From an uncultured Kiritimatiellota bacterium (GTDB lineage Bacteria; Verrucomicrobiota; Kiritimatiellia; RFP12; DVOR01), in the NCBI GenBank assembly GCA_944391085.1, contig CALXSE010000002.1, forward strand, positions 74,450 through 138,449: a DNA stretch of 64,000 nucleotides, given 5' to 3'. Below the pieces are notes generated by a model. It had not been told where the DNA came from. It was given only the letters and a program-made list of their open reading frames with translations, and made no database searches. A program made the translations under genes and the position numbers. Every line of letters starts with the position of its first letter. Within the stretch, counting starts at the first letter, position 1. Below are positions 1 to 64,000 of the stretch, piece after piece.

Positions 1-285
1 GTGCACAGCTATGCGATGTACATCGGCGGGTATGTGGCGCTCCTGGGCCATACGGACGCCATCATCCTTACCGGCGGCATCGGCGAGAACAGCTGGGAGA
101 CGCGCCAGGCGCTCCTGAAGGTGCTCGGCGGCCTGGGCGTCACCCTTGACGCGGAGACCAACCGCCAGGTCCGCGGCGTTGAGGCCACCATCTCCGGGAA
201 GGATTCCGCCATCCCCGTGATCGTCATCCCGACGAACGAAGAGCTGATGATCGCCCGCGAAACCTTCTCGCTGTTGAGCAAGTGA
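1..285 (+). CDS. ackA: Acetate kinase, C-terminal part (5' end outside window)
   Basis: Acetate kinase interconverts acetyl phosphate plus ADP and acetate plus ATP in the cytoplasm, the ATP-yielding step of acetate fermentation. The frame is open from the first base, so the true start lies upstream; 94 residues are visible of roughly 400 usual for the family. The TGGIGENS loop (visible residues 24-31) and the terminal PTNEELMIARET signature (77-88) are typical of AckA. The TGA stop overlaps the GTG start of the following glycosyltransferase (GTGA), so the two are probably co-transcribed. The GTG at base 1 is simply an in-frame valine codon, not a start. Confidence 0.95.
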   Translation: MHSYAMYIGGYVALLGHTDAIILTGGIGENSWETRQALLKVLGGLGVTLDAETNRQVRGVEATISGKDSAIPVIVIPTNEELMIARETFSLLSK

Positions 286-1439
286 GCGTTCCGCAGCCCG
301 TCCACATCCTGTTCGACCTGCGCACGATTGGCTCCCTGACGCCGCCTGCGCGGGTCTATCTCTTGGCGCTGGTGGACGGATTGTTGCCGGCGCTGCTGGA
401 AGGGAATCGCGCGACGGTGGCGTTGCCGCAGGGGATGGCGTTCCCCTTGCAGCGGATCGAGCACCCGAATATCGCCTATCGCACGCTGGCTTGCCCGGCG
501 CGCACACGGCAGGGCGTCCGAGAGCTGGCCGCGCTGGTGCGGCAGTCGCGCCCGGACATCTATTGGGGCGCGGACCCGACGGTGCCCATGCCCGCGACGC
601 CGTGGCGCCGGAGGCGCCTGCGCGTGGCCTACGCCTTCCAGACGCTGACGCGCCCCTCGCCGAACGGGCTGATCCGCTGGGTGGCAAGAAGTTGGCGGCG
701 GCTGACGGTCTATCGGCGGATTTGGCAGGCGGACGCGCTGGTCTGCCCCAGCCATGCGTTGGCGGTGCGGCTGGTGGCGCGGCTGGGATTGCGGGCGCGG
801 CGGCGCGTGCGTGTCATCCTCAACGGCGTCCACCCGCTCTTTCGCCGACATTCCGCGGACGAGATTCTGATGGCGCGGCGGGCGTGGCGGGTCCCGCAGC
901 GCTATGTGATGTTGGCGGGGCACTCCTCCTTCGCGAAGGATTTGGCCGTGCCGCTGCAGGCGCTGGGACAGAATGAAGAGGTCTCGTCCGTCACCTGCGT
1001 GGTCGTGGGCGACGCGTGGCTCCCCGCAGCCCTGCGCGAGACGATCCGCGATTGCCACCTGGAGGGCATGGTGCGGTTCATCGACGCGGCGGCGATCTCC
1101 CCCGAGGCGCTCTCCGCGCTCTACAGCGGCGCCGTGGCGACCTTTGAGCCCGCAAGCGGCGCGGAATACCGCCCTGCCATCCTGCGCAGCATGGCCTGCG
1201 GCACCCCCGTCATCTGCGGGGCGGACGCGGCCAACGGCGAACTTTACGGCAATGCCGCGCTCCGCGTCCATCCCACCGACCCGGCGGAGTGGTCGCGCGC
1301 CTTCGTCAGCCTTTCGCTTTCGGCGCCGTTGCGCGAGCGCCTCACGGCCCGTGGGGCGGCCTGCGCGGCGGCGCGTTCCTGGGAGGCCGCGGCGCGTGCG
1401 ACCTACGGCGTCGCCCGCGAACTGGTCGCGATCCCCTGA
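282..1439 (+). CDS. Glycosyltransferase family 4-like protein
   Basis: A 385-residue protein with the layout of a GT-B, family 4 glycosyltransferase, which transfers a sugar from a nucleotide-sugar donor. The N-terminal half has a HILFDLRTIG strand and a PSHALAVRL stretch (near 163-171). The C-terminal half holds the donor-binding part, VRVILNGVHPLF (near 178-189), then EPASGAEYRPAILRSMACGTPVICG (near 288-312). This matches the GT4 pattern of a conserved acidic residue followed by the P-hydrophobic-EAMACG-PV motif. The start is GTG at 282, overlapping ackA's stop by four bases; no competing ATG fits better. Donor and acceptor cannot be read from sequence. Being arginine-rich and without membrane segments, it is probably cytoplasmic or peripheral. 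Confidence 0.8.
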   Translation: MSVPQPVHILFDLRTIGSLTPPARVYLLALVDGLLPALLEGNRATVALPQGMAFPLQRIEHPNIAYRTLACPARTRQGVRELAALVRQSRPDIYWGADPTVPMPATPWRRRRLRVAYAFQTLTRPSPNGLIRWVARSWRRLTVYRRIWQADALVCPSHALAVRLVARLGLRARRRVRVILNGVHPLFRRHSADEILMARRAWRVPQRYVMLAGHSSFAKDLAVPLQALGQNEEVSSVTCVVVGDAWLPAALRETIRDCHLEGMVRFIDAAAISPEALSALYSGAVATFEPASGAEYRPAILRSMACGTPVICGADAANGELYGNAALRVHPTDPAEWSRAFVSLSLSAPLRERLTARGAACAAARSWEAAARATYGVARELVAIP

Positions 1440-1446
1440 GGCCGCC

Positions 1447-2019
1447 ATGGGGATGCGACCCGCGCAAGAGGCCTTTCTGGCGCTTCCCGAGGGGGAGCGG
1501 CGGTTCCATGAGCATTTCATGGCGCTGGCGCTGCGTGAGGCGGAGCAGTCCGCCGTGGCCGGCGAGGTGCCGTGCGGATGCGTCATCGTGCGCCTGCCGG
1601 AGGGTTCCTTCGAGAAGGGGGTGGCCAATCCCAAGCCGCTTGACGACCCTTGGTCAGCGCGGATTTTGGCGCGTGCGCACAACCAGACCGAGCTGCTGCG
1701 CGACCCTACGGCCCATGCCGAGACCATCGCCATCACCGCGGCAGCCGCGGCCCTGGGCGATTGGCGGCTCACGGGGACGGCCGTTTACGTGACGAAGGAG
1801 CCATGCCCGATGTGCGCGGGGGCGTTGGTGTGGGCGCGCCCAACGGTGGTGGTGTGGGGGGTAACCGATTTGGAGCGCGGCGGGGAGAGCGCTTTTGGTA
1901 TACTATCAAGCACTCGGACAAACCATCGCCCGAGGCTGCTCGCGGGAGCCCTTGAGGCGCGTTGCCGCGGGCAATTCATGGATTTTTTCAGGAACCGAAG
2001 AAAGGAACCCCGGGAATGA
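1447..2019 (+). CDS. tadA: tRNA adenosine deaminase / nucleoside deaminase family protein
   Basis: Member of the zinc-dependent cytidine/deoxycytidylate deaminase fold. TadA converts A34 to inosine in tRNA-Arg(ACG). The zinc site is visible as TAHAE (His and catalytic Glu, near residues 82-86) and PCPMCAGAL (two Cys, near 107-115). The protein is 190 residues, slightly longer than the usual 150-170 because of an insert (SFEKGVANPKPLDDPWSAR) between the core strand and the HAE motif. The ATG at 1447 lies 7 bases after the upstream stop. Its last bases overlap the next start (ATGA at 2016-2019). A guanine-deaminase-like role cannot be excluded because the insert is unusual, but the motifs fit TadA best. 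Confidence 0.8.
   Translation: MGMRPAQEAFLALPEGERRFHEHFMALALREAEQSAVAGEVPCGCVIVRLPEGSFEKGVANPKPLDDPWSARILARAHNQTELLRDPTAHAETIAITAAAAALGDWRLTGTAVYVTKEPCPMCAGALVWARPTVVVWGVTDLERGGESAFGILSSTRTNHRPRLLAGALEARCRGQFMDFFRNRRKEPRE
1896..1904 (+). promoter_or_regulatory. Extended -10 promoter inside tadA
   Basis: TGGTATACT matches an extended -10 element (TGn plus TATAAT-like). It lies near the 3' end of tadA, about 112 bases before the start of the substrate-binding protein gene. It would give that gene and parC their own transcript. No good -35 is visible. The same motif recurs before many genes in this window. Confidence 0.5.
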
Positions 2020-3896
2020 GCAGAAGATTTCTTGCCATGCTGGCGATTGTCGCGGCGGGGGCGCTCATGGCGGCGACGCGTTTCCCCGGGCAGGGATGGA
2101 AGGAGCTGCCGGATCCCTGCGCCTCGCCCTACGCGCAGCCCGGCGGCACGCTGGTCTACGCCGGCAGCATCCCCCCCAACAGCTTCAACGGCTATCTGGA
2201 CAACAACACCTTCACGGCGATGGTCTTCGCCCTGCTCTACCCGGCGATGCTGAACCTGGATACGCGCACGGGCGACTATGGCCCCGGCCTGGCGGACTGG
2301 TGGGAGATCAGCGACGACAAGACGCGATACACCTTCCACATCGACCCGCGCGCGAAATGGAGCGACGGCTCGCCCGTCACGGGGCATGACGTAAAGGCGA
2401 CCTTCGACGAAATCAAGAACCCCAAGAGTCTCACGGGGCAATTCAAGGTGCTCTTCTCCGACGTGGAGAAAGCCGAGGTCGATCCGAACGACGAGCGCAC
2501 CGTCCACTTCACCTGCACCGCCGTCCACTGGCGCAACTTCGGCAACATCGGCGGCACGCTCAACATCATGCCCAAGAAGCTCATCGACGAGGCCAAGGCC
2601 AAATGCCGCGCGGAAGGGCGCGACGAGGCGCTCGCCTTCAACGACTTGAACTTCAACCTCCACATCGTCGGCGGCCCCTACTTCGTCTCCGAACACAAGG
2701 AGGGGCGCTACCTGACGCTCAAACGCCGAGCGGACTGGTGGTGTTTCCAAACGCCGAGCGGCCAGGGCCTCTACAACTTCGATCGCATCCGCATCCGCTT
2801 CTTCATGGATCAGAACAACGCCTACGAGGCCTTCAAGAAGGGCGAGGTGGACGTTTACGCCGTCTATTCCGCGCGCATCTGGAACGCCGAGAGCGTGGGC
2901 GAGCGCTTCGAGAAGAACTGGATCGTCAAGCAGAACGTCCACAACCACGCGCCTATCGGCTTCCAAGGCCTCGCCTTCAACCTGCGCAAGCCGCCGTACG
3001 ACGACATCCGCGTGCGCAAGGCCCTGGCGCACCTCTTCGACCGCCGCCGCATGGTGCGGTCGCTGATGTACAACTCCTATTTCATGCTCCGCTCCTATTG
3101 CACCGACCTTTACGACGTCAACCACCCCTGCCTCAACGCCGACCTCGGGTATGACCCCGACGAGGCCCTGCGCCTGCTTACCGAGGCCGGCTTCCGATTC
3201 AACCCCGAATCCGGCAAGATGGAGCGCGACGGCGTGCCCTTCACCGTCCGCCTCCTCTCGCGTTCCACCAGCGACGCCGTCTATCTCGCCCTCTTCAAGG
3301 AATCCCTCGAACGCCTCGGCATCGGCCTGGAAATCTCCCAAAAAGACTTCGCCACGTGGATGCGCGAAATGGAAAACTACAATTTCGAGGTCACGCTCTC
3401 GGCCTTCTCCAGCGGGCTCTTCCGCGACCCCGAGGCCATGTGGTCCAGCCAATACGCCGACGTCCCCAACGGCATCAACCACCCCGGCTTCCGCGACCCC
3501 GAGATCGACCGCCTCGTTGAGCAGCAAAAGACCGAGTTCTCCCTCGACAAGCGCAACGACATCATGCGCCGTATCGACGCCATCGCCGCCGCCGCCGTCC
3601 CCCACATCCTCACCTGGAACACCGACTCCACCCGCCTCCTCTATTGGAACAAGTTCGGCACGCCGGATTCCGTCCTCGGCAAATACGGCGACGAGCTCTC
3701 CGTCCCCGTCTATTGGTGGTACGACCCGGACTCCGCCCGCGAGCTCGAAGACGCCATGCGCACCGGCGCCCCCCTCCCCGGCCGCGCCGTCGAGGTCTAT
3801 TACGACGACGTCATGCCCCCCGAGCCCGATCCAGCGCCCCAGCCCGAATCCGAGCCCGCCCCCCAACCGACCACCGAAACGGCCCCCGCAGCCTGA
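2016..3896 (+). CDS. ABC transporter substrate-binding protein, family 5 (peptide/nickel type)
   Basis: Secreted or periplasmic solute-binding protein of 626 residues, like the OppA/DppA family, which delivers peptides or similar ligands to an ABC importer. An N-terminal signal sequence (SRRFLAMLAIVAAGALMAA) is followed by the family 5 signature with TFHIDPRAKWSDGSPVTGHDV near residues 107-127. A second conserved stretch, AFNLRKPPYDDIRVRKALAHLFDRRR, lies near 324-349. The C-terminus ends in a low-complexity Pro/Glu tail. ATG at 2016 overlaps the tadA stop, with an AAAGGAA Shine-Dalgarno just upstream; an in-frame upstream ATG at 1962 would lack the signal peptide at its N-terminus. No permease or ATPase genes are in the window, so its partners must be encoded elsewhere. 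Confidence 0.85.
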   Translation: MSRRFLAMLAIVAAGALMAATRFPGQGWKELPDPCASPYAQPGGTLVYAGSIPPNSFNGYLDNNTFTAMVFALLYPAMLNLDTRTGDYGPGLADWWEISDDKTRYTFHIDPRAKWSDGSPVTGHDVKATFDEIKNPKSLTGQFKVLFSDVEKAEVDPNDERTVHFTCTAVHWRNFGNIGGTLNIMPKKLIDEAKAKCRAEGRDEALAFNDLNFNLHIVGGPYFVSEHKEGRYLTLKRRADWWCFQTPSGQGLYNFDRIRIRFFMDQNNAYEAFKKGEVDVYAVYSARIWNAESVGERFEKNWIVKQNVHNHAPIGFQGLAFNLRKPPYDDIRVRKALAHLFDRRRMVRSLMYNSYFMLRSYCTDLYDVNHPCLNADLGYDPDEALRLLTEAGFRFNPESGKMERDGVPFTVRLLSRSTSDAVYLALFKESLERLGIGLEISQKDFATWMREMENYNFEVTLSAFSSGLFRDPEAMWSSQYADVPNGINHPGFRDPEIDRLVEQQKTEFSLDKRNDIMRRIDAIAAAAVPHILTWNTDSTRLLYWNKFGTPDSVLGKYGDELSVPVYWWYDPDSARELEDAMRTGAPLPGRAVEVYYDDVMPPEPDPAPQPESEPAPQPTTETAPAA

Positions 3897-3908
3897 CGCC
3901 ATCCCGCC

Positions 3909-6056
3909 ATGCCCCACCCCGACGACCCCCAAGACGAGCTCTTCGCCTCCCTCGACGAATCCCACGAATCTGAATCCGCCCCCGCAGACGGCGCCGTCCC
4001 CGCCGAGGACGCCGCCAAGGCCGATGCCGCCCCGGATATCCGCGACCGAGGCCCCTTCGGCCGGCTGATGGACGACAACTTCCTCAAGTTCGCCGCTTAT
4101 TCAATCTGCGACCGCGCCCTCCCCACCGTCGAGGACGGCCTCAAGCCCGTCCAGCGCCGCATCCTCCACGCCATGTGGGAAAAGGACGACGGCCGCTTCT
4201 CCAAGGTCGCCGGCGTCGTCGGCAACACCATGCACTACCACCCGCATGGCGACGCCGCCATCAAAGACGCCATCGTCACCCTTGCCAATAAACGTTACCT
4301 CATCCAAGGCCAGGGCAACTTCGGCAACATCCTTACCGGCGACGAGGCCGCCGCAGGCCGTTACATTGAGTGCCGCCTCACCAAGCTCGCCCGCGAGCAG
4401 CTCTTCTCCCCGAAAATCACCGAATACGTCCCCAGCTACGACGGCCGCAACAAAGAGCCCGTCCTGCTCCCCGCCAAAATCCCCCTCTGCCTCATGCTCG
4501 GCGTCGACGGTATCGCCGTCGGCCTCTCCACCGCCGTCCTTCCCCACAACTTCATCGAGCTTCTTCAGGCCGAGATCGCCATCCTCCAGAAGAAGCCCTG
4601 CCCCACCCTGTTCCCGGACTTCGTCACCGGCGGCGAGATGGACGCCTCGGACTATGACGACGGCCGCGGCTCCGTCAAGGTGCGCGCCCGCATCGAGGAG
4701 CGCAAGGGCGAGAAGAACAAGCTCTTCGTCACCTCCGTCCCCTACGGCGTCACCACCGACCGCCTCGCCGAGTCCATCGAGAAGGCCATCAAATCCAAGC
4801 GCCTCCCCATCAGGCACATCGACAACTTCACCGCCGAGGCCGTCGAGATCGAGCTCACCCTCAACCCCGGCTCCGACCCCGAGAAGGTGCGCAAGGCCCT
4901 TTACGCCTTTACCGACTGCGAGCGTCGCATCCCCAGCCGCATCGTCGTCCTCTCCCAAAACCGCCCCTGCGAGATGACCGTCTCCGAGGTCCTCTCCCGC
5001 CACGCCGAGCTTCTCCAAGACATCTTCCGCCGCGAGTTCCAGGTCCGTCTCCGCGAAATCGACGAGCTGATCCTTCGTAAGACCCTCGAGGCCCTCTTCA
5101 TCGAAAAGCGCATCTATAAGCGCATCGAAGGCGTCAAAACCGCCGAGGCCGTCTCCGCCGAGGTCCGCAAAGGCTTCGAGCCTTACGCCCAGCTCCTTGA
5201 GCACCCGCTCACCGACGACGAGATCGACCACCTCCTCAAAATCCCCATCCGCCGCATCTCCCTCTACGACATCAACAAGCACAACGACGAGCTCAACGCC
5301 CTCCGCGCCGAGTACGCCCAAATCAACGACGACCTCGCCCATCTTTCCCGCTACGCCGTCAAATACCTCAAAGCCCTCATCAAGGAATACGCCTCCCAGT
5401 ATCCCCGTCTGACCCAGATCGCCGACGGGTTCCAGCAAATCGACGAGCGCGCCCTCACCTCCACCGAGCTCACCCTTCGCCTTTCCGAGGACGGCTACCT
5501 TGGGTACGACATCAAGCAGGGCCAAACCCTTTTCCCCTGTTCCAGCCTTGACAAGCTCTATGTCCTCTGGAGCGATGGCCGTTACCGCTTTATCCCCCCG
5601 CCCGACAAGTTTCTCGTCGACGCCACCTACGCCCCCGGCCATGCCTGGCTCGACGCCCTTCGCCCACGCGCCCCCATCCGCTTCTTCGACGTTGGCCTTT
5701 ACGCCCGCGACGACGTCTTCACCTGCGTCTACTACGAGCCCATCTACGGCTTCACCTACTTCAAGCGCTTCACCTGGGGCGGCATGATCATGAACAAGGA
5801 CTACGCCCTCATCCCCGAGGGCGCCACCATCCTCCTCTTCTGCAAAGGCACCCCAGAGGCCATCTATGTCAAATACAAATACATGAAGAACCAGCGCATC
5901 ACCCAGCAGGTCTTCTCCCCCGCCGAGGCCCGCCTCACCGCCGCCTCATCCAAAGGCATCCAGATGACCCCCAAGCAAATCGAGCGCATCTCCACCAAAC
6001 AGGAGGCCTGGTGGGTTCCCTCCGAAGGTTCCACCAAAGGCGCCCTGTTCACCTGA
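3909..6056 (+). CDS. parC: DNA topoisomerase IV / gyrase subunit A-like protein
   Basis: Type IIA topoisomerase cleavage subunit. With its ATPase partner (ParE/GyrB, not in this window) it passes duplex DNA through a double-strand break to decatenate or relax DNA. The catalytic tyrosine is Y152 in AAAGRYIECRL. The winged-helix core is recognisable from DGLKPVQRRILHAM (near 77-90), YHPHGDAAI (110-118) and QGQGNFGN (133-140). The first about 45 residues are an acidic, Ala/Glu-rich extension. The C-terminal region (from about 500) lacks an obvious GyrA-box and differs from the classic beta-pinwheel, favouring a ParC-like assignment. The ATG lies 12 bases after the transporter gene stop, so the genes are probably co-transcribed. 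Confidence 0.85.
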   Translation: MPHPDDPQDELFASLDESHESESAPADGAVPAEDAAKADAAPDIRDRGPFGRLMDDNFLKFAAYSICDRALPTVEDGLKPVQRRILHAMWEKDDGRFSKVAGVVGNTMHYHPHGDAAIKDAIVTLANKRYLIQGQGNFGNILTGDEAAAGRYIECRLTKLAREQLFSPKITEYVPSYDGRNKEPVLLPAKIPLCLMLGVDGIAVGLSTAVLPHNFIELLQAEIAILQKKPCPTLFPDFVTGGEMDASDYDDGRGSVKVRARIEERKGEKNKLFVTSVPYGVTTDRLAESIEKAIKSKRLPIRHIDNFTAEAVEIELTLNPGSDPEKVRKALYAFTDCERRIPSRIVVLSQNRPCEMTVSEVLSRHAELLQDIFRREFQVRLREIDELILRKTLEALFIEKRIYKRIEGVKTAEAVSAEVRKGFEPYAQLLEHPLTDDEIDHLLKIPIRRISLYDINKHNDELNALRAEYAQINDDLAHLSRYAVKYLKALIKEYASQYPRLTQIADGFQQIDERALTSTELTLRLSEDGYLGYDIKQGQTLFPCSSLDKLYVLWSDGRYRFIPPPDKFLVDATYAPGHAWLDALRPRAPIRFFDVGLYARDDVFTCVYYEPIYGFTYFKRFTWGGMIMNKDYALIPEGATILLFCKGTPEAIYVKYKYMKNQRITQQVFSPAEARLTAASSKGIQMTPKQIERISTKQEAWWVPSEGSTKGALFT

Positions 6057-6066
6057 CGCCCAAACG

Positions 6067-6095
6067 AAAGCCCCGCGACACGGCGCGGGGCTTTT
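6067..6095 (+). terminator. Rho-independent terminator after parC
   Basis: An 11-bp perfect stem (AAAGCCCCGCG at 6067-6077 with CGCGGGGCTTT at 6084-6094) with a 6-nt loop, ending in a short T run. It sits between the convergent genes parC and the glycosylase. Its flanking A and T runs make it plausible in both directions. Confidence 0.85.
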
Positions 6096-6108
6096 CGTAT
6101 CCCAGACC

Positions 6109-6735
6109 TCAACGGGGCCGAGTGTTTTCCCAAAGGAACCGCCACGGGAAGGCGCGCGCCTCCTCGGCGTAATCGATGCCGATGCGCGGCGTGGCGCGGA
6201 TGCCGCGCGGGCGAGCCGCAAGGAGCCCCAGTTCGGGCGCTTCCGTGGCAATGAACAATTCCGGCCCATCGACAAGCGAGGCCCCGTCAAACGTACGGTC
6301 GATGGCCAATGCCTGGCACAGCCGCCCGGGGCCGTTCAGCAAATCCCGCCGTTGTGCGGGGGAAAGCGCCTCCCACGGTCGCCCATGGCGGCGCAACGCC
6401 ATCGCGTCGTGCCCAAACACGGGCCGTGCGGCGCGAATCAGCACCGCGGAAGGCTCGCCTTGCGGCTCCGTCACCGCGTTGAGGCAATGGTGCATCCCAT
6501 AGACAAAGTAGACATAGGCCGTTCCCGGGGCGGCGAAAAGCGACTTCGTCCGCGCCGTCCGCCGGTAGCCATACGCGTGGCACGCCTTGTCGCAGCGCCC
6601 GACGTACGCCTCCGTTTCACATATCACGGCCGCCGCCCACGTCCCCTCCAACCTGCGGAGCAACAACTTGCCAAGCAGCGCCCGCGCCACACGCACGGTG
6701 TCACCCGCATAAAATGCCCCTGGAAGCCCCTTCAT
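6109..6735 (-). CDS. DNA-3-methyladenine glycosylase (AAG/MPG family)
   Basis: Base-excision repair enzyme that removes alkylated purines such as 3-methyladenine. The 208-residue length fits the bacterial AAG-like family. Visible motifs are CETEAYVG (39-46; the second Glu and the Tyr correspond to the catalytic Glu and the intercalation-site Tyr of human AAG), HAYGYR, GTAYVYFVYGMHHCLN (near 71-86), NGPGRLCQALAI (near 134-145) and PRIGIDY. ATG at 6735 is preceded by GGCAAGG. It is transcribed alone, convergent with parC. A 303-base, comparatively AT-rich stretch separates it from the DUF212 gene. Confidence 0.9.
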   Translation of the reverse strand: MKGLPGAFYAGDTVRVARALLGKLLLRRLEGTWAAAVICETEAYVGRCDKACHAYGYRRTARTKSLFAAPGTAYVYFVYGMHHCLNAVTEPQGEPSAVLIRAARPVFGHDAMALRRHGRPWEALSPAQRRDLLNGPGRLCQALAIDRTFDGASLVDGPELFIATEAPELGLLAARPRGIRATPRIGIDYAEEARAFPWRFLWENTRPR

Positions 6736-7038
6736 ACCTTGCCGACCTCTGTAGGCAACGACGTACGCCCAATCGGTGTAATCACGTCCCTCTTCATAGG
6801 GGATTCACCTGATACGGTGTTTGCAAAAGATGCGCAATGCCCGTCCTTTGCCAATCTTTGAAGCCGCTCTTAGAGCCGGCGTCTCTACGTTTATCACGAA
6901 TAACAAAAGCAAGTCATTGAATAAAGAACTCAAATTAGGCCTCCGCCATCTGCCCCAAATTGGATCTACACACCTGTTCGACGCCCCATTATCGGGCATG
7001 TGCCATCTGGCACAACAACTTCTTTCTTGTGCTTTGGC
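6736..7038. other. 303-base intergenic stretch, no supported gene
   Basis: This stretch is visibly less GC-rich than its surroundings. It holds small inverted repeats (GCTCT-T-AGAGC near 6868-6878, GTGCCA-TC-TGGCAC near 7000-7013) but no promoter or terminator I can defend. An open frame of 99 codons on the plus strand (6821-7120) runs into the DUF212 gene antisense and has no recognisable domain or ribosome-binding site. It may be a decayed remnant or a regulatory region for the glycosylase. Confidence 0.4.
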
Positions 7039-7539
7039 TCAAAGGTTGGGCCAGTGGAGGAAGGCCCAAAAATGGGTCAGCGTAAAGGCGACGACCGCGC
7101 CGGTGACCATGCCGCCGTAGACCTCGGTGCGGGTGTGGCCGAGCATTTCCTTGAGGGGGCGGGCGGGGAACTTGCGTTCGTGGAAAAGTTGTCGGGTGAT
7201 TTCGTTGAGGAGGCGGGCCTGGAGGCCGGCCGCGCGGCGGACGGTGGCGGCGTCGAACATGGTGATGGCGGCGACGACGCTGGCGACGATGGTGACGGGT
7301 GCGGCCCAGCCTTGCCCGAGGCCAAGGCTGACGAAAACGCCGGTGACGAGGGCGGAGTGGGCGCTGGGCATCCCGCCGGTGCTGGTGAGATAGGTGAAGT
7401 CGAGGTGGCCCGTGCGGAAGGCGCCGCGGGCCATCTTGATGAGCTGGGCGACGCACCAGCCCATGAAGCCGCTCCAAAAGTAGGGGTTGAGGAAGTAGAG
7501 CCAGAAGTCGAGAGCGAGGCGGGTTTCTTCTGCGTCCAT
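7039..7539 (-). CDS. Divergent PAP2 (DUF212) family membrane protein
   Basis: Small membrane protein (166 residues) of the DUF212 / divergent PAP2 family, distantly related to type 2 phosphatidic acid phosphatases. The family signatures are intact: GGMPSAHSALVTG (near 56-68), DAATVRRAAGLQARLLNEI (near 97-115) and LKEMLGHTRTEVYGG (near 129-143). Several hydrophobic segments flank these. ATG at 7539 shares a base with the lepA stop (TGATG); a TTG one codon upstream is less likely. Position directly after lepA implies co-transcription. The true substrate of this family is not established; a phosphatase acting on a lipid-linked substrate is only a guess from fold. Confidence 0.85.
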   Translation of the reverse strand: MDAEETRLALDFWLYFLNPYFWSGFMGWCVAQLIKMARGAFRTGHLDFTYLTSTGGMPSAHSALVTGVFVSLGLGQGWAAPVTIVASVVAAITMFDAATVRRAAGLQARLLNEITRQLFHERKFPARPLKEMLGHTRTEVYGGMVTGAVVAFTLTHFWAFLHWPNL

Positions 7540-9371
7540 CAATTGTCCTCCGAGGCGCCTTTGAGCACGGCGATGAAGGCGGATTGGGGCACGTTGACGG
7601 TGCCGAACTCTTTCATGCGCTTTTTGCCTTCGGCCTGTTTCTTGAGGAGCTTTTGCTTTCGGGTGACATCGCCGCCGTAGAGCTTTGCGGTGACGTCCTT
7701 GCGGAAGGGGCGGATGTCTTCACGGGCGATGATGGTACGGCCGATGCAGGCCTGCACGGGGATTTTGAACATGTGCGGGGGGATGGTCTCGCTGAGGGCC
7801 TTGCACATTTGCTTGCCGCGGGCGACGGCTCGGTCGCGGTGAACCATGCAGGAGAAGGCGTCGACAGGCTCGCCGTTGAGGAGGATGTCCAGGCGGACGA
7901 TGTCGCTGGCCTGATAGCCGTGGGGCTCGTAGTCCATGGAGGCGTAGCCGCGGGAGATGGATTTGAGGGTGTCGTGGAAATCGATGAGGATTTCGTTGAG
8001 GGGGAGAATGCAGGTGAGGATGACGCGCTGGGCGTCGAGCGATTCGGTGGAGTCTACGATGCCGCGGCGCTCCATGACCAGGCGCATGATGTCGCCGATG
8101 CAGGCGCTCATGGTGATGACGCGGGCCTTGATCATGGGCTCCTCGATCATCTCGATGCGGGTGGGGTCGGGAAGGAGGACGGGGTTGTCGATTTCCTGCA
8201 CGGTGCCGTCTTTGAGGGTGACGCGGTAGACGACTGCGGGGTGGGTGTTGATGATGTCGAGCTGGAACTCGCGGCGGAGGCGCTCTTGGACAACCTCCAT
8301 GTGCAACAGGCCGAGGAACCCGCAGCGGAAACCAAAGCCGAGCGCGGCGGAGCTTTCGGCGTGGAAGGTGAAGGCTGAGTCGTTGAGATGGAGCTTTTCG
8401 AGGCCGGCTCGGACCTTGTTGTATTCGTCGGTGCTGACGGGGTAGATGCCGCAGAAGACGGTGGGATGGATTTCCTTGAAGCCATGGAGGGGCGTCTGCG
8501 CGCCGTCGCGCTGGCTGGTGAGCGTGTCGCCGACCTTGATGTCGGAGGGATCCTTGATGGCGCCGACGATGTAACCGACCTGGCCGGGCTCAAGGACGTC
8601 GACGGGCTTTTGCGAGGGGGAGAAGATGCCGACCTCCTTGACGGGGGTGGTGAGCCCGGTGGACATGAATTTGAGGGCGTCGCCCGCGCGGATGGCGCCG
8701 TCGACGACGCGGACATAGGTGATGACACCGCGATAGACGTCGAAGACGGAGTCGAAGACAAGCGCACGGAGCGGGCCGGCAAGGTGCTCGGATTTGGGCG
8801 CGGGGACGCGGCGGACGATTTCCTCGAGGACTTCCGGGACCCCGACGCCGGTCTTGGCGGAGATGAGCAGAGGCGGATCGACGGGGATGCCGAGGACGTC
8901 CTCGATTTGGTGGATGACGCCGGGGACGTCGGCGCTGGGGAGGTCGACCTTGTTCAGCACCGGGATGATCTCGAGGTTCGCGTCAATGGCGAGGTAGGCG
9001 TTGGCGACGGTCTGGGCCTCGACGCCCTGGGCGGCGTCGACGACGAGGATGGCGCCCTCGCAGGCGCCCATGGCGCGGCTGACCTCATAGGCGAAGTCGA
9101 CGTGGCCGGGGGTGTCGATGAGGTTGAAGCGATAACGCTTGCCGTCTTTGGCGGTATAGGCCATCGTGACGGGGTGGCTTTTGATGGTGATGCCGCGCTC
9201 GCGCTCCAAATCCATCGCGTCGAGCGTCTGCTCTTTCAATTGACGCGGGTCAATGGCCTTCGTCAGCTCCAAAATCCTGTCCGAAAGCGTCGTTTTGCCG
9301 TGGTCGATGTGCGCGATGATGCAGAAGTTGCGCGTCTGTTCCAGCTTTTTGCCATAGTCCATGCGCCTCAT
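7539..9371 (-). CDS. lepA: Elongation factor 4 (LepA), ribosome back-translocase GTPase
   Basis: Translation GTPase that acts on the ribosome and is tethered to no membrane segment of its own. The N-terminus reads NFCIIAHIDHGKTTLSDR (G1 P-loop AHIDHGKT), followed by RGITIKSH (G2), DTPGHVDF (G3) and NKVDLP (G4). The C-terminal LepA-specific domain is complete, ending in RKQKLLKKQAEGKKRMKEFG and an about 15-residue tail. Length from ATG 9371 is 610 residues, normal for LepA; ATG at 9362 (MDYGKKLEQ) is an equally good start. The frame stays open further upstream, but that part has no LepA homology and overlaps the divergent gene. The DUF212 gene follows directly. Confidence 0.95.
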   Translation of the reverse strand: MRRMDYGKKLEQTRNFCIIAHIDHGKTTLSDRILELTKAIDPRQLKEQTLDAMDLERERGITIKSHPVTMAYTAKDGKRYRFNLIDTPGHVDFAYEVSRAMGACEGAILVVDAAQGVEAQTVANAYLAIDANLEIIPVLNKVDLPSADVPGVIHQIEDVLGIPVDPPLLISAKTGVGVPEVLEEIVRRVPAPKSEHLAGPLRALVFDSVFDVYRGVITYVRVVDGAIRAGDALKFMSTGLTTPVKEVGIFSPSQKPVDVLEPGQVGYIVGAIKDPSDIKVGDTLTSQRDGAQTPLHGFKEIHPTVFCGIYPVSTDEYNKVRAGLEKLHLNDSAFTFHAESSAALGFGFRCGFLGLLHMEVVQERLRREFQLDIINTHPAVVYRVTLKDGTVQEIDNPVLLPDPTRIEMIEEPMIKARVITMSACIGDIMRLVMERRGIVDSTESLDAQRVILTCILPLNEILIDFHDTLKSISRGYASMDYEPHGYQASDIVRLDILLNGEPVDAFSCMVHRDRAVARGKQMCKALSETIPPHMFKIPVQACIGRTIIAREDIRPFRKDVTAKLYGGDVTRKQKLLKKQAEGKKRMKEFGTVNVPQSAFIAVLKGASEDN

Positions 9372-9386
9372 TTTACCATAACTGGA

Positions 9387-9412
9387 CACCCGTCGGGTGC
9401 TTTTGATAGACT
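9387..9412 (+). promoter_or_regulatory. Promoter of the 9439 gene with adjacent palindrome
   Basis: TGATAGACT (9404-9412) is a plausible extended -10 placed 26 bases before the ATG at 9439. The sequence just upstream holds a perfect 13-bp palindrome, CACCCG-T-CGGGTG (9387-9399), in the -35 region. It could be an operator for this gene or for the divergent lepA. Confidence 0.4.
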
Positions 9413-9438
9413 TACGATAACCAACGAAAAGGAAACGT

Positions 9439-10635
9439 ATGAAAAAGTCTTTGCTCTTCGCCGCACTTTTCGCACTCACTGCGCCGCTTGCCGCGCAGCC
9501 CGCCCTCGGCCGCGTGCCGGCAGACGCCGACCTTGTGTGCGTCAGCGTCAGCGATCCTGCCCTGGACGCCGCCATTCAGAAGGCATGGCAGCCGTCCTTT
9601 GACAAAGTCGGCCTCACCAAGGACGAGCAGCAAAAGGCACGGGAGGAGCTTTTTGGAAAGTGCCCGCAGCTTGAACCCTTCCTGAAGGCCGCCTTCGGGT
9701 ACAACGACGACTTCACCGTGTCCTCCGCAACCGGGTGTCTCGTCAGCGCCAAACTCCCGACATTCGAAGGCGAGACCAAAACCCCCAGAGATTATTGGAT
9801 GTACCTCTTTGTCGACAACCCCAAGGCCGACCTCCCGGCGATGGAAAAACTCGCACGCGAGGGAATCGCCGAGCACTTCTCCGACAAGGTGCGCTTGGAG
9901 AAACGCGGCGATTGGTGCGTCCTGAAGCCCATGGGCAACGGACTTGATGACCTCCCCTTCCTTGGGTGGCGCGGCGTCGAGGGCGGTTGGGTCGTCGCCA
10001 TTGCGGAGACCCAAGCCAAGGCCGACGCCTTCCTCGCCGGGAAGACGCCAACCCTCCAGGCCGGGGACAAGCTGGCCGAGGCCTTCAAGGCTCCCGTCCA
10101 AGATGCGTACCGGAGCTCCGTCATCGTCAAGGATGTCTCCGGCCTCATCGAGCGTTACCTTGCCGACGAGCCGAACGCGCGCCAACAGCTTATGATGGCT
10201 GCCAACTGGCTCTTCAAGACCTCCGCCCTTCGGTATGATTTCCTCACCACGGCCGACCGTTGTACCTTCGCCCTTACCCTTGAGGCGCCAGACGCCGAAA
10301 CCGCCGCGCTCCTGCGCGACCAGCTCGTGACGTTCAAGGTCATGCTCGGCCAGATGATCATCCCCATGGCCCTGCAAAAAGCCGACTCCGCCTTTGCCAA
10401 GCTCATCGGCGCCACCGAGGTCACGCTCACCGGCAACGCCGCCACCGCCACCCTTTCCATCTCGCCTGACCAGTTTGCCGCCGCCCTCGCCGAAATCAAG
10501 GCGTTTCAGGAGCGTCTGCAGGCCGAAACCGCCCAGCAGGCAACGCCCTGGGAGGACGATGCCGAAGAATCGCTCGAGCCCATGAGCGAGGAAGAGGCCA
10601 AGGCCATCCTCGACGGGCTTGAACTCGATGACTGA
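9439..10635 (+). CDS. Secreted protein of unknown function (tandem paralog 1)
   Basis: I do not recognise this family. It is a 398-residue protein with a clear signal peptide (MKKSLLFAALFALTAPLAAQ), so it is periplasmic or outer-surface. It is a paralog of the next gene: FLGWRGVEGGWVVAIAE here matches FVGWRAIDEGLGFAICA there, and LEAPDAETAALLRDQL matches LEAADAEAAQLLRDQL. Both end in an acidic tail (here EDDAEESLEPMSEEEAKA). No catalytic motif, lipobox or membrane segment beyond the signal is visible. A strong Shine-Dalgarno (AAAAGGAAA) precedes ATG 9439. Only 15 bases separate it from its paralog. Confidence 0.75.
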   Translation: MKKSLLFAALFALTAPLAAQPALGRVPADADLVCVSVSDPALDAAIQKAWQPSFDKVGLTKDEQQKAREELFGKCPQLEPFLKAAFGYNDDFTVSSATGCLVSAKLPTFEGETKTPRDYWMYLFVDNPKADLPAMEKLAREGIAEHFSDKVRLEKRGDWCVLKPMGNGLDDLPFLGWRGVEGGWVVAIAETQAKADAFLAGKTPTLQAGDKLAEAFKAPVQDAYRSSVIVKDVSGLIERYLADEPNARQQLMMAANWLFKTSALRYDFLTTADRCTFALTLEAPDAETAALLRDQLVTFKVMLGQMIIPMALQKADSAFAKLIGATEVTLTGNAATATLSISPDQFAAALAEIKAFQERLQAETAQQATPWEDDAEESLEPMSEEEAKAILDGLELDD

Positions 10636-10650
10636 AAAAGGAACACGCCC

Positions 10651-11775
10651 ATGAAAACCTTTGTCTGTTCCGCCCTGATCGCCGCCCTCGCACCGTTCGC
10701 CTGGTCTGCGCCCAATCCCCTCCGCGTCCTGCCAAAGACGGAAATCCTCGCGCTCTTTGACCGCACGGACGACCTCGCCGCCGCGCTCAAAGTCTGGCGC
10801 GACGCCTATGAGCAGGCCGGCCTGGTCAGCGGCGCCGATGATCGCCTCGTTGATGACTGCACGGATGAGGTGATGGCGCTCGTGTTTGGCCTTTCCGAAG
10901 ACGGCAAAACCATGTCCGCAAAGTCCATCACCTGCGTTCTCACGCTTCCGGAGGATCGCGCCGCCCTCATCTGCTTCGGCAAGGAGGGCACCAAATGCCC
11001 CAAAGGGTTCGGCTGGTACGTCGCCGTGGAGAACCCGAAAGTCGACCTTGCCGCCCTTGAGGCCTTAAGCCGCAAACGGCTCAAGGCGGACGAGGAGGCC
11101 CTTGTCATGGACGGCGAATGGCTCACGATCCAGTCGCCGGCGGATCCCACTTTCGTTGGGTGGCGCGCCATCGACGAAGGCCTCGGCTTTGCCATTTGCG
11201 CAGACCGCGCGGAGGCCGACGCCGCCTTTGCCAACCCCACCGCCCCAAGCGGCCTCCTCGCCGAATCGCTCAAGGCGCCCAACACGCAAGGCCCCTGGGC
11301 CCGCATCGTCTTCCCGGACGTCCAGGCGCTTGTCGACTGTTTCATCCAGACGCCCGAGGATCGCCAACAGCTGGCCATTCAGGCGCCCGGACTCGACCAG
11401 CTCCGCGCCGCCACCCTCACCGCCTCCTTCAAGCCCGACGGTACCTTCCGCCTCGGCATCGCCCTCGAGGCCGCCGACGCCGAGGCCGCCCAGCTCCTGC
11501 GCGACCAGCTCATCGCCCTCAAGACCCTCTACGGCCAGATGATGCTCCCCATGCTCACCGGCCTGCCCGATTCCAAGGCCGCCGACCTCGTTCGCCGCGT
11601 CGCCGTCGGCACCGCGGGCGCCTCCGCCACCCTCGACTTCACCCTCACCCCCGCCGAGGCCATCGCCGCCGCCAAGGAGCTCCAGGCCGCCCGCCAAAAG
11701 GCCAAGCCCGCCCTTTCCGGCACCTCCGGCGACCCCTTTGAGGACGACACCCTCCACTTCGGCGACAAGCCCTGA
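10651..11775 (+). CDS. Secreted protein of unknown function (tandem paralog 2)
   Basis: This is the second member of the tandem pair, 374 residues, with signal peptide MKTFVCSALIAALAPFAWSA. It shares the GWR...A...AEADA block (near residues 168-193) and the LLRDQLIALKTLYGQMMLPM block (near 283-302) with its neighbour, but is diverged elsewhere. That suggests an old duplication with both copies kept. The Shine-Dalgarno AAAAAGGAAC lies before ATG 10651. It is followed 14 bases later by a sulfatase, so the four or five genes 9439-14696 may form one transcript. Function is unknown. Confidence 0.75.
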   Translation: MKTFVCSALIAALAPFAWSAPNPLRVLPKTEILALFDRTDDLAAALKVWRDAYEQAGLVSGADDRLVDDCTDEVMALVFGLSEDGKTMSAKSITCVLTLPEDRAALICFGKEGTKCPKGFGWYVAVENPKVDLAALEALSRKRLKADEEALVMDGEWLTIQSPADPTFVGWRAIDEGLGFAICADRAEADAAFANPTAPSGLLAESLKAPNTQGPWARIVFPDVQALVDCFIQTPEDRQQLAIQAPGLDQLRAATLTASFKPDGTFRLGIALEAADAEAAQLLRDQLIALKTLYGQMMLPMLTGLPDSKAADLVRRVAVGTAGASATLDFTLTPAEAIAAAKELQAARQKAKPALSGTSGDPFEDDTLHFGDKP

Positions 11776-11789
11776 ACGAAGGTGGCACG

Positions 11790-13274
11790 ATGCTCTCCAG
11801 GCGCGCATTTTTGGCGACGTGCGGGCTGACGCTGGCGGGGTGTGCCGCCGTGGGGAAGCCGCGCGCGCGGCCCAACCTGGTGCTCGTCTTCCCAGACCAG
11901 ATGCGCGCGCAGTCGATGGGCTTCATGGGCGGCGACGCCGTGCGCACGCCGCGCCTGGACGCCTTCGCCGAGCAATCCCGCGTCTTCACCCAGGCCGTCA
12001 GCAATTACCCCGTCTGCAGCCCCTTCCGGGCCATTCTCATGTCCGGCGCGCTCCCGTGGGTCAGCGGCGTCACGGGCAACTGTTTCTCCACCGAGGACAG
12101 GCGCGGGCCAGAGCTTCGTGCCGACCTGACCTGCTGGTCGGATGTTTTGGCGCGGGCGGGCTATGACCTCTGCTACATCGGCAAATGGCACCTTGACGCG
12201 CCCCATCGCCCCTGGGTGCCGACTGCCAACAACCGCGGCGTCAAGAAATGGAACGAATGGTGCCCGCCCGCGCGGCGCCATGGATTCAATCGCTGGTATG
12301 CCTATGGCACCTACGACGACCATCTCCGCCCAATGTATTGGGACACCGGGGCTGGGCGCGACGGATTCCGTTACGTCGATGCCTGGGGCCCCGAGCATGA
12401 GGCCGACCGCGCCATCGCCTTCCTGCGTGAGACGAAGGGGCCCTTCGCCCTTGTCGTCTCCATGAATCCGCCGCACACCGGCTACGCGCTCGTCCCGGAG
12501 CGTTACAAGCGGCATTACGCCGAACTTGACCCAACCGCGCTCGCCTCGGGCGACTATCCGCCTAAGGGCACCCCGATGGGCGACCATTTCCGTGAAAGCA
12601 TCGGGCTCTATCTCGCCGCCGTGGAGGGGGTCGACGAGCAGTTCGGCCGCATTCTGGACGCACTCGATGAGGGTGGCCATGCCGAGGACACCATCGTCCT
12701 CTTCTGCTCAGACCATGGTTGCTGCCTTGGCGCTCACGGACTGCCCGCCAAAAACAACCCCTTCGAGGAATCCATGCGCATCCCCTGCCTGATCCGTTGG
12801 CCCGGGCACATCGCCCCGGGGCAAGACGCCGGGCTCGTGGACGCCTTTGACCTCGCCCCCACCCTGCTCGGCCTTCTGGGGCAGCCCATCCCAGCGCACA
12901 TGGGCGGCCGAAACCTTGCGCCCTATCTGCTTGGACAGCTCGGCGCAGACCTTTCCGAACCCCGCCTTTACTTCTACCTTACCGCCGGCGCGGCTGTTGA
13001 CGCGTTCCCCACCCTGCCCGTTCCCCTAGGCCCCGAAGCGCCGCAGGGCGAATTCCCCTCCGGCAAGCGCGGCCTGCGCGGCGCCGCGATCAAGTCGGCC
13101 TTTGTCTACGATGCCGCGACCCGCACCCTCGGCGCCGCGCTCTGGGATCTCGCCGCAGACCCGTACGAGACACGTAACCTCGCCGCCGAGCGTCCGGACC
13201 TCCTGGCCGCCCAACGCGCCGCGCTCAAATCCCGGCTCGCCGCCATCGGCGATCTCTTCGCACGACTGTTGTGA
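11790..13274 (+). CDS. Sulfatase (type I, formylglycine-dependent), Tat/lipoprotein signal
   Basis: Alkaline-phosphatase-fold sulfatase that hydrolyses sulfate esters, most likely on a sulfated glycan. The C-x-P-x-R modification motif is CSPFR, with Cys76 predicted to be converted to formylglycine by a separate maturation enzyme. Metal-binding PNLVLVFPDQMR replaces the usual DD-type strand (near 28-39), and the second metal site is FCSDHG near 307-312. The N-terminus carries a twin-arginine motif (SRRAFL) and LAGC, a lipobox, so it is probably Tat-exported and lipid-anchored. Length 494 is normal. The start at 11790 has GGTGG upstream. The substrate cannot be predicted. Confidence 0.9.
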   Translation: MLSRRAFLATCGLTLAGCAAVGKPRARPNLVLVFPDQMRAQSMGFMGGDAVRTPRLDAFAEQSRVFTQAVSNYPVCSPFRAILMSGALPWVSGVTGNCFSTEDRRGPELRADLTCWSDVLARAGYDLCYIGKWHLDAPHRPWVPTANNRGVKKWNEWCPPARRHGFNRWYAYGTYDDHLRPMYWDTGAGRDGFRYVDAWGPEHEADRAIAFLRETKGPFALVVSMNPPHTGYALVPERYKRHYAELDPTALASGDYPPKGTPMGDHFRESIGLYLAAVEGVDEQFGRILDALDEGGHAEDTIVLFCSDHGCCLGAHGLPAKNNPFEESMRIPCLIRWPGHIAPGQDAGLVDAFDLAPTLLGLLGQPIPAHMGGRNLAPYLLGQLGADLSEPRLYFYLTAGAAVDAFPTLPVPLGPEAPQGEFPSGKRGLRGAAIKSAFVYDAATRTLGAALWDLAADPYETRNLAAERPDLLAAQRAALKSRLAAIGDLFARLL

Positions 13275-13275
13275 T

Positions 13276-13872
13276 ATGAACGAAATCCTTCCCAACGTCA
13301 TCGAGCTCAAAGAGGGCGACCACGTCTTCCCGCTCCGAGACCTTGTCCCAGAAGGCACGCCGCTGGAGATTGAGATCGGCTGCGGCAGCGGCCGTTTCAT
13401 CGCCGCAAACGCCGCCAAACGCCCGGAAGTCCGCTTTCTTGCCGTCGAGCGCATGATGGAGCGCCTCCGCCGCTGCTCCAGGAAGGCCCGGCAAGGCGCG
13501 CTCCACAACCTCACCTTTGTCCGCGTCGAAGCCGGGCGTTTCGTGCGCGAGCTTCTGCCAAACGCCTGCTGCCAGGCCCTTTACCTCTTTTTCCCAGACC
13601 CGTGGCCCAAGCGCCGCCACCACAAAAACCGCTTTTTCAGGAAAGAGATGTGCGACGTTCTCGCCCGCATCCTCGTCCCCGGCGGGGCCTTCTATCTCTC
13701 TACCGACCACGAGGATTACTTCCTCGAGGTACGCAACTGGCTCGCCGCCGACCCGCGCTTCGAGCCAATCGCGCCCCTTGTCCGCCCCGAAGACGAGCAG
13801 ACGGACTTTGAACGCCTCTTCCTCTCCAAGGGCGACCCCATCCACGACTGCGCCTTCCGCCTCAAGCCATGA
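13276..13872 (+). CDS. trmB: tRNA (guanine-N7-)-methyltransferase
   Basis: SAM-dependent Rossmann methyltransferase that makes m7G46 in the tRNA variable loop. The SAM-binding motif is EIEIGCGSGRF (near 33-43), and the TrmB hallmark YLFFPDPWPKRRHHKNR is intact (near 98-114), followed by the terminal substrate motif with TDFE. It has 198 residues, normal for the family. I chose ATG 13276, two bases after the sulfatase stop; the frame is open upstream but lies inside the sulfatase. The last four bases overlap the next gene (ATGA). Confidence 0.92.
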   Translation: MNEILPNVIELKEGDHVFPLRDLVPEGTPLEIEIGCGSGRFIAANAAKRPEVRFLAVERMMERLRRCSRKARQGALHNLTFVRVEAGRFVRELLPNACCQALYLFFPDPWPKRRHHKNRFFRKEMCDVLARILVPGGAFYLSTDHEDYFLEVRNWLAADPRFEPIAPLVRPEDEQTDFERLFLSKGDPIHDCAFRLKP

Positions 13873-14696
13873 TCCGCATCGATTTCCATGCCCACGCCTT
13901 CTCGGCCCACACCGCGCCGAAGGTGCTCTCCGGTCTTGTGGCCCTGGCCCACCGCACCTGCCCCGGCTTTGCCCCGCATGGCGACGGCACCGTGGCCGAC
14001 CTCATCCGCGCCGAACGCGAGGCGGGCTTTGACCGTTTCGCCATCTGCAACATCGCCACCCGCCCGGAACACCATGCCTATATGGCCAAGTTCCTTGCCA
14101 ACCTGCGCGCCGGCGCGATGGGCGAGGAAGCCCGAAGCCGCATTATCCCCTGTGTCTCCCTCCACCCGTACGACCCGGACGCCGCCGCGCACCTCAAGGC
14201 CCTCATCGCCCTCGGCGCCCGTATGGTCAAGCTCCACCCCTATTCCCAAAACCTTCCCCTCGACGATCCCGCCTTCATCCGCCTCCTCTCCCTTTGCCGC
14301 GACGCAGGGCTCCCCGTCCTCTGCCACACCGGGCACGACATCACCGCGGGAGAGGACGACCTCGCGGGGCCTCGCCTCATCGTGCGCGCCCTCGATGCCG
14401 TCCCTGGCCTGAAACTCGTCTGCGCGCACTGCGCCGCGTGGCGCCACCCCGAGACGCTCGATCTGCTCCTTGGCCGGCCCGTCGGCGTCGACCTCGCCTT
14501 TCAGCCGGCCACGGGCGTCGAACCCATCATCCGGCGTTTCGCCGCCGAACACCCGCAGGAGCACCTCTATTTCGGTAGCGATTGGCCATGGGCCTCTCCG
14601 GCCGAGCATGCCGCGCGCATCGCTTCCTGGGGGCTTCCCCAGGACAGGCTTGAGGCCATCTTCGGCGGGAACGCCGCCCGCCTTCTTTCCCTCTGA
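13869..14696 (+). CDS. Amidohydrolase family metal-dependent hydrolase
   Basis: A 275-residue TIM-barrel hydrolase of the Amidohydrolase-2 type. Metal ligands are visible in order: DFHAHAF at the N-terminus (D-x-H-x-H type), VKLHPYSQN (near 119-127), LCHTGHD (near 156-162), CAHCAAW and the final Asp in FGSDWPWA (near 236-243). It follows trmB with a four-base ATGA overlap, so translation is coupled. No signal peptide is present, so it is cytoplasmic. Family members hydrolyse or decarboxylate many small substrates; nothing here narrows that down. Confidence 0.8.
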   Translation: MIRIDFHAHAFSAHTAPKVLSGLVALAHRTCPGFAPHGDGTVADLIRAEREAGFDRFAICNIATRPEHHAYMAKFLANLRAGAMGEEARSRIIPCVSLHPYDPDAAAHLKALIALGARMVKLHPYSQNLPLDDPAFIRLLSLCRDAGLPVLCHTGHDITAGEDDLAGPRLIVRALDAVPGLKLVCAHCAAWRHPETLDLLLGRPVGVDLAFQPATGVEPIIRRFAAEHPQEHLYFGSDWPWASPAEHAARIASWGLPQDRLEAIFGGNAARLLSL

Positions 14697-14777
14697 CCGG
14701 CCCCTCCCCTGCCCGAGCGCCCGAAAAGGCGGCAAAAGGCGAGGTGCGCCTCCTCCCCCTACGCCCGCATGAAGAGC

Positions 14778-15566
14778 TCAGCGCCCGGCGAGAAAAGCCT
14801 CGGCGTTTGCCGAAGTCACCCCGGCCAGTTCGTCGACGGGCATTTGACGGCACTTGGCCAGGGCACGCAGAATAAGGGGAAGATTGGCGGGGCTGTTGAG
14901 AAGGGCGTGATATTGCCCAAGGACCAGCGGCTCCCCGCCGATGGGGAAGAGGTCCGGGGAATCCGTCTCAACCAGAAGACGCTCCAGCGGGATGGCGGCG
15001 GCGAGGCGCGGAAGCGTCCGCGCACCGGGGGAAAGAAGCGCACCGCCGACGCCAAACCAGACATTGGGACGGCGGAGGATGGGATGCGCCAGAAGATCCG
15101 GGGAGAAGGAGACGCCATGGAGAAAGATGGCCGGGAGGCGCGCGGCCCACGGCTCCAGCGCCCGAAGGAGGGCGCCCCAGGCCCGCGCGCCATGGAGGAC
15201 GACCGGGCGCCCCAGGCGGGCGGCCAGGGCGAGCTGGGCGTCAAGCGCGGCACGCTGGGCGGCGCCGCCATCAAGGGGACGGCGGATGCCGTCAAGGCCA
15301 ATCTCGCCGACGATGGCCGCGGGATCGGCGCGAAGGGCGCCGGTCAGGAACTCAAGCCAATCCGGGCAGGCCGTGGCGACGTGCCACGGGTGGAGGCCGA
15401 ACCCGGTGGCGACGCGCAAGGCACACCGCACTTCCACATTCCACTCCTCCGGGCGCGAGGCGCAGTCGATGCACGCAGTGACGCCGGCCTCGAGGGCCTC
15501 CTTGACAAAGCGGGCGTGGTAAGGCAGAATGCGCGCGTCGCGGAGGTGGAGGTGGGCGTCGAACAT
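14778..15566 (-). CDS. TatD family metal-dependent hydrolase (DNase-like)
   Basis: TatD/YcfH-type phosphodiesterase of 262 residues. Metal ligands are DAHLHL at residues 3-8, GEIGLDG (Glu near 92), VVLHGARAW, a second His in FLHGVSF, and VETDSPDLFP (near 200-209). GFGLHPWH is also typical. Members have 3'-5' exonuclease or deacylase activity. It is the last gene of the long psd-to-tatD minus-strand operon, starting 22 bases after the aroC stop. It is shorter in its central region than E. coli TatD but has no missing catalytic residue. Confidence 0.88.
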   Translation of the reverse strand: MFDAHLHLRDARILPYHARFVKEALEAGVTACIDCASRPEEWNVEVRCALRVATGFGLHPWHVATACPDWLEFLTGALRADPAAIVGEIGLDGIRRPLDGGAAQRAALDAQLALAARLGRPVVLHGARAWGALLRALEPWAARLPAIFLHGVSFSPDLLAHPILRRPNVWFGVGGALLSPGARTLPRLAAAIPLERLLVETDSPDLFPIGGEPLVLGQYHALLNSPANLPLILRALAKCRQMPVDELAGVTSANAEAFLAGR

Positions 15567-15587
15567 GAGCGCGGAAGAAAGCCCCTC

Positions 15588-16748
15588 TTAGGGCCAGAAG
15601 ACCTTGGGCGCAGGGCTGAGGCGAACATCTTCCGCAGAAGGGAGCGCGGCATAACGCGCGAGCATCTCATCAAGGCTGTCGCCGCCGAGCTTCTCGGTGA
15701 GGGCGGCGGCAAGCTCGATGAGCAGGACGCTCTCGAGGACGACGCAGGCGCGGGGGACGGGGCAGGTGTCGGAGCGCTCGTAGGCGGTCTGGGCGGCCTC
15801 GTGCGTGGCGAGGTCGACGCTCCGTTGGGGGGCCAAGGTGGTGGGGATGGGCTTCATCGCGGCGCGCACGACGAGGGGCTGGCCAGTGGTGATGCCGCCC
15901 TCCAGCCCGCCGGCGCGGTCGGTGGGCCGAAAGATGCGGCCGCCCTCATCGAGGACGATGGGGTCGTGGCAGGCGCTGCCCTCAAGGGCGGCGTTGGCAA
16001 AGGCGTCGGCGAAGGCCACGCCCTTGATGGCATTGACGGAGAGAACCGCCGCGCCGAGGCGGGCGTCGAGGCGGCGCCCGGGGGTGACGTAGGAGCCGAG
16101 ACCGACGGGCAGCCCGTCGACGACGCAGACGATGAGCCCGCCGAGAGTCTCACCCTTGGAACGGGCGATGTGGATGGCATTGGCGTAGGCATCCTCCTGC
16201 GCCTGGGAAGGCGCCCGACTGGGGGAACGCCCGGCGAAGGCAAGCGCCTCGCGCAACGGCGTGACGGCCTCGGGGACGGCGCCAAGCGCGGCGACGTAAG
16301 AGGAGGCAGCGATGCCAAACCGGCCCAGGAAGGCCCGCGCGATGGCACCGACTGCGACGCGACAGGCTGTCTCGCGGGCGCTGGAACGCTCAAGGGCGGG
16401 GCGGATGTCGTCGAAGCCGTATTTGACGCACGCTGCAAGGTCGGCATGGCCGGGGCGGGCGACGGTGTAGGCGGGGACGGGCTTGCCTTTCCAGGCGGCG
16501 TGGTCGCGGTTTGGGATGGAGAGGGCGATGGGCGCGCCGGTGGTGCGCCCCGCCATGACGCCGGCAAGGATGGCGGCGCGATCGGTCTCGATATCCATGC
16601 GGCCGCCGGCGCCGGCCTTGAGCTGGCGCCGGGCGAGGTCGGCGGCAAGAAGGTCTTCGTCAAGGGGAAGCCCGGCGGGGACGCCCTCGACGATGACGGT
16701 GAGGGCGGGCCCGTGGGATTCGCCTGCGGAGAGGTAACGGAAGGCCAT
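15588..16748 (-). CDS. aroC: Chorismate synthase
   Basis: FMN-dependent enzyme that converts EPSP to chorismate, the last shikimate step. Diagnostic stretches are GESHGPALTVIVEGVPAG near the N-terminus, RPGHADLA (near 99-106), RSSARETACRVAVGAIA and the C-terminal RSDTCPVPRACVVLESV. At 386 residues it is full-length. An AAGGAG Shine-Dalgarno lies 10 bases before ATG 16748. It sits between lpxD and tatD in an operon mixing envelope and general metabolism; no other aro gene is nearby. Confidence 0.95.
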   Translation of the reverse strand: MAFRYLSAGESHGPALTVIVEGVPAGLPLDEDLLAADLARRQLKAGAGGRMDIETDRAAILAGVMAGRTTGAPIALSIPNRDHAAWKGKPVPAYTVARPGHADLAACVKYGFDDIRPALERSSARETACRVAVGAIARAFLGRFGIAASSYVAALGAVPEAVTPLREALAFAGRSPSRAPSQAQEDAYANAIHIARSKGETLGGLIVCVVDGLPVGLGSYVTPGRRLDARLGAAVLSVNAIKGVAFADAFANAALEGSACHDPIVLDEGGRIFRPTDRAGGLEGGITTGQPLVVRAAMKPIPTTLAPQRSVDLATHEAAQTAYERSDTCPVPRACVVLESVLLIELAAALTEKLGGDSLDEMLARYAALPSAEDVRLSPAPKVFWP

Positions 16749-16760
16749 TGCGCGGACTCC

Positions 16761-16883
16761 TTAGCGGTGCGCAAGCACGCCCGCCCAGGCGGCTGCCAGG
16801 AGGAGCGTGACAAGCACCCGGATGGCGCGGAGCCGTTCCGGGTCGTGGATTGCGATGAGGTGGGCGTAAAGGTGGCGAAGCAC
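16761..16883 (-). CDS. Possible 40-residue single-span membrane protein
   Basis: A short frame lies between lpxD and aroC. It starts at GTG 16883, one base after the lpxD stop, and ends at TAA 16761-16763, which itself forms part of the aroC Shine-Dalgarno (TAAGGAG). The peptide is a basic/polar N-terminal half (about 22 residues, HLIAIHDPERLRAIR) followed by a hydrophobic stretch VLVTLLLAAAWAGVLA. This could be a tail-anchored mini-protein translated by coupling to lpxD. There is no strong Shine-Dalgarno of its own, and I recognise no family. It could equally be spacer sequence. Confidence 0.35.
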   Translation of the reverse strand: MLRHLYAHLIAIHDPERLRAIRVLVTLLLAAAWAGVLAHR

Positions 16884-16884
16884 C

Positions 16885-17919
16885 TTACTTTGCCTCCAGG
16901 GCCTTGACCTTGGCCTCGAGATCGGCCACCTTTTTCTTGAGCTTGTCGACGAGGCGCGGGAGAAGGAGCCCCTCGGCGAACTTGCGTTTGGGGATGGCGG
17001 GGGTACCGGCGACGTATTCGCCCTCCGGCACGTCCTCCTTGACGCCGGCCTGGGGGGCGACCTGCGCGCGCTCATGGACGGTAAGGTGGCCCGAGACGCC
17101 GGCCTGCGACCAGATGAGGGCCCCGGACTCGATCTTGGCGCTGCCGGCGATGCCGGCCTGGGCGATGATGCCGACGAAGGGGGCGATCTGCACGTTGTGG
17201 CCGACCTGGACGAGGTTGTCGATCTTCACGCAGTCGCCCACGCGGGTACGGCCGAAGCGGGCGCGGTCGATGCAGGTGTTGGAGCCGATTTCGACGTCGT
17301 TGCCGATTTCGACGATGCCGACCTGCGGCACCTTGGTGATGACGGGGCCCTGCGCGCCGATTTCGACGGTGTAGCCATAGCCGTCGGTGCCGATCTTCAC
17401 GCCGGCGTGAAGGATGACCCGGTCGCCGAGCACGCACGATTCGCGGATGTTCACCTGCGGGTAAAGGTGGCACCCTTTGCCGATGGCGACGTGCTGGGCG
17501 ATGAAGACGAGGCCGTCGATGACGGTGCCGTCGCCAATCGTCACGCCATCCTCGATGACGGTGTAGGGGCCGATATAAACCGCTTTGCCCAGGGTGACGC
17601 CCTCGCCGATGACGGCCGTGGCGTGGATGCCGGGTTCACGAACGACGGGCTTGGGGCCGAAGATGGGCGCGAGCGAGGCAAAGGCCTTGTTCGGCTCGTC
17701 CACGCGGATGAGCGTGGCGGGACAGTCGCCCGCGTAGTCGTGCGAGACGAGGACCGCCGTGGCCTTGGTGTCCTTCATCTGCGCGGCATACTTGGGGTTC
17801 GCGAGGAAGGAGACGTCCCCCTCACGGGCCTCCAGGAGGCTCGCCATCGCGGAAATCTCGGCTTCACCGTCGCCGGTGAACGTACCATTGACGGCCTTTG
17901 CGACTTTACTCAGCTTCAT
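16885..17919 (-). CDS. lpxD: UDP-3-O-acylglucosamine N-acyltransferase
   Basis: Third step of lipid A synthesis: transfers a 3-hydroxyacyl chain from acyl-ACP to the 2-amino group of UDP-3-O-acylglucosamine. The N-terminal uridine-binding domain ends near residue 100. It is followed by a long left-handed beta-helix of hexapeptide repeats (for example VIGEGVTLGKAVYIGPYTVI), with the catalytic His in QVGHNVQIAP. The C-terminal helix (LVDKLKKKVADLEAKVKALEAK) is a coiled coil. ATG 17919 has a GGAGGAG Shine-Dalgarno; 344 residues is usual. Its first 14 bases overlap the preceding gene. Its presence shows the organism makes an LPS-type outer membrane. No lpxA, fabZ or lpxC is adjacent. Confidence 0.95.
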   Translation of the reverse strand: MKLSKVAKAVNGTFTGDGEAEISAMASLLEAREGDVSFLANPKYAAQMKDTKATAVLVSHDYAGDCPATLIRVDEPNKAFASLAPIFGPKPVVREPGIHATAVIGEGVTLGKAVYIGPYTVIEDGVTIGDGTVIDGLVFIAQHVAIGKGCHLYPQVNIRESCVLGDRVILHAGVKIGTDGYGYTVEIGAQGPVITKVPQVGIVEIGNDVEIGSNTCIDRARFGRTRVGDCVKIDNLVQVGHNVQIAPFVGIIAQAGIAGSAKIESGALIWSQAGVSGHLTVHERAQVAPQAGVKEDVPEGEYVAGTPAIPKRKFAEGLLLPRLVDKLKKKVADLEAKVKALEAK

Positions 17920-19660
17920 GCGCGGGCTCCTCCGGTTGTGCGGGGGTGGACGCCTCGGCGATGGGCGCAGGGGCCTCGCCGACGGCCTCAGGAACGGCAT
18001 CGGGCGTTCCCGCCGGGGCTTGGGGCTCCACGGCAGACTCGGGCTCCACGGTCGGCTCCTCGGCGGCGGGGGCGGCACCTTGGGTCGGGGGTTCCGTCGC
18101 GGGCTCCTCGGCGGCGGGGGAGGCATCTTGGGACGGGGGTTCCGTCGCGGGCTCTTCGGCGGAAGCCTCGGGGTGGGGCTCGCCTTCCTTGGGCTCGCGC
18201 CTCATCTCCTCGGGGAGCTTGCGGAACTTGGGGAAGTCCTCGGGCAGGGCCAGGACGCCGTTGTAGTACTCCACGATATGGCCCTTCTGGAAGAGGAAGG
18301 CGATCTGGCGCGCGATGACGGCGATGTCCATGTCCGCAAGCTCGGCCTTGAGCGCGGAGAGGAGCTCGGTGCGGGTGCAGAGCGGATGGGCGGCCACATA
18401 ATCGAGGGCGGACTTGATTTCGCGCACGGCGTGCTCGGCGGTGAAGGGCGCGAGGGCGACGTTGGCGACGAACTCCGGGCCGCGCGCGTCGTTCCCGCGG
18501 AAGAGCGAGAACTTACGGTGGCGGAAAGCTCCGCGCAGGGCGAAGAAGAGGGAGCGCGGGTAGCGCTGCTCGTCGCGAAGAGTGTATTTCAGGAGCAGGC
18601 GCAACGGCAGGGAGGGCGAGGTCTGCGCGAGCGTGACGGGCAGACAGACATGCTTGGCCGAGCCGATGAGCTTGGGCAGGATGTCGCGGCGGAAGATGGC
18701 CTCGGCCTGGTCGCGGTTGTACGCGGGGGATTGCCCCGCGGGGGCCTCGGCCTCGGGGGGCGGCTCGGACGCGGCCTCACCCTCGGCGGGGACGGGCTCG
18801 GCGGGCTTCTCCTCGGGGGCGGGGGCGACGGGCTGCACCTTCAGCCGATAGACGGTCTGGGTGGTGACGGATTGCTTCCAGGCCTCGATCGATTCGGGGT
18901 CGGTGTGCATCTCAAGGGTCTTGAGATAGTCGCGCTCAGAGAGCTTGGCACGGGCGGCGAGCTCAGCCACGCGGTGACGGTAGCTGTGGTGGTTGGGCGC
19001 GCCGACCCATTCGCCGGAGAGGGTGCACTTGGCCACGCGCGGGAAGTTGCCGGAAGGCGGGTCGCACGGTTCCTCGGCCACGTCGAACCAGTCGCTGAGG
19101 TGGCTGGCCAGCAGGTGCTGGGCGATCTCCGCCTCGGAAAGGGCCACGAGCCCGCAGGTCTTGCACGTCCAGAAGCGCACGTCGGTCTCGGGCTTGGCCT
19201 CGAATCGCACCAGGCAGGCCTGGGGGTTCTCAAGGAAGAGGTTGACGAACTTCTTGACGGGGAAGGCGACGTGGGTGCCTTGAAGCGTCTTGATGATGAC
19301 GCCCAGGTTCTTCTGATTGGGAAGGATGCGGATCTCGGCGTCGAGCGGCTTCACGGGCTCGCGGCGCTCGAAAGGACGGGAACCCTCGCGGCGGGGGCGG
19401 CGCTCGCCTTCTGGGCGGTCACGGCGGGGGCCGCGGTCGGCGCGCTCGGGCCGATCGCCGTTGCGGTCGCGGCGGGGCGGGCGGCGGTCGCCGTCAATCC
19501 CGCGGCGCGGCGGGCGATCTCGGCGGGGGCGTTCCTCGCGGCCGGTGCGCTCGTCGTAATTCTTGCCCTGGTAGCGGCTGACGTAATCCTCGGCGGAACC
19601 GCGGGCCCAGGCGGGGGCGAAGTCGAAGCCGAAGGTCTCGGGGGTCTCTGCGTCGCTCAT
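17906..19660 (-). CDS. Unrecognised protein with C2H2-like zinc finger and low-complexity ends
   Basis: A 584-residue protein I do not recognise. Residues 40-100 are strongly Arg/Asp/Pro-rich (repeated RPRRDRP-like steps). A conserved-looking globular part follows, with C166-x2-C169-x12-H182-x4-H187, the spacing of a classical C2H2 zinc finger (WTCKTCGLVALSEAEIAQHL). A second globular part (about 330-500) contains AIFRRDILPKL and FSLFRGNDARGPEFV. The tail from 510 repeats EEPATEPPxQxAxPAA twice and is rich in Pro/Glu/Ala. The Arg-rich segment plus zinc finger suggests nucleic-acid binding, but that is inference. The AAAGGAG Shine-Dalgarno precedes ATG 19660, and the gene overlaps lpxD by 14 bases. 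Confidence 0.7.
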   Translation of the reverse strand: MSDAETPETFGFDFAPAWARGSAEDYVSRYQGKNYDERTGREERPRRDRPPRRGIDGDRRPPRRDRNGDRPERADRGPRRDRPEGERRPRREGSRPFERREPVKPLDAEIRILPNQKNLGVIIKTLQGTHVAFPVKKFVNLFLENPQACLVRFEAKPETDVRFWTCKTCGLVALSEAEIAQHLLASHLSDWFDVAEEPCDPPSGNFPRVAKCTLSGEWVGAPNHHSYRHRVAELAARAKLSERDYLKTLEMHTDPESIEAWKQSVTTQTVYRLKVQPVAPAPEEKPAEPVPAEGEAASEPPPEAEAPAGQSPAYNRDQAEAIFRRDILPKLIGSAKHVCLPVTLAQTSPSLPLRLLLKYTLRDEQRYPRSLFFALRGAFRHRKFSLFRGNDARGPEFVANVALAPFTAEHAVREIKSALDYVAAHPLCTRTELLSALKAELADMDIAVIARQIAFLFQKGHIVEYYNGVLALPEDFPKFRKLPEEMRREPKEGEPHPEASAEEPATEPPSQDASPAAEEPATEPPTQGAAPAAEEPTVEPESAVEPQAPAGTPDAVPEAVGEAPAPIAEASTPAQPEEPAHEAE

Positions 19661-19674
19661 CGTGCGTCGCTCCT

Positions 19675-21606
19675 TTAGGCCTGGCCCTGGGCGACGGCGG
19701 CCAAAAGCCCGCCGGCAAGGATCAGGCGTTTCTGACGGTCGGACAGCTCGGTCGTCACGTCGAACGTGTTGTTGTTGGAAAGGTCTCTCACCGTCGCGCG
19801 GCCGGTCTCGACGGCCTGGCGCAAACCCTCGATGACAAGCGCGTCGCCCTGCGAAACACGCTCGTAATCCGCCGGGTCGGCGAAGACGAAGGGGACGATG
19901 CCGAAATTGATGAGGTTGGCGCGATGGATACGCTCAATGGATTTGGCGATGACGGCGCGCACGCCCAAATACATGGGGCAGAGGGCGGCGTGTTCGCGCG
20001 AGGAGCCCTGGCCGTAGCTTTCGCCGGCGACGATGACGTTGGCCTTGCCGGCGTCGCGGTTGGCCGAGGCGGCGGCGTAGAAGCCCGGGTCGGTGTGCTC
20101 GAAGACGTACTTGGCGTATTCGGGGATGTTCGAGCGGTATTTGAGGCGCGCGCCGGCGGGCATGATATGGTCGGTGGTGATCTTGTCGCCCACCTTGATG
20201 GCGGCCACGCCGTCGAGGCGCTCGGGGAGCGGCCGGCCGGGGGGCACCTGGCCGATGTTGGGGCCGCGCACGATGGGCGTTCCCGCGACGCCCGCGCCGG
20301 CGGTTTCGCGGTAGAGGAACATCCCGTCGTCAATGGTGAAGTGCTCGGGCAGGGACACGGCGGGCACGGCGAGCGCGCGCGGGTCGGCGAAGGCGCCGGC
20401 GAGCGCGGAGGCCGCGGCGGTCTCGGGGGAGACGAGGTAGACCTTGGCCGATTGGGTGCCGGAACGCCCCTCGAAGTTACGGTTGCTGGTGCGCAGGCAG
20501 ACGGCGTCGGTGCTCGGGCTCATGTGCGCGCCGATGCAGAAGCCGCAGGCGTTCTCGAGGATGCGGCAGCCGGCGGCGATGAGGTCGCTCAGCAGCCCTT
20601 CGTCGGCGAGCATCCGGACGACCTGCTTGGAGCCGCAGGCGATGCCGACCTCGACGTCGGGATGGACCTGCTTGCCCTTGAGGAGCAGCGCCACGGTCTT
20701 GATGTCGCGATACGACGAGTTGGTGCAGGAACCGATCATGATCTGGTTCACGCGCTGGCCCACATGCTCGGCGATGGTCTCGACGTTGCCGGGGTTGTGC
20801 GGCGCGGCGGCGAGGGGCTCGACGGTGGAGAGGTCGAGCGCCCAGGTCTCGTCGTAGGTCTCGTCATCCGCGGTGAGCGGCGCCCAATCCTGCTCGCGGC
20901 CCTGGGCCTTGAGGAAGGCGCGGGTGACGTCGTCGGAGGGGAAGACGGAGGTGGTGACGCCAAGCTCGGCGCCCATGTTCGCGATGGTCGCGCGGCTGGG
21001 CACGTCGAGCGCGGCCAACCCGGGGCCGTAATACTCAAAGACCTTGCCGACGTTGCCCTTGGAGCCAAAGCGGCGGAGCACGGCGAGGATGACGTCCTTG
21101 GCCGAGACGCCGGGCTGCAGACGGCCCGTCAGGCGGATGCCGACGACTTTCGGCCAGGCGATATAATAGGGCCCGCCGCCCATCGCCACAGCCACGTCGA
21201 TGCCGCCCGCGCCGATGGCCACCATGCCGATGCCGCCACCCGTGGGCGTGTGCGAGTCCGAGCCGATGAGCGTCTTGCCGGGCTTGCCGAAGCGCTCCAG
21301 GTGGAGCTGATGGCAGATCCCGTTGCCGGGCTTGGAATAGACGATGCCGAACCGCTTCGCGACGCTCTGGAGATAATCGTGGTCGTCGGCGTTCTCGAAC
21401 CCGATCTGCACCGTGTTGTGGTCGACGTAGCTGACGGAAAGCTCGGTCTTCACCCGGTCGATGCCCATGCTCTCAAACTGCAGGTAGGCCATCGTACCGG
21501 TGGCGTCCTGCGTCAGGGTCTGATCGATGCGGATGCCCACCTCATTGCCCACGACGGGCTCGCCGGAAACCAAATGCGCGCGAAGGATTTTTTCGGTGAC
21601 GTTCAT
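19675..21606 (-). CDS. Aconitate hydratase (mitochondrial-like, about 640 residues)
   Basis: TCA-cycle [4Fe-4S] enzyme that isomerises citrate and isocitrate. Cluster cysteines are visible in IMIGSCTNSSYRD (near 291-303) and ENACGFCIGAHMSP (near 352-365). Substrate-site stretches include GSDSHTPTGGG (near 114-124), NRNFEGRSGT and GESYGQGSSREHAAL. The 643-residue length is that of the compact mitochondrial-type family rather than the about 890-residue AcnA or AcnB. ATG 21606 has only a weak ribosome-binding site. It lies between pssA and the zinc-finger-like gene in the same minus-strand operon; no other TCA gene is nearby. Confidence 0.92.
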   Translation of the reverse strand: MNVTEKILRAHLVSGEPVVGNEVGIRIDQTLTQDATGTMAYLQFESMGIDRVKTELSVSYVDHNTVQIGFENADDHDYLQSVAKRFGIVYSKPGNGICHQLHLERFGKPGKTLIGSDSHTPTGGGIGMVAIGAGGIDVAVAMGGGPYYIAWPKVVGIRLTGRLQPGVSAKDVILAVLRRFGSKGNVGKVFEYYGPGLAALDVPSRATIANMGAELGVTTSVFPSDDVTRAFLKAQGREQDWAPLTADDETYDETWALDLSTVEPLAAAPHNPGNVETIAEHVGQRVNQIMIGSCTNSSYRDIKTVALLLKGKQVHPDVEVGIACGSKQVVRMLADEGLLSDLIAAGCRILENACGFCIGAHMSPSTDAVCLRTSNRNFEGRSGTQSAKVYLVSPETAAASALAGAFADPRALAVPAVSLPEHFTIDDGMFLYRETAGAGVAGTPIVRGPNIGQVPPGRPLPERLDGVAAIKVGDKITTDHIMPAGARLKYRSNIPEYAKYVFEHTDPGFYAAASANRDAGKANVIVAGESYGQGSSREHAALCPMYLGVRAVIAKSIERIHRANLINFGIVPFVFADPADYERVSQGDALVIEGLRQAVETGRATVRDLSNNNTFDVTTELSDRQKRLILAGGLLAAVAQGQA

Positions 21607-21622
21607 GCTCGGATGTCTCGGA

Positions 21623-22423
21623 TTAGGCGGCCTGCTTGGCCAACCAACGACGCTTGATGGCGAACCAGAAGGGCGCCACGTAGATGAAAAACAGGGTCAC
21701 GGGAACCAGATAACAGCAGCACACCACCGCCGTCTTAGGCCCAATGAAGAGTCCCAGGAAGGCCAGCACCCCGATGAACTGCCCAATCGGCGTGTTCGTC
21801 GGCTTCGGGTACTTGAAGGGCGACACCTGCAGGAGCAGGCAGATGACGCAATTCGCGTACATCACCCACGCCAACCACCCGCCGGCCTGCAGATCCAGCC
21901 ATGCCGGGGCCACGTCATAGCCCTTCTCCAACGCCTCGATGAGCAGGACGATGCCCGCCAGGCAAAGCGCGTTCACCGTGATGGGCATCCCCGTGTAGCC
22001 GCTCATGCCGTGATCCTCGTCCACCACCTTGAAGCGCGCCAGGCGAATGGCCCCGGAGAGGACGATTGCGATGGACAGGAGGGCCCCCACCGGATGGAGC
22101 GTCGGCGCCGGTGCCGAGAAGTCGTGGAAGAGATAGAAGTACATCAGCATCGCCGGCGCGATGCCGAAGGCCGTGATGTCCACGAAGGTGTCGAACTCCG
22201 CGCCGAAGGCCGTCGAGGCCTTCAGCATCCGTGCCATCGTGCCGTCGATGCCGTCGAGGATCATCGCACCGAGGATGAGGAGCGCGCCCCAATAAAAGTC
22301 GCCCATCGCGGAGCAGAGCACGCTCATCAGACCGCAGACCAAGGCGCCAGAGGTGATGGAGTTCACGAACCCCACGCGGTTGGCGTGCGCCGAGGGGCGC
22401 TTCATCTTCATCATCTTTCTCAT
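21623..22423 (-). CDS. pssA: CDP-diacylglycerol-serine O-phosphatidyltransferase
   Basis: Inner-membrane enzyme that makes phosphatidylserine from CDP-diacylglycerol and serine. The CDP-alcohol phosphatidyltransferase motif DG-x2-AR-x8-G-x3-D-x3-D is exact as DGTMARMLKASTAFGAEFD plus TFVD (near 60-82). It is surrounded by several hydrophobic segments in a 266-residue protein. It lies 4 bases downstream of psd, which acts next in the pathway, so the pair makes phosphatidylethanolamine. An alternative start a few codons in (the N-terminus is MRKMMKMKR) cannot be excluded. Confidence 0.92.
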   Translation of the reverse strand: MRKMMKMKRPSAHANRVGFVNSITSGALVCGLMSVLCSAMGDFYWGALLILGAMILDGIDGTMARMLKASTAFGAEFDTFVDITAFGIAPAMLMYFYLFHDFSAPAPTLHPVGALLSIAIVLSGAIRLARFKVVDEDHGMSGYTGMPITVNALCLAGIVLLIEALEKGYDVAPAWLDLQAGGWLAWVMYANCVICLLLQVSPFKYPKPTNTPIGQFIGVLAFLGLFIGPKTAVVCCCYLVPVTLFFIYVAPFWFAIKRRWLAKQAA

Positions 22424-22427
22424 GGCG

Positions 22428-23147
22428 TCACTTCCGCTTCGCGATGACCGTCTCGCCCGCGCGCACCGGGTCGCCCGGCTTCACGCAGACCTCCACGCGG
22501 TCGGCCGGCAGCCAGATGTCCATGCGGCTGCCGAACTTCATCATCCCCAGGATCCCCCCGCGCCTCACCGGCTGCCCCTCCTCCAGCCAATAGATCACGC
22601 GCCGCACGATGGGCCCCGTGATCTGCTTATGCAGGCACCGCAACCCGTCCTTGTCCTCCACCAGGACGATGGAATGCTGGTTGTAAAGGCTCGAGCGCTC
22701 GTCCATCGTCAGCAGATGCTTCCCGTGGCGATACTCGCACCGCTTCACCACCCCCCCGATGGAAAGCCGGTTCACGTGCACATGCAGGGGCGAGAGGAAG
22801 GTCGAGATCCGCACCGCCCGCTCCCCGGGGAAGAACTCCTTGGCCACCGCGCTCGCCGGCGACCCGTCGTCCTCCGTCACGAACTGCACCGAGCGCACCG
22901 TCCCCTCCGCGCCCGAGACGATGTTCTCCTCCCCCGCCGGCGGCACACGCCGCGGGTTCCGGAAAAACCACGCCATGAACGCCGAGAAGACCACGCACAG
23001 CGCCAGCCACGCCGTCGCCACCCACGGCAACCCCAGGACGGGACAAAGGACGCATCCCCCGCCGACGCCCAACACCAACGGCGTCAGAATCAACGGCCAC
23101 CCATTACGGATGATGGCCTCGCCCTCACGTCTCTCATTCTCGTACAT
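22428..23147 (-). CDS. psd: Phosphatidylserine decarboxylase, short (PSD-A-like) form
   Basis: Pyruvoyl-dependent enzyme that converts phosphatidylserine to phosphatidylethanolamine. The 239-residue form has one or two N-terminal hydrophobic segments (NGWPLILTPLVLGVGGG and following), then FLSPLHVHVNRLSIGG (near 124-139). The self-cleavage site is MMKFGSRMD (near 209-217), where the Gly-Ser bond is cut to form the pyruvoyl group. I chose ATG 23147, preceded by AGAAGGA; a longer frame to 23183 would start inside the hairpin leader. First gene of the operon running to tatD. A decayed copy of its 5' end lies at 25436-25561. Confidence 0.92.
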   Translation of the reverse strand: MYENERREGEAIIRNGWPLILTPLVLGVGGGCVLCPVLGLPWVATAWLALCVVFSAFMAWFFRNPRRVPPAGEENIVSGAEGTVRSVQFVTEDDGSPASAVAKEFFPGERAVRISTFLSPLHVHVNRLSIGGVVKRCEYRHGKHLLTMDERSSLYNQHSIVLVEDKDGLRCLHKQITGPIVRRVIYWLEEGQPVRRGGILGMMKFGSRMDIWLPADRVEVCVKPGDPVRAGETVIAKRK

Positions 23148-23191
23148 TGAACAATCCTTCTCTCTCAGGGCACCTCTGCCCAACAGCCTTC

Positions 23192-23200
23192 ATGATACCA
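23192..23200 (-). promoter_or_regulatory. Extended -10 promoter of psd operon
   Basis: On the minus strand TGGTATCAT lies 45 bases before the psd ATG. The short leader contains a small hairpin (GGGCA-GAGG-TGCCC). The related sequence in front of the psd remnant (near 25570-25616) keeps a comparable promoter and hairpin. Confidence 0.5.
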
Positions 23201-23283
23201 AAACCCGCCCCACTCTGCCAAACAACGTCGGGCTCGCTTGTCGCAAAGTCCCCGACAATCCTCCTAAAACAGGCAGGCGGGAA

Positions 23284-23370
23284 ACCCATAAGGGTCGGCG
23301 GCCAACCCTTATAAGGATGCGAGGCAAGACCTTTAAGGGGCGGCACCTGACCCTTCTAGGGCTCGCCGGG
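23284..23370. repeat. Four imperfect tandem 21-24-bp repeats with AT-centred palindromes
   Basis: Units begin at 23284, 23305, 23329 and 23350. Each opens with a half-palindrome, ACCCATAAGGGT, ACCCTTATAAGG, ACCTTTAAGGGG or ACCCTTCTAGGG, followed by a GC-rich spacer. They lie upstream of both psd (minus) and the SGNH gene (plus). They could be protein-binding sites, a family of small dispersed repeats, or alternative hairpins. The remainder of 23201-23510 shows no gene. Confidence 0.6.
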
Positions 23371-23527
23371 TTCGCTTATGCCCGCTTCGTTTTGCTTTCC
23401 CAAGGGTTCTGACTTCCCCATGGCCACCCCGGTAGCGATTCTCCACACGGCCCCTTGCAACACCATCATAAAAAGAGAAGGCACTCCCGCGCGTGGAACG
23501 TTTTATGCGCTTGACACATGCACGGTA

Positions 23528-23536
23528 TGATATAAT
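23528..23536 (+). promoter_or_regulatory. Extended -10 promoter, leaderless start at 23543
   Basis: TGATATAAT, with its last base only 6 nt before ATG 23543, places the expected transcription start on the A of the start codon. A TTGACA at 23511-23516 is 14 bp from the -10, too close to be a normal -35. No Shine-Dalgarno precedes the ATG. Confidence 0.6.
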
Positions 23537-23542
23537 AAGCGT

Positions 23543-25165
23543 ATGAAAAAGTTCATCGCTTTCTTTCTCTTCTGCGTGGCAGCATTTTCTGAAGCGGCGC
23601 CGATCAAGGTGGCGTGCATTGGAGACTCAATCACGTATGGCACGGGTTTGACAGACCGTGCCTCGGAGGCGTATCCGGCGCAGTTGCAGACAATCCTAGG
23701 TGTGAATTACGAGGTGCGGAACTTTGGCAATCCCGGCCGTGGCGTCTACTTGCACACGATGCGGGGGCAGGAACGGCGAGGGTTTCGTTTCATGCCTGAG
23801 CACCAAGCCGCGCTGGCCTGGCAACCGGACATCGTGATTTGTAACTTGGGCATCAACGATTGCGGCGCCTTCCTGAAAACAGAGGCGGAGCGCCCCGGCA
23901 CCTTCTGTGACGATTATCTCTCCCTGCTCGGCGACTACCAATCCCTGCCGAGCCAGCCGCGCCTCTATTTGTGGGGCAAACTTGCGCCACTCGTACCAGG
24001 CCAGACCTTCTGGCGCAGTCCGGAACCCTTCCTCATGCAGGCGGCCCTCGCCGAGGTTGCCGCCCGTAGCGGCGCCACGCCCATCGATATGGAGACGCCT
24101 CTTTTATCCCTCTGTCCCAACCATTTCCCAGACAAGATTCATCCTGATGCCACGGCTACACGCGCCATCGCCGAGGCTACCGCACGGGCGTTGAACCCGC
24201 CTCCGTCCGACACGCAGGCACCCACGCATCGCCCCCATACTGCCTCTGGATGGGCAAAGCCACGCCCCGCACCCCCCGTTGCGTTTCCGCCCGATATTGC
24301 CGGACACTGCGAGACGTGGCTCTGCGCCGGTCAATCCAACATGTTTTGGCCGCTCGCACGGTGTGCGGGGGCAGAGGCCGAGGCCGCAGAGACCGCCCAG
24401 CACGACATCCGCCTGTGGGACTTCGTGACCGGCCAATGGCGCCGCCTCACTCCGGCCAACGCCAAAGAGTGGAGTGCGTTGGCCGTTTCCTTCGCCAACC
24501 GACGCGCACGCGCCTCGGGCAAACCCATCGCCATCCTGTTGGTCGATGTCGGCGGTGCGCCCACCGAGGCTTTCCTCCCCGCCTGGGAAATGGCGCGCCA
24601 CCCCACCCTCCTCGCAATCCTGGCCAACCGTGCGCCGCTCGACCGTAACCCGGACTTCCCCGACTCTTGGGTCAAGGCCGTTTACCGCGAGCGCCTCGGC
24701 CACGAAGCCGACGGTTGGCGCCCCGGCGCGCTATGGGACAATGGCATCGCCCGAACCCGCCACCTCCCTCTCACCGGCGTCCTGTGGTACCAAGGCGAGT
24801 CCAACGCCTCCATGGCCATCGACGGCCACCCCGACGCCCCCCTTCCCGAGGCCTACATGGAGGAAACCCTCCGCGCCGCCATCACCGCCCTCCGCCCTAC
24901 CCCGGAGACACCTTTTCTGATGATGGGCCTGCCATCGATGAACCGCCCATGGGGCCCCTACCGCGCCCTCCAGCGAAAAGTCTGCGCCGAGACCGGTGCC
25001 ACGTACCTAGACACTTTTTCCGCCGGCCTCGGTGACCCCTCGAACGTCCATCCAGCCGACAAGCGCCCCTTTGCGGAGATGGCCTCCGACGCCTTCGAAC
25101 GCGCGCACTCCTTGAAAGGACGCCCCGCCAACGCAACGCTTCGCGGTCATGCCTCGTCTCCTTAA
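23543..25165 (+). CDS. Secreted two-domain esterase: SGNH/GDSL hydrolase fused to sialate O-acetylesterase-like domain
   Basis: A 540-residue protein with signal peptide (MKKFIAFFLFCVAAFSEA). Domain 1 (about 20-215) is an SGNH/GDSL hydrolase with Ser29 in CIGDSIT, the NLGIND block (101-106) and the Asp/His pair in DKIHPD (197-202). Domain 2 (about 250-525) resembles sialate O-acetylesterases: nucleophile Ser265 in AGQSNM, GVLWYQGESN, and a terminal NVHPADK with the catalytic His. Both domains keep their catalytic residues, so the protein may remove acetyl groups from two positions or substrates on a glycan. It is monocistronic, and its predicted promoter makes a leaderless mRNA. Exact substrates are unknown. 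Confidence 0.82.
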   Translation: MKKFIAFFLFCVAAFSEAAPIKVACIGDSITYGTGLTDRASEAYPAQLQTILGVNYEVRNFGNPGRGVYLHTMRGQERRGFRFMPEHQAALAWQPDIVICNLGINDCGAFLKTEAERPGTFCDDYLSLLGDYQSLPSQPRLYLWGKLAPLVPGQTFWRSPEPFLMQAALAEVAARSGATPIDMETPLLSLCPNHFPDKIHPDATATRAIAEATARALNPPPSDTQAPTHRPHTASGWAKPRPAPPVAFPPDIAGHCETWLCAGQSNMFWPLARCAGAEAEAAETAQHDIRLWDFVTGQWRRLTPANAKEWSALAVSFANRRARASGKPIAILLVDVGGAPTEAFLPAWEMARHPTLLAILANRAPLDRNPDFPDSWVKAVYRERLGHEADGWRPGALWDNGIARTRHLPLTGVLWYQGESNASMAIDGHPDAPLPEAYMEETLRAAITALRPTPETPFLMMGLPSMNRPWGPYRALQRKVCAETGATYLDTFSAGLGDPSNVHPADKRPFAEMASDAFERAHSLKGRPANATLRGHASSP

Positions 25166-25199
25166 CCATTTGACTCGCAAACGGACGTTGGCGGAGTCC

Positions 25200-25439
25200 T
25201 CAAAGATAAGGGGAGAAGTCTTTTGGGAAAGGCGCTTGAAGGTCGAGTGGGTGGCCGGTAATGGGGTGATTGAGGCAAAGACGCCTGGCATGGAGGAGTT
25301 GGCGGGCGGGCGGATAGGGAAGGCGCCGGTCAAGGGCAGGCTTGCCATAAAGTGCATCGCCGACGATGGGGGTGCCAAGGGAGGCGAGATGAACACGGAT
25401 TTGGTGGGTGCGCCCGGTCTCAATGTCGCATTCTACACG
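25200..25439 (-). pseudogene. 3' fragment of an RluA-family pseudouridine synthase gene
   Basis: The minus strand encodes about 79 residues of the C-terminal part of an RluA-type rRNA pseudouridine synthase: VECDIETGRTHQIRVHLASL, then PIVGDALYGK and LLHARRLCLNHPITG, ending at TGA 25200. The catalytic half is missing. The frame runs straight into sequence homologous to the start of psd but in a different register, so no sensible protein results. It is a truncated remnant, not a functional gene. Confidence 0.8.
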
Positions 25440-25616
25440 AGCAACCCCAAGACGGGACAAAGGACGCATCCCCCGCCGACGCCCAACACCAGGGGCACCA
25501 CAATCAGCGCCCACCCGTTGCGGATGATCGCCTCGCTCTCGCGTCTTTCATTCTCGTACATCGCAGAACCGTCCTTGTCCTTCGGGCATCGCGCCCAATT
25601 CCCTCATATAGTAGCA
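25436..25616 (-). pseudogene. Truncated duplicate of psd 5' end with its promoter
   Basis: From ATG 25561 the minus strand encodes MYENERRESEAIIRNGWALI and continues to a TAG at 25433-25435 after 42 codons. The first 40 residues are nearly identical to the N-terminus of Psd at 23147. At the DNA level the match runs through the start codon into the leader (hairpin GGGC-GCGAT-GCCC) and a promoter-like TGCTACTAT (25608-25616). The junction with the RluA fragment is near 25436-25439. This is a partial duplication with about one change in six bases in the leader. The flanking stretch 25617-25714 contains nothing I can name. Confidence 0.8.
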
Positions 25617-25714
25617 AAACCTCGCCAACCGTGCAGAACCCCGCAACGGCGAGGCGACCGCCCGCCGTCCCGCTGGCCGCCACGCCGCGCCCCGGATGCC
25701 GCCCTGTCCGCCCC

Positions 25715-26839
25715 CTACCCTTCGATGGCGGCGCGCAGCCAGGCAAGCGATTCCTCACGGAAGGCCCCGAGCCGCTCCGCATAGCCGCCGGCGGGCTGAG
25801 CGAAACGCGCGGGGTCGCCCACGTGGAAATCGTCGGGGATGGGGACAGGGACGGCGTGGCGTTCGGCGCCGACGCGCCGCAGGAGGGCGCGCAGGCGGGA
25901 ATCCTTGCGCGGGTCGGCCTCGGTGAGGGCGATGAAGGGCTTGCCGCTGTGGAGGGAGAAGACGGCGCCGTGGAAGGAGGAGGTCACGATAAAGGACGCG
26001 TTGAGGAAGAGGTCGACGAACTCATAGGGCGAGGCGGATTTGTTCACCGTGGCGCGCGGCTTGCCCAAGTCCTGCCTGCGGCCGTTGAGATAGACGACGT
26101 CGAGGTCGAGCGCGCGGGCCACTTCGTCGATGACGCGGTCGGCCTGCGGGTAGGGATTGACCATGTAGGCCATGATGTAGACGAGGATATAGGGGCGCTT
26201 GGGACGGCGCGTGGCCTTTTGCGCCATCGCGGCCCACTGGGCGCGCTCAAGGAGGAGCGTCGGGTCGCAGCACCAGGCGGCGGTCTGGCCGGTGAGGTCG
26301 CGGATGAGCGCGACGCCGCTTTCCTCGCGCACCGAAAGCGCGTCGTAATCCAGAAGCGCCTCACGGTAACGCGGCCGCAGCGCCTCCGGCAGCGCGGAGA
26401 CGGCGAAGCTCGAGGCATAGGCGATCTTGCGCACGGCGGGGCGTCTATCCGCGGGGACGAAGGCGAGGAAGTAGGCCGGGTCCGCGCCGCTCCACTGCGG
26501 GTTGAAGGTCTGGTCGGATCCCGTCGCGTAGACATCCGCCGCGGGCGGGTCGGCGGCCAGCTCCGCGAAGGTGGCGTAGGGGCGCGTCAGGTCGAGCTCC
26601 GTGCGCAGGAAGTCGTCGTAGGCGCGGTCGCGGCGCCAATAGACCACGCGCCCAAGGAGATACCGCGCGAGGGCCGCCGGGCTGCGCGGGAACGTCCGTT
26701 CGCCGGCCTGCGCCACATAGTCGACGGTCAGGCAGCGGTGCCCCAACAGGCGCGTGACGGCCGTGTGCAGGGCGTAGGCCTGAAGCGCGGAGCCATAGTT
26801 GATGGTGCGGAACATGGTGATCTGGCAGACGGTTTTCAT
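25715..26839 (-). CDS. Polysaccharide pyruvyl transferase family protein
   Basis: A 374-residue protein of the polysaccharide pyruvyl transferase family (CsaB/WcaK/EpsI-like), which adds ketal pyruvate to surface glycans using phosphoenolpyruvate. Diagnostic stretches are the N-terminal FRTINYGSALQAYAL (near 10-24), DVYATGSDQTFNPQW (near 101-115), the ALSVREESG block (near 169-177) and VTSSFHGAVFSLHSGKPFI (near 292-310). ATG 26839 has AAAGGAG before it. It follows the Fe-S protein gene by 11 bases, a pairing common in exopolysaccharide clusters. The frame is open upstream to 27064, but that part overlaps the neighbour. Confidence 0.85.
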   Translation of the reverse strand: MKTVCQITMFRTINYGSALQAYALHTAVTRLLGHRCLTVDYVAQAGERTFPRSPAALARYLLGRVVYWRRDRAYDDFLRTELDLTRPYATFAELAADPPAADVYATGSDQTFNPQWSGADPAYFLAFVPADRRPAVRKIAYASSFAVSALPEALRPRYREALLDYDALSVREESGVALIRDLTGQTAAWCCDPTLLLERAQWAAMAQKATRRPKRPYILVYIMAYMVNPYPQADRVIDEVARALDLDVVYLNGRRQDLGKPRATVNKSASPYEFVDLFLNASFIVTSSFHGAVFSLHSGKPFIALTEADPRKDSRLRALLRRVGAERHAVPVPIPDDFHVGDPARFAQPAGGYAERLGAFREESLAWLRAAIEG

Positions 26840-26850
26840 GGCATCTCCTT

Positions 26851-28011
26851 TCAGCGGCGGACAATCCTGCACAGGCGGGCCCAGGCGCACCCGATGAGCG
26901 ACCAGCCATGCGCCAGGGTGAAGCCGGCCGGCCAATCGAGCAGGCGGATGAACGTGGCCCGTCCCCACGCGGGCGGTTCGGCCTTGGGCGTCTTCGCCTC
27001 GACCTCCGCGTTCTCGGCGGGCGTGAGCGGCTCGGTGACGCAGTGCGCGGCGGCCTTGGTCCACACCTCAAGGCCGCGCGCGGTGAGGGCCTCCACGCGG
27101 CTCACGCCCGTGTCGTTCGCCTGGTAACGCTCACCCCAGAAATCGCGCACGCGGATGTCCGCGCCGCTGTGCGTCCCCACGAAGGGGCACGCGTAACACG
27201 TCAGATTCTGCGCCGTACAGCGAAGGAAATGGCGAAGAAAAGGTTCGTTTCCCGAGGCATATCCCCTATAAAATGTTTGTCTATCCTCGGAAAGGGTCAA
27301 TTCATAGGCGTCCTGCCAGCCACGGGTTTTGCCGCGCCACGAGGCCTCGACCCGGCGTGGATCCCGCCCTTTGGCCGCCCGGCGCAGGAAGGCCGCCCAG
27401 AGCTTTTGGGAGGGCACGCCGTGGCAGACGAAGTCCACCAGGACGAACCGCTCCTCGACGCCGCGCGTTTGGATAAGGCGGCGGAAGGCGGCGATTTGGC
27501 AGGGCGTGCCCACGACAAGCCACTTGCCGTCACCCGCCAGGATGTAGCGAAAGGCGGGGACGGTCAGGCTTTGGATGTATTTTGACCCCCGTGCCGGCAC
27601 GAAGGCCTCCGGCGTCTCCGCCAGAAAGTGCTCCGCGCGTTGCCGCTCGGGCACATACCGCACGCCGCAGAAGCCGTAGCCCTCCCCCGCCAGGGCCGCG
27701 ACGATGGCGCCGACCGCCCCGCCGGAGGAACTCGCGCGAAGGGAATCAGCGTCCTTCAGCCACGCCGCGTCCCCGCGCAGCACGCGCTTATGCAACGTCT
27801 CCGGCGGGATGGGCGAACGGGTCGGGCACAGGCGCACGCAGAGCCCGCACCCCACGCACGCGGCCGCGTCCACCCGCGGCACCCAGAACCCCTCGCGCGA
27901 CTGCGCCATCTCGACGCACCGCCTCGGGCAAACCACGGCACACACACCACACCCGTAGCAAGGGTTCGTCCCCGCCACGGTCTCTCTTCCATCCACTTTC
28001 TCTCGGGCCAT
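26851..28011 (-). CDS. Coenzyme F420 hydrogenase/dehydrogenase beta-subunit-like iron-sulfur protein
   Basis: A 386-residue protein with two N-terminal 4Fe-4S ferredoxin motifs (CYGCGVCAVVCP near 18-29 and CVGCGLCVRLCP near 51-62). They are followed by the FrhB N- and C-terminal domains; WLVVGTPCQIAAFRRL and LVDFVCHGVPS are typical. In bacteria such proteins often sit next to pyruvyl transferases in surface-polysaccharide loci, where their reaction is not settled; a redox role is inferred. ATG 28011 is preceded by AGGAAAGG at a long spacing. The 5' leader is the structured RNA described at 28012-28207. Confidence 0.82.
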   Translation of the reverse strand: MAREKVDGRETVAGTNPCYGCGVCAVVCPRRCVEMAQSREGFWVPRVDAAACVGCGLCVRLCPTRSPIPPETLHKRVLRGDAAWLKDADSLRASSSGGAVGAIVAALAGEGYGFCGVRYVPERQRAEHFLAETPEAFVPARGSKYIQSLTVPAFRYILAGDGKWLVVGTPCQIAAFRRLIQTRGVEERFVLVDFVCHGVPSQKLWAAFLRRAAKGRDPRRVEASWRGKTRGWQDAYELTLSEDRQTFYRGYASGNEPFLRHFLRCTAQNLTCYACPFVGTHSGADIRVRDFWGERYQANDTGVSRVEALTARGLEVWTKAAAHCVTEPLTPAENAEVEAKTPKAEPPAWGRATFIRLLDWPAGFTLAHGWSLIGCAWARLCRIVRR

Positions 28012-28207
28012 AAAAAGCACGCCTTTCCTGCTTCTATCTGTAACGAGGCCCTGAGAAAGCCCTACACCGGATAGCAGCGAAAAGGCGCGCCAGAATGGCG
28101 CACCTTGCTGGACTTTTGCCCGGTGCAATGAAATTTCTCAGGTTTCGTTACAGGCAACTGTCGCGCAAAGCGCAGTAAAACGATGGCTCATCCCATCGCG
28201 TGCCCAC
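28012..28207 (-). ncRNA. Structured 5' leader, copy A (candidate cis-regulatory RNA)
   Basis: Read on the minus strand from about 28207. Hairpin 1 pairs CGATGG (28198-28193) with CCATCG (28186-28181), loop GATGAG. Hairpin 2 lies near 28176-28157. A long arm follows: CTGTAACGA (28153-28145) pairs with TCGTTACAG (28046-28038), and CCTGAGAAA (28142-28134) with TTTCTCAGG (28058-28050), leaving an AA/GCC internal loop. Inside, CACCGG (28125-28120) pairs CCGGTG (28070-28065) and GGTGCGCC (28104-28097) pairs GGCGCGCC (28091-28084). A closing helix could form between GCACGC (28203-28198) and GCGTGC (28022-28017), between Shine-Dalgarno and ATG. The same architecture with compensating changes occurs at 47529-47727. 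No known riboswitch class was recognised. Confidence 0.75.
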
Positions 28208-28216
28208 ATGATAGCA
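28208..28216 (-). promoter_or_regulatory. Extended -10 promoter of leader A
   Basis: TGCTATCAT on the minus strand sits immediately before the conserved leader sequence (GTGGGCACGCG). It is matched by TGTTATCAT at the same place before leader B. This sets the likely transcription start near 28201-28203, at the 5' end of the proposed closing helix. Confidence 0.6.
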
Positions 28217-28322
28217 AACCCCCGCCCCCAAAAGAAAGCCCCTACCCGCCCGTGACAGCCCGCTCCTCCCGATGGTCGGCAACGTGCCCAACGGGCACGC
28301 TACAAGACGACAGCGCGGCAAC

Positions 28323-28349
28323 CAAAAAGGCCCCCGAATCAGGGGCCTG
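28323..28349 (-). terminator. Second, distal terminator (duplicate)
   Basis: On the minus strand AGGCCCC (28348-28342) pairs with GGGGCCT (28334-28328), followed by TTTT. It resembles the lacZ-type terminator at 28476-28501 and carries the same flanking GCGTGAAG. That indicates a duplicated gene end rather than an independent terminator. The stretch 28217-28322 shows no feature. Confidence 0.65.
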
Positions 28350-28477
28350 CGTGAAGGGTTCGGCAAACGGGCGGCCAGCGGAGTTTAAGGGGCTGCTTGC
28401 TGAGAGTGGCCGCTGTAATCCGGCAAAGCATTTCCAGAAAGGCCGCTGGACGGCTTGTGACGGTGCCGGGGAAACGA
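28350..28477 (-). pseudogene. Decayed 3' end of a beta-galactosidase-like gene
   Basis: The minus strand at 28410-28375 reads ATLSKQPLKLRW, aligned codon for codon with ATLSELTLKLR-stop at the end of the intact beta-galactosidase gene. The downstream AAACGGGCG/GCGTGAAG and terminator are also shared. The stop is lost and nothing longer than about 20 codons is readable, so this is the tail of a former tandem paralog. Confidence 0.55.
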
Positions 28478-28501
28478 AAAAGGCCCCCGGGAGGGGGCCT
28501 T
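28476..28501 (-). terminator. Rho-independent terminator of the beta-galactosidase gene
   Basis: On the minus strand AGGCCCCC (28500-28493) pairs with GGGGGCCT (28488-28481) across a 4-nt loop, followed by TTTT. It begins 26 bases after the stop codon at 28526. Confidence 0.85.
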
Positions 28502-28525
28502 GCGTGAAGAGAGGTGAAACGGGCG

Positions 28526-31500
28526 TCAGCGAAGCTTGAGGGTCAGCTCGCTGAGGGTGGCCCAGATGTGGCCTTTGATGGCGGGGGCCTTGGCGGTGAG
28601 GCGGAGGTAACGCGCGTCGGTCGGGGCGAAGTCGATGTCGCGCCACTTGCGGTTGCCGGGGTTCCAGCCGGTGTCGCCGTCGAAGACGGTGGCCCAGGTC
28701 TTGCCGTCGGCGCTGAGCTCGATCTTGCATTTGCCGATGAGGCCGTTGAGCTCGTCGGCGCGGGGCAGGAGGCGGACGCCCACGACGGTCTGCACCTCGC
28801 CGAAGTCCAGCTCGAAGCTGTGCGGATAATCGGGGTGGACGTTGCGCCAGTCGGTGTGCCAGTAGGTCTTTGGGTTGCCGTCGAAGATGTTGGCGACGTT
28901 GCCTTCGCCGGGCTCTTCGGAGGAGACGTTCACGACCTTCCAGGCGGTGCGGACGGCCTCCTTGTCGAAGGTCCGGAAAAGGGGCGGGGTGGGAATCTGA
29001 CCGCCGTCCGGGATGACGGTGACGGCGACGGTGCCGCTCTCCAGCGCGAAAGGCTTGTCGTAGATGAAGGGCTTTTGGCCGTTGACGGAGACCTGTACCT
29101 TGGCGTCGACGCGGTCAGGGGTGACGGTGACCTGGTTCTTGCCGTCACGCGTCACGAGGGCAAGGCCGGCGGTGGGGCGGAAAGGCTCCGGCTTGAAGGG
29201 CTTGGAGCCGAAGCGCATGGCGAAGCCAAAGGCGAAGGGCTTGTTGTAGACGAGGTGCTCGGCCCAGGGACGGGGGCCGCAGGAGCCGTTGCCCAGGCCG
29301 GTCTGGGCGTAGTCGAGGTGGATCCAGGTCTTGTCGGGCGTGGGCAGGAGGGAGGGGAGGGTGGCGTCGAAGAGGGTGACGGCATCCCACTGGTTGACGG
29401 AGAAGGCGAAGGTGCGTTCCCAGACGGGAGAGAAGAAGCAGAGGGAGTCCTCGCCGTCCTCAAGGAAGAGCCAGCGGGCGTTCTCGCGGTTGCCGTATTC
29501 CTGGGTCTCGGGATAGGGCACGAAGAAATCCTCGACGGAACAGGTGAAGTGGTCGCGCCAGGTGTGGAACTTGCGGTCGACGTAGTTCTCGAAGGGGCCG
29601 AGGGCGTCGTAGTGGACGGTGTTGAGATCCTTGCTGACGGCGAGCTCGAAGCCAAGGCGCGGGATGATTTCCTCGGGGGACTGCGGATAGAAGACGCCCT
29701 CGCAGGTGACGGTGTTCATGAGGACCGTCCAGACGAGGGTGTATTTGTAGGGGACGTTGCCGCCGTCGGTCTCCATCTCGGCGAAAATCTGGACGGCCTC
29801 TTGGTCTCCCTCAATCTTGCGCCATTTCATGGAGAGGCAACGATTGCCCTGGGTCTTGAGAGAGCGCCAGGTGGCGGAGTCCTTGATGTAACGGTCGTTG
29901 TTGATGCGCGCGCGGTACATCGTGAAGCGGGGCGGGGCAGCGAGGAGGTCTTTGCCGTTGTAGCGGACCTGGGAGAGGACGCCGTCCTTGAAGATCAGGT
30001 AGGAGCCGTCGACGCCCTTGGCGGAGACGCGGAGGGAGCCGTCGGGGTTTTGGGTGACCTCGACGGGGACCTCGGGGAGGTGATCCATGGATTTGGGCTT
30101 GGGGGGCTTGCAACCGGGGGCGGGGATGGCGAACCAGGCGACGCAGTCGGTGACGATGGCCTTGGGGTCAACGCCGGCGGCGCCGACGAAGACGGGGAAG
30201 TCGCAGTCGTAATTCTGGGTGGGCTTGAGCGGGAGCGTTGCGCTTTGGCCGGGCTTGAGCGCGGGAAGGTCGCAGAGGCGCGCGCCGTCCTGGCCATAGA
30301 GGGCGTAACCCTCGGCGGTCTTGTGGAAGAACTTGCTCGTGACGGTGAGGGCCTGCTTGGCGGGATCCCAGGCGAAGGCGAAGGGCTGCTGGGCCTGCTT
30401 GATGGCCCAGAACTGGCCTTTGGGCTTGTGGTCGGCGGTGATGACGCCGTTGTCGCAGAAGTCGCCGAAGTTGGGCCTGTCGCCGAAGAGGCCGCCGAAG
30501 GCGAGGGATTTGCCGGTGAAGGGCTGGAGCTTGAAGAGGCCGGTCTTGGGGTCTTTGGTGGCGCGGAGGCCCTGGTCGATGAAGTCCCAGACGAAGCCGC
30601 CGATCATGCGGGGATACTGCTCGTAGATTTTGATGTATTCGTCGAACATGCCGCAGGCGTTGCCCATGGAATGGGCGTACTCGACGTGGACGTAGGGGCG
30701 GTGGGTGTGGCGCTTGGCGACGGCGCGGAGCTGGTCGTGAGGGCGATACATGGAGGAATCCATGTCGTTGTGGGGGGAGTTCTCGGGGAAGTCGCAGTAG
30801 TGGACCAGGCGGGAGGGGTCGTTCTGCTTGAGCCAGTCGCCCTGGTCGGCGAGGTTTTTGCCGGGGCCGGTCTCGTTGCCGAGGGACCACATGATGATGG
30901 AGGGGTGGTTCTTGTCGCGCTGGAACATGTTTTGGACGCGGAAGGCGTAGGCGGCGTGCCAGGAGGGGACGTCGTTGAGGCACTGGCGGGTACCGCGGAT
31001 CTGGTGGGCCTCGATGTTGGCCTCGTCCATGACGTAGATGCCGAGGCGGTCGCAGAGTTCGTACCAGCGCGGGTCGTTGGGGTAGTGGGCGGTGCGGACG
31101 GCGTTGAAGTTGCCCTTTTGGAGCCACTTGGCGTCGGCCTCCATCTTTTCCATGGTCATGGCACGGCCGCGGTCGGGATCCATCTCGTGGCGGTTGACGC
31201 CCCACAGCTTGGTGGAGACGCCGTTGATGAGGAGCTCGCCCTGCTTGCCGACCTCGACGCGGCGGAAGCCGGTCTGGAAGGCGCGGGCGTCGCCGTTGGG
31301 GAGGGCGACGGTGACGGCGTAGAGGTTCGGCGTCTCGGCCGTCCAGCGGGCGACGTTGGGGACGGTGCCGGCGGGGAGGGGGAGCTTGACCTCCTCTCCG
31401 GCCTTGAGTGCGGGGACGGGGAGCTTGGCGGCGTAGACGTCGCCGATGGCGATGGAGACCTCGCTGGGGGAGGTGGGCTCGGCACCGGCGTTGCGGACCC

Positions 31501-32257
31501 AGACGTCGCCGGCGACGGTGCCGGTGGCGTAGTCGTCGGCAAGGCTCGGGCGCACCCAGACGTCGCGGATCTGGAGGGCGGGCGTGGAGAAGAGGCGGAC
31601 GTCGCGGAAGATGCCGGAGAGGCGCCAGAAGTCCTGATCCTCGAGGTAGGAGCCGTCGCTCCAGCGGTAGACCTCGACCGAGAGGGTGTTCTCGCCGGGC
31701 TTGAGGGCCTTGGTGATGTCATACTCGCCGGCGGTGAAGGAGTCTTCGCCGTAGCCGATGTAGGTGTCGTTGACCCAGAGGTAGTAGGCGGATTCGACGC
31801 CGTCGAAGCGGACGTAGACCTTGCCTTTGTAGAAGTTTTCCGGCAGAGTGAAGGTGGTGCGGTAGGAGCCGACGGAGGGGCGCTCCGTGAAGCTGACCCA
31901 ATCTTTGGGCGGCGTGGAGGTGACGCGCGGCGGGTCGATCTTGAAGGGATAGATCTCGTTGGAATAGATCGGGGTGCCGTAGCCGCCCATCTGCCAGCTC
32001 ATCGGCACGTCAATCAAATCCCATTGCGAGACGTCGTAGGAGGTCTTCCAGAAGTCCTGCGGGCGCTCGGCGGGCGTGTTGGAAAAGCGGAAGCGCCACT
32101 TGCCGTTGAGGGAGATCACGCTGCTGGGCGCGGTGGGCATCAGGGCGGCGCGCGCCGGCTCGCGGTTCACCTGGAAGACGGTCTCGTCCTCCCACTCCGG
32201 CGCGGCGAGCAGAGACCCCGCGCAAATGGCGGCCAACAGGGCAAAGCGTTTCCTCAT
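28526..32257 (-). CDS. Secreted GH2 beta-galactosidase with C-terminal F5/8-type domain
   Basis: Glycoside hydrolase family 2 enzyme of the LacZ type, 1243 residues. Signal peptide MRKRFALLAAICAGSLLAA. The sugar-binding, immunoglobulin-like and TIM-barrel domains follow in order. Acid/base Glu462 lies in IIMWSLGNETGP and nucleophile Glu526 in YVHVEYAHSMGN. A LacZ small-chain domain (about 810-1050) is followed by a discoidin/F5/8-type C domain (about 1110-1243) with VANIFDGNPKTYWHTDW, probably for glycan binding; E. coli LacZ (1024 residues) lacks both signal and this domain. ATG 32257 has AAGGAG. A promoter TGTTATCTT lies at 32290-32282. Probably acts on galactose-containing host or plant glycans outside the cytoplasm. 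Confidence 0.92.
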   Translation of the reverse strand: MRKRFALLAAICAGSLLAAPEWEDETVFQVNREPARAALMPTAPSSVISLNGKWRFRFSNTPAERPQDFWKTSYDVSQWDLIDVPMSWQMGGYGTPIYSNEIYPFKIDPPRVTSTPPKDWVSFTERPSVGSYRTTFTLPENFYKGKVYVRFDGVESAYYLWVNDTYIGYGEDSFTAGEYDITKALKPGENTLSVEVYRWSDGSYLEDQDFWRLSGIFRDVRLFSTPALQIRDVWVRPSLADDYATGTVAGDVWVRNAGAEPTSPSEVSIAIGDVYAAKLPVPALKAGEEVKLPLPAGTVPNVARWTAETPNLYAVTVALPNGDARAFQTGFRRVEVGKQGELLINGVSTKLWGVNRHEMDPDRGRAMTMEKMEADAKWLQKGNFNAVRTAHYPNDPRWYELCDRLGIYVMDEANIEAHQIRGTRQCLNDVPSWHAAYAFRVQNMFQRDKNHPSIIMWSLGNETGPGKNLADQGDWLKQNDPSRLVHYCDFPENSPHNDMDSSMYRPHDQLRAVAKRHTHRPYVHVEYAHSMGNACGMFDEYIKIYEQYPRMIGGFVWDFIDQGLRATKDPKTGLFKLQPFTGKSLAFGGLFGDRPNFGDFCDNGVITADHKPKGQFWAIKQAQQPFAFAWDPAKQALTVTSKFFHKTAEGYALYGQDGARLCDLPALKPGQSATLPLKPTQNYDCDFPVFVGAAGVDPKAIVTDCVAWFAIPAPGCKPPKPKSMDHLPEVPVEVTQNPDGSLRVSAKGVDGSYLIFKDGVLSQVRYNGKDLLAAPPRFTMYRARINNDRYIKDSATWRSLKTQGNRCLSMKWRKIEGDQEAVQIFAEMETDGGNVPYKYTLVWTVLMNTVTCEGVFYPQSPEEIIPRLGFELAVSKDLNTVHYDALGPFENYVDRKFHTWRDHFTCSVEDFFVPYPETQEYGNRENARWLFLEDGEDSLCFFSPVWERTFAFSVNQWDAVTLFDATLPSLLPTPDKTWIHLDYAQTGLGNGSCGPRPWAEHLVYNKPFAFGFAMRFGSKPFKPEPFRPTAGLALVTRDGKNQVTVTPDRVDAKVQVSVNGQKPFIYDKPFALESGTVAVTVIPDGGQIPTPPLFRTFDKEAVRTAWKVVNVSSEEPGEGNVANIFDGNPKTYWHTDWRNVHPDYPHSFELDFGEVQTVVGVRLLPRADELNGLIGKCKIELSADGKTWATVFDGDTGWNPGNRKWRDIDFAPTDARYLRLTAKAPAIKGHIWATLSELTLKLR

Positions 32258-32281
32258 GGTATGCTCCTTAATTACAGGCAT

Positions 32282-32290
32282 AAGATAACA
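32282..32290 (-). promoter_or_regulatory. Extended -10 promoter of the beta-galactosidase gene
   Basis: TGTTATCTT on the minus strand, 25 bases before ATG 32257, leaves a short leader with an AAGGAG site. No -35 or operator is apparent in the 136-bp divergent region shared with the antiporter gene. Confidence 0.45.
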
Positions 32291-32378
32291 CAACCGCGCC
32301 TGCGGCGCCACCCCGGCCCCTCCCGGCGCGTACCGCAGGACGCACCCGTGCCCGAACCGTGAAGCGTGCCCGGAAGTG

Positions 32379-32387
32379 TGGTACAAT
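32379..32387 (+). promoter_or_regulatory. Extended -10 promoter, leaderless start at 32394
   Basis: TGGTACAAT ends 6 nt before ATG 32394, so transcription should begin at or within one base of the start codon. The same string TGTGGTACAAT occurs before argS on the minus strand. No Shine-Dalgarno is visible. Confidence 0.6.
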
Positions 32388-32393
32388 CGGGCC

Positions 32394-34550
32394 ATGAAGA
32401 AGGGAACGTTGCTCATCGTGGGCGCGCTGTGCGCCTCAACGCTGTTCGCCGCCGGCGCGGGGGGGGGCTCCGCGAGCCTGACGCACCGCATGATGACGCT
32501 GGCCATCCAGCTGGGCATCATCCTTTTCGCGGCGCGGATGGGCAACATCCTCTTCACGTGGTTGCGCCTGCCCAGCGTGCTGGGCGAGCTGTGCGCGGGC
32601 ATCGTCATCGGCCCTTACGCCATGGGCGCGCTGTGGCCCGGGTGGGTCTTCCAGGTCTTTGAGCTGGCGCCCGGCGTGGCCTCGCCGGTCGGCGTCTCGC
32701 CGGAGCTCTACGGCCTCTGTTCGGTGGCCTCGATCGTCCTGCTCTTCCTCGTCGGCGCGGAGACGGATCTGCGGATGTTCATGCGCTATTCGGCCGTCGG
32801 GTCGCTCGTGGGCGTGGGCGGCGTGCTCTTCTCCTACCTGGCCGGCGCGACGATCGGCGTCTGGCTGCTGGGGCTCTCGTGGAGCGACCCCACGACCATC
32901 CTGCTGGGGGTGATGTGCACGGCCACCTCCGTCTCCATCACCGCGCGCATCCTCTCGGACAAGCGCAAGCTCGATTCCCAGGAAGGCGTCACCATCCTCG
33001 CCGGCGCGGTCATCGACGACGTGCTGGGCATCATCCTGCTGGCCATCGGCATGGGCCTGATCAACGCCCAGCAGAGCGGCGAGACCTTCTCATGGGCCGG
33101 CATCCTCGGCATCACCGCCAAATGTTTCGGCATCTGGCTGGGCGCGACGGTGGTGGGCATCCTCGTCTCGCGGCGCGTGGCCTGGCTCCTGCGCTTCTGC
33201 GGCTCGCACGGCGAGGTGGCCATCCTCACCCTGGGGGTGGCGCTCCTGGTGGGCGGGCTCTTTGAGCAGGCCAGCCTGGCGATGATCATCGGCGCCTACG
33301 TCACGGGCCTCTCCTTCTCGCGCACGGACATGGGCGTGATGATTCAGGAGAAACTCCACGGCGTCTACCAATTCCTCGTCCCGGTCTTCTTCGTCGTCAT
33401 GGGCATGATGGTCAACGTCACCGAGTTCGCCAAGGAGGGCGTCCTCTTCGCCGGCCTCGTCTACACCGCCGTCGCCGTCCTGGCCAAGGTCATCGGCTGC
33501 GGCCTGCCCACCCTGTTCTTCGGGTTTACCCCCGTGGGCGCCCTGCGCGTGGGCCTGGGCATGGTGCCGCGCGGCGAGGTGGCCCTGATCATCGCCGGCA
33601 TCGCCGCCGCCCACGGCCACGTCGAGATCCTGGGCGTCGCCGTCCTCATGACGATGCTCACCACCCTCGTCTCCCCCACCCTCCTCCTCGCGGCCTTCCG
33701 CATCAAGGCCCCCGGCCACCGGAAGACCGCCGACGGCGAGGGCCTCCCGGCCGCCGTCTACACCTTCCCCAACCACGCCATCACCAACGCCGTCATGGGC
33801 AACATCCTGCGCAACCTCTCCAAGGAAGGCTTCTTCACCCACCAGATCGACCCCACCCAGGGCCTCTACCAGGCCCGCCGCGACGACACCACCCTCAACA
33901 TCGTCTGCGGCGACCTCACCGTCTCCTTCACCGCCGCCCATGAGGCCCTTCCCTTCGTGCGCATCGTCATGGCCGAATCCCTCGCCGAGTTCGAAAGCGT
34001 CCTCGAGGCCCTGCGCAAACCCATCGCCGAAAGCGCCCACATCGGCATCGCCGCCACCGCCACGCCAAAGCCCCCGGCCAAGACCCCAGGCCGCCTCGAC
34101 ATCCTCGCCCGCCACATCCGCGAGGACGCGATCGTCCACCGCCTCCAGGCCACCGACCGGGACGCCATCATCCACGAGCTCATCCTCCGCCTCCGCGACC
34201 TCGGCGCCATCTCCGACGTCGACTCCGCCGAACGCGAGGTTCTCCAACGCGAGCGCGTCATGTCCACCGGCGTCGGCTTCGGCGTCGCCTGCCCCCACGC
34301 CCGCACCAACGCCGTCAACGCCCTCGTCTGCGCCATCGGCGTCACGCAACGCCCCGTCGACTTTTCCGCCGACGAGGAGGGCCGCGCCTGCCGCATCGTC
34401 ATCCTCACCCTCACCCCAGACACCGTCAACAGCCCCTACATGACCTTCATCACCGCCGTCCTCACCGCCCTGCGCGCCCCCGCCAAACGCGAGGCCCTCC
34501 TCCAGGCGCCGGACGCCGCCGCCATCCGCAAGGCCCTTCTCACCCCATGA
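32394..34550 (+). CDS. CPA2-family cation:proton antiporter fused to a PTS EIIA-like domain
   Basis: A 718-residue inner-membrane protein. About residues 30-430 form a monovalent cation:proton antiporter-2 domain with roughly a dozen hydrophobic segments; GAVIDDVLGIILLA (near 183-196) holds the paired Asp expected for ion binding. The cytoplasmic C-terminus (about 560-718) resembles EIIA of the fructose/nitrogen PTS type. GVGFGVACPHART carries the histidine normally phosphorylated by HPr, and the domain ends SPYMTFITAVLTALRAPAKREALL. This suggests transport set by PTS phosphorylation, an inference from fusion. ATG 32394 has no Shine-Dalgarno and sits just after a -10. Overlaps the next gene by ATGA. 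Confidence 0.85.
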   Translation: MKKGTLLIVGALCASTLFAAGAGGGSASLTHRMMTLAIQLGIILFAARMGNILFTWLRLPSVLGELCAGIVIGPYAMGALWPGWVFQVFELAPGVASPVGVSPELYGLCSVASIVLLFLVGAETDLRMFMRYSAVGSLVGVGGVLFSYLAGATIGVWLLGLSWSDPTTILLGVMCTATSVSITARILSDKRKLDSQEGVTILAGAVIDDVLGIILLAIGMGLINAQQSGETFSWAGILGITAKCFGIWLGATVVGILVSRRVAWLLRFCGSHGEVAILTLGVALLVGGLFEQASLAMIIGAYVTGLSFSRTDMGVMIQEKLHGVYQFLVPVFFVVMGMMVNVTEFAKEGVLFAGLVYTAVAVLAKVIGCGLPTLFFGFTPVGALRVGLGMVPRGEVALIIAGIAAAHGHVEILGVAVLMTMLTTLVSPTLLLAAFRIKAPGHRKTADGEGLPAAVYTFPNHAITNAVMGNILRNLSKEGFFTHQIDPTQGLYQARRDDTTLNIVCGDLTVSFTAAHEALPFVRIVMAESLAEFESVLEALRKPIAESAHIGIAATATPKPPAKTPGRLDILARHIREDAIVHRLQATDRDAIIHELILRLRDLGAISDVDSAEREVLQRERVMSTGVGFGVACPHARTNAVNALVCAIGVTQRPVDFSADEEGRACRIVILTLTPDTVNSPYMTFITAVLTALRAPAKREALLQAPDAAAIRKALLTP

Positions 34551-35518
34551 GCATAAGTGCCAAGCATCTCCTCGCCCACGCCGCACTCGCCCTCCTCCTC
34601 GCCCCAGCCTGGGCCGCGGAAGGCCGTGGCCGCTATCAGCCCATCATCGACGCCGAACCCTTCGGCCCCCTGTCCGCGGCCCCCCTCGGCACGGAGGCCG
34701 GGCAGCTCCCCGCCGCCACGCCGGAGGAAATCCGCGAGGAATCCAACAAGATCCAGCTGTGCGCCATGACCGTCACCCCGGACGGGCGCACAGCCGTCGG
34801 GCTCATCGACAACGGCGTCACCCCCCCCGCCTACATCACCCTCTTCGACGGCGACCAGGCCAACGGCCTCGAACTCCTCCTCTCCGACCTTGACCGGGAG
34901 TATGCCACCTTCCGCCGCGACGGCATCACCTTCACCCTCGGCCTCGGCCTCGGCCTGCTCGAGACCATTACCCCGGATCTTCTCGCCCAACGCGAGGCAC
35001 AGGCCGCCGAAGAGGAGGCCGCCCAGGCCGAACGCCAACGCAAGGCCGCCAACTCCCTTGCCGAGCAGCTCATCGCCATGCAGCTGAGCCTCCCCCCGGA
35101 CGTCGAGGCCCCCCCGCTCCCCATCCCCACCGGGGACGCCGCCTCCTTCACCCGGAAGTTCGACCCGGACAAAGCACGTCCCGCGCCGGAGACCGACACC
35201 GAGGCCCTCATCCAGGCCGGCGTCGATGAACTCAACGAGGCCGTCGCCGCAGGCGAAAGCCCGCAGGATTACCTCAAACGCCTCGTCGAATCCCGCCAGC
35301 GCGAAGTCGAACGCCAGCAGGCCGAGAAGCAGGCCGCGCAGGCCGCCCTTGACCAGGAGCTCGCCGTCGGCGGGCTTTCCGAATCCGCCGCCGACTATCT
35401 CCGCCGGCGCACCAACATCGAGCTCATGAAAAAAGGCGTCGTCCCCCTCACCCCCGTCAACGACCTCTCCGACGCCGAGCGCGCCGAGATCGACGCCGCC
35501 CTCCAATCCCTCGATTGA
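34547..35518 (+). CDS. Secreted coiled-coil protein of unknown function
   Basis: A 323-residue protein with signal peptide (HLLAHAALALLLAPAWA). The first mature residues (GRYQPIIDAEPFGPL) and the small beta-rich part to about residue 125 faintly resemble GspC/PilP-like periplasmic proteins; this is a weak impression. The rest is predicted helical with Glu/Ala/Gln-rich coiled-coil segments (AQREAQAAEEEAAQAERQ near 147-164 and RQREVERQQAEKQAAQAALDQ near 251-271). It starts inside the antiporter stop (ATGA), so translation is coupled. I recognise no family. Confidence 0.65.
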   Translation: MSISAKHLLAHAALALLLAPAWAAEGRGRYQPIIDAEPFGPLSAAPLGTEAGQLPAATPEEIREESNKIQLCAMTVTPDGRTAVGLIDNGVTPPAYITLFDGDQANGLELLLSDLDREYATFRRDGITFTLGLGLGLLETITPDLLAQREAQAAEEEAAQAERQRKAANSLAEQLIAMQLSLPPDVEAPPLPIPTGDAASFTRKFDPDKARPAPETDTEALIQAGVDELNEAVAAGESPQDYLKRLVESRQREVERQQAEKQAAQAALDQELAVGGLSESAADYLRRRTNIELMKKGVVPLTPVNDLSDAERAEIDAALQSLD

Positions 35519-35534
35519 CGCCTCGCCCGCCGCC

Positions 35535-36191
35535 ATGCCCGCCACCCTCCGCCGTATCCCCAAGACCGTTTGGCTCCTGCTGGCCGTGGGCGCGCTCATC
35601 CTTGTTCCCTTCGTCCTCTTCGGCGAGCCCATCGAAGCCTGGTTCAACGCCATCTCGGCCCCGGAAGCCGGCACCCGGCGCGCCCTGCTGGGCTGGGCCC
35701 TCTTCGGCCTGCTTGCCCTCGACGTCCTCCTCCCCATCCCCAGCAGCCTCGCCAGCACCCTCTGCGGCATCGTCTTCGGCCTCTGGGGCGGCTTCTGGAT
35801 TTCCTTCGCCGCCATGACCGTCAGCGCCGCGCTGGGGTACGCGCTCGGAGTGCTCTGCGCCGACTGGGCCAGGCGCGCCATCGGCGAACGCGAGAACGCG
35901 CTCCTCCACGCCTTCCTCCAACGCTACGGCACGCCGGTTCTTATCGCCCTGCGCACCGTCCCCGTCCTTGCCGAGGCCTCCACCCTCTTCGCCGGCATCG
36001 GGCGCCTTTCCCCCTGCCGCGCCGCCTGGCCCCTGCTTCTCGGCAACGCCGTCGTCTCGCTCATCTACGCCTGGGTCGGGGCCCTCGGGCACTCCGCCGA
36101 CGCGATGATCCCGGCCTTCCTCGGCTCCCTGGCGCTCTCCGCCCTCCTGCTCCTCGCCGCGCGGCTCCTCCGCCCCCGCCCCGCCCCCTGA
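35535..36191 (+). CDS. VTT (TVP38/TMEM64/DedA-like) family membrane protein
   Basis: A 218-residue integral membrane protein. The VTT domain is visible: [28 protein letters not shown] (near 62-89), followed by [17 protein letters not shown], and [31 protein letters not shown] near 125-155. Four to six hydrophobic segments are present. DedA/VTT proteins act in membrane lipid homeostasis, including undecaprenyl-phosphate or phosphatidylethanolamine translocation; which applies here cannot be said. It lies 16 bases after the coiled-coil gene, in the antiporter operon. Confidence 0.82.
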
Positions 36192-36275
36192 GCCTTCCCC
36201 AAAGCAAACGGCCCGGCGCTTCCCGGGCGGGTTCGCCGCGAGAGCCTTCGAGGACGTGCGCGGGGCGCCGGGATG

Positions 36276-36284
36276 TGCTATACT
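36276..36284 (+). promoter_or_regulatory. Extended -10 promoter of pgk
   Basis: TGCTATACT lies 37 bases before ATG 36322, with a GGGAAGGA Shine-Dalgarno between them. It separates pgk from the antiporter operon. A GC hairpin without a T run (36211-36228) may end the upstream transcript. Confidence 0.55.
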
Positions 36285-36321
36285 ACCAATGCTTTCAACC
36301 CACAACAGGGAAGGACTGAAG

Positions 36322-37572
36322 ATGAACAAGAAGACATTGCGTGACGTGGACCTCGCCGGCAAGCGCGTGGTCATGCGCGTGGATTTCAACGTGCCCATGA
36401 AGGACGGCGTGATCAAGGACGACACCCGCATCCAGGGCGCCCTCGGTTCCATCAAGTACGTGCTCGACAACGGCGGCTCCCTCGTCCTCATGAGCCACCT
36501 GGGCCGCCCGAAGGGCAAGGGATACGAGCCCGAGTTCTCGCTCAAGCCCGTGGCCGAGTATCTTGCCAAGTGCCTGGGCAAGCCCGTCGCCTTCGCGCCA
36601 GACTGCCTCAAGGCCGCCGAGCAGGCCGCCGCGCTCAAGCCCGGCGAAGTGCTCATGCTTGAGAACACCCGCTTCTACAAGGAAGAGACCGCCAAGGTCA
36701 AGAAGACCGACGACATGACCGATGAGCAGTACAAGGCCGCCAAGGCCGAGCTCAAGGCCAAGTGCGAGGAAATGGCCAAGGTGCTCGCCTCCTACGGCGA
36801 CATTTACTGCAACGACGCCTTCGGCGCCGCCCACCGCGCCCACGCCTCCACCGCCGTCATCGCCAAGTACGCCCCCGTCGCCGTCTCCGGCTTCCTGCTG
36901 GAGAAGGAGATCCAGTACCTTGGCTCCGCGGTCGAGAACCCCGTGCGCCCCTTCGTCGCCATCCTCGGCGGCGCCAAGGTCTCCGACAAGCTGGCCGTGG
37001 TCAAGAACCTGCTCACCAAGGTCGACACGCTCATCATCGGCGGCGGCATGGCCTACACCTTCCTCAAGGCGCAGGGCAAGCACATCGGCAACTCCCTCTG
37101 CGAAGACGACCAGCTGGGATATGCCAACGACATGCTCGCCCTGGCCAAGGAGCGCGGCGTGAAGTTCCTCCTGCCCGTGGACAACGTCGCGGCCGACAAG
37201 TTCGATCCCGAGGCCAACACCCAGATCGTCACCGAGATCCCCGAGGGCTGGATGGGCCTGGACATCGGCCCCGCCTCCGTCAAGTGCTTCACCGAGGCCC
37301 TCCAGGGCGCCAAGACCGTCGTCTGGAACGGCCCCATGGGCTGCTTCGAGATGCCCGCCTTCTCCAAGGGCACCTTCGGCGTCTGCGAGGCCGTCGCCCA
37401 GGTCAAGGCCAACGGCGGCATCTCCATCATCGGCGGCGGTGACTCCGTCAGCGCCGTGAAGAAATCCGGCCTGGCCGACAAGATGAGCCACATCTCCACC
37501 GGCGGCGGCGCCTCCCTCGAATACCTCGAAGGCAAGGTGCTTCCCGGCGTCGCGGCGCTCTCCGACAAGTAA
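36322..37572 (+). CDS. pgk: Phosphoglycerate kinase
   Basis: Glycolytic enzyme that makes ATP and 3-phosphoglycerate from 1,3-bisphosphoglycerate. Complete at 416 residues: [14 protein letters not shown] (near 15-28), [10 protein letters not shown] (substrate Arg, near 62-71), [30 protein letters not shown], then the nucleotide site [11 protein letters not shown] and [13 protein letters not shown] near 370-382. The sequence contains a short insert ([22 protein letters not shown], near 123-144) seen in some bacterial PGKs. ATG 36322 was chosen for its Shine-Dalgarno; the frame is open to 36256 without homology. Its own promoter and a strong terminator make it monocistronic. Confidence 0.97.
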
Positions 37573-37586
37573 GCGCCACCCGCGCA

Positions 37587-37624
37587 AAGACGAAGGCCCC
37601 GGCAACCGCCGGGGCCTTCGTCTT
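37587..37624 (+). terminator. Strong terminator after pgk
   Basis: A 17-bp perfect stem, AAGACGAAGGCCCCGGC (37587-37603) with GCCGGGGCCTTCGTCTT (37608-37624), and a 4-nt loop. The T-rich end gives termination for pgk. The convergent rodZ-like gene ends at 37641, so it may serve both strands. Confidence 0.9.
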
Positions 37625-37640
37625 GCCGTTGGCGAACCGC

Positions 37641-38663
37641 TCATTTCCCAAAGTAAGGCGCATCCAACGGGGCGACCGGGCGCGGCTCGAAAGTCTCGGC
37701 GGCAAGGGGCGCCTCCGGCTCGGCCTCCGCAGAGAGGCGGAAGACATAACGGAAGACCAGCACCAAGAGCGTCAGGGCGACAAGCGCGCTGGCCACGGCC
37801 AACATTTGCAGGATGGCCTGCTTGGAGAGAAGCGGCTCGGAAGCGCCCCCGCCCATGCGCCGGACCTTGGGCAACGTCAGACGCTTGAAGAGTGCCGCAA
37901 GGCCGGAGACGAGGGAGGTCGCGGCCTCCTTGAGCGAGCTCAGCTGAGGGCTGGGCGGGTCGGGCACGGGATGCTGCGGGCCAAAGATGGCGCGCTCGGT
38001 GGCGGACCGCAGCGGCATAGGCCGCGTAAGGGGGGACGAGCCAAGATCCGCAAGGGCCGCACGCCCGGTGACGTTGATGCGTTTCTTGCGCGAAACGGGA
38101 GGCTCCTCGTCCACCTGCCTGGGCGAAGGGGGCGGAGGCGGTTCGGGAAGGTCGTCGCCGGAAAGGGTAAAGGGTGGCTCGTCGGGCGGCTCAGTGGGCG
38201 GGGTGCGCTCGACGGCATCGGCGCGGGTGGGGGCGACGCCGGGGAGCACCTCGGGCTTGGGAACGGCGGTGAAAGTGGCCTCCGCGGGCTCAACGAGCTT
38301 GTGGACGGAAGGGGCGCGCGGCGCGGCGTCCGGGTCAGGCGGAAGCGTCCTGCGGCCGCCGGTATGGATGGGCTCCGGGGGGCGGGCGGGGAGATCGTGG
38401 ACGGCGGGGCGGGTGACGGCGGGACGGGTCTTGCCCGCGCAGATGGCGTCGTACTCGTCGAGGAGGGGCTGGGGGTCAAGCTCAAGGAGGGCGCAATATT
38501 GGCGGATGAAGCCGCGGCCATAGACAGGGGCGGGGATGCGCTTGAAGTTCTCGGTCTCGAGGGCCTCGATGACACGGGTCATAAGGTGGGTGCGCTCGGC
38601 GACGTACTGCATGGTCCAGCCGTGCGCGAGGCGCTTTTGCTTGAGAATCTCACCGAGTGCCAT
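37641..38663 (-). CDS. RodZ-like helix-turn-helix membrane protein
   Basis: A 340-residue protein with an N-terminal HTH_25/RodZ-type domain (MALGEILKQKRLAHGWTMQYVAERT, near 1-25, and VYGRGFIRQYCALLELDPQPLLDEY, near 48-72). A long Pro-rich linker follows, then a single transmembrane segment (AILQMLAVASALVALTLLVLVFRYVF, near 288-313) and a short periplasmic tail. RodZ anchors MreB for cell-shape control; no mreB is in this window, so a different role is possible. ATG 38663 overlaps the end of ftsK by 14 bases. Confidence 0.75.
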   Translation of the reverse strand: MALGEILKQKRLAHGWTMQYVAERTHLMTRVIEALETENFKRIPAPVYGRGFIRQYCALLELDPQPLLDEYDAICAGKTRPAVTRPAVHDLPARPPEPIHTGGRRTLPPDPDAAPRAPSVHKLVEPAEATFTAVPKPEVLPGVAPTRADAVERTPPTEPPDEPPFTLSGDDLPEPPPPPSPRQVDEEPPVSRKKRINVTGRAALADLGSSPLTRPMPLRSATERAIFGPQHPVPDPPSPQLSSLKEAATSLVSGLAALFKRLTLPKVRRMGGGASEPLLSKQAILQMLAVASALVALTLLVLVFRYVFRLSAEAEPEAPLAAETFEPRPVAPLDAPYFGK

Positions 38664-41382
38664 TTTGGTCCTCGTGGGTTGGGGGGTGGATGATGTCGGG
38701 CATGTCGAGCGACGCGGGGTCGAGGTCGCCAAGGTCGAAATCCTCGGGCTGGCCGTCTGCGGGAACTTCTTCGGCGGCTTCTGGCGCGGCCTGGTTCTGT
38801 TCGGTGCGGGTGTCGAAGGCGGCGGCCTCGCCGTCGGTGCCGGCGAGCGCCTGGCGGGCCATCTCATTGAGGTCGACGAGGATTTCGCGGGAACCGCCGG
38901 CCTTGCCGCCGGGGCCGATGATGCCGCGTTCCTCGAGCAGGTCGGTGATGCGGCCGGCTTTGTTGTAACCGATCTTGAGACGACGTTGGAGGGCGGAGGT
39001 GGAAAAACGGCCGGTCTGGCGGATGTACTCGAGCGCCTTCTGGTAAAGCCCCTCGTCGGAGGTGTCGTCGATTTCCCCGAGGTCTACGCCCGCGTCGTCG
39101 GCGGCGGGCTCGGGGGCGACGAACTCGGTGATGAGGGAGTGGACGTCGTCGGCGGGTTTGTCTTCTTTGATGCGGTCCATGGAGCCGGCCAGCAGATTGT
39201 CGAAGGCGGGGCCGGACTGCGCCTTGATGAAGTCGCAGACACGGCTGATCTCGTCGTCGCTGAGCCAGGCGGATTGGGCGCGGACGATGTTCTCGCCGCC
39301 GAATGAGAAAAGCATGTCGCCCTTTCCGATGAGCTTTTCGGCGCCGACGTGGTCAAGGATGGTGCGCGAGTCGTTGGACTGCGAGACGCGCAGGGCCAGG
39401 CGGGCGGGGATGTTGGCCTTGATGGTGCCGGTGATGATGTCCGTGGTCGGGCGCTGGGTGGCGATGATAAGGTGGATGCCGGCGGCACGGGCCTTTTGGG
39501 TGAGGGAGGTGATGGGCGGCTCGATGTCGGCCTTGACGGTAAGCATGAGCTCGGCGAGCTCGTCGATGACAACGACGATGTAGGGCAGCTTGGCGGGCGG
39601 GTTGTCACGGCCCTGGATGGGGCGATCCACGCGACGGTTGAGGTCGGCGATGTTACGCACGCCGTATTTTTGCAGGAGCTTGTAGCGGCGGTTCATCTCC
39701 ACCACGGCCCACCGCAGGGAGAAGAGCACCTTCTTGGGTTCGACCACGACGGGATTGAGCAGATGCGGCAGGTCGTCGTACGCGGTGAACTCCACACGCT
39801 TGGGATCCACCATCAGCAGCCGCAGCTGGTCGGGCTTGCGGCACATGAGCAGGCCCACGAGCATGTCGTTGACGGTGACGGACTTGCCCGAGCCGGTGCC
39901 GCCGGCCACGAGCAGGTGCGGGCTGTCCGCGAGGTCGACGACCAGGTCACCGCCGGTCGCAAGCTTGCCGATGGCCAGCGGCAGGGCCATCCGGGCCTCG
40001 GCCCGACGCCAGACCTCGCCCTCCAGGATCTCGCGCAGGGTAACGGACTGGCGGACGGTGTTGGGCACCTCGATGCCAACGACGTCGCGCCCCAGGATCG
40101 GCGCCTGGATGCGAATGCTGGCGGCGCGCAAGGCCATGAGCAGGTTGCGCTCGTAAGCCCGGAACTTCTCAAGCTTCACCTTCGGGCCGGGCTCAATCTC
40201 GTACTGCGTGAGCACGGGGCCGCGGACGTGGTTCACCACGTGCGCGTCGATGCCGAACTGCTGGAAGACGCTCTCCATCGCGGCGATGGCGGTAGGGATG
40301 TCGTCGGCATCGCCCTTGCGCGGCGGCACGGGATCAAGCAAGTCGATGGGCGGCAGATTGTAGGGGTCAAAGGCCGGCGCGGGCCCCTCATCGTTGTCGT
40401 TGGCTGCGGGCATAGGCGCGGTAACGGACTTCTCCGGTGAGACGGGGCGCAAATGGCCGGCGGGCTCGGCGGCCAATGTGAACGGCTCGGGTTCCGGTGC
40501 AGGCACGGGCGCGGCCCGCTCGAAAAGCGGCTCAGGCTCGGACTTCGGGTTGGGCGGGGACCATTCGCTTTGCGGGACGGGACGGGGCTTGGCCGCGCGA
40601 GCCTCGGCGAGCAGGTCGCGGATGTCCGTCTGCCGGACGGCCTCTTCCTCACGCTTCCGGAAGAGGCGCGCGAAGAAACCTTCGCCCGAGGCGGGCGTTG
40701 GGGCCTCGCGGCGCGGCGGCGGCACGGAGCGCGCCTCCTCGTAGGGGCGCGGCGCCCTGGCGGAGGCCATCCGCACGAAGAGCAGCACGCAATTGCGCAC
40801 ACCGACGACCAACAGCAACAGGAAAAGCGCCAACGGCCAAAGTAGCAACAGCAACCCAACGTCGCCCAGCCAGCCGCGCAGATAGCCCGTGACGATCCAT
40901 TGGCCGACCGCGCCGCCGGCGTTGGGCAGGAGCTTAAGGTCGGCCAAAAGCGGCAAGGCCGCGCCGTCATCGCCGCCGTAGGCCTGAAACAGGCACGCCA
41001 CCACCAAATAGAAACACAGGAGCCAAAGCGTGCGCAGGCGGAAGCAGCGTACGCGCCCATGCAGCAGGAAAAGGCCGAAGACCGTCAGGCAGGGGATGGC
41101 GAAGTAACGATAGGCCAGCCCCGCGAAGCCGTAGCCGAAGAACGTCAGCCACGCGCCAAGCAAGCCGATGCGGTTCACGGGCCGCCCATCCGGCGGAGAG
41201 GGGGGATTGCACAGCCAGGAGATGTCATGCCAATCATAGGTGGCCAGCGCGATCAACGCGACGACGACATAGAGGCAAACCACCACGCCCAGCGCACGGC
41301 GCCGGGAAACGAGCGCTGGCGGCAACGCGGGCGCCTCGGTCTGGCGCTGGGCGGCGGCGTTGGCGGGGGAAGGCTTCGGCAT
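38650..41382 (-). CDS. ftsK: DNA translocase FtsK/SpoIIIE
   Basis: Septum-located DNA pump that clears chromosome ends and aids dimer resolution at division. It has 910 residues: four hydrophobic segments in the first about 210, a charged Pro/Glu-rich linker to about 360, then the RecA-like motor with Walker A LVAGGTGSGKSVTVND (near 488-503) and Walker B IVVVIDELAELM (near 597-608). The C-terminal gamma winged helix follows (near 785-845, with GYNKAGRITDLLEERG), which reads KOPS DNA sites. It is downstream of exbD by 3 bases, giving an unusual argS-exbB-exbD-ftsK-rodZ-like order. Confidence 0.93.
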   Translation of the reverse strand: MPKPSPANAAAQRQTEAPALPPALVSRRRALGVVVCLYVVVALIALATYDWHDISWLCNPPSPPDGRPVNRIGLLGAWLTFFGYGFAGLAYRYFAIPCLTVFGLFLLHGRVRCFRLRTLWLLCFYLVVACLFQAYGGDDGAALPLLADLKLLPNAGGAVGQWIVTGYLRGWLGDVGLLLLLWPLALFLLLLVVGVRNCVLLFVRMASARAPRPYEEARSVPPPRREAPTPASGEGFFARLFRKREEEAVRQTDIRDLLAEARAAKPRPVPQSEWSPPNPKSEPEPLFERAAPVPAPEPEPFTLAAEPAGHLRPVSPEKSVTAPMPAANDNDEGPAPAFDPYNLPPIDLLDPVPPRKGDADDIPTAIAAMESVFQQFGIDAHVVNHVRGPVLTQYEIEPGPKVKLEKFRAYERNLLMALRAASIRIQAPILGRDVVGIEVPNTVRQSVTLREILEGEVWRRAEARMALPLAIGKLATGGDLVVDLADSPHLLVAGGTGSGKSVTVNDMLVGLLMCRKPDQLRLLMVDPKRVEFTAYDDLPHLLNPVVVEPKKVLFSLRWAVVEMNRRYKLLQKYGVRNIADLNRRVDRPIQGRDNPPAKLPYIVVVIDELAELMLTVKADIEPPITSLTQKARAAGIHLIIATQRPTTDIITGTIKANIPARLALRVSQSNDSRTILDHVGAEKLIGKGDMLFSFGGENIVRAQSAWLSDDEISRVCDFIKAQSGPAFDNLLAGSMDRIKEDKPADDVHSLITEFVAPEPAADDAGVDLGEIDDTSDEGLYQKALEYIRQTGRFSTSALQRRLKIGYNKAGRITDLLEERGIIGPGGKAGGSREILVDLNEMARQALAGTDGEAAAFDTRTEQNQAAPEAAEEVPADGQPEDFDLGDLDPASLDMPDIIHPPTHEDQNGTR

Positions 41383-41385
41383 GGG

Positions 41386-41805
41386 TCACTCGCTTTCGGT
41401 GACGAGGGAGAACTTGGCGAGCCCGGCATGGCGGAGGATGCGGATGACCTCCATGATCTTGCCATAGCTTTGCGCCTCGTCGCCACGGATATGGGCGGCG
41501 GCGTTCGGGTCCGCGGCGACGCGGGCGCGGACGCGCTCGGCCAACGTGGACTCGTCCACCGGATCATCGTCCAAAAAGACGGCGCCGTCCGCCCGGATGG
41601 TCACGGCGATGGGCTCGACGGTCGGGAGCGGGTCGCCAGAGGCGGTGGGCAAACGCACGGCCACGCCGTTCTGCAACGCGGGGAAGGTGATGATGAAGGC
41701 GATCAGAAGCAGGAAGGTCATGTCGAGAATCGGCGTCATGTCGATGTTCCCGTTGAGCTTCCTGCGGGCGCGCGCCCTGGAACGGTTGAGCCTCCGGCGC
41801 AGCAC
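41386..41805 (-). CDS. ExbD/TolR family biopolymer transport protein
   Basis: A 139-residue single-span protein whose membrane segment carries the conserved proton-path Asp: IDMTPILDMTFLLLIAFIITF (near 21-41). The N-terminal tail is very basic (RRRLNRSRARARRK) and the C-terminal part is periplasmic. With the ExbB/TolQ partner just upstream it forms a proton-driven motor that energises an outer-membrane receptor or the Tol-Pal envelope system. No TonB, TolA, TolB or Pal is seen nearby, so the choice between the two is open. Confidence 0.88.
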   Translation of the reverse strand: MLRRRLNRSRARARRKLNGNIDMTPILDMTFLLLIAFIITFPALQNGVAVRLPTASGDPLPTVEPIAVTIRADGAVFLDDDPVDESTLAERVRARVAADPNAAAHIRGDEAQSYGKIMEVIRILRHAGLAKFSLVTESE

Positions 41806-41808
41806 CCC

Positions 41809-42540
41809 TCAGCCCTCCGTTGAACGATATTGCAGCGTCAGCTTGCCCATGAGCTCCTCGGCGAAGCCCTCCATCTGGACGGTGTAGGCCTCGACCTTGG
41901 ATTGCAGGACGTTGTAGAAGATGGTGGAGGGGATCGCCACCACCAGCCCCACCACCGTCGTCAGCAAGGCCGACGAGATGCCCGGGGCAAGCTCGGCGAT
42001 GTTGGCGCTGCCGCTGGCGGCCATGGCCTGGAAGGCCAACATGACCCCCCACACCGTGCCGAACAGCCCCAGGAGCGGCGCGGACGAGGTGATGACCGCG
42101 AGCGCCGTCATCCCCCGGCCCAGCCCGACCGTCTCCTCGTCGGTCGCGTGGGCGCAGGTGCTCTCCACCAGCTCCATCCGCGCGGCGTCAAGGCGCAACG
42201 GCGTGCTCGGGTCGCTGCGCAGGAGCACGCGCAGACGTTCGGGGATCAGGTCGGCCAGGCGCGCGCAGGTCTTGACGTACACATTCTCCATCGGTGTGTC
42301 GGTGAACGGATAGCGGTCGTAGTAAAGCGCCAGCGGGTCGTCCTTCCGCACGAAGTCGTCCACGAAGCGCGCCGAGCGCCGCACCAGGTCGCGCAGATGG
42401 AGCACGCGCCCGGCCATCACCGCCCATGACGCCACGCTCATCCCGATCTGCACCAGCACAATCAGCTGGCCGCAGAGGTCGGAGTCGAAGAAGGCCTTGA
42501 TCGGCCCGGTGGTCATCGCCGCCAAGAACAGCCCGTCCAT
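41809..42540 (-). CDS. MotA/TolQ/ExbB proton channel family protein
   Basis: A 243-residue membrane protein with three hydrophobic segments. The family block GRGMTALAVITSSAPLLGLFGTVWGVMLAFQ (near 143-172) and LAPGISSALLTTVVGLVVAIPSTIFYN (near 184-210) is intact. It pairs with the ExbD-like protein that follows after 3 bases. ATG 42540 shares one base with the argS stop (TGATG). The assignment to Tol versus Ton systems cannot be made from the window. Confidence 0.9.
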   Translation of the reverse strand: MDGLFLAAMTTGPIKAFFDSDLCGQLIVLVQIGMSVASWAVMAGRVLHLRDLVRRSARFVDDFVRKDDPLALYYDRYPFTDTPMENVYVKTCARLADLIPERLRVLLRSDPSTPLRLDAARMELVESTCAHATDEETVGLGRGMTALAVITSSAPLLGLFGTVWGVMLAFQAMAASGSANIAELAPGISSALLTTVVGLVVAIPSTIFYNVLQSKVEAYTVQMEGFAEELMGKLTLQYRSTEG

Positions 42541-44249
42541 CACAGCCTCTCCGGCGTGGGGATCCCCAGCAGCGCCAAACCGCCGCGCAAGACCTTCGAG
42601 ACCGCATCGCACAGGCGGATGCGCGCATCGCGCACCGCGGGCTCGGCCTTGAGCACAGGCGAGCTCTGGTAGAAGCTGCTGTACAGCTGGCACAGCTGAT
42701 ACAGGTAATCGGCCAACACGCTGGGCTTGCACAGCTCGCCGGCGCGCGCCACCGCATTCGGATACTGCAAGACATGCAGGGCCAGCGCCTTCTCCGTGGG
42801 CGACCCGACCGTCAGCGGCTGCGCCGCGGGCTCCTTCCCCACCGCCTCGCGATACTTCTGCAGGAGGGAGTTCAGCCGCGCGTTGGCGTATTGCAGATAC
42901 GGCCCGCTGTTGCCGTCCAGCGCCAACGCCTTCTCCCACGTGAAGACAATCATCGTGGCGGGGTCATGCGACAGATCCGCGTACTTGATGGCGCCGATGC
43001 CAATGGCCTCCGCGAGCGCGGCCCGCTCCGCCTCCGGCCAATCCGGGTGGCTCTCGTCCACGATTGCGCGCGCACGCGCCGCCGCCTCGTCCAGCAGCGT
43101 CTCCAGCTTGATCACGTTGCCCTGGCGCGTCGAGAACGTCGCGTCCGGCAGGCGCATCAGGCCGAACCAGACGTGCTGCAGCCGCGCTTTCCCGCACAAT
43201 CCCAACGCCCCGCAGATGTGGAAGAACTGCTTGAAGTGCAGCTGCTGGCGCTCATCCGTCACGTAGATGATGCGCGCGGGGTCGAACTCCTCCACGCGGC
43301 TGCGCACCGTCGCGATGTCGGTCGTCGTGTAGTTGAAGCCCCCGTCGCGCTTCTGCACGATGGCCACCTCCAACCCCTGCTCCTTCAGGTCGACGATCCA
43401 CGCGCCCTCGCTCTGCGTGGCCAACCCTTTTTCCTTGAGCAAGGCCACCGTCGGGCCGAGCATCGGCTGATAGAAACTCTCTCCCCGCCACAAATCAAAC
43501 TTCACGCCCAAGCGGTCGTAAATCCGCCCAAACTCCTTCATCGAGATCTCGATGAACCGCTTCCACACCGCCAGGCACGCCTCATCCCCCGCCTGGAGGC
43601 GCACCAACGCCGCCCGGCACTGTTCCAGCCACGCCGGGTCATCCTTCGTGCGCCCATAGCTCTGCACGTAGACCCGCTCCAGCAGCTCCACCGTCAGGTG
43701 CTCCCGCTCCTCGTCCGTCAGGAACGTCCGATACCCCATGATCAGGATGCCGAACTGCGTCCCCCAATCGCCCAAGTGGTTGTCCGCGATGACCGCATAT
43801 CCCAACGCCCGCAAGATCCGGTCGATGGCGTTCCCGATCACCGTGCTCCGGATATGCCCGATGTGCATCGGCTTGGCCACGTTCGGCGAGGAATAGTCAA
43901 TCACCACCCGTTCCCCGGCCCCAACCTGCGCCACCCCCAGCCGCGCGTCTGCGGCCAAAGCCTCCACCCCCGCCGCCACGGCCTTCCCCGAAAGCGTCAG
44001 GTTGATGAAGCCCGGCCCCGCCACCTCCGCCTTCTCCAGGATATCCGGCAACGGCAACGCCCCCACCACCGCCTGCGCCAGCTCCCGCGGGTTCTTTCCC
44101 GCCCGCTTCGCCACCCCCATCGCGTCATTGCACTGCCAATCCCCGAACCGCGCGTCCTTTGAAGGCACCACCTTGCCGGCGCCGCACCCCGGCGCCACCG
44201 TCTCGAACGCCGCCGCCAGCCACTGCCGCGCGATTTCTTCGCAATCCAT
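42540..44249 (-). CDS. argS: Arginyl-tRNA synthetase
   Basis: Class I aminoacyl-tRNA synthetase that charges tRNA-Arg. The N-terminal Arg_N-like domain covers about 1-90. The HIGH motif appears as SSPNVAKPMHIGHIRSTVIG (near 118-137), and the second signature as FSTRQGNVIKL (near 359-369), where Gln replaces the Lys often found in STRKGN. The C-terminal anticodon-binding domain (from about 440) ends in LRGGLALLGIPTPERL. ATG 44249 has AAGGAG; upstream frame to 44345 is not conserved-looking. The 569-residue length is normal. It is followed by exbB with a one-base overlap. Confidence 0.95.
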   Translation of the reverse strand: MDCEEIARQWLAAAFETVAPGCGAGKVVPSKDARFGDWQCNDAMGVAKRAGKNPRELAQAVVGALPLPDILEKAEVAGPGFINLTLSGKAVAAGVEALAADARLGVAQVGAGERVVIDYSSPNVAKPMHIGHIRSTVIGNAIDRILRALGYAVIADNHLGDWGTQFGILIMGYRTFLTDEEREHLTVELLERVYVQSYGRTKDDPAWLEQCRAALVRLQAGDEACLAVWKRFIEISMKEFGRIYDRLGVKFDLWRGESFYQPMLGPTVALLKEKGLATQSEGAWIVDLKEQGLEVAIVQKRDGGFNYTTTDIATVRSRVEEFDPARIIYVTDERQQLHFKQFFHICGALGLCGKARLQHVWFGLMRLPDATFSTRQGNVIKLETLLDEAAARARAIVDESHPDWPEAERAALAEAIGIGAIKYADLSHDPATMIVFTWEKALALDGNSGPYLQYANARLNSLLQKYREAVGKEPAAQPLTVGSPTEKALALHVLQYPNAVARAGELCKPSVLADYLYQLCQLYSSFYQSSPVLKAEPAVRDARIRLCDAVSKVLRGGLALLGIPTPERL

Positions 44250-44286
44250 CGGAAGACTCCTTGCTCTAGCTCCAAACTGCCCCAAA

Positions 44287-44295
44287 ATTGTACCA
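44287..44295 (-). promoter_or_regulatory. Extended -10 promoter of argS
   Basis: TGGTACAAT on the minus strand, 38 bases before the argS ATG, in the context TGTGGTACAAT. It would drive argS-exbB-exbD-ftsK-rodZ-like. Confidence 0.5.
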
Positions 44296-44376
44296 CAATC
44301 TCCCCCACCCCGCGCCAAAGCGTTTGAAGCAGGGAGGCCCGCCATGGGGCGAAGCTGGAAAGCCCCTGGCGAGGCG

Positions 44377-46110
44377 TTACTCTTCAGACACCTGGATATC
44401 GGCGATGGATTCGCGCGGGATGTTGCGGTTATGCCTCAGGATCAGGTAACGCCCATGTGGGGTCGGCAACACATAGCCGGTGAGCGGTGAGCCTTGCTGC
44501 ATCTCCTGTTCCGGAGAGATCAACGAAAAGCTCGCCCATCCCTCACGAAGGATACGCTTGCGAAGCCGTGCGACGACGGAGAGCGGCGGCGGGACGTCCG
44601 CATATGTCGGTTTGCCGCTCACACGCGTGCCGGGCCTCAGCATGGACCCCTCCGGCAACGGCAGTGCCAGCACATCAGCATCCGCCCTGGCGTACCACCC
44701 GCAGGGCAACCGGTTCTGCGGCACGCACAGCGTATCCCTCAGATAAAGCCCCTCCCAGACGGCAGGCTCGGCCAAGATGAAAAAGGGTTTCCCGTAAAAC
44801 CGCGCGACGCCCGGATTCGTCCACGGCTCCCCCATCCCCCACCCGACCAACGTCCGCAACTCCCACGAGCGGTCAAGCCAAGATTCCGCGCACACCTTCC
44901 GCACCTCCGGGGACACCGCCACATGCTGCGGATTGTCCCGCCACGCGCGAATGACGGCGTCCGCCGCGCGAGACATGGCCATATTGTTCGCCGCCGTGAC
45001 ACCCACCACGGCCACCGCCAAAAGCGAAACCGCCAACGTCACCGGCACGCGCCACCGCATCCATGCCCACGGCGCCAGGTGCCGGGCAAGCACCACCGCC
45101 ATCGCCAACGCGCACACGGACGCCGGCCACGCCGTCCTGTCCCCCCCAGCCGAAAGCGCACACGTGACGACGACCACGAGCCAGCCGACAAGGAGCACCC
45201 ACCATGCCCGCTCGGGCAACGAAAAGCGCCTGCGCCAGACGACGACTGCCACGGTGCCCGCCGTGACGGCAAACAACAGCGGGTTGGCCATGCCGCAACG
45301 CAAATACGCCATCCCCTTCCGCGCGATCGAATAAAGCAACTGCGCGTCAGGCGCGAAAAACGCGGCGCCCCCGGCACGGGTCAACGTCCCCGGCGCGAAG
45401 ACCACGGCCAAGGCCCCCAATCCCAGCCCAACCGTCAGAAGCAGCCTCCCGTTTACGGCGAAACGTCCCTTCGCGATCTCGCGAAGCCAGTAAACCGTCA
45501 ACGCCAGGCACGCCGACACGGACAGCAACTCATGCCCACCCGCCGCGACGAACCCCAACGGCAGCAACGCCGCCATCCACGCATTGCGCCACGCAAAGAC
45601 GCTCTCCCCTAATCTCGGGCGCACAAACAAAAGCGCCGCGGCAACCATCCACGCCATCGGCCACAGATAATTGCACGCACCGGAAAGCCAGAGGCAGGCA
45701 TCCTGCGTCAAGGCGAAGGCGAACGCCGCCGCAAAGACCGCCGGCCGCCAGCCGCGCGGCACCGCCAGCAAACGGCAAAAAGCCGCCCACAACGCCACCC
45801 ACACCGACGCATTGAACGCCGCGAAAAGCCAGTGCGGCATCCCGGCCGTCAGACGCAGCAGGAAAGCCGCCGCGAACCGTCCATTTTCGTGGTTCCAATG
45901 AGTCCAGACCAGCTCAAGCAGATTCCACGCCGCGCCCGGCACCGAGACGAACGTGCGCAACGTTGGGAACTGCCCCGGCTCAAGCGGCGCTTGCCGATAA
46001 TACCCAAACACGTTGCCAAAATCATCGGCATAAATCGGCGTCAGGAACGTGAGCGCAAAAAACGCGAGCCAGGCCAGCAGATGCGGCACCACAGGATACA
46101 GGCGCTTCAT
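44377..46110 (-). CDS. Polytopic membrane protein (DUF6056/GT-C-like), third gene of gtr-like operon
   Basis: A 577-residue membrane protein with about ten or more hydrophobic segments in the first 380 residues and a soluble C-terminal third. The first loop contains YADDFGN (near 28-34) and WTHWNHENGRFAA (near 69-81), an acidic loop arrangement seen in DUF6056 and in GT-C glycosyltransferases using lipid-linked sugars. It is the last gene after GtrA- and GtrB-like proteins and begins directly at the GtrB stop (TAA then ATG). By analogy with gtrABC serotype-conversion operons it would be the specific transferase moving the sugar onto a surface glycan; this is inferred from position. Confidence 0.65.
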   Translation of the reverse strand: MKRLYPVVPHLLAWLAFFALTFLTPIYADDFGNVFGYYRQAPLEPGQFPTLRTFVSVPGAAWNLLELVWTHWNHENGRFAAAFLLRLTAGMPHWLFAAFNASVWVALWAAFCRLLAVPRGWRPAVFAAAFAFALTQDACLWLSGACNYLWPMAWMVAAALLFVRPRLGESVFAWRNAWMAALLPLGFVAAGGHELLSVSACLALTVYWLREIAKGRFAVNGRLLLTVGLGLGALAVVFAPGTLTRAGGAAFFAPDAQLLYSIARKGMAYLRCGMANPLLFAVTAGTVAVVVWRRRFSLPERAWWVLLVGWLVVVVTCALSAGGDRTAWPASVCALAMAVVLARHLAPWAWMRWRVPVTLAVSLLAVAVVGVTAANNMAMSRAADAVIRAWRDNPQHVAVSPEVRKVCAESWLDRSWELRTLVGWGMGEPWTNPGVARFYGKPFFILAEPAVWEGLYLRDTLCVPQNRLPCGWYARADADVLALPLPEGSMLRPGTRVSGKPTYADVPPPLSVVARLRKRILREGWASFSLISPEQEMQQGSPLTGYVLPTPHGRYLILRHNRNIPRESIADIQVSEE

Positions 46111-47025
46111 TTACTTTTCCTCCTTGACGAGATAAAGGGGACGATGTTTGCTCTCCAAATAGGTCTTGGCAAGGTAAGTTCCCAAGATGCCGATGACAAA
46201 AAGTTGAAAGCCTCCCAAAAAGAGGATGAGGCAGATTTGAGTGGGATATCCCGAGACCGGTTCACCCACGACAAGCGTCTTGAAGATGACATACACCAGA
46301 TAAACCAGTGCCGCCACACAGGCCGTTATCCCTGAGACGGAGGCCAGTTGCAGGGGAGCCGTAGAGAAAGCGGAGAGGCCTTGGACACTGTAGCGCACCA
46401 GTCCCCAAAAAGACCATTTCGTCTCACCTGCCGCACGCGCGACGTTCTCAAACTCCAACCACTTTGTCCGGAAGCCGACCCAGGCATAAATACCCTTGGT
46501 GAAGCGATTGACCTCCGGCAAAGCAAGCACCGCCTCCACGACCTGCCGCTTCATCATGCGATAATCCGTCTCCCCGCCGCGCATACGCACCTCGGAGAAT
46601 CGGTTAAGCACGCCGTAAAAGGCCTTGGCGCATTGGCTTCGCAACCATGGCTCGCCCTTGCGGTTCGTGCGTCGCGCCGCCACACAATCCCACTCGCCGA
46701 ATTGCAGCAAGCGCACCATTTCGGGCAACAGCGCCACAGGGTGCTGCAAATCCACGTCCAACGTCACCACAAGATCGCCCGTCGTCTTGCGCAAACCGGC
46801 CAAAAGGGCGGACTCTTTGCCAAAGTTGCGGGAGAAGGAGACATAGTGAACGGTTGCATCCTCTCGTGCCAACTCTCGCAATGCCGCCAATGTCCCATCC
46901 GACGAGCCATCGTCCACAAAGATGAACTCCAGCCCAAGAGGCAGGCCAAGAGCCTGAACCGCCTCCCAAAAACGGCGTACACACAGCGATTCGTTAAAAC
47001 ACGGCACAACCAACGACAACGTCAT
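46111..47025 (-). CDS. GtrB-like family 2 glycosyltransferase (polyprenyl-phosphate sugar synthase)
   Basis: A 304-residue GT2 enzyme. The catalytic core is LSLVVPCFNES (near 3-13), VDDGSSDGT (near 38-46) and TLDVDLQHP (the DxD-type metal site, near 88-96). Two C-terminal transmembrane segments follow (ASVSGITACVAALVYLVYVIF and ICLILFLGGFQLFVIGILGTYLA). This is the layout of GtrB/ArnC/DPM1-type enzymes that load a sugar onto undecaprenyl phosphate. ATG 47025 has AAGGAGG and overlaps the GtrA stop (ATGA). It is the second gene of the three-gene operon. Confidence 0.88.
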   Translation of the reverse strand: MTLSLVVPCFNESLCVRRFWEAVQALGLPLGLEFIFVDDGSSDGTLAALRELAREDATVHYVSFSRNFGKESALLAGLRKTTGDLVVTLDVDLQHPVALLPEMVRLLQFGEWDCVAARRTNRKGEPWLRSQCAKAFYGVLNRFSEVRMRGGETDYRMMKRQVVEAVLALPEVNRFTKGIYAWVGFRTKWLEFENVARAAGETKWSFWGLVRYSVQGLSAFSTAPLQLASVSGITACVAALVYLVYVIFKTLVVGEPVSGYPTQICLILFLGGFQLFVIGILGTYLAKTYLESKHRPLYLVKEEK

Positions 47026-47528
47026 AACGCCTCCTTCCGATCGCGAAAGATCAACCATTTGCTGATTAAGTAGTTGAGAACCACAACAATCACCCCAACC
47101 ACAACCTTCATCGCCAGCTCATCCCACCGAGCCACGTCCACCGTCACCCAAATAAGCGCCACATCCGCCATCCCCGTGGCAAGACGCGACCCAGTGAAGG
47201 CCATCAGCTCCTTCCACAACTTCCACACGCCTATCCCTTGCTGGGCATGGAAGACCCACACCCGATTAGTCCACCAGGCGAACACCACCGAGGGCCACCA
47301 CGCCAACGTGTTTGACAACCATCCCGAAAGGCCCAACACATGGAAGCAGACAAGGAACAGCACAACGTTCAGGACCGTCGTGCATCCTCCAAAAAAGCAA
47401 TAAAGCCCGATTGGCGAAAAGCAGAACGTCAAGCCTCGCCGCCATGTTTTCCGAAACAACCTTGCCCCACGTCCACCCCATGTTTGGGACGGCGCCTCCG
47501 ACGACACACAACCACTTTCCACGGCCAT
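47022..47528 (-). CDS. GtrA-like flippase family protein
   Basis: A 168-residue membrane protein with four hydrophobic segments and the GtrA signature (LYCFFGGCTTVLNVVLFLVCF near 37-57, WWPSVVFAWWTNRVWVF near 74-90, LNYLISKWLIFRD at the end). GtrA proteins are proposed to flip undecaprenyl-phosphate-glucose across the inner membrane. The start is ATG 47528, preceded at 12 bases by AAAGGA. It is the first gene after leader RNA copy B. The frame is open far upstream (to 48758), but that region is the antisense of kdsD and the DtxR gene. Confidence 0.85.
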   Translation of the reverse strand: MAVESGCVSSEAPSQTWGGRGARLFRKTWRRGLTFCFSPIGLYCFFGGCTTVLNVVLFLVCFHVLGLSGWLSNTLAWWPSVVFAWWTNRVWVFHAQQGIGVWKLWKELMAFTGSRLATGMADVALIWVTVDVARWDELAMKVVVGVIVVVLNYLISKWLIFRDRKEAL

Positions 47529-47727
47529 AAAAAGCACGCTTCCTTTCACGTATTCCAAACGAGGCCCTAGGATGTGCCCTGAACGACTACGTGCAAGAAA
47601 GCGCGCCAATACCGGCGCGCCCCGCTCAACACGTTGCTCGTTCATGAAGTTTCCTAGGTTTCGTTTGGAGCAACCTGTTGCGCAAAAGCGCAAACATTGC
47701 AAAGGCTCTTCCCTTCGCGTGCCCACC
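47529..47727 (-). ncRNA. Structured 5' leader, copy B (candidate cis-regulatory RNA)
   Basis: Homolog of the leader at 28012-28207, read on the minus strand. Hairpin 1: GCGAAGG with CCTTTGC, loop GAAGAG. Hairpin 2: TTGCGC (47692-47687) with GCGCAA (47682-47677). Long arm: TCCAAACGA (47669-47661) with TCGTTTGGA (47562-47554), AA/GCC internal loop, CCTAGGA (47658-47652) with TCCTAGG (47572-47566). Inside: GAACGA (47643-47638) with TCGTTC (47586-47581), and GCGCGCC (47620-47614) with GGCGCGC (47607-47601). Closing helix: GCACGC (47722-47717) with GCGTGC (47539-47534). Arms differ from copy A yet pair, while the loop, GGGCCTCGTT and GCGTGCTTTTTATGGCC are kept. The stretch 47737-47860 shows no other feature. 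Confidence 0.75.
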
Positions 47728-47736
47728 ATGATAACA
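47728..47736 (-). promoter_or_regulatory. Extended -10 promoter of leader B
   Basis: TGTTATCAT on the minus strand directly precedes the conserved leader. Same position and spacing as TGCTATCAT before leader A. Confidence 0.6.
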
Positions 47737-47865
47737 AAACACCGCTCAAAAGGGAATCCTCCACACCCTGTCGCCAGCCGTCCCGGCATGCCCCCCCCCG
47801 CGCGTTTCCCTTCAGCGGATGGCGAGCGGCCAAGCCTGAGGGGCATGAAAGGCGTGCCGAAATTA

Positions 47866-47874
47866 TGGTATAGT
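47866..47874 (+). promoter_or_regulatory. Extended -10 promoter of the DtxR-type gene
   Basis: TGGTATAGT lies 24 bases before ATG 47898, with AAGGGAG as Shine-Dalgarno. If the regulator is autogenous its operator should overlap here, but no clear inverted repeat is seen. Confidence 0.5.
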
Positions 47875-47897
47875 GAAAGGAAAAGGGAGATTGGAAC

Positions 47898-48470
47898 ATG
47901 GACGCAGAGACGCGCACTCGGTTGACGGCCAGCCAAGAAGATTACCTGGAGGCCATCAAGAAATTGATGGATGAGACGGCCCATGGCCATGCCCACACCA
48001 GCGACATCGCGCGGCGGCTCCAAGTCAAGATGCCTTCCGTGACGAACGCGCTGGGTGTGCTCCGGGAGCACGGCCTGATCCACTATGACACGAACAAACC
48101 GGTGACGCTCACGGAGAAGGGCGAACGCGAAGCCCTGCGCGTGATCCGCCGCCATCTGGTGCTGACGCGCTTCCTGCGCGAGATCCTCCGGCTGGACGAC
48201 GAGGCGGCCTCGCAGACCGCCTGCCGCGTGGAGCACGTCATCGACGACCGCCTGGTCTCCCGCCTGGCCGTGCTCACCGACGCGCTCACCGCTCCCGGCC
48301 GCTGCCACGCCCTGCGCAAGGCCCTGCGCCGCCATTACGACGCGCTGGATGCCGGCGAGCTGGATGTGCTGGCCGCCGTCTACACTCCGCCCCCGCGGCC
48401 ACTCGAACAGCCCAAACCAAAACGCCGCCGCGCAAAGCCGGCGCAAGAGGAGGTTTCCCATGACGCATGA
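47898..48470 (+). CDS. DtxR/MntR-family metal-dependent transcriptional regulator
   Basis: A 190-residue DNA-binding regulator. The N-terminal winged helix is typical (SQEDYLEAIKKLMDE near 11-25, TSDIARRLQVKMPSVTNALGVLREHGLI near 34-61, LTEKGEREA). It is followed by the metal-binding dimerisation helices with RRHLVLTRFLREIL and ACRVEHVIDDRLVSRL (near 108-123). There is no third SH3-like domain, as in MntR, but a basic Pro/Lys tail (PKPKRRRAKPAQ). It likely senses Mn or Fe. It heads an operon with kdsD, holA, scpB and hemW, none of which is a metal transporter. Confidence 0.85.
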   Translation: MDAETRTRLTASQEDYLEAIKKLMDETAHGHAHTSDIARRLQVKMPSVTNALGVLREHGLIHYDTNKPVTLTEKGEREALRVIRRHLVLTRFLREILRLDDEAASQTACRVEHVIDDRLVSRLAVLTDALTAPGRCHALRKALRRHYDALDAGELDVLAAVYTPPPRPLEQPKPKRRRAKPAQEEVSHDA

Positions 48471-49443
48471 TGCTATGTTGGCCCGCGCACACGAGACGAT
48501 CGAGACGGAAATCGCCGGCCTCAGGCGCGCCGACGCGGCGCTCTCGCCCGTCTTCTGCGACATTGTCGAGGCGATGCTCGAGGCCCTCGGCCGCGGCGGC
48601 AAGATCGTCGTCACCGGCATCGGCAAGAACATCCACGTGGGCGAGAAAATCGCCGCCACCATGGCCAGCACCGGCTCCACCGCCATGCTCCTCAACCCCG
48701 TGCAGGCCATGCATGGCGACCTGGGCATGGTCACCGCCGCCGACATCGTCCTGGCCATCAGCTACTCCGGCGAATCCGACGAGGTCATCCGCCTCATCCC
48801 CTCCCTGCGCCGCATCGGCGTGAAGATCGTCGGCATGACGGGCAAGGCCGATTCCTCCCTCGCCAAGAACAGCGACTGGGTCTACCTCATCGACTGCGGC
48901 CGCGAGGCCTGCCCCTTCAATATGGCCCCCACCACCTCCACCACCGCCACCCTGGCCCTCGGGGACGCGTTGGCGATGGTCTTGCTTGAGGCGCGCGGCT
49001 TCAAGAAGGAAAACTTCGCCCTCCTCCATCCCGCGGGCGCCATCGGCCGGGCCCTGCTCTTCCACGTCAAGGACATCATGCGCACGGGCGAACGCCTCGT
49101 GGCGCTCGACGAGAAGGCGACGGTGCGCGACGCCGTGCTCGCCATGACCGAGGCAAAGTCCGGCTGCGCCTGCGTCACCGCGCCGGACGGCACGCTCCTG
49201 GGCATCTTCACGGACGGCGACCTGCGCCGCCTGCTCACCGGCGCGGGCGGCGACCCGATGGGGCGGCCCATCGCCGAGGTCATGATCCACCACCCCGTCT
49301 CCGTCCCGCTCGACGCCCTGGCGGTGCAGGTGCTCAACATCTTCGAAAGCCACAAGCTCGACGACCTGCCCGTGGTCGACGCGGCCGGAAAGCTCGTCGG
49401 CACCATCGACATCCAGGATCTGCCGCGCATGAAGATCCTCTGA
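48460..49443 (+). CDS. kdsD: Arabinose-5-phosphate isomerase (SIS + CBS domains)
   Basis: Converts ribulose 5-phosphate to arabinose 5-phosphate, precursor of the LPS inner-core sugar Kdo. The N-terminal SIS domain contains GKIVVTGIGKNIHVGEKIAATMASTG (near 46-71), ISYSGESDEV and FNMAPTTSTTATLALGDALA (near 151-170). Two CBS domains follow (near 205-327), with the last ending LPVVDAAGKLVGTIDIQDL. It has 327 residues, as in KdsD/GutQ. The start at ATG 48460 has AGAGGAGG and overlaps the regulator by 11 bases. Presence fits an LPS-making organism. Confidence 0.9.
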   Translation: MTHDAMLARAHETIETEIAGLRRADAALSPVFCDIVEAMLEALGRGGKIVVTGIGKNIHVGEKIAATMASTGSTAMLLNPVQAMHGDLGMVTAADIVLAISYSGESDEVIRLIPSLRRIGVKIVGMTGKADSSLAKNSDWVYLIDCGREACPFNMAPTTSTTATLALGDALAMVLLEARGFKKENFALLHPAGAIGRALLFHVKDIMRTGERLVALDEKATVRDAVLAMTEAKSGCACVTAPDGTLLGIFTDGDLRRLLTGAGGDPMGRPIAEVMIHHPVSVPLDALAVQVLNIFESHKLDDLPVVDAAGKLVGTIDIQDLPRMKIL

Positions 49444-50510
49444 TGGTTCACCTCTTCCTCGGGCCGGACGATTATCTGAAAAGCGATGGGGCCAAGCGCC
49501 TCATCGGCAAACTCGTCGCGCCAGAGGATCGGGACTTCGGCCTGGAGGTCATCGACGGCGCGTGCGACAAGGCCGACGACGTAATCCAGGCCTGCGACCG
49601 CACGGCGGAGGCGCTCTACACCGCCAGCTTCCTCGGCGGCGGCAAGGTGGTGTGGCTGCGCGACGCGAACTTCCTCCCCGGCGCAAAGGGGCGCGCGGTG
49701 GAGGCCCAGGCCGCCAAGGACGCCGCCGCGGCCTTCTTCGAAGGCCTGCAAAAGGACGCCCCGCCGGAAGGACACCACCTCATCGTCACCGCCTCGACGT
49801 GCGCCAAGGTCTCGCGCTTCTACAAATGGGTGGAAAAGCACGGCAAAATCACCGTCTGCGGCGAAGAGGTGAAAAGTTACCAGCTTGGCAAGGCCGCGCA
49901 AGAACGCCTGGAGGCGCTCCTGCCGCAAAGCGGCGTCAAGATGGCGCCGGCCGTGCGCGCCGCTTTCGCCCAGCGCGTCGGCGCGGACACCCGCACCCTC
50001 GTTTCCGAGCTTGAGAAACTCCGCGCCTACCTGGGCCGGGACGGCGCCGAAGCCACCCTCGCAGACGTCGAGGCCGTCACCTCCACCGCAGTCGGCGCCG
50101 AGCCCTTCGCCCTTGCCGAGGCCATCCTTCAGCGCTCCCCCACCCTCGCGGCAAAGACCATCGAGCAACTGCGCGCCGACAAGAACGCGGCCTTCCCCGC
50201 CGCAGTCTCCATCCTCAACGCGCTCAACGATCTGTGCGCCCTCCGCGACGCGCTTGACCGGGGGTGGCTCGCCGGCAACCGTTGGGTTCTCCCGGCCGAG
50301 CGCCTGCCCGCCCGCCTGGCCCGGCTCAACGGCTGGTTCCTCGGCAAACAGGTCGAGGCCGCCAAACGGTACACGCTCAACGAGTTGCGCGCGGGCCGGC
50401 ACTATGCCGTCGAGATGCGCTTCAAGCTCGTGGACACCACCGCGCAAGACCCATGGGCCATCATCGAGGCCACGCTCCTGCGCATCGTCATGCGGAAGGC
50501 CAAGCCATGA
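49443..50510 (+). CDS. holA: DNA polymerase III delta subunit
   Basis: Clamp-loader subunit that opens the beta clamp during replication. A 355-residue protein with the HolA layout: N-terminal LFLGPDDYLKSDGAKRLIGKLV (near 4-25), a diverged nucleotide-fold domain, and C-terminal helical collar starting near 215 (AEPFALAEAILQRSPTLAAKTIEQL; later KQVEAAKRYTLNELRAGRHYAVEMRFKL). There is no Walker motif, as expected for delta. It shares one base with the kdsD stop (TGATG). Confidence 0.85.
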   Translation: MVHLFLGPDDYLKSDGAKRLIGKLVAPEDRDFGLEVIDGACDKADDVIQACDRTAEALYTASFLGGGKVVWLRDANFLPGAKGRAVEAQAAKDAAAAFFEGLQKDAPPEGHHLIVTASTCAKVSRFYKWVEKHGKITVCGEEVKSYQLGKAAQERLEALLPQSGVKMAPAVRAAFAQRVGADTRTLVSELEKLRAYLGRDGAEATLADVEAVTSTAVGAEPFALAEAILQRSPTLAAKTIEQLRADKNAAFPAAVSILNALNDLCALRDALDRGWLAGNRWVLPAERLPARLARLNGWFLGKQVEAAKRYTLNELRAGRHYAVEMRFKLVDTTAQDPWAIIEATLLRIVMRKAKP

Positions 50511-51088
50511 GCGGCCCCGCGCTTCCCGCCCCGGACAGCCTGCAGGCCATCATCGGCGCCATGCTCTTCGCCGCGCCGGAACCGCTCACGCCGGAGGCCC
50601 TGCGCAAGGCCCTTCAGGCAGCCGCCCAGGACGCCGGGCCGGGGACTCCCGCAGCCGCCTTCGCCGAGGCCACCCCGGCCCAGATCAAGGGCTATCTCGC
50701 CGACATCGCCGCCACCCTTGCGCGTTCGGACTTGGGGCTTGCCCTCTGCGAGGAGGGCGGGCGCTTCTCCTTCCGCTCCGTGCCGGCCGCGGGGCCGTGG
50801 GTGCGTGCGCTCGTCAAGGCCGCCCCGCCCCAGCGCCTCTCCCGCGCCGCGCTCGAGACGCTCGCCATCGTCGCCTATCGCCAGCCCATCAGCCGCGCCG
50901 AGATCGAATCCGTGCGCGGCGTTTCGGCCGACCATACGGTCCGCGCGTTGTTGGAGCTGGATCTCATCCGCGCCGTGGGCCGCAGCGAGCTTCCCGGGCG
51001 CCCGTTCCTCTATGGCACCACCGCCAGTTTCCTGGAGCACTTCGGCCTGCGCAGCCTCAAAGACCTTGATCCCGTGCCGGAGGCATGA
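50507..51088 (+). CDS. scpB: Segregation and condensation protein B
   Basis: Subunit of the SMC-ScpA-ScpB condensin that compacts and segregates chromosomes. It has 193 residues with two winged helices; the family hallmark SRAALETLAIVAYRQPISRAEIESVRGVS (near 107-135) is followed by ALLELDLIRAVGRSELPGRPFLYGTT (near 141-166). The start overlaps holA's stop (ATGA) and its own stop overlaps hemW. ScpA is not in the window. Confidence 0.92.
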   Translation: MSGPALPAPDSLQAIIGAMLFAAPEPLTPEALRKALQAAAQDAGPGTPAAAFAEATPAQIKGYLADIAATLARSDLGLALCEEGGRFSFRSVPAAGPWVRALVKAAPPQRLSRAALETLAIVAYRQPISRAEIESVRGVSADHTVRALLELDLIRAVGRSELPGRPFLYGTTASFLEHFGLRSLKDLDPVPEA

Positions 51089-52146
51089 GCGCCGCCCCAA
51101 AACACCTCTACCTCCACGTCCCGTTCTGCACGGGGCGATGCGCCTATTGTGCCTTTGTCTCCGGCCCGCCGTCGGCAAACCCCGCCGACTACGTCGAAAC
51201 CCTCCTGTGCGAGGCCGCGGCCCGGGGCTTCCCATCGCTCGGCCCGCTGGAGACGCTGTATTGCGGCGGCGGGACGCCCGCGTTGCTCGGGGAGCACGGG
51301 TTCGTCCGGCTCCGGGAGTCCGGCCTCTTGTCGCTCGCGGATGACGCGGAATGGACGGTGGAGCTCCACCCCGCCGCCGTCACCGCCCCCCTCGTCCGTA
51401 CCCTGGCCTCACTCGGCGTCACCCGCCTGAGCCTCGGCGTGCAGGCCTTTGACGATGCCACCCTCATCCGCTGCAACCGCCGCCACACCGTCCGCCAGGC
51501 GCTCGAGGCCATCGAAATCGCCCGCGCGGCCGTCCCGGACACCGGCATCGACCTTATCGCCGGCCTCCCCGGCGTTTCCCCGGACGAATGGACGCGAACC
51601 CTGCGCCGCACCGTCGCCCTTGGCCTGCCGCATGTCTCCGTCTATGCGCTCTCCATCGAACCGGAAAGCGCGTGGGGACGCTCCGGGATGGCCCCGCCAG
51701 ACCCGGACCGCCTCTGCGACGCCGTGGCCGAGGCCGCCGACACGCTTCCCGCGGCGGGGCTCCGCCGTTACGAGACCTCCAACTACGCCCGCCCCGGCTT
51801 GGAATGCCGCCATAACCTCAACACCTGGCGCGGCGGCGACTACCTCGGCCTTGGGCGCGGCGCGGCCAGCCGCTTGGGACTCCTTCGCCGCCATGGGGAT
51901 GGAACCGAAGAGCTCCTTTCGCCGGAAGAGGATGCGCTTGAACGCGCCCTCACCCGACTCCGCCTTGCCGAGGGTTTCGACCTTGACGCCACACTCGCCC
52001 GCTTTCCCATCCTCGCCCCCTATCGCGGGCGTTGGGCCAGCCGCCTTGCCGACTTTCGCGCCCATGGCCTTCTTGCCGCGGACAATGCCCCCACGCTCCG
52101 GGGTTACGAGGTCCTCGACGCCATGGAGCGGGAACTGTTGCGTTGA
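51085..52146 (+). CDS. hemW: HemW-like radical SAM protein
   Basis: Radical SAM protein of the HemW family (formerly called anaerobic coproporphyrinogen oxidase-like), thought to be a heme chaperone. The 4Fe-4S motif is CTGRCAYC (C15, C19, C22), lying in YLHVPFCTGRCAYCAF. It is followed by LYCGGGTPALL (near 58-68), SLGVQAFDD, and NLNTWRGGDYLGLGRGAAS near 247-265. True HemN has a further Cys (CxxxCxxCxC); here the residue after the third Cys is Ala then Phe, which favours HemW. 353 residues; overlaps scpB by ATGA. Last gene of the DtxR operon. Confidence 0.85.
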   Translation: MSAAPKHLYLHVPFCTGRCAYCAFVSGPPSANPADYVETLLCEAAARGFPSLGPLETLYCGGGTPALLGEHGFVRLRESGLLSLADDAEWTVELHPAAVTAPLVRTLASLGVTRLSLGVQAFDDATLIRCNRRHTVRQALEAIEIARAAVPDTGIDLIAGLPGVSPDEWTRTLRRTVALGLPHVSVYALSIEPESAWGRSGMAPPDPDRLCDAVAEAADTLPAAGLRRYETSNYARPGLECRHNLNTWRGGDYLGLGRGAASRLGLLRRHGDGTEELLSPEEDALERALTRLRLAEGFDLDATLARFPILAPYRGRWASRLADFRAHGLLAADNAPTLRGYEVLDAMERELLR

Positions 52147-52161
52147 GGGGCGCGCTCGGGC

Positions 52162-52961
52162 TCAGTCGGTGAGCCACTTTGGCAGACGGCGCTGGAGGGT
52201 GGTCGAGACGAGGCGTTCAAGGCGGGGCGGGTCAATGGCGAAATCCCCCGTGAACAAATCGCGCTCCATCACGACGCAGTCGCCTGTCGGCAGGTCGGCG
52301 TCTGGCTCGAGGAGCCCGCCTTCCGCCACCTGGCAGTGCCATCGGGCGGCCGGAAGGCGCAGGAGCCGGTGCGCCGTGAAAGGGCGCGTCTCGCGCGGCG
52401 CGACATCGACGTAAAGGTAGCGCCGCTCGACGCCATCGCGGCGGATGATGAGCGCGCCGTTGTCATAGCCGATGCGGATCCGCGCCTTGCCCATGGCGCG
52501 GAGGAGGGCGAAGTAGGCGTCGTCCAGGTTTTCCCCGGGCAGGACGGCGCGGACCAGGCACCGATGCGCGGGGACGGAGACCTCGCGGACAGTCCCGGCG
52601 GCGACGGCCTCGCCTTGGCGTTGCTGGGCCTGCGCGGCCTGGACTTCGCGCAACAGTGCGCGGGCTCGGGCAATCGTGGCGCGAAGGCTTTCGCTCGCCC
52701 CGCCGAGAAGCCGGTCGTAACGGATGATGCCCTCGCCGGCACACCCTTGAAGCGAGGCGAACGCCTCCAGGGAACCCCTGCCCGAACGCAAAGCTGGATG
52801 GCCTCGACGATGCGCAGCTGAGACAGGGAATAATGGCGGTAGCCGGTCAAACGGTCGACGCGCGTAGGCCTGAGGATCCCGAGTTTCTCGTAGTACAGCA
52901 GGGAGTTGACGTGGACGCCGGTGAGCTTGGAGAAATCGCCGATGGTGAACGTCCTGGCCAT
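52162..52961 (-). pseudogene. MerR-family regulator with GyrI-like effector domain, frameshifted
   Basis: The N-terminal half, from ATG 52961 (MARTFTIGDFSKLTGVHVNS), is a MerR winged helix up to LCVRAGVP. The rest (LEAFASLQG, coiled coil, then GyrI-like effector-binding domain REVSVPAHRCLVRAVLPGE and onward to WLTD) is in another frame. The break is at 52770-52772, where minus-strand GTTCCCTGGAG would read GVPLEAF if one more C were present. Otherwise both halves are well preserved. Either the gene is freshly inactivated or the C run is a sequencing or assembly error. It is divergent from the MATE pump, its likely target. Confidence 0.8.
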
Positions 52962-52975
52962 TACTATTTTTTCAC

Positions 52976-53006
52976 TTGAGTCCGCCATAATGGTGGAGTG
53001 TATCAT
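52976..53006 (+). promoter_or_regulatory. MerR-type promoter/operator for the MATE gene
   Basis: TTGAGT (52976-52981) and TATCAT (53001-53006) are separated by 19 bp, the long spacer typical of MerR-activated promoters. The spacer contains CCGCCAT-A-ATGGTGG (52982-52996), a dyad with one mismatch per arm centred at 52989. The divergent merR -10 (TGATACACT, 53005-52997, minus) overlaps it, so the same site could control both genes. Confidence 0.6.
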
Positions 53007-53041
53007 ACCGCCGCCTATTTTGGAACGAAAGGTAAGACTCT

Positions 53042-54403
53042 ATGAAAAGACAACGTCCTCACCGCCCAGCCGACCCCCTGCTGTATGGCCCCCTGCGCGG
53101 CCATTGGCGCACCTACCTTGTCCCGGCGCTTGGCGGCGCGGCGGTAACCTCCGTGTACAGCATCGTCGACACCATCGCCATTGGATACGGCGTAGGCCCC
53201 TCCGGTGCGGCGGCCGCCGCCGTCCTCATCCCCAGTTTTGGATTGATGGCCTTCCTTGGGACGCTCCTGGGCATGGGCGGGGCCATCCTGCTGGCGACGG
53301 CCCGCGGGCGCGGCGACCGGCGCGAGGGCGACGCATGGTTCACGCTCACCTTTCTGCTCTGCGCGGCGGTCGGCGTGGCCGTGGCCGCCGCCGTCCTGCT
53401 CGCCGGGGACGCCTTCTGGCGATTCTGCGGCGCGGACGACGCCCTGGCGCCGTTGGCGAGCGAATATGGCTTCTGGGTCGTCCTCACCTGGCCGGGGGCG
53501 ATGCTCTCGTTGGCGCTGGCCTGCCTGATCCGCAATGACGGCGCGCCGGGGTATGCGCTGGCGGCCATCGTCGCCGGCGGGGTGCTCAACATCCTTGGCG
53601 ACTGGCTCCTGGTCTTTCCCTTCAGGATCGGCACGGGCATGGCCGGCGCCGGTATCGCCACCGCCGCGGGCTGCGCCTTGCAGACGCTCCTGCTTGTGGG
53701 TTATCTCTTCCGGCGGCGAAGCACGCTGCGCTTCGCGCCGCCGAGTCTCTGGCCGCGGCGTGCCATCCGGCGCCTGTGCGCCGTCGGGCTCGCGCCGGCC
53801 CTGCCAAACGCCGCCGTCGCCGTCGTCGTCACGCTCGCCAACCATCAGGCCATGCGCCATGGCGGCGTGGCGGCGCTCTCCATCCTCGGCATCATGCTCA
53901 CCCTCACCACGCTCTACCAGCAGCTCTTCAACGGCGTGGCCCAGGCCCTTCAACCCATCGTGTCGGTCAATTTCGGCGCGGGTGGGCGCACTCGGATCCG
54001 TCGCGCCTTTTGGATGGGGGTGCGGGTGTCGTTCATGTTGGGGCTGGCCTGCTCGCTCCTCAGCCTGTTCTTCCCGATTGGGACGCTCCGCCTGTTCATG
54101 AACCCGACGCCGGAGGTCATCGCGTTGGCGCCGCCCCTGGTGCGCGGCATCGCGGCCTCTTTTCTGCCGATGGCGCTCTGCATCCTGGCGTGCGGCTACC
54201 TGCAGGCCCTCCTGCGCACCCTGCCCGCGGCGACGCTGGCCCTGCTGCGCAGCGTTGGGTTCAGCGCGGCGTTCCTGATTGCCCTTCCGCCGCTCCTGGG
54301 GCTCAATGGGGTGTGGCTGGCCCTTACCGCGACGGAGTGGCTGACGCTGCTCCTGGCCCTGCTGCCGCTTCTCCGACTCTGGGGACGCGAAATCCCACGC
54401 TGA
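53042..54403 (+). CDS. MATE family multidrug efflux transporter
   Basis: A 453-residue inner-membrane protein with about twelve hydrophobic segments in two matched halves (NorM/DinF-like), exporting drugs or other cations by Na+ or H+ antiport. Visible are VTSVYSIVDTIAIGYGVG (near 36-53), the repeat-half match LYQQLFNGVAQALQPIVSVNFGAG (near 293-316), and GYLQALLRTLPAATLALLRSVGF. ATG 53042 has an AAAGG Shine-Dalgarno. It is divergently transcribed from a MerR-type regulator across a promoter with a dyad in a 19-bp spacer, so it is probably inducible by a drug-like ligand. Ends with a strong terminator. Confidence 0.88.
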   Translation: MKRQRPHRPADPLLYGPLRGHWRTYLVPALGGAAVTSVYSIVDTIAIGYGVGPSGAAAAAVLIPSFGLMAFLGTLLGMGGAILLATARGRGDRREGDAWFTLTFLLCAAVGVAVAAAVLLAGDAFWRFCGADDALAPLASEYGFWVVLTWPGAMLSLALACLIRNDGAPGYALAAIVAGGVLNILGDWLLVFPFRIGTGMAGAGIATAAGCALQTLLLVGYLFRRRSTLRFAPPSLWPRRAIRRLCAVGLAPALPNAAVAVVVTLANHQAMRHGGVAALSILGIMLTLTTLYQQLFNGVAQALQPIVSVNFGAGGRTRIRRAFWMGVRVSFMLGLACSLLSLFFPIGTLRLFMNPTPEVIALAPPLVRGIAASFLPMALCILACGYLQALLRTLPAATLALLRSVGFSAAFLIALPPLLGLNGVWLALTATEWLTLLLALLPLLRLWGREIPR

Positions 54404-54417
54404 CCCTCCAAACCATG

Positions 54418-54449
54418 AAGGGCCCCCGGTTCCCGCCGGGGGCCCTTTT
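54418..54449 (+). terminator. Rho-independent terminator after the MATE gene
   Basis: A 12-bp stem AAGGGCCCCCGG (54418-54429) with CCGGGGGCCCTT (54436-54447), 6-nt loop, T run. It lies between convergent MATE and sulfatase genes. Confidence 0.9.
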
Positions 54450-54473
54450 GCTTTGAACCTTGCGGGAATGGAC

Positions 54474-56012
54474 TCAGGGGCGCGTGCGTCCATCCCGGAT
54501 GGCCTTCAGCAAGGTCGCGTACATGGCCTTGGCGCGGTCGGGATGCTGCTTGATGACGTTGTTCCGCTCGGAGGGATCCGCGGAAAGGTCGTAAAGCTCG
54601 CCGTTGAGCGGGTCGTTCTTGGGGCCTGGGGCATTGCCGGCGGGGCCCGGCACGATGTATTTCCAGTCGCCTTCGCGCAGGTTCAGGCGATAGTCCTGGC
54701 AAATGAGGCTTGTGCGCGCGGAGGGCGCGGAGGGGTCAAGGAAGGTCGCGCTTTGGTCAAAGGAGTCCGGCAACGCCGCCTGGGGCACGGGCACGCCGCG
54801 CAGGGCCGCGAAGGTCGCGCCCAAGTCGACCAGCGACACAAGCGCGTCGTTGGTCCCGGCTGGGATGGCGCCATCCCAGCGGACGATGAACGGCAGGCGG
54901 TGGCCGCCCTCGTAGGGCTGGTATTTGTGGCCGCGCCAATCCCCGGAGGGCTTGTGGTCGCCAAGGCGCTCGACGGCCTGGTCTTTGTAGCCGTCGTTCA
55001 CCATCGGGCCGTTGTCGGAGGTGATGACGACGAGGGTGTCTTGCTCCAAGCCCAGCTCCCGGAGCTTCTCGATGACGCGGCGGACGCTGTCGTCGAACTG
55101 CACGGTGACGTCCCCGCGCGGGCCGAAGGGGGTCTTGCCGACGAAACGCGGGTGCGGCACGCGGGGCACGTGGATGTCGTTCGTGCCGAGGTAGAGGAAG
55201 AAGGGGCGGTCTTTGTTGGCCTCCATGAAGGCGCAGGCCTTTTCGACAAAGACGTCCGCCATCTCCTCGTCCACCCAACGCGCCTTCTTCCCGCCCTTCA
55301 TATAGCCGATGCGGCCAATGCCGTTGACGACGGCCTGGTTGTGGCCGAAGTCCCAATCCATCTTGAGGGAAGCGCGGTCACGCTTGCCGTCGGGCTCCCC
55401 GGGGTAGTTGTGCCGGTAGTTGACCTCGATGGGATCGTTGGGGTCAAGGCCGACGACGAGGCCGTTCTCGACGTAGACGCATGGCGTGCGGTCGGCCGTC
55501 GCGGCCATGAGGAAGGTATAGTCGAAGCCGACGTCGTTGCCCGAGGGCTTGATAGGTTTGTTCCAATCGGTCTTGCCCGGCCCCGGCCCCATGCCCAGGT
55601 GCCATTTGCCGACGGCGCCCGTGACCATGCCGGACTGTTTCATCAGCTTGGGGAGCGTGGCGATGTCGGTGTCGATGAGCAGGGCCGAATCGCCGGGGGC
55701 GATTCCAGTGCCGGGCTTGCGCCAGGCGTATTGCCCGGTGAAGATGGCATAACGCGTGGGCGTGCAGGTGGAAGCGGGGGAATGGGCGTCGGTGAAGCGC
55801 ACACCGCCTTTCGCGTAGTCGTCCAGGAAGGGCGTGAGGCCGGGCGTCGCGCCGTAGCAGCTGACATCTCCCCAGCCGAGGTCGTCGGCCAGGATGAAGA
55901 GGATATTGCGGGGCCGCCGAGGCGGCGTCCCCCCCGCGGGGAACGCCCACCGCGGCGCGGCGAACGCCGCCGCGCCAAAGCCCATCGCCCTCAGAAAATC
56001 GCGCCTTCTCAT
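54474..56012 (-). CDS. Sulfatase (arylsulfatase type I), Tat signal
   Basis: Formylglycine-dependent sulfatase of 512 residues. The N-terminal MRRRDFLRAMGFGAAAFAAP is a twin-arginine signal. Metal site LFILADDLGWGDV (near 38-50), modification motif CTPTR with Cys83 in ASTCTPTRYAIFTG, VGKWHLG (near 133-139) and ITSDNGP are all intact. Homology to arylsulfatase A-like enzymes runs to the C-terminal NGELYDLSADPSERNN block. ATG 56012 has GGAGG. It differs substantially from the sulfatase at 11790, so it is not a recent duplicate. It probably releases sulfate from glycans in the periplasm. Confidence 0.92.
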   Translation of the reverse strand: MRRRDFLRAMGFGAAAFAAPRWAFPAGGTPPRRPRNILFILADDLGWGDVSCYGATPGLTPFLDDYAKGGVRFTDAHSPASTCTPTRYAIFTGQYAWRKPGTGIAPGDSALLIDTDIATLPKLMKQSGMVTGAVGKWHLGMGPGPGKTDWNKPIKPSGNDVGFDYTFLMAATADRTPCVYVENGLVVGLDPNDPIEVNYRHNYPGEPDGKRDRASLKMDWDFGHNQAVVNGIGRIGYMKGGKKARWVDEEMADVFVEKACAFMEANKDRPFFLYLGTNDIHVPRVPHPRFVGKTPFGPRGDVTVQFDDSVRRVIEKLRELGLEQDTLVVITSDNGPMVNDGYKDQAVERLGDHKPSGDWRGHKYQPYEGGHRLPFIVRWDGAIPAGTNDALVSLVDLGATFAALRGVPVPQAALPDSFDQSATFLDPSAPSARTSLICQDYRLNLREGDWKYIVPGPAGNAPGPKNDPLNGELYDLSADPSERNNVIKQHPDRAKAMYATLLKAIRDGRTRP

Positions 56013-56038
56013 GCCGCCTCCTTGACGTTGTTGCCGCC

Positions 56039-56047
56039 ATTTTAACA
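56039..56047 (-). promoter_or_regulatory. Extended -10 promoter of the sulfatase gene
   Basis: TGTTAAAAT on the minus strand, 27 bases before ATG 56012. It is back to back with the metK promoter at 56074-56082. Confidence 0.45.
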
Positions 56048-56073
56048 AAATCCACGCCAATTGTCAGAAAGTG

Positions 56074-56082
56074 TGTTATAAT
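56074..56082 (+). promoter_or_regulatory. Extended -10 promoter of metK
   Basis: TGTTATAAT, close to consensus, 31 bases before ATG 56114. The leader is too short for a SAM riboswitch. Confidence 0.6.
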
Positions 56083-56113
56083 TAGTCTCGTTTAGTCATC
56101 GATTGGATCCGCC

Positions 56114-57295
56114 ATGAGCAAGCTTTTCGCCAGACACGTCTATACCTCGGAATCCGTCTCCGAAGGGCATCCCGACAAGGTGGCAGACGCCATCTCCGAC
56201 GCCATCCTCGACGCCTGCCTCGCGCTTGACCCCCATGCCCACGTTGCCTGCGAGACGGCCTGCGGCATGAACCTGGTCGCCAATCTGGGCGAGGTTACCT
56301 GCGCCGGCTTCGAGCGCCTCAACACCAAGGCCATCGCCCAGGACGTCATCCGCAAGATTGGCTACGACCGCCCCGAGGAGGGCTTCTGCTGGCAAGATTT
56401 CACTTACATCAACAACCTTCACGCCCAATCGCCCGACATCAACCAGGGCGTCTCCCGCGCCGACCCCGAGGAGCAGGGCGCAGGCGACCAGGGCATGATG
56501 TTCGGCTACGCGACGAACGAGACGCCCGAGTACCTCCCCCTCCCCCTCGTCTGCTCCAACCGCATCCTCCGCCGCCTGGCCGAGCTCCGCCACAACGGCG
56601 ACATCCCCTGGCTCCGCCCCGACGCCAAGGCCCAGGTCTCCGTCCTCTACGACGGCGGCAAACCCCAGGCCATCACCGACGTTGTCTGCTCCCACCAAAC
56701 CACCGCCGACGTGGACGAAGCGGCTATCCACGCGGCCATCGGCGCCGTCATCCGCGAGGTGCTCGCCCCCACCGGGCTCCTGACCGCAGACACGGCCTTC
56801 CACATCAATCCAACCGGCCGCTTCGTCATCGGCGGCCCTGCGGGCGACTCCGGCATCACCGGGCGCAAGATCATCGTCGACACCTACGGCGGCGTCGGCT
56901 CCCACGGCGGCGGCGCCTTCAGCGGCAAAGACCCCTCCAAGGTCGACCGTTCCGCGGCCTATTATGCCCGTTACGTCGCCCGCAACATCGTCGCCGCGGG
57001 CCTTGCCGACAAGTGCGAGATCCAGGTCGCCTACGCCATCGGCCTGGCCCGCCCCATGAGCATCAACGTCTCCACCTATGGCACCGGCAAGGTCGACGAG
57101 GCCAAAATCGCCGACTTCCTCCTGCGCGGAGCCCTCTTCGACTTTCGCCCCGCCGCCATCATCCGCGACCTCGGCCTGCTCACCCCAACCGGCTGGGGTT
57201 ACGCCGACAATTGCGTCTACGGCCATTTCGGCCGCCCCGGCGTCCCCTGGGAGCGCGAGGATCGCGCCGAAGCCCTCCGCGCCGCCCTCCTTTGA
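56114..57295 (+). CDS. metK: S-adenosylmethionine synthase
   Basis: Makes SAM from methionine and ATP in the cytoplasm. 393 residues, full length. Conserved stretches: [21 protein letters not shown] (near 13-33), [12 protein letters not shown] (near 122-133), [24 protein letters not shown] (near 237-260) and [26 protein letters not shown] 56114 has only a weak GGAT ribosome-binding site. It is monocistronic, with its own promoter and terminator. Confidence 0.97.
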
Positions 57296-57315
57296 GCCGC
57301 CGCGCGCCGCGCGCC

Positions 57316-57350
57316 AAGGCCGCCCCACCCCGCGGGCGGCCTTTCTTTTC
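57316..57350 (+). terminator. Rho-independent terminator after metK
   Basis: AAGGCCGCCC (57316-57325) pairs with GGGCGGCCTT (57334-57343), 8-nt loop, followed by TCTTTT. It lies 21 bases after the metK stop. Confidence 0.85.
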
Positions 57351-57414
57351 CCTGCCGACGGCCGAACCCACCCTACCCCATCCCTCCGGCGCCCCTGCCC
57401 GCGCCCGCGAATTA

Positions 57415-57423
57415 TGCTAAAAT
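57415..57423 (+). promoter_or_regulatory. Extended -10 promoter of the BI-1 gene
   Basis: TGCTAAAAT lies 24 bases before ATG 57448, with AAAGGAG in between. Confidence 0.5.
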
Positions 57424-57447
57424 AACGCTTCACAAAAGGAGAATGGC

Positions 57448-58164
57448 ATGAACCCCATGATGGATCCCGATCTGTTGGCCGTCCGCAGCGAAAGCCGCGC
57501 CGCCGGCCTCAACCGCGTCTACAACTTCGTCTACGGCTGGATGGCTGTGGGCCTGGCCCTCTCGGGCCTCGTCGCCTGGCTGGTGGCCGACGCCGCCCTC
57601 TCTGGCGCCTTCACGCTCACCCCCGGCACGCTCATCTTCTGCGCCGTCGTCGAGGTCGTGCTGGTCCTCGTCCTTTCCATGGCCATCCACAAGCTGGCCC
57701 CCGCGGCCGCGGCCGGGCTCTTCCTAGCCTACGCGGCGCTCAACGGCGTGACGCTCTCCGTCCTCCTCCTCGTCTACGCCGCCTCGACCATCCAGACGGC
57801 CTTCTTCGCGGCGGCGGGCACCTTCGCGGCGATGGCGCTCTTCGGCACGCTGACGCGGCGCGACCTCTCGACCCTCGGGCGGGTCTGCTCCATGGCCCTC
57901 ATCGGCCTTGTCATCGCCACGCTCATCAACCTCTTCCTGCGCAACAGCGGGCTCGACGCCATCCTTTGCTACCTCGGCGTGGCCGTCTTCGTGGGCCTGA
58001 CGGCCTATGACGCGCAGAAGGTGCGCCACCTGGCCGACGCCGCCGGCGAACTCGACCGGCCCACCGTCAGCCGCCTGGGCATCCTCTGCGCCCTCTCGCT
58101 CTACCTCGACTTCATCAACCTCTTCATCTACCTCCTCCAAATCTTCGGAAGGAACCGCGAGTGA
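57448..58164 (+). CDS. Bax inhibitor-1/YccA family membrane protein
   Basis: A 238-residue protein with seven hydrophobic segments and the BI-1 family pattern: NGVTLSVLLLVYAASTIQTAFFAAAGTF (near 92-119) and YDAQKVRHLA (near 187-196), the latter with the Asp thought to gate ion flux. YccA interacts with FtsH in E. coli and YetJ is a calcium leak channel in Bacillus; which applies here is unknown. It shares a base with the next gene (TGATG), so the two are translationally coupled. Confidence 0.9.
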   Translation: MNPMMDPDLLAVRSESRAAGLNRVYNFVYGWMAVGLALSGLVAWLVADAALSGAFTLTPGTLIFCAVVEVVLVLVLSMAIHKLAPAAAAGLFLAYAALNGVTLSVLLLVYAASTIQTAFFAAAGTFAAMALFGTLTRRDLSTLGRVCSMALIGLVIATLINLFLRNSGLDAILCYLGVAVFVGLTAYDAQKVRHLADAAGELDRPTVSRLGILCALSLYLDFINLFIYLLQIFGRNRE

Positions 58165-58883
58165 TGAAAGCCCTCCTCTTTCTGGCCGCCGCTTGCGCCG
58201 CCCTCACGGCGCGCGCGGAGACCTACGTCGGCGTCCGCCTCTTCGACATGTACAAGGTCGAGGCCGTCTCGGTGATGACCTCCGAGGACTTCCGCGAGCT
58301 CCGCGCCGAGCTGGCCGAGGAAAAGCGCGTCTTCAACAAGGCCCTCCAGACCGTCAAGCGCGATTGGACGAAGCAATACAACGACGCCCGCAAGGCCGGC
58401 GACAAGGATTTCCCCAAATACCCAACCAAAGCCTTCATCTGGCCCCGCTCCGTCAAGACCCGCAACCTCTCCTCCAAAGAGGCGGCCGACGAGTGGCTCG
58501 CCAAACAGCAGGCCCGCGTCGACGCCGACCATGCCGCCATCGCCGCCGCACAATCCGCCGCGGCCAAAGCCTCGAAAGGCTCCGTCACCGCCGGTTACGG
58601 CAGCCGTGACGACAAGAAGGCCCGCCGGCAGGCCGAAAAGAATCAGCTCGACGAAGCCCTCAAGGAGAAGCTCGGCGAGGCCGTCGAGCTTCAGATGATG
58701 GCGCTGCTCAAATACAATCGTCCTGTGCCGCGCCATTACGTCGTCGATCCCATCGCCGGGGCGACCACCGCCAGCGGGATCTCCGCCATCGGCAAAAAAA
58801 TCGCCAGGCAGGAAGAAGCCATCAAAGCCTATAAACAACGCAAAGCCGAGGCCGAGGCCTCCGGCGACGCCAAACAGCCCTGA
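58164..58883 (+). CDS. Secreted basic protein of unknown function
   Basis: A 239-residue protein with signal peptide (MKALLFLAAACAALTARA). The mature part is Lys/Glu/Ala-rich and predicted largely helical: residues 45-80 (SEDFRELRAELAEEKRVFNKALQ and following) and 148-170 (DDKKARRQAEKNQLDEALKEKL) look like coiled coils. A less charged part has MMALLKYNRPVPRHYVVDPI near 188-207. No family is recognised. ATG 58164 is preceded by AAGGAA; the GTG one codon upstream is less likely. hisD follows at the very next base. Confidence 0.65.
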   Translation: MKALLFLAAACAALTARAETYVGVRLFDMYKVEAVSVMTSEDFRELRAELAEEKRVFNKALQTVKRDWTKQYNDARKAGDKDFPKYPTKAFIWPRSVKTRNLSSKEAADEWLAKQQARVDADHAAIAAAQSAAAKASKGSVTAGYGSRDDKKARRQAEKNQLDEALKEKLGEAVELQMMALLKYNRPVPRHYVVDPIAGATTASGISAIGKKIARQEEAIKAYKQRKAEAEASGDAKQP

Positions 58884-60191
58884 ATGACCATGGATTTCCA
58901 GATTCCCATCCTCGATTGGTCCCCCGCCTCCCCCACCCCGCAGGTCGAGGCCTTCCTCCGACGCCCCCCCTTCGATGAGCGCGCCGAGGCCGCCGCCGCC
59001 AAATGCCTGGCCGACATCCGTGCCCGCGGCCTCGACGCCGTGCTCGACGCCTGCCGCGCCTTCGATCACGCCGACCTCACGCCCGAAACCATCCGGGTCA
59101 CCGAAGCCGAGCTCGACGCCGCCGACGCGGCCTGCGATGAGACCGTGAAGGAGGCCATCCGCCTGGCCGCCACCCGCGTCATGGGCTTCGCCAAGGCCGG
59201 CCTCCGCGACGATTGGGACATCCACACCTTCAACGGCGGCCGCCTGGGCGAACGCTTCCACCCGATGGACCGCGTGGGCGTCTACATCCCCGGCGGCACC
59301 GCCCCCCTGGCCTCCACCGCCATCATGACCGTCGTCCTGGCCAAGGCCGCCGGCGTCCCCGAGATCGTCGCCTGCACCCCCGCCCGCGACGGCACGGCCG
59401 TCTCCGCCCCCCTCCTGCATGCCCTGCGCGTAGCCGGCGCCACCGAGGTTTACCGCGTCGGCGGCATCCAATCCATCGGCATGATGGCCTACGGCGCCGG
59501 TATTCGGCCCGTCGAGCTCATCGCCGGGCCGGGCAACGCCTACGTCACCGCCGCGAAGCGCCAGGTCTACGGCACTGTCGCCATTGACCAGGTGGCCGGC
59601 CCCTCGGAGATCTGCGTCCTGGCCGACCGCGCCGGCAACCCCAAGTGGATCGCCGCGGATCTCCTCTCCCAGGCCGAACACGGCAGCGGCCTTGAGAAAA
59701 GCCTGCTCGTCACCGACTCGCGCGACTTCGCCGAGGCCGTCCACGCGCAAGTGCTCGAACAGCTTGCCCGCCGCGGCCGCCGCGCCATCATTGAGCGCAT
59801 GCTCGCCAACGGCGGGATGCTCATGGCCGTCGTGCCGGACCTCGACGACGGCGTTCGCCTCTGCAACCGTTTCGCCGCCGAGCATCTTGAGCTCCAGGTG
59901 GCCGACGCAGAGGCCGTCCTGCCCAAAATCACCTGCGCCGGCGCGGTCTTCGTCGGGTACTGGACGCCCGAGAGCGCGGGGGACTTCGTGGCCGGCCCCA
60001 GCCACGTCCTGCCCACGGGCGGCGCGGCGCGGATGTTCAGCGGCCTCACCGCCGAGACCTTCCGCCGCCGCAGCTCCTTCGTCGAGTTCACCCAGAACGA
60101 CCTCGCCGAGACGCGCAAGGCCATCGAGACCTTCGGTGCGCTCGAGGGCCTCGACGGCCACGCCTACGCCGCCACCGCCCGTTTTGAGTGA
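58884..60191 (+). CDS. hisD: Histidinol dehydrogenase
   Basis: Last enzyme of histidine synthesis: two NAD+-dependent oxidations of histidinol to histidine, zinc-dependent. 435 residues. Signatures: VGVYIPGGTAPLASTAIMTV (near 132-151), GPGNAYVTAAKRQVYGTVAID (near 215-235), AGPSEICVLAD, DLLSQAEHGSGLEKSLLVT (near 259-277) and NRFAAEHLELQV with the catalytic Glu-His. The start ATG directly follows the upstream stop; an alternative ATG is two codons in. No other his gene is present, so histidine genes are dispersed. Confidence 0.95.
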   Translation: MTMDFQIPILDWSPASPTPQVEAFLRRPPFDERAEAAAAKCLADIRARGLDAVLDACRAFDHADLTPETIRVTEAELDAADAACDETVKEAIRLAATRVMGFAKAGLRDDWDIHTFNGGRLGERFHPMDRVGVYIPGGTAPLASTAIMTVVLAKAAGVPEIVACTPARDGTAVSAPLLHALRVAGATEVYRVGGIQSIGMMAYGAGIRPVELIAGPGNAYVTAAKRQVYGTVAIDQVAGPSEICVLADRAGNPKWIAADLLSQAEHGSGLEKSLLVTDSRDFAEAVHAQVLEQLARRGRRAIIERMLANGGMLMAVVPDLDDGVRLCNRFAAEHLELQVADAEAVLPKITCAGAVFVGYWTPESAGDFVAGPSHVLPTGGAARMFSGLTAETFRRRSSFVEFTQNDLAETRKAIETFGALEGLDGHAYAATARFE

Positions 60192-60210
60192 CCCCTGCCC
60201 GCACCCTTTC

Positions 60211-60236
60211 GGCCCCGGCCTGGCCCGGGGCTTTTT
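60211..60236 (+). terminator. Probable terminator after hisD
   Basis: GCCCCGG (60212-60218) pairs with CCGGGGC (60225-60231), followed by TTTTT. It lies 20 bases after the hisD stop and 24 before the nuclease gene. Confidence 0.75.
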
Positions 60237-60259
60237 GATGACCGCCGGAGAGCTCGCGC

Positions 60260-61240
60260 ATGGCCGGACGCAGACGTAAACGCCCCACGGGGCTTCGGGA
60301 CTGGCTGGCACGCCACCGGGGGCGGGCCTTCGCGGCCGTCGCCCTCGCCGCGGCCCTTGTCCTCGGCAACTGGTTCGCGCACCTCCCCACCGAGACCCGC
60401 GCGCTCGCCGGCCCGGCCGAGCTCACCCTCGAAGCCCTCGGCGCCGTCACCGCAGACGCCACCGACGCCATCGGCCTCACCGGTCACGACGCCTGGGTCG
60501 ACTACGCCAAGCAACCCGCGCTCGGCCCGCTTCCCTTCGGCGTGCCACGCGTGGCCGACCCAAGCAAGGCGCCGGACGACCTCATCCTCCTCAAGCGTAA
60601 AGGGTATTGGGTCGGCTACTCCCCCAGCCTCCGCCGCCCCGTCTGGGCCGCCTACGCCGTCCCCGAGGCACGCGTTTTGCGGCAATTGCCTGACCGCCCC
60701 CCCTTCGAGCGCGACCCCGAGGTGCGCGATTCCCCCGTCACCGGCTCCTACACCGGCAGCGGTTACGACCGCGGCCACCTGGCCCCGAACTACGCCATCG
60801 CCATGTGCTATGGCCGCGCGGCCCAATGCGAGACCTTCCTCATGACGAACATCGCCCCGCAGGCGCCCGAACTCAATCGCGGGCCCTGGCGCATCCTTGA
60901 GGCGATCGTCGCCGACGACCTGCCGTCGCGCGCCGGCACCGTCTGGGCCATCGTCTGCCTGACGCCCGGGGGCAGGACGCTCAAGGAAGGCGGCATCGAC
61001 ATTCCGGCGGGCTTCGGCCTGGTGTTGGCCTCCTGGCAGGCGGGGCGGCTCCGCGCCATCGGCCTCTACATGCCCCAGGAGACCGCCGACACCAAGCGCC
61101 CGCGCTACTGTTTCCGTTCCATCCGCTGGCTTGAGGAACAGACGGGGCTCGACTTCTTCCCGGCCCTCTCGCAAGCGCGCCAAGACGCCCTCGAAACCGT
61201 CGAGGTCAATCGCTTCTGGCCCAAATGGGAGCTCCTCTGA
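60260..61240 (+). CDS. DNA/RNA non-specific endonuclease (beta-beta-alpha-Me type), membrane-anchored
   Basis: A 326-residue protein. A basic N-terminus and one hydrophobic segment (AFAAVALAAALVLGNWFA, near 23-40) suggest export or anchoring. The catalytic motif is GYDRGHLAPN (near 168-177), with the general-base His in DRGH, followed by TNIAPQAPELNRGPW (near 194-208) where the Asn binds Mg2+. Homologs (NucA/EndoG type) cleave DNA and RNA without sequence preference, for nutrition or defence. There is no adjacent immunity gene. It abuts ruvC with no gap. Confidence 0.88.
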   Translation: MAGRRRKRPTGLRDWLARHRGRAFAAVALAAALVLGNWFAHLPTETRALAGPAELTLEALGAVTADATDAIGLTGHDAWVDYAKQPALGPLPFGVPRVADPSKAPDDLILLKRKGYWVGYSPSLRRPVWAAYAVPEARVLRQLPDRPPFERDPEVRDSPVTGSYTGSGYDRGHLAPNYAIAMCYGRAAQCETFLMTNIAPQAPELNRGPWRILEAIVADDLPSRAGTVWAIVCLTPGGRTLKEGGIDIPAGFGLVLASWQAGRLRAIGLYMPQETADTKRPRYCFRSIRWLEEQTGLDFFPALSQARQDALETVEVNRFWPKWELL

Positions 61241-61750
61241 ATGCCCCGGGACCGCGTCGCCATCGGGTTTGACACCTCCCTGCGCTCCACCGGCATCGGC
61301 GTCGTCCGCGCCGAGGGCAACGTCCGCCGCGCGCTCTACTACGCCCCCGTCCGCGTCCCCGACAAGCTCCCGCTCTCCGCCGCGCTCGTCCGGATCGATG
61401 AGGCCGTGAACCACGTCCTGGACGCTTACGCGCCCACCGAAGCCGCCCTCGAGGGCGTGTTCTATGCCAAGAACGCCCGCACCGCGATGATCCTCTGCCA
61501 CGCCCGTGGGGTCGTCATCGCCGCCTGCGCCAAGCGCGGCATCCCCATCTGCGAGTATTCCCCCGCCGAGGTCAAGCGCGCCGTCACCGGCGTCGGCTCC
61601 GCCGAAAAGCCCCAGGTGCAGGCCATGGTCGCGCGCATCCTCTCCCTTCCCCCGCCCCTCCAAAACGACGCCGCCGACGCCCTCGCCATCGCCCTGGCCC
61701 ACCTCAACCGCGCCACCTCACTGCTCTCCTCCACCCCGAAAACCCTCTGA
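61241..61750 (+). CDS. ruvC: Holliday junction resolvase RuvC
   Basis: Endonuclease that cuts Holliday junctions symmetrically at the end of recombination. It has 169 residues with the four acidic catalytic residues at D11 (GFDTSLRSTGIGV), E71 (ALEGVFYAKN), D143 and D146 (QNDAADALAIAL). The N-terminal signature reads FDTSL rather than the commoner DPG, a mild deviation. ATG 61241 follows the nuclease stop directly. ruvA and ruvB are not in the window. Confidence 0.9.
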   Translation: MPRDRVAIGFDTSLRSTGIGVVRAEGNVRRALYYAPVRVPDKLPLSAALVRIDEAVNHVLDAYAPTEAALEGVFYAKNARTAMILCHARGVVIAACAKRGIPICEYSPAEVKRAVTGVGSAEKPQVQAMVARILSLPPPLQNDAADALAIALAHLNRATSLLSSTPKTL

Positions 61751-61751
61751 C

Positions 61752-62651
61752 ATGCCCCGCCTCACCCCTCTCTTCCTTCTCCCCCTGCTGATCCTCTTCG
61801 GCTGTGCCCGCCCTTACGAGCGCACCGCCGAGGCCCTTGGCCTCCCCAAGGACGCCGTTACCGTCGCCGGGGAACGCGTCGTCCTCGAAGGCGGCGGCCA
61901 CCGTTTCGAGTTCCCGCCCGGCATCCGCGTCGCCACCGTCGACGGCGCGCGCTATTACCTCAACCATGCCGCCGGCCCGGATGACCTGGCCCCCGCCGAC
62001 GCCTCGCTCCTGCGCGCGGCAGTGGTCGCCCCCGCACCGCTCTGCCCCCGCCCCGCCATCCTCCTTGACCCAGGCCACGGCGGGAAAGACATCGGCTGCT
62101 CCGTCGGCAAAGATGCCGAGCATGCCATCGCCCACGACATCGCCCTGGCCGCCCAGGAACTCCTTCACGCCGCCGGGTGCGACGTCCGCCTCACCCGTAC
62201 CGCCGAGCAGGGGCCCACCCTGCAGGAGCGCGTCGACCTTGCCGCCGCCAACCCGCCGGACGCCTACGTCAGCATCCACGTGAACGCCGCCGCCAATCCC
62301 GAGGCCCGCGGCGTCGAGGTCTATACGCTCCCGCTCCCCGGATGCGACGGCACGAACGCCAACGCCAAAGCCTGGGAGACGCCCCTGCCCGGCCAGGCCC
62401 ACCTGCCGCAGGCCACGCGCCTGGCCCTCTGCGTCCAGCGTGCCCTCCTGCGCACCCCGGGGCATACTGAGGACCGCGGCGTGCGCCACGCCCATTTCAA
62501 GGTCTTGCGCGACGTTCCCGCCCCCGCCATCCTTATCGAGACCGGGTTCGTCACCAACGCCGACGACCGGGCCCGACTGGCTTCCCCCGAGGGCCGCCGC
62601 GCCATTGGTTTCGCCATTGCCCTCGGCATCCTCGAGGCCTTCCGCCGCTGA
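61752..62651 (+). CDS. N-acetylmuramoyl-L-alanine amidase, lipoprotein
   Basis: Amidase_3-type zinc hydrolase that cleaves the amide bond between MurNAc and L-Ala of peptidoglycan. 299 residues. N-terminal lipobox LILFGC gives lipidation at Cys18. Zinc and catalytic residues are in LLDPGHGGKD (His109), KDAEHAIAHD (Glu123), YVSIHVNAA (second His) and LIETGFVTN (catalytic Glu near 265). A small N-terminal domain (20-100) precedes the catalytic part. ATG 61752 is two bases after the ruvC stop. No Shine-Dalgarno is obvious, so expression may rely on coupling. Confidence 0.88.
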   Translation: MPRLTPLFLLPLLILFGCARPYERTAEALGLPKDAVTVAGERVVLEGGGHRFEFPPGIRVATVDGARYYLNHAAGPDDLAPADASLLRAAVVAPAPLCPRPAILLDPGHGGKDIGCSVGKDAEHAIAHDIALAAQELLHAAGCDVRLTRTAEQGPTLQERVDLAAANPPDAYVSIHVNAAANPEARGVEVYTLPLPGCDGTNANAKAWETPLPGQAHLPQATRLALCVQRALLRTPGHTEDRGVRHAHFKVLRDVPAPAILIETGFVTNADDRARLASPEGRRAIGFAIALGILEAFRR

Positions 62652-62753
62652 CCGTGCGCCGCTTTCCTTCCCAAGTGTCGCGAGACGATTCGGGCGTTGT
62701 GCCCGAATGCGTGTGAGGCGGGACGGCGCAGGTTGGGGGAAAGGAGGCAAATA

Positions 62754-62762
62754 TGGTATACT
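62754..62762 (+). promoter_or_regulatory. Extended -10 promoter, leaderless start at 62770
   Basis: TGGTATACT ends 7 nt before ATG 62770, so transcription should start at or next to the start codon. The sequence AAAGGAGG (62740-62747) looks like a Shine-Dalgarno but lies upstream of the -10 and would not be in such an mRNA. Confidence 0.55.
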
Positions 62763-62769
62763 TTGCAAC

Positions 62770-63417
62770 ATGTGGTTTGGCTCTTCAAAGGTGAGCGCTT
62801 TTGGGCGCGTTGGCGCCGCGGTGGCGTTGTTGGCGTTGGCGGTGGCGTCCGCGGCGTTGGCGTTCCCTCGGGTGCAGGGGGTGCTGGGATCGGCGTGGAC
62901 GAACGCGCTTCTCTGGGGCTTGCTGCTGGTGTGTGCGGGGATGGGCCTGGCGGCGCTGGCGCGGCGGCGTTGGCTGAGCGCGGTGTTCCATGCGGGTGCG
63001 GCGGTCGTAATCGTTGGCGGGGGGATGACTGCCGGCTACGCGAAATCCTGGCAGGTGGCGTTGGTAGATTCACCGCTGGCGCCGCCGGAGTATCGCCAGC
63101 GCCTGGTGGAAGGGGAGCTGGTGTCGCTGAGCAAGTTTGAGATTGAGACCTATGCGGACGGGATGCCGAAACAGTTCCGCACGACGCTGGCGTTCCCGGA
63201 TGGAGAGCGGACGTTGTCGGTGAACAAGCCGCTGAGGCGCAAGGGGATCACCTATTATCAGATGTCCTATTCGCAGGCGACCGATCCCTATGGGCGCGCC
63301 TGGTGGGTGACGCACTTGACGTTGCGGCGGGATCCGGGGGCGGCGGTGACGTTCGCGGGATACGGCTTGCTCGCCCTTGCGGCCTTGGGGGCGGCCATCC
63401 GGGAGACTGCGCGATGA
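62770..63417 (+). CDS. ResB-like cytochrome c biogenesis protein
   Basis: A 215-residue membrane protein with two to three N-terminal hydrophobic segments ([20 protein letters not shown] and following), a periplasmic beta-rich part and a C-terminal segment ([16 protein letters not shown]). Typical ResB phrases: [23 protein letters not shown] (near 118-140), [20 protein letters not shown] (near 149-168). It is shorter than classic ResB/Ccs1 and resembles the compact ResB-like proteins next to CcsA in some anaerobes. With ccsA, overlapping by ATGA, it forms System II for covalent haem attachment to c-type cytochromes. Confidence 0.82.
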
Positions 63418-64000
63418 CGGTGAAGACCGATTTGCTGGGGTGGCTGCTGAACGCCCAGGTCGCGCTCGCGTTGCTCGGGGTGATCGTGCCCAAGCGTCTG
63501 GGGCGCTGGATATGGGGGGCGGTTCTGCCGATGGGCATGGCGGCGATCGCGGTGCGTTGGGGGGCGGTGGGGCACCCGCCCATGCGCAACCTCTTCGAGG
63601 CGTTTCTCTGGCTGCCGGCGATCTTGTCCGTGGCCACGTTGCTGACGCGGTGGCGCGACGGGATTTGGACGGTGCGTCTGGACGCGCTGCTGGGGTTTGT
63701 CGTGGCCTTCCCGCTGGCGTTCGTCTTCTCCGCCGAGGAAGGGAGATTGCCGCCGGCCTTGCAAAGCCCGCTTTTTGTGCCGCACGTCTTGGGGTATATG
63801 CTCGCCTACGCCTTTCTGGCGCGGGCATTCGCGCTGGAGTGCGCGGGCCGTACGGACGCCGCGCGGCGAAGCTTCGCGTGGGGGTTCTTCCTGATGACGC
63901 TGGCCCTGGCGCTCGGCTCGGTGTGGGGCAACGAGGCATGGGGCGCCTATTGGCAGTGGGATCCGAAGGAGCAGTGGTCGCTCGCCACCTGGCTGGCCTA
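63414..64000 (+). CDS. ccsA: Cytochrome c assembly protein CcsA, N-terminal part (runs off window)
   Basis: From ATG 63414, overlapping the ResB-like stop (ATGA), the frame stays open to the window end (195 residues and still continuing). Several hydrophobic segments are present, with [12 protein letters not shown] near 58-69 and a conserved His in [12 protein letters not shown] near 129-140. Before the edge comes the tryptophan-rich WWD haem-binding motif: [19 protein letters not shown] (near 176-194). This identifies the haem-handling subunit of System II cytochrome c maturation. The C-terminus lies outside the window. Confidence 0.92.

Follow-up and report, generated by a model that had tools for sequence, protein, structure and literature searches.

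On the minus strand of the 64,000-nucleotide stretch of DNA from an uncultured Kiritimatiellota bacterium that we analyzed (hereafter, the window), approximately 195 nt running from position ~28205 to 28012 form a 5′ leader ahead of a 4Fe-4S/FrhB gene, and the question raised by this locus is what kind of RNA this leader is and how it might act on the genes behind it. An earlier note had described a structured leader RNA with paired base changes between two copies, which it could assign to no known class, and had named an Fe-S/pyruvyl-transferase operon as its target. Our analysis found all of the helices named there and all of the listed base changes, on the minus strand and in both copies; the operon is indeed the target of the copy under study (copy A), and is one among many targets. 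The parts of copy A and of copy B, which share 70% identity over 276 nt, are as follows.

28208-28213, minus strand: −10 box TATCAT of copy A, from the sequence
28180-28199, minus strand: hairpin P2; 98.3% of cells paired, double-side changes in 4 of 7 pairs
28162-28174, minus strand: hairpin P3; 94.1% of cells paired, for the most part without variation within the genus, variable across phyla
28153-28158, minus strand: stem A 5′ strand GTTGCC; partner 28116-28120, double-side changes in 4 of 5 pairs
28145-28152, minus strand: arm helix P4, 5′ strand; partner 28039-28046, every pair covaries
28134-28142, minus strand: arm helix P5, 5′ strand; together with the conserved AA at 28143-28144 ahead of it and UUUC behind it, the conserved core
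28120-28125, minus strand: arm helix P6, 5′ strand; double-side changes in 6 of 6 pairs
28116-28120, minus strand: stem A 3′ strand GGCAA; covariation and cognate preference
28084-28104, minus strand: apical hairpin P7; 96.1% of cells paired
28070-28092, minus strand: P7b+J, predicted terminator 5′ strand and anti-Shine-Dalgarno; duplex energy and helix covariation
28065-28070, minus strand: arm helix P6, 3′ strand; covariation
28050-28058, minus strand: arm helix P5, 3′ strand; conserved GCC (28047-28049) next to it
28039-28046, minus strand: arm helix P4, 3′ strand; covariation
28017-28039, minus strand: tail, predicted terminator 3′ strand, with Shine-Dalgarno AGGAAAGG
28012-28016, minus strand: U-tract 3′ of the predicted terminator stem
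26851-28011, minus strand: copy A target gene, 4Fe-4S and FrhB_FdhB, 386 aa (Pfam PF04432, PF04422, PF12838); start codon ATG at 28009-28011
25715-27064 (limits of the ORF), minus strand: next gene, polysaccharide pyruvyl transferase (Pfam PF04230, 8.6e-31)
47529-47726, minus strand: whole leader, copy B; 70.7 bits with model R2 (a shorter core model, see below), same parts as copy A
47699-47718, minus strand: P2 of copy B
47678-47693, minus strand: P3 of copy B
47601-47621, minus strand: P7 of copy B
47587-47609, minus strand: P7b+J of copy B
47534-47554, minus strand: tail of copy B
47022-47528, minus strand: copy B target gene, GtrA-type membrane protein, downstream of copy B
46111-47058 (ORF): glycosyltransferase 2, after the GtrA gene
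44377-46110: DUF6056, after the GtrA gene

Covarying arm and conserved core

Copy B was borne out as a copy of the leader, but not as the only other one. BLAST with the leader against the window's genome gave 18 matching places, one of them merely promoter-like, and a covariance model built from this genome alone (R1) detects 28 in its 1.7 Mb at E < 1e-8, E-values of such short-calibrated models being rough; these counts rule out the two copies as the whole family. Of 27 genomic copies, 26 have a TANNNT box at the −10 place, versus 1.8% of random positions, and the transcript probably starts at the GGCAC just 3′ of this box (~28205 in copy A). With a promoter ahead in 26 of the 27 copies in the window's own genome, and a coding gene behind, the element is a cis-acting mRNA 5′ leader.

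The 17 genomic copies found by BLAST were aligned, with a structure comprising P2 to P7 plus one crossing helix set by hand. In this alignment 91.5% of cells are paired and double-side changes occur in 30 of 47 pairs; shuffled alignments give 18.9 ± 2.3 double-change pairs, none of 500 shuffles reaches any of the five measures used, and pairing drops to 34-45% when the structure is slid along the columns. With 101 copies from two phyla, 95.1% of cells are paired, a percentage inflated by the fitting of this alignment to the model, which leans it toward the arm structure; double-side changes occur in 39 of 41 pairs (0 of 500 shuffles), and the covariation score is 0.614, compared with 0.161 for shuffled alignments and 0.06-0.10 for slid structures.

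The loops beside P5 hold near-fixed letters (AA, TT, GG and CC) while the middle pairs of P5 covary, and they do so across the two phyla. Bacteroidota copies that were found by the model, without the DNA pattern described below, keep this core with new letters, P5 among the model-found copies reading CCTGAGAA/TTCTCAGG, CCTAGGAA/TTCCTAGG or ACTGGTA/TACCAGT. The leader therefore combines covarying helices with a conserved core, and fixed loop letters placed around a covarying stem have, to judge from the sequences, the look of a binding site. In the core columns of alignment A8 (7-8 and 199-200), near-invariant AA stands opposite CC, and UU opposite GG, on the two flanks of P5; the two adjacent, strictly kept A-C mismatches beside P5 could be protonated pairs, and pH would then be a possible signal.

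Predicted terminator and competing folds

Over ~20 nt the tail, the segment between P4b and the start codon, is complementary to P7b+J, which consists of the strand on the 3′ side of the P7 loop and the junction after it. Cognate P7b+J:tail duplexes average −32.3 kcal/mol over the 17 copies, versus −24.2 ± 1.1 kcal/mol when partners are permuted, and the cognate preference is strong in each group (z = −11.2 in the window's genome, −10.1 in the order and −13.8 in Bacteroidota). This permutation test is uncorrected for relatedness, for which slid columns and a downstream control correct in part: counted by columns on 40 copies, the terminator helix has 95.0% of its cells paired and 64 double-change cells, compared with 13.5 after shuffling (0 of 500 shuffles), its slid versions are 38-67% paired, and pairing of P7b+J with the next 36 nt, our negative control, shows no cognate preference (p = 0.72). 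With a fixed frame, 91-93% of the copies in each of the three groups have a U-tract that begins 21-23 nt past P4b, versus 4-39% of control windows. The 14 nt ahead of it are GC-rich (69-78%), and their pairing with the arm strand has an energy of −17 to −20 kcal/mol, where shuffled segments reach −9 to −11 kcal/mol. In position, GC content, stem energy and covariation, this is the GC-rich stem directly before a U-tract that characterizes an intrinsic terminator, and we predict that the P7b+J:tail pairing acts as one. The loop of the predicted terminator, at ~40 nt, is above the usual length, and in seven copies located before PEP-CTERM genes the tail can form a short hairpin of its own, an observation that complicates the on/off assignment given below.

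In the window's genus the Shine-Dalgarno sequence lies within the same tail, and about ten of the 17 aligned copies have their ATG shortly after the U-tract; the terminator helix would therefore block translation as well. The control predicted for this family is mainly transcription termination, with added Shine-Dalgarno masking where the ATG comes at once. The translational control suggested in the earlier note is retained in part, in the form of masking through P7b+J:tail where the ATG adjoins. The helix to which that suggestion was tied did not hold up: a closing helix GCACGC/GCGTGC, lying between Shine-Dalgarno and ATG, shows little cognate preference. Its complementarity exists, and a weak preference is seen with 27 copies (p = 0.036), but there is none with 17 copies (p = 0.25), and in one copy (L024, copy q) the tail has changed together with P7b, leaving the closing helix mismatched. 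We regard translational control by this helix as highly improbable.

Stem A crosses the arm, and also shows a cognate preference (z = −6.7 in the window's genome, −9.3 in the order and −11.0 in Bacteroidota). Its strands (PKa:PKb) were considered as a true pseudoknot formed together with the arm, a reading that we rejected on geometric grounds, since they abut both ends of an arm of ~20 bp; we read them instead as the 5′ stem of a competing state. Because the strands of stem A and of the terminator flank both ends of the arm, the geometry suggests that each of the two excludes a complete P4-P6. Computed folding of the growing RNA yields stem A ahead of P7 synthesis in 26 of the 27 own copies, and the arm in all 27 once P4b ends; at the last stage 22 copies are computed to hold the arm and 5 the terminator. 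At full length the arm state is calculated to be the more stable by a median of 9-14 kcal/mol, and the terminator would therefore need kinetics or a factor in order to form. By computation, then, the leader has an expression platform with mutually exclusive states.

The leader is likely to be a cis-acting, two-state attenuator from an unlisted family, as judged from sequence and calculated folding, and we infer that the arm corresponds to read-through and stem A with the terminator to the off state. In the mechanism that we propose, stem A would fold first on the nascent RNA and would then be displaced by the arm (P4-P5-P6-P7), leaving the tail free, so that transcription and translation go on. 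Where the arm is absent or undone, P7b+J would pair with the tail as an intrinsic terminator, a pairing which in the window's genus would bury the Shine-Dalgarno too. Read-through via the arm would be the default, and keeping the arm from forming would lead to shut-off; which way the signal acts is a guess. The least certain step is the one that sets the choice, which may be a cellular signal, in the form of a small ligand or RNA-binding protein, acting on the core in the P5 region; such a signal would place surface-glycan, sorted-surface-protein and restriction-modification operons under joint control.

Distribution and downstream genes

The earlier note had proposed a covariance-model search of related genomes, and held that its claim would fall if only two copies were found, if further copies lacked significant covariation, or if Rfam already contained the family. 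The search returned many further copies with very strong covariation, and Rfam holds no match. At the level of the order, copies are present in 44 of 59 genomes; in the larger phylum, under strict filters, 39 of 289 genomes contain them and the spread is patchy. A DNA pattern drawn from the core (GAAACCTNNRAANNTTC, 58-88 bases, TNNNAGGGCCTC) matches the GTDB genome collection in at least 115 stretches. Bacteroidota account for the majority of those listed, with Prevotella, Segatella, Xylanibacter, Muribaculaceae, Pedobacter, Sphingobacterium and Niabella among the carriers; the matches outside Bacteroidota are mainly in Kiritimatiellae, Verrucomicrobia and Lentisphaeria. Model R1 matches all 80 of the pattern loci that were retrieved, and the shorter core model, R2, identifies copies in 18 of 247 Bacteroidota genomes evenly drawn from the phylum, with up to 13 copies found per genome. 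The same pattern occurs in none of 2.9 million IMG/VR viral contigs, versus the at least 115 stretches in genomes, and we rejected a mobile or phage-borne repeat as an explanation.

Some details of individual copies are recorded here as observations. Some leaders also give a weak model score on their reverse strand, as at L028:1516-1607 (plus strand) and at three comparable places; the near self-complementarity of the arm accounts for these hits, which mirror a leader and add no copies. At one locus (L011, G000:C4:2796-2964 and 4229-4401) two adjacent leaders have identical 5′ halves and different 3′ halves, which looks like partial duplication or gene conversion.

A census of 111 downstream proteins, with ORFs picked mechanically and in a dataset biased toward the pattern and toward MAGs, showed that the commonest Pfam families are PEP-CTERM (13), EcoRI-type adenine methylase (6) and N6_N4 methylase (4), with MmeI domains (3-4), Mrr restriction nuclease (3), N6 methylase (3), and glycosyltransferases, FrhB/Fer4 and TonB plug (3 each) also represented. 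PADLOC added type II, III and IIG methyltransferases to the downstream genes. For example, L101, which belongs to a set of mutually similar Prevotella-type proteins, was identified as an Eco57I-like methylase, and in the genome carrying L107 all four of the copies examined stand before DNA methyltransferases. Our upstream control of 106 proteins contained one C5 methylase among its 25 commonest families as listed, with no restriction-modification or surface bias. Since the restriction-modification bias is present downstream and absent upstream, the link belongs to the transcribed side. Protein kinases are the commonest upstream family, with 4 of 106 genes at some order-level loci.

At six loci (L010, L013, L017, L019, L021 and L022) a second conserved segment, GTGGCGCACAAGCCGAAGGGGCC ... 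CCCTTCGGC ... GGGGCGGGAAAGGAG, is located ~60-150 nt past the leader and ahead of the PEP-CTERM start; it looks like a separate RNA element, and could hide the Shine-Dalgarno of the PEP-CTERM gene. In one Niabella genome several leaders (L289, L290, L295 and related loci) stand before members of a recurring family of small proteins, IADTEQWLQQLHKE..QLPFKQHKKLLR.., which has no Pfam match.

Known systems and candidate signals

The absence of an assigned class, already stated in the earlier note, is confirmed by our searches of Rfam 15 (4227 families), which at the gathering threshold gave no match in the window and none in 12 Bacteroidota loci. At E ≤ 1 in 9 further loci there was one chance-level match, to c-di-GMP-I-GGC in L075 (E = 0.18), which lies outside the leader and far under the cut-off. 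The literature that we searched on leaders, restriction, Bacteroides and candidate RNAs, with thin coverage of subscription papers and preprints, yielded no account of this leader family. The Bacteroidetes RNAs Bacteroidales-1, Bacteroides-1, Flavo-1 and 6S-flavo (Weinberg et al. 2010, PMC2864571) are likewise structured RNAs of the same phylum, but those of them that are present in Rfam do not match the leader loci, and the words restriction and methylase do not appear in the main text of that paper. Some of the Bacteroidetes candidates among the human microbiome RNAs of Fremin and Bhatt (2021, PMC8040213) are predicted terminators; the main text of that study contains neither restriction, methyltransferase nor SusC, and it is on this main text that the leader is set apart from them, although one candidate may still overlap with it. 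The targets of the leader come from many unrelated families, and not from the single conserved one of an autogenous, ribosomal-protein-type leader.

If the leader is a two-state attenuator, what sets the switch can be divided among three readings, which are not alternatives to the attenuator itself. Just short of an even chance, in our judgment, is a riboswitch, a specific form of the attenuator in which the AA/CC and UU/GG loops around P5 would bind a small molecule or ion and so stabilize the arm (or stem A), thereby setting termination. A core kept in two phyla, covarying stems with fixed loop letters, an expression platform, and many copies per genome on diverse operons, as is also the case for second-messenger riboswitches, are all consistent with this reading, but the targets share no metabolic pathway and so suggest no ligand. 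The leaders resemble attenuating riboswitches such as c-di-GMP-I/GEMM, whose copies are also numerous within a genome and sit on surface genes, in being 5′ leaders with a conserved core, exclusive antiterminator and terminator, and many copies on surface-related operons; they differ in having no Rfam riboswitch match at the gathering score and in their restriction-modification targets, and we know of no riboswitch class with such targets. The same conserved core could instead be read by a conserved RNA-binding protein that picks the state, a second specific form of the attenuator, and a housekeeping protein of this kind could be common to both phyla. We consider this protein-dependent form on the unlikely side: no regulator genes linked to the targets were seen, and a dedicated NusG paralog (of the RfaH/UpxY/LoaP type) is unlikely, a single NusG having been found in each of the seven copy-rich genus genomes searched; the window's own genome is 89% complete. 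It is improbable that the leader is a signal-free, bistable RNA that damps or randomizes the expression of costly or phage-exposed genes; two competing folds, the five own copies computed to prefer the terminator, and targets resembling typical phase-variable genes (surface coats, SusC-type receptors and restriction enzymes) would suit such an RNA, but the core sequence is kept far past the needs of base pairing.

A processive antitermination RNA of the put/EAR kind, which would modify RNA polymerase for long, horizontally acquired operons, is suggested by the position of the leaders at the operon starts of glycan and restriction genes, and RfaH/ops or EAR targets likewise carry their elements at the operon starts of glycan-type genes. 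The leaders share with epsC/EAR and JUMPstart/ops that they are polysaccharide operon leaders favoring transcription, but each copy has its own covarying predicted terminator, the Rfam JUMPstart and epsC/EAR models give no match, the leaders also stand before PEP-CTERM and restriction genes, and the copy-rich genus genomes contain no extra, specialized NusG; we give this explanation very little weight.

Returning to the attenuator, it is possible, if doubtful, that the family is an undescribed sensor RNA common to Bacteroidota and Kiritimatiellae that switches restriction-modification together with surface coats, and so brings phage entry and the destruction of phage DNA under one RNA-sensed signal. 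Because cultured species carry the family (Niabella, Pedobacter, Segatella and Xylanibacter), the signal can be sought directly. Neither Rfam nor, as far as could be searched, the literature contains this strongly conserved RNA family, which has up to ~30 copies in a genome and spans two phyla with common rumen and gut bacteria among their members. It would be surprising for restriction-modification genes of many unrelated enzyme types to be controlled at the RNA level, and, if the attenuator reading is true, the leader would be a global RNA switch for the genes that face phages and the environment, i.e., those for glycan coats, sorted surface proteins, outer-membrane receptors and restriction-modification.
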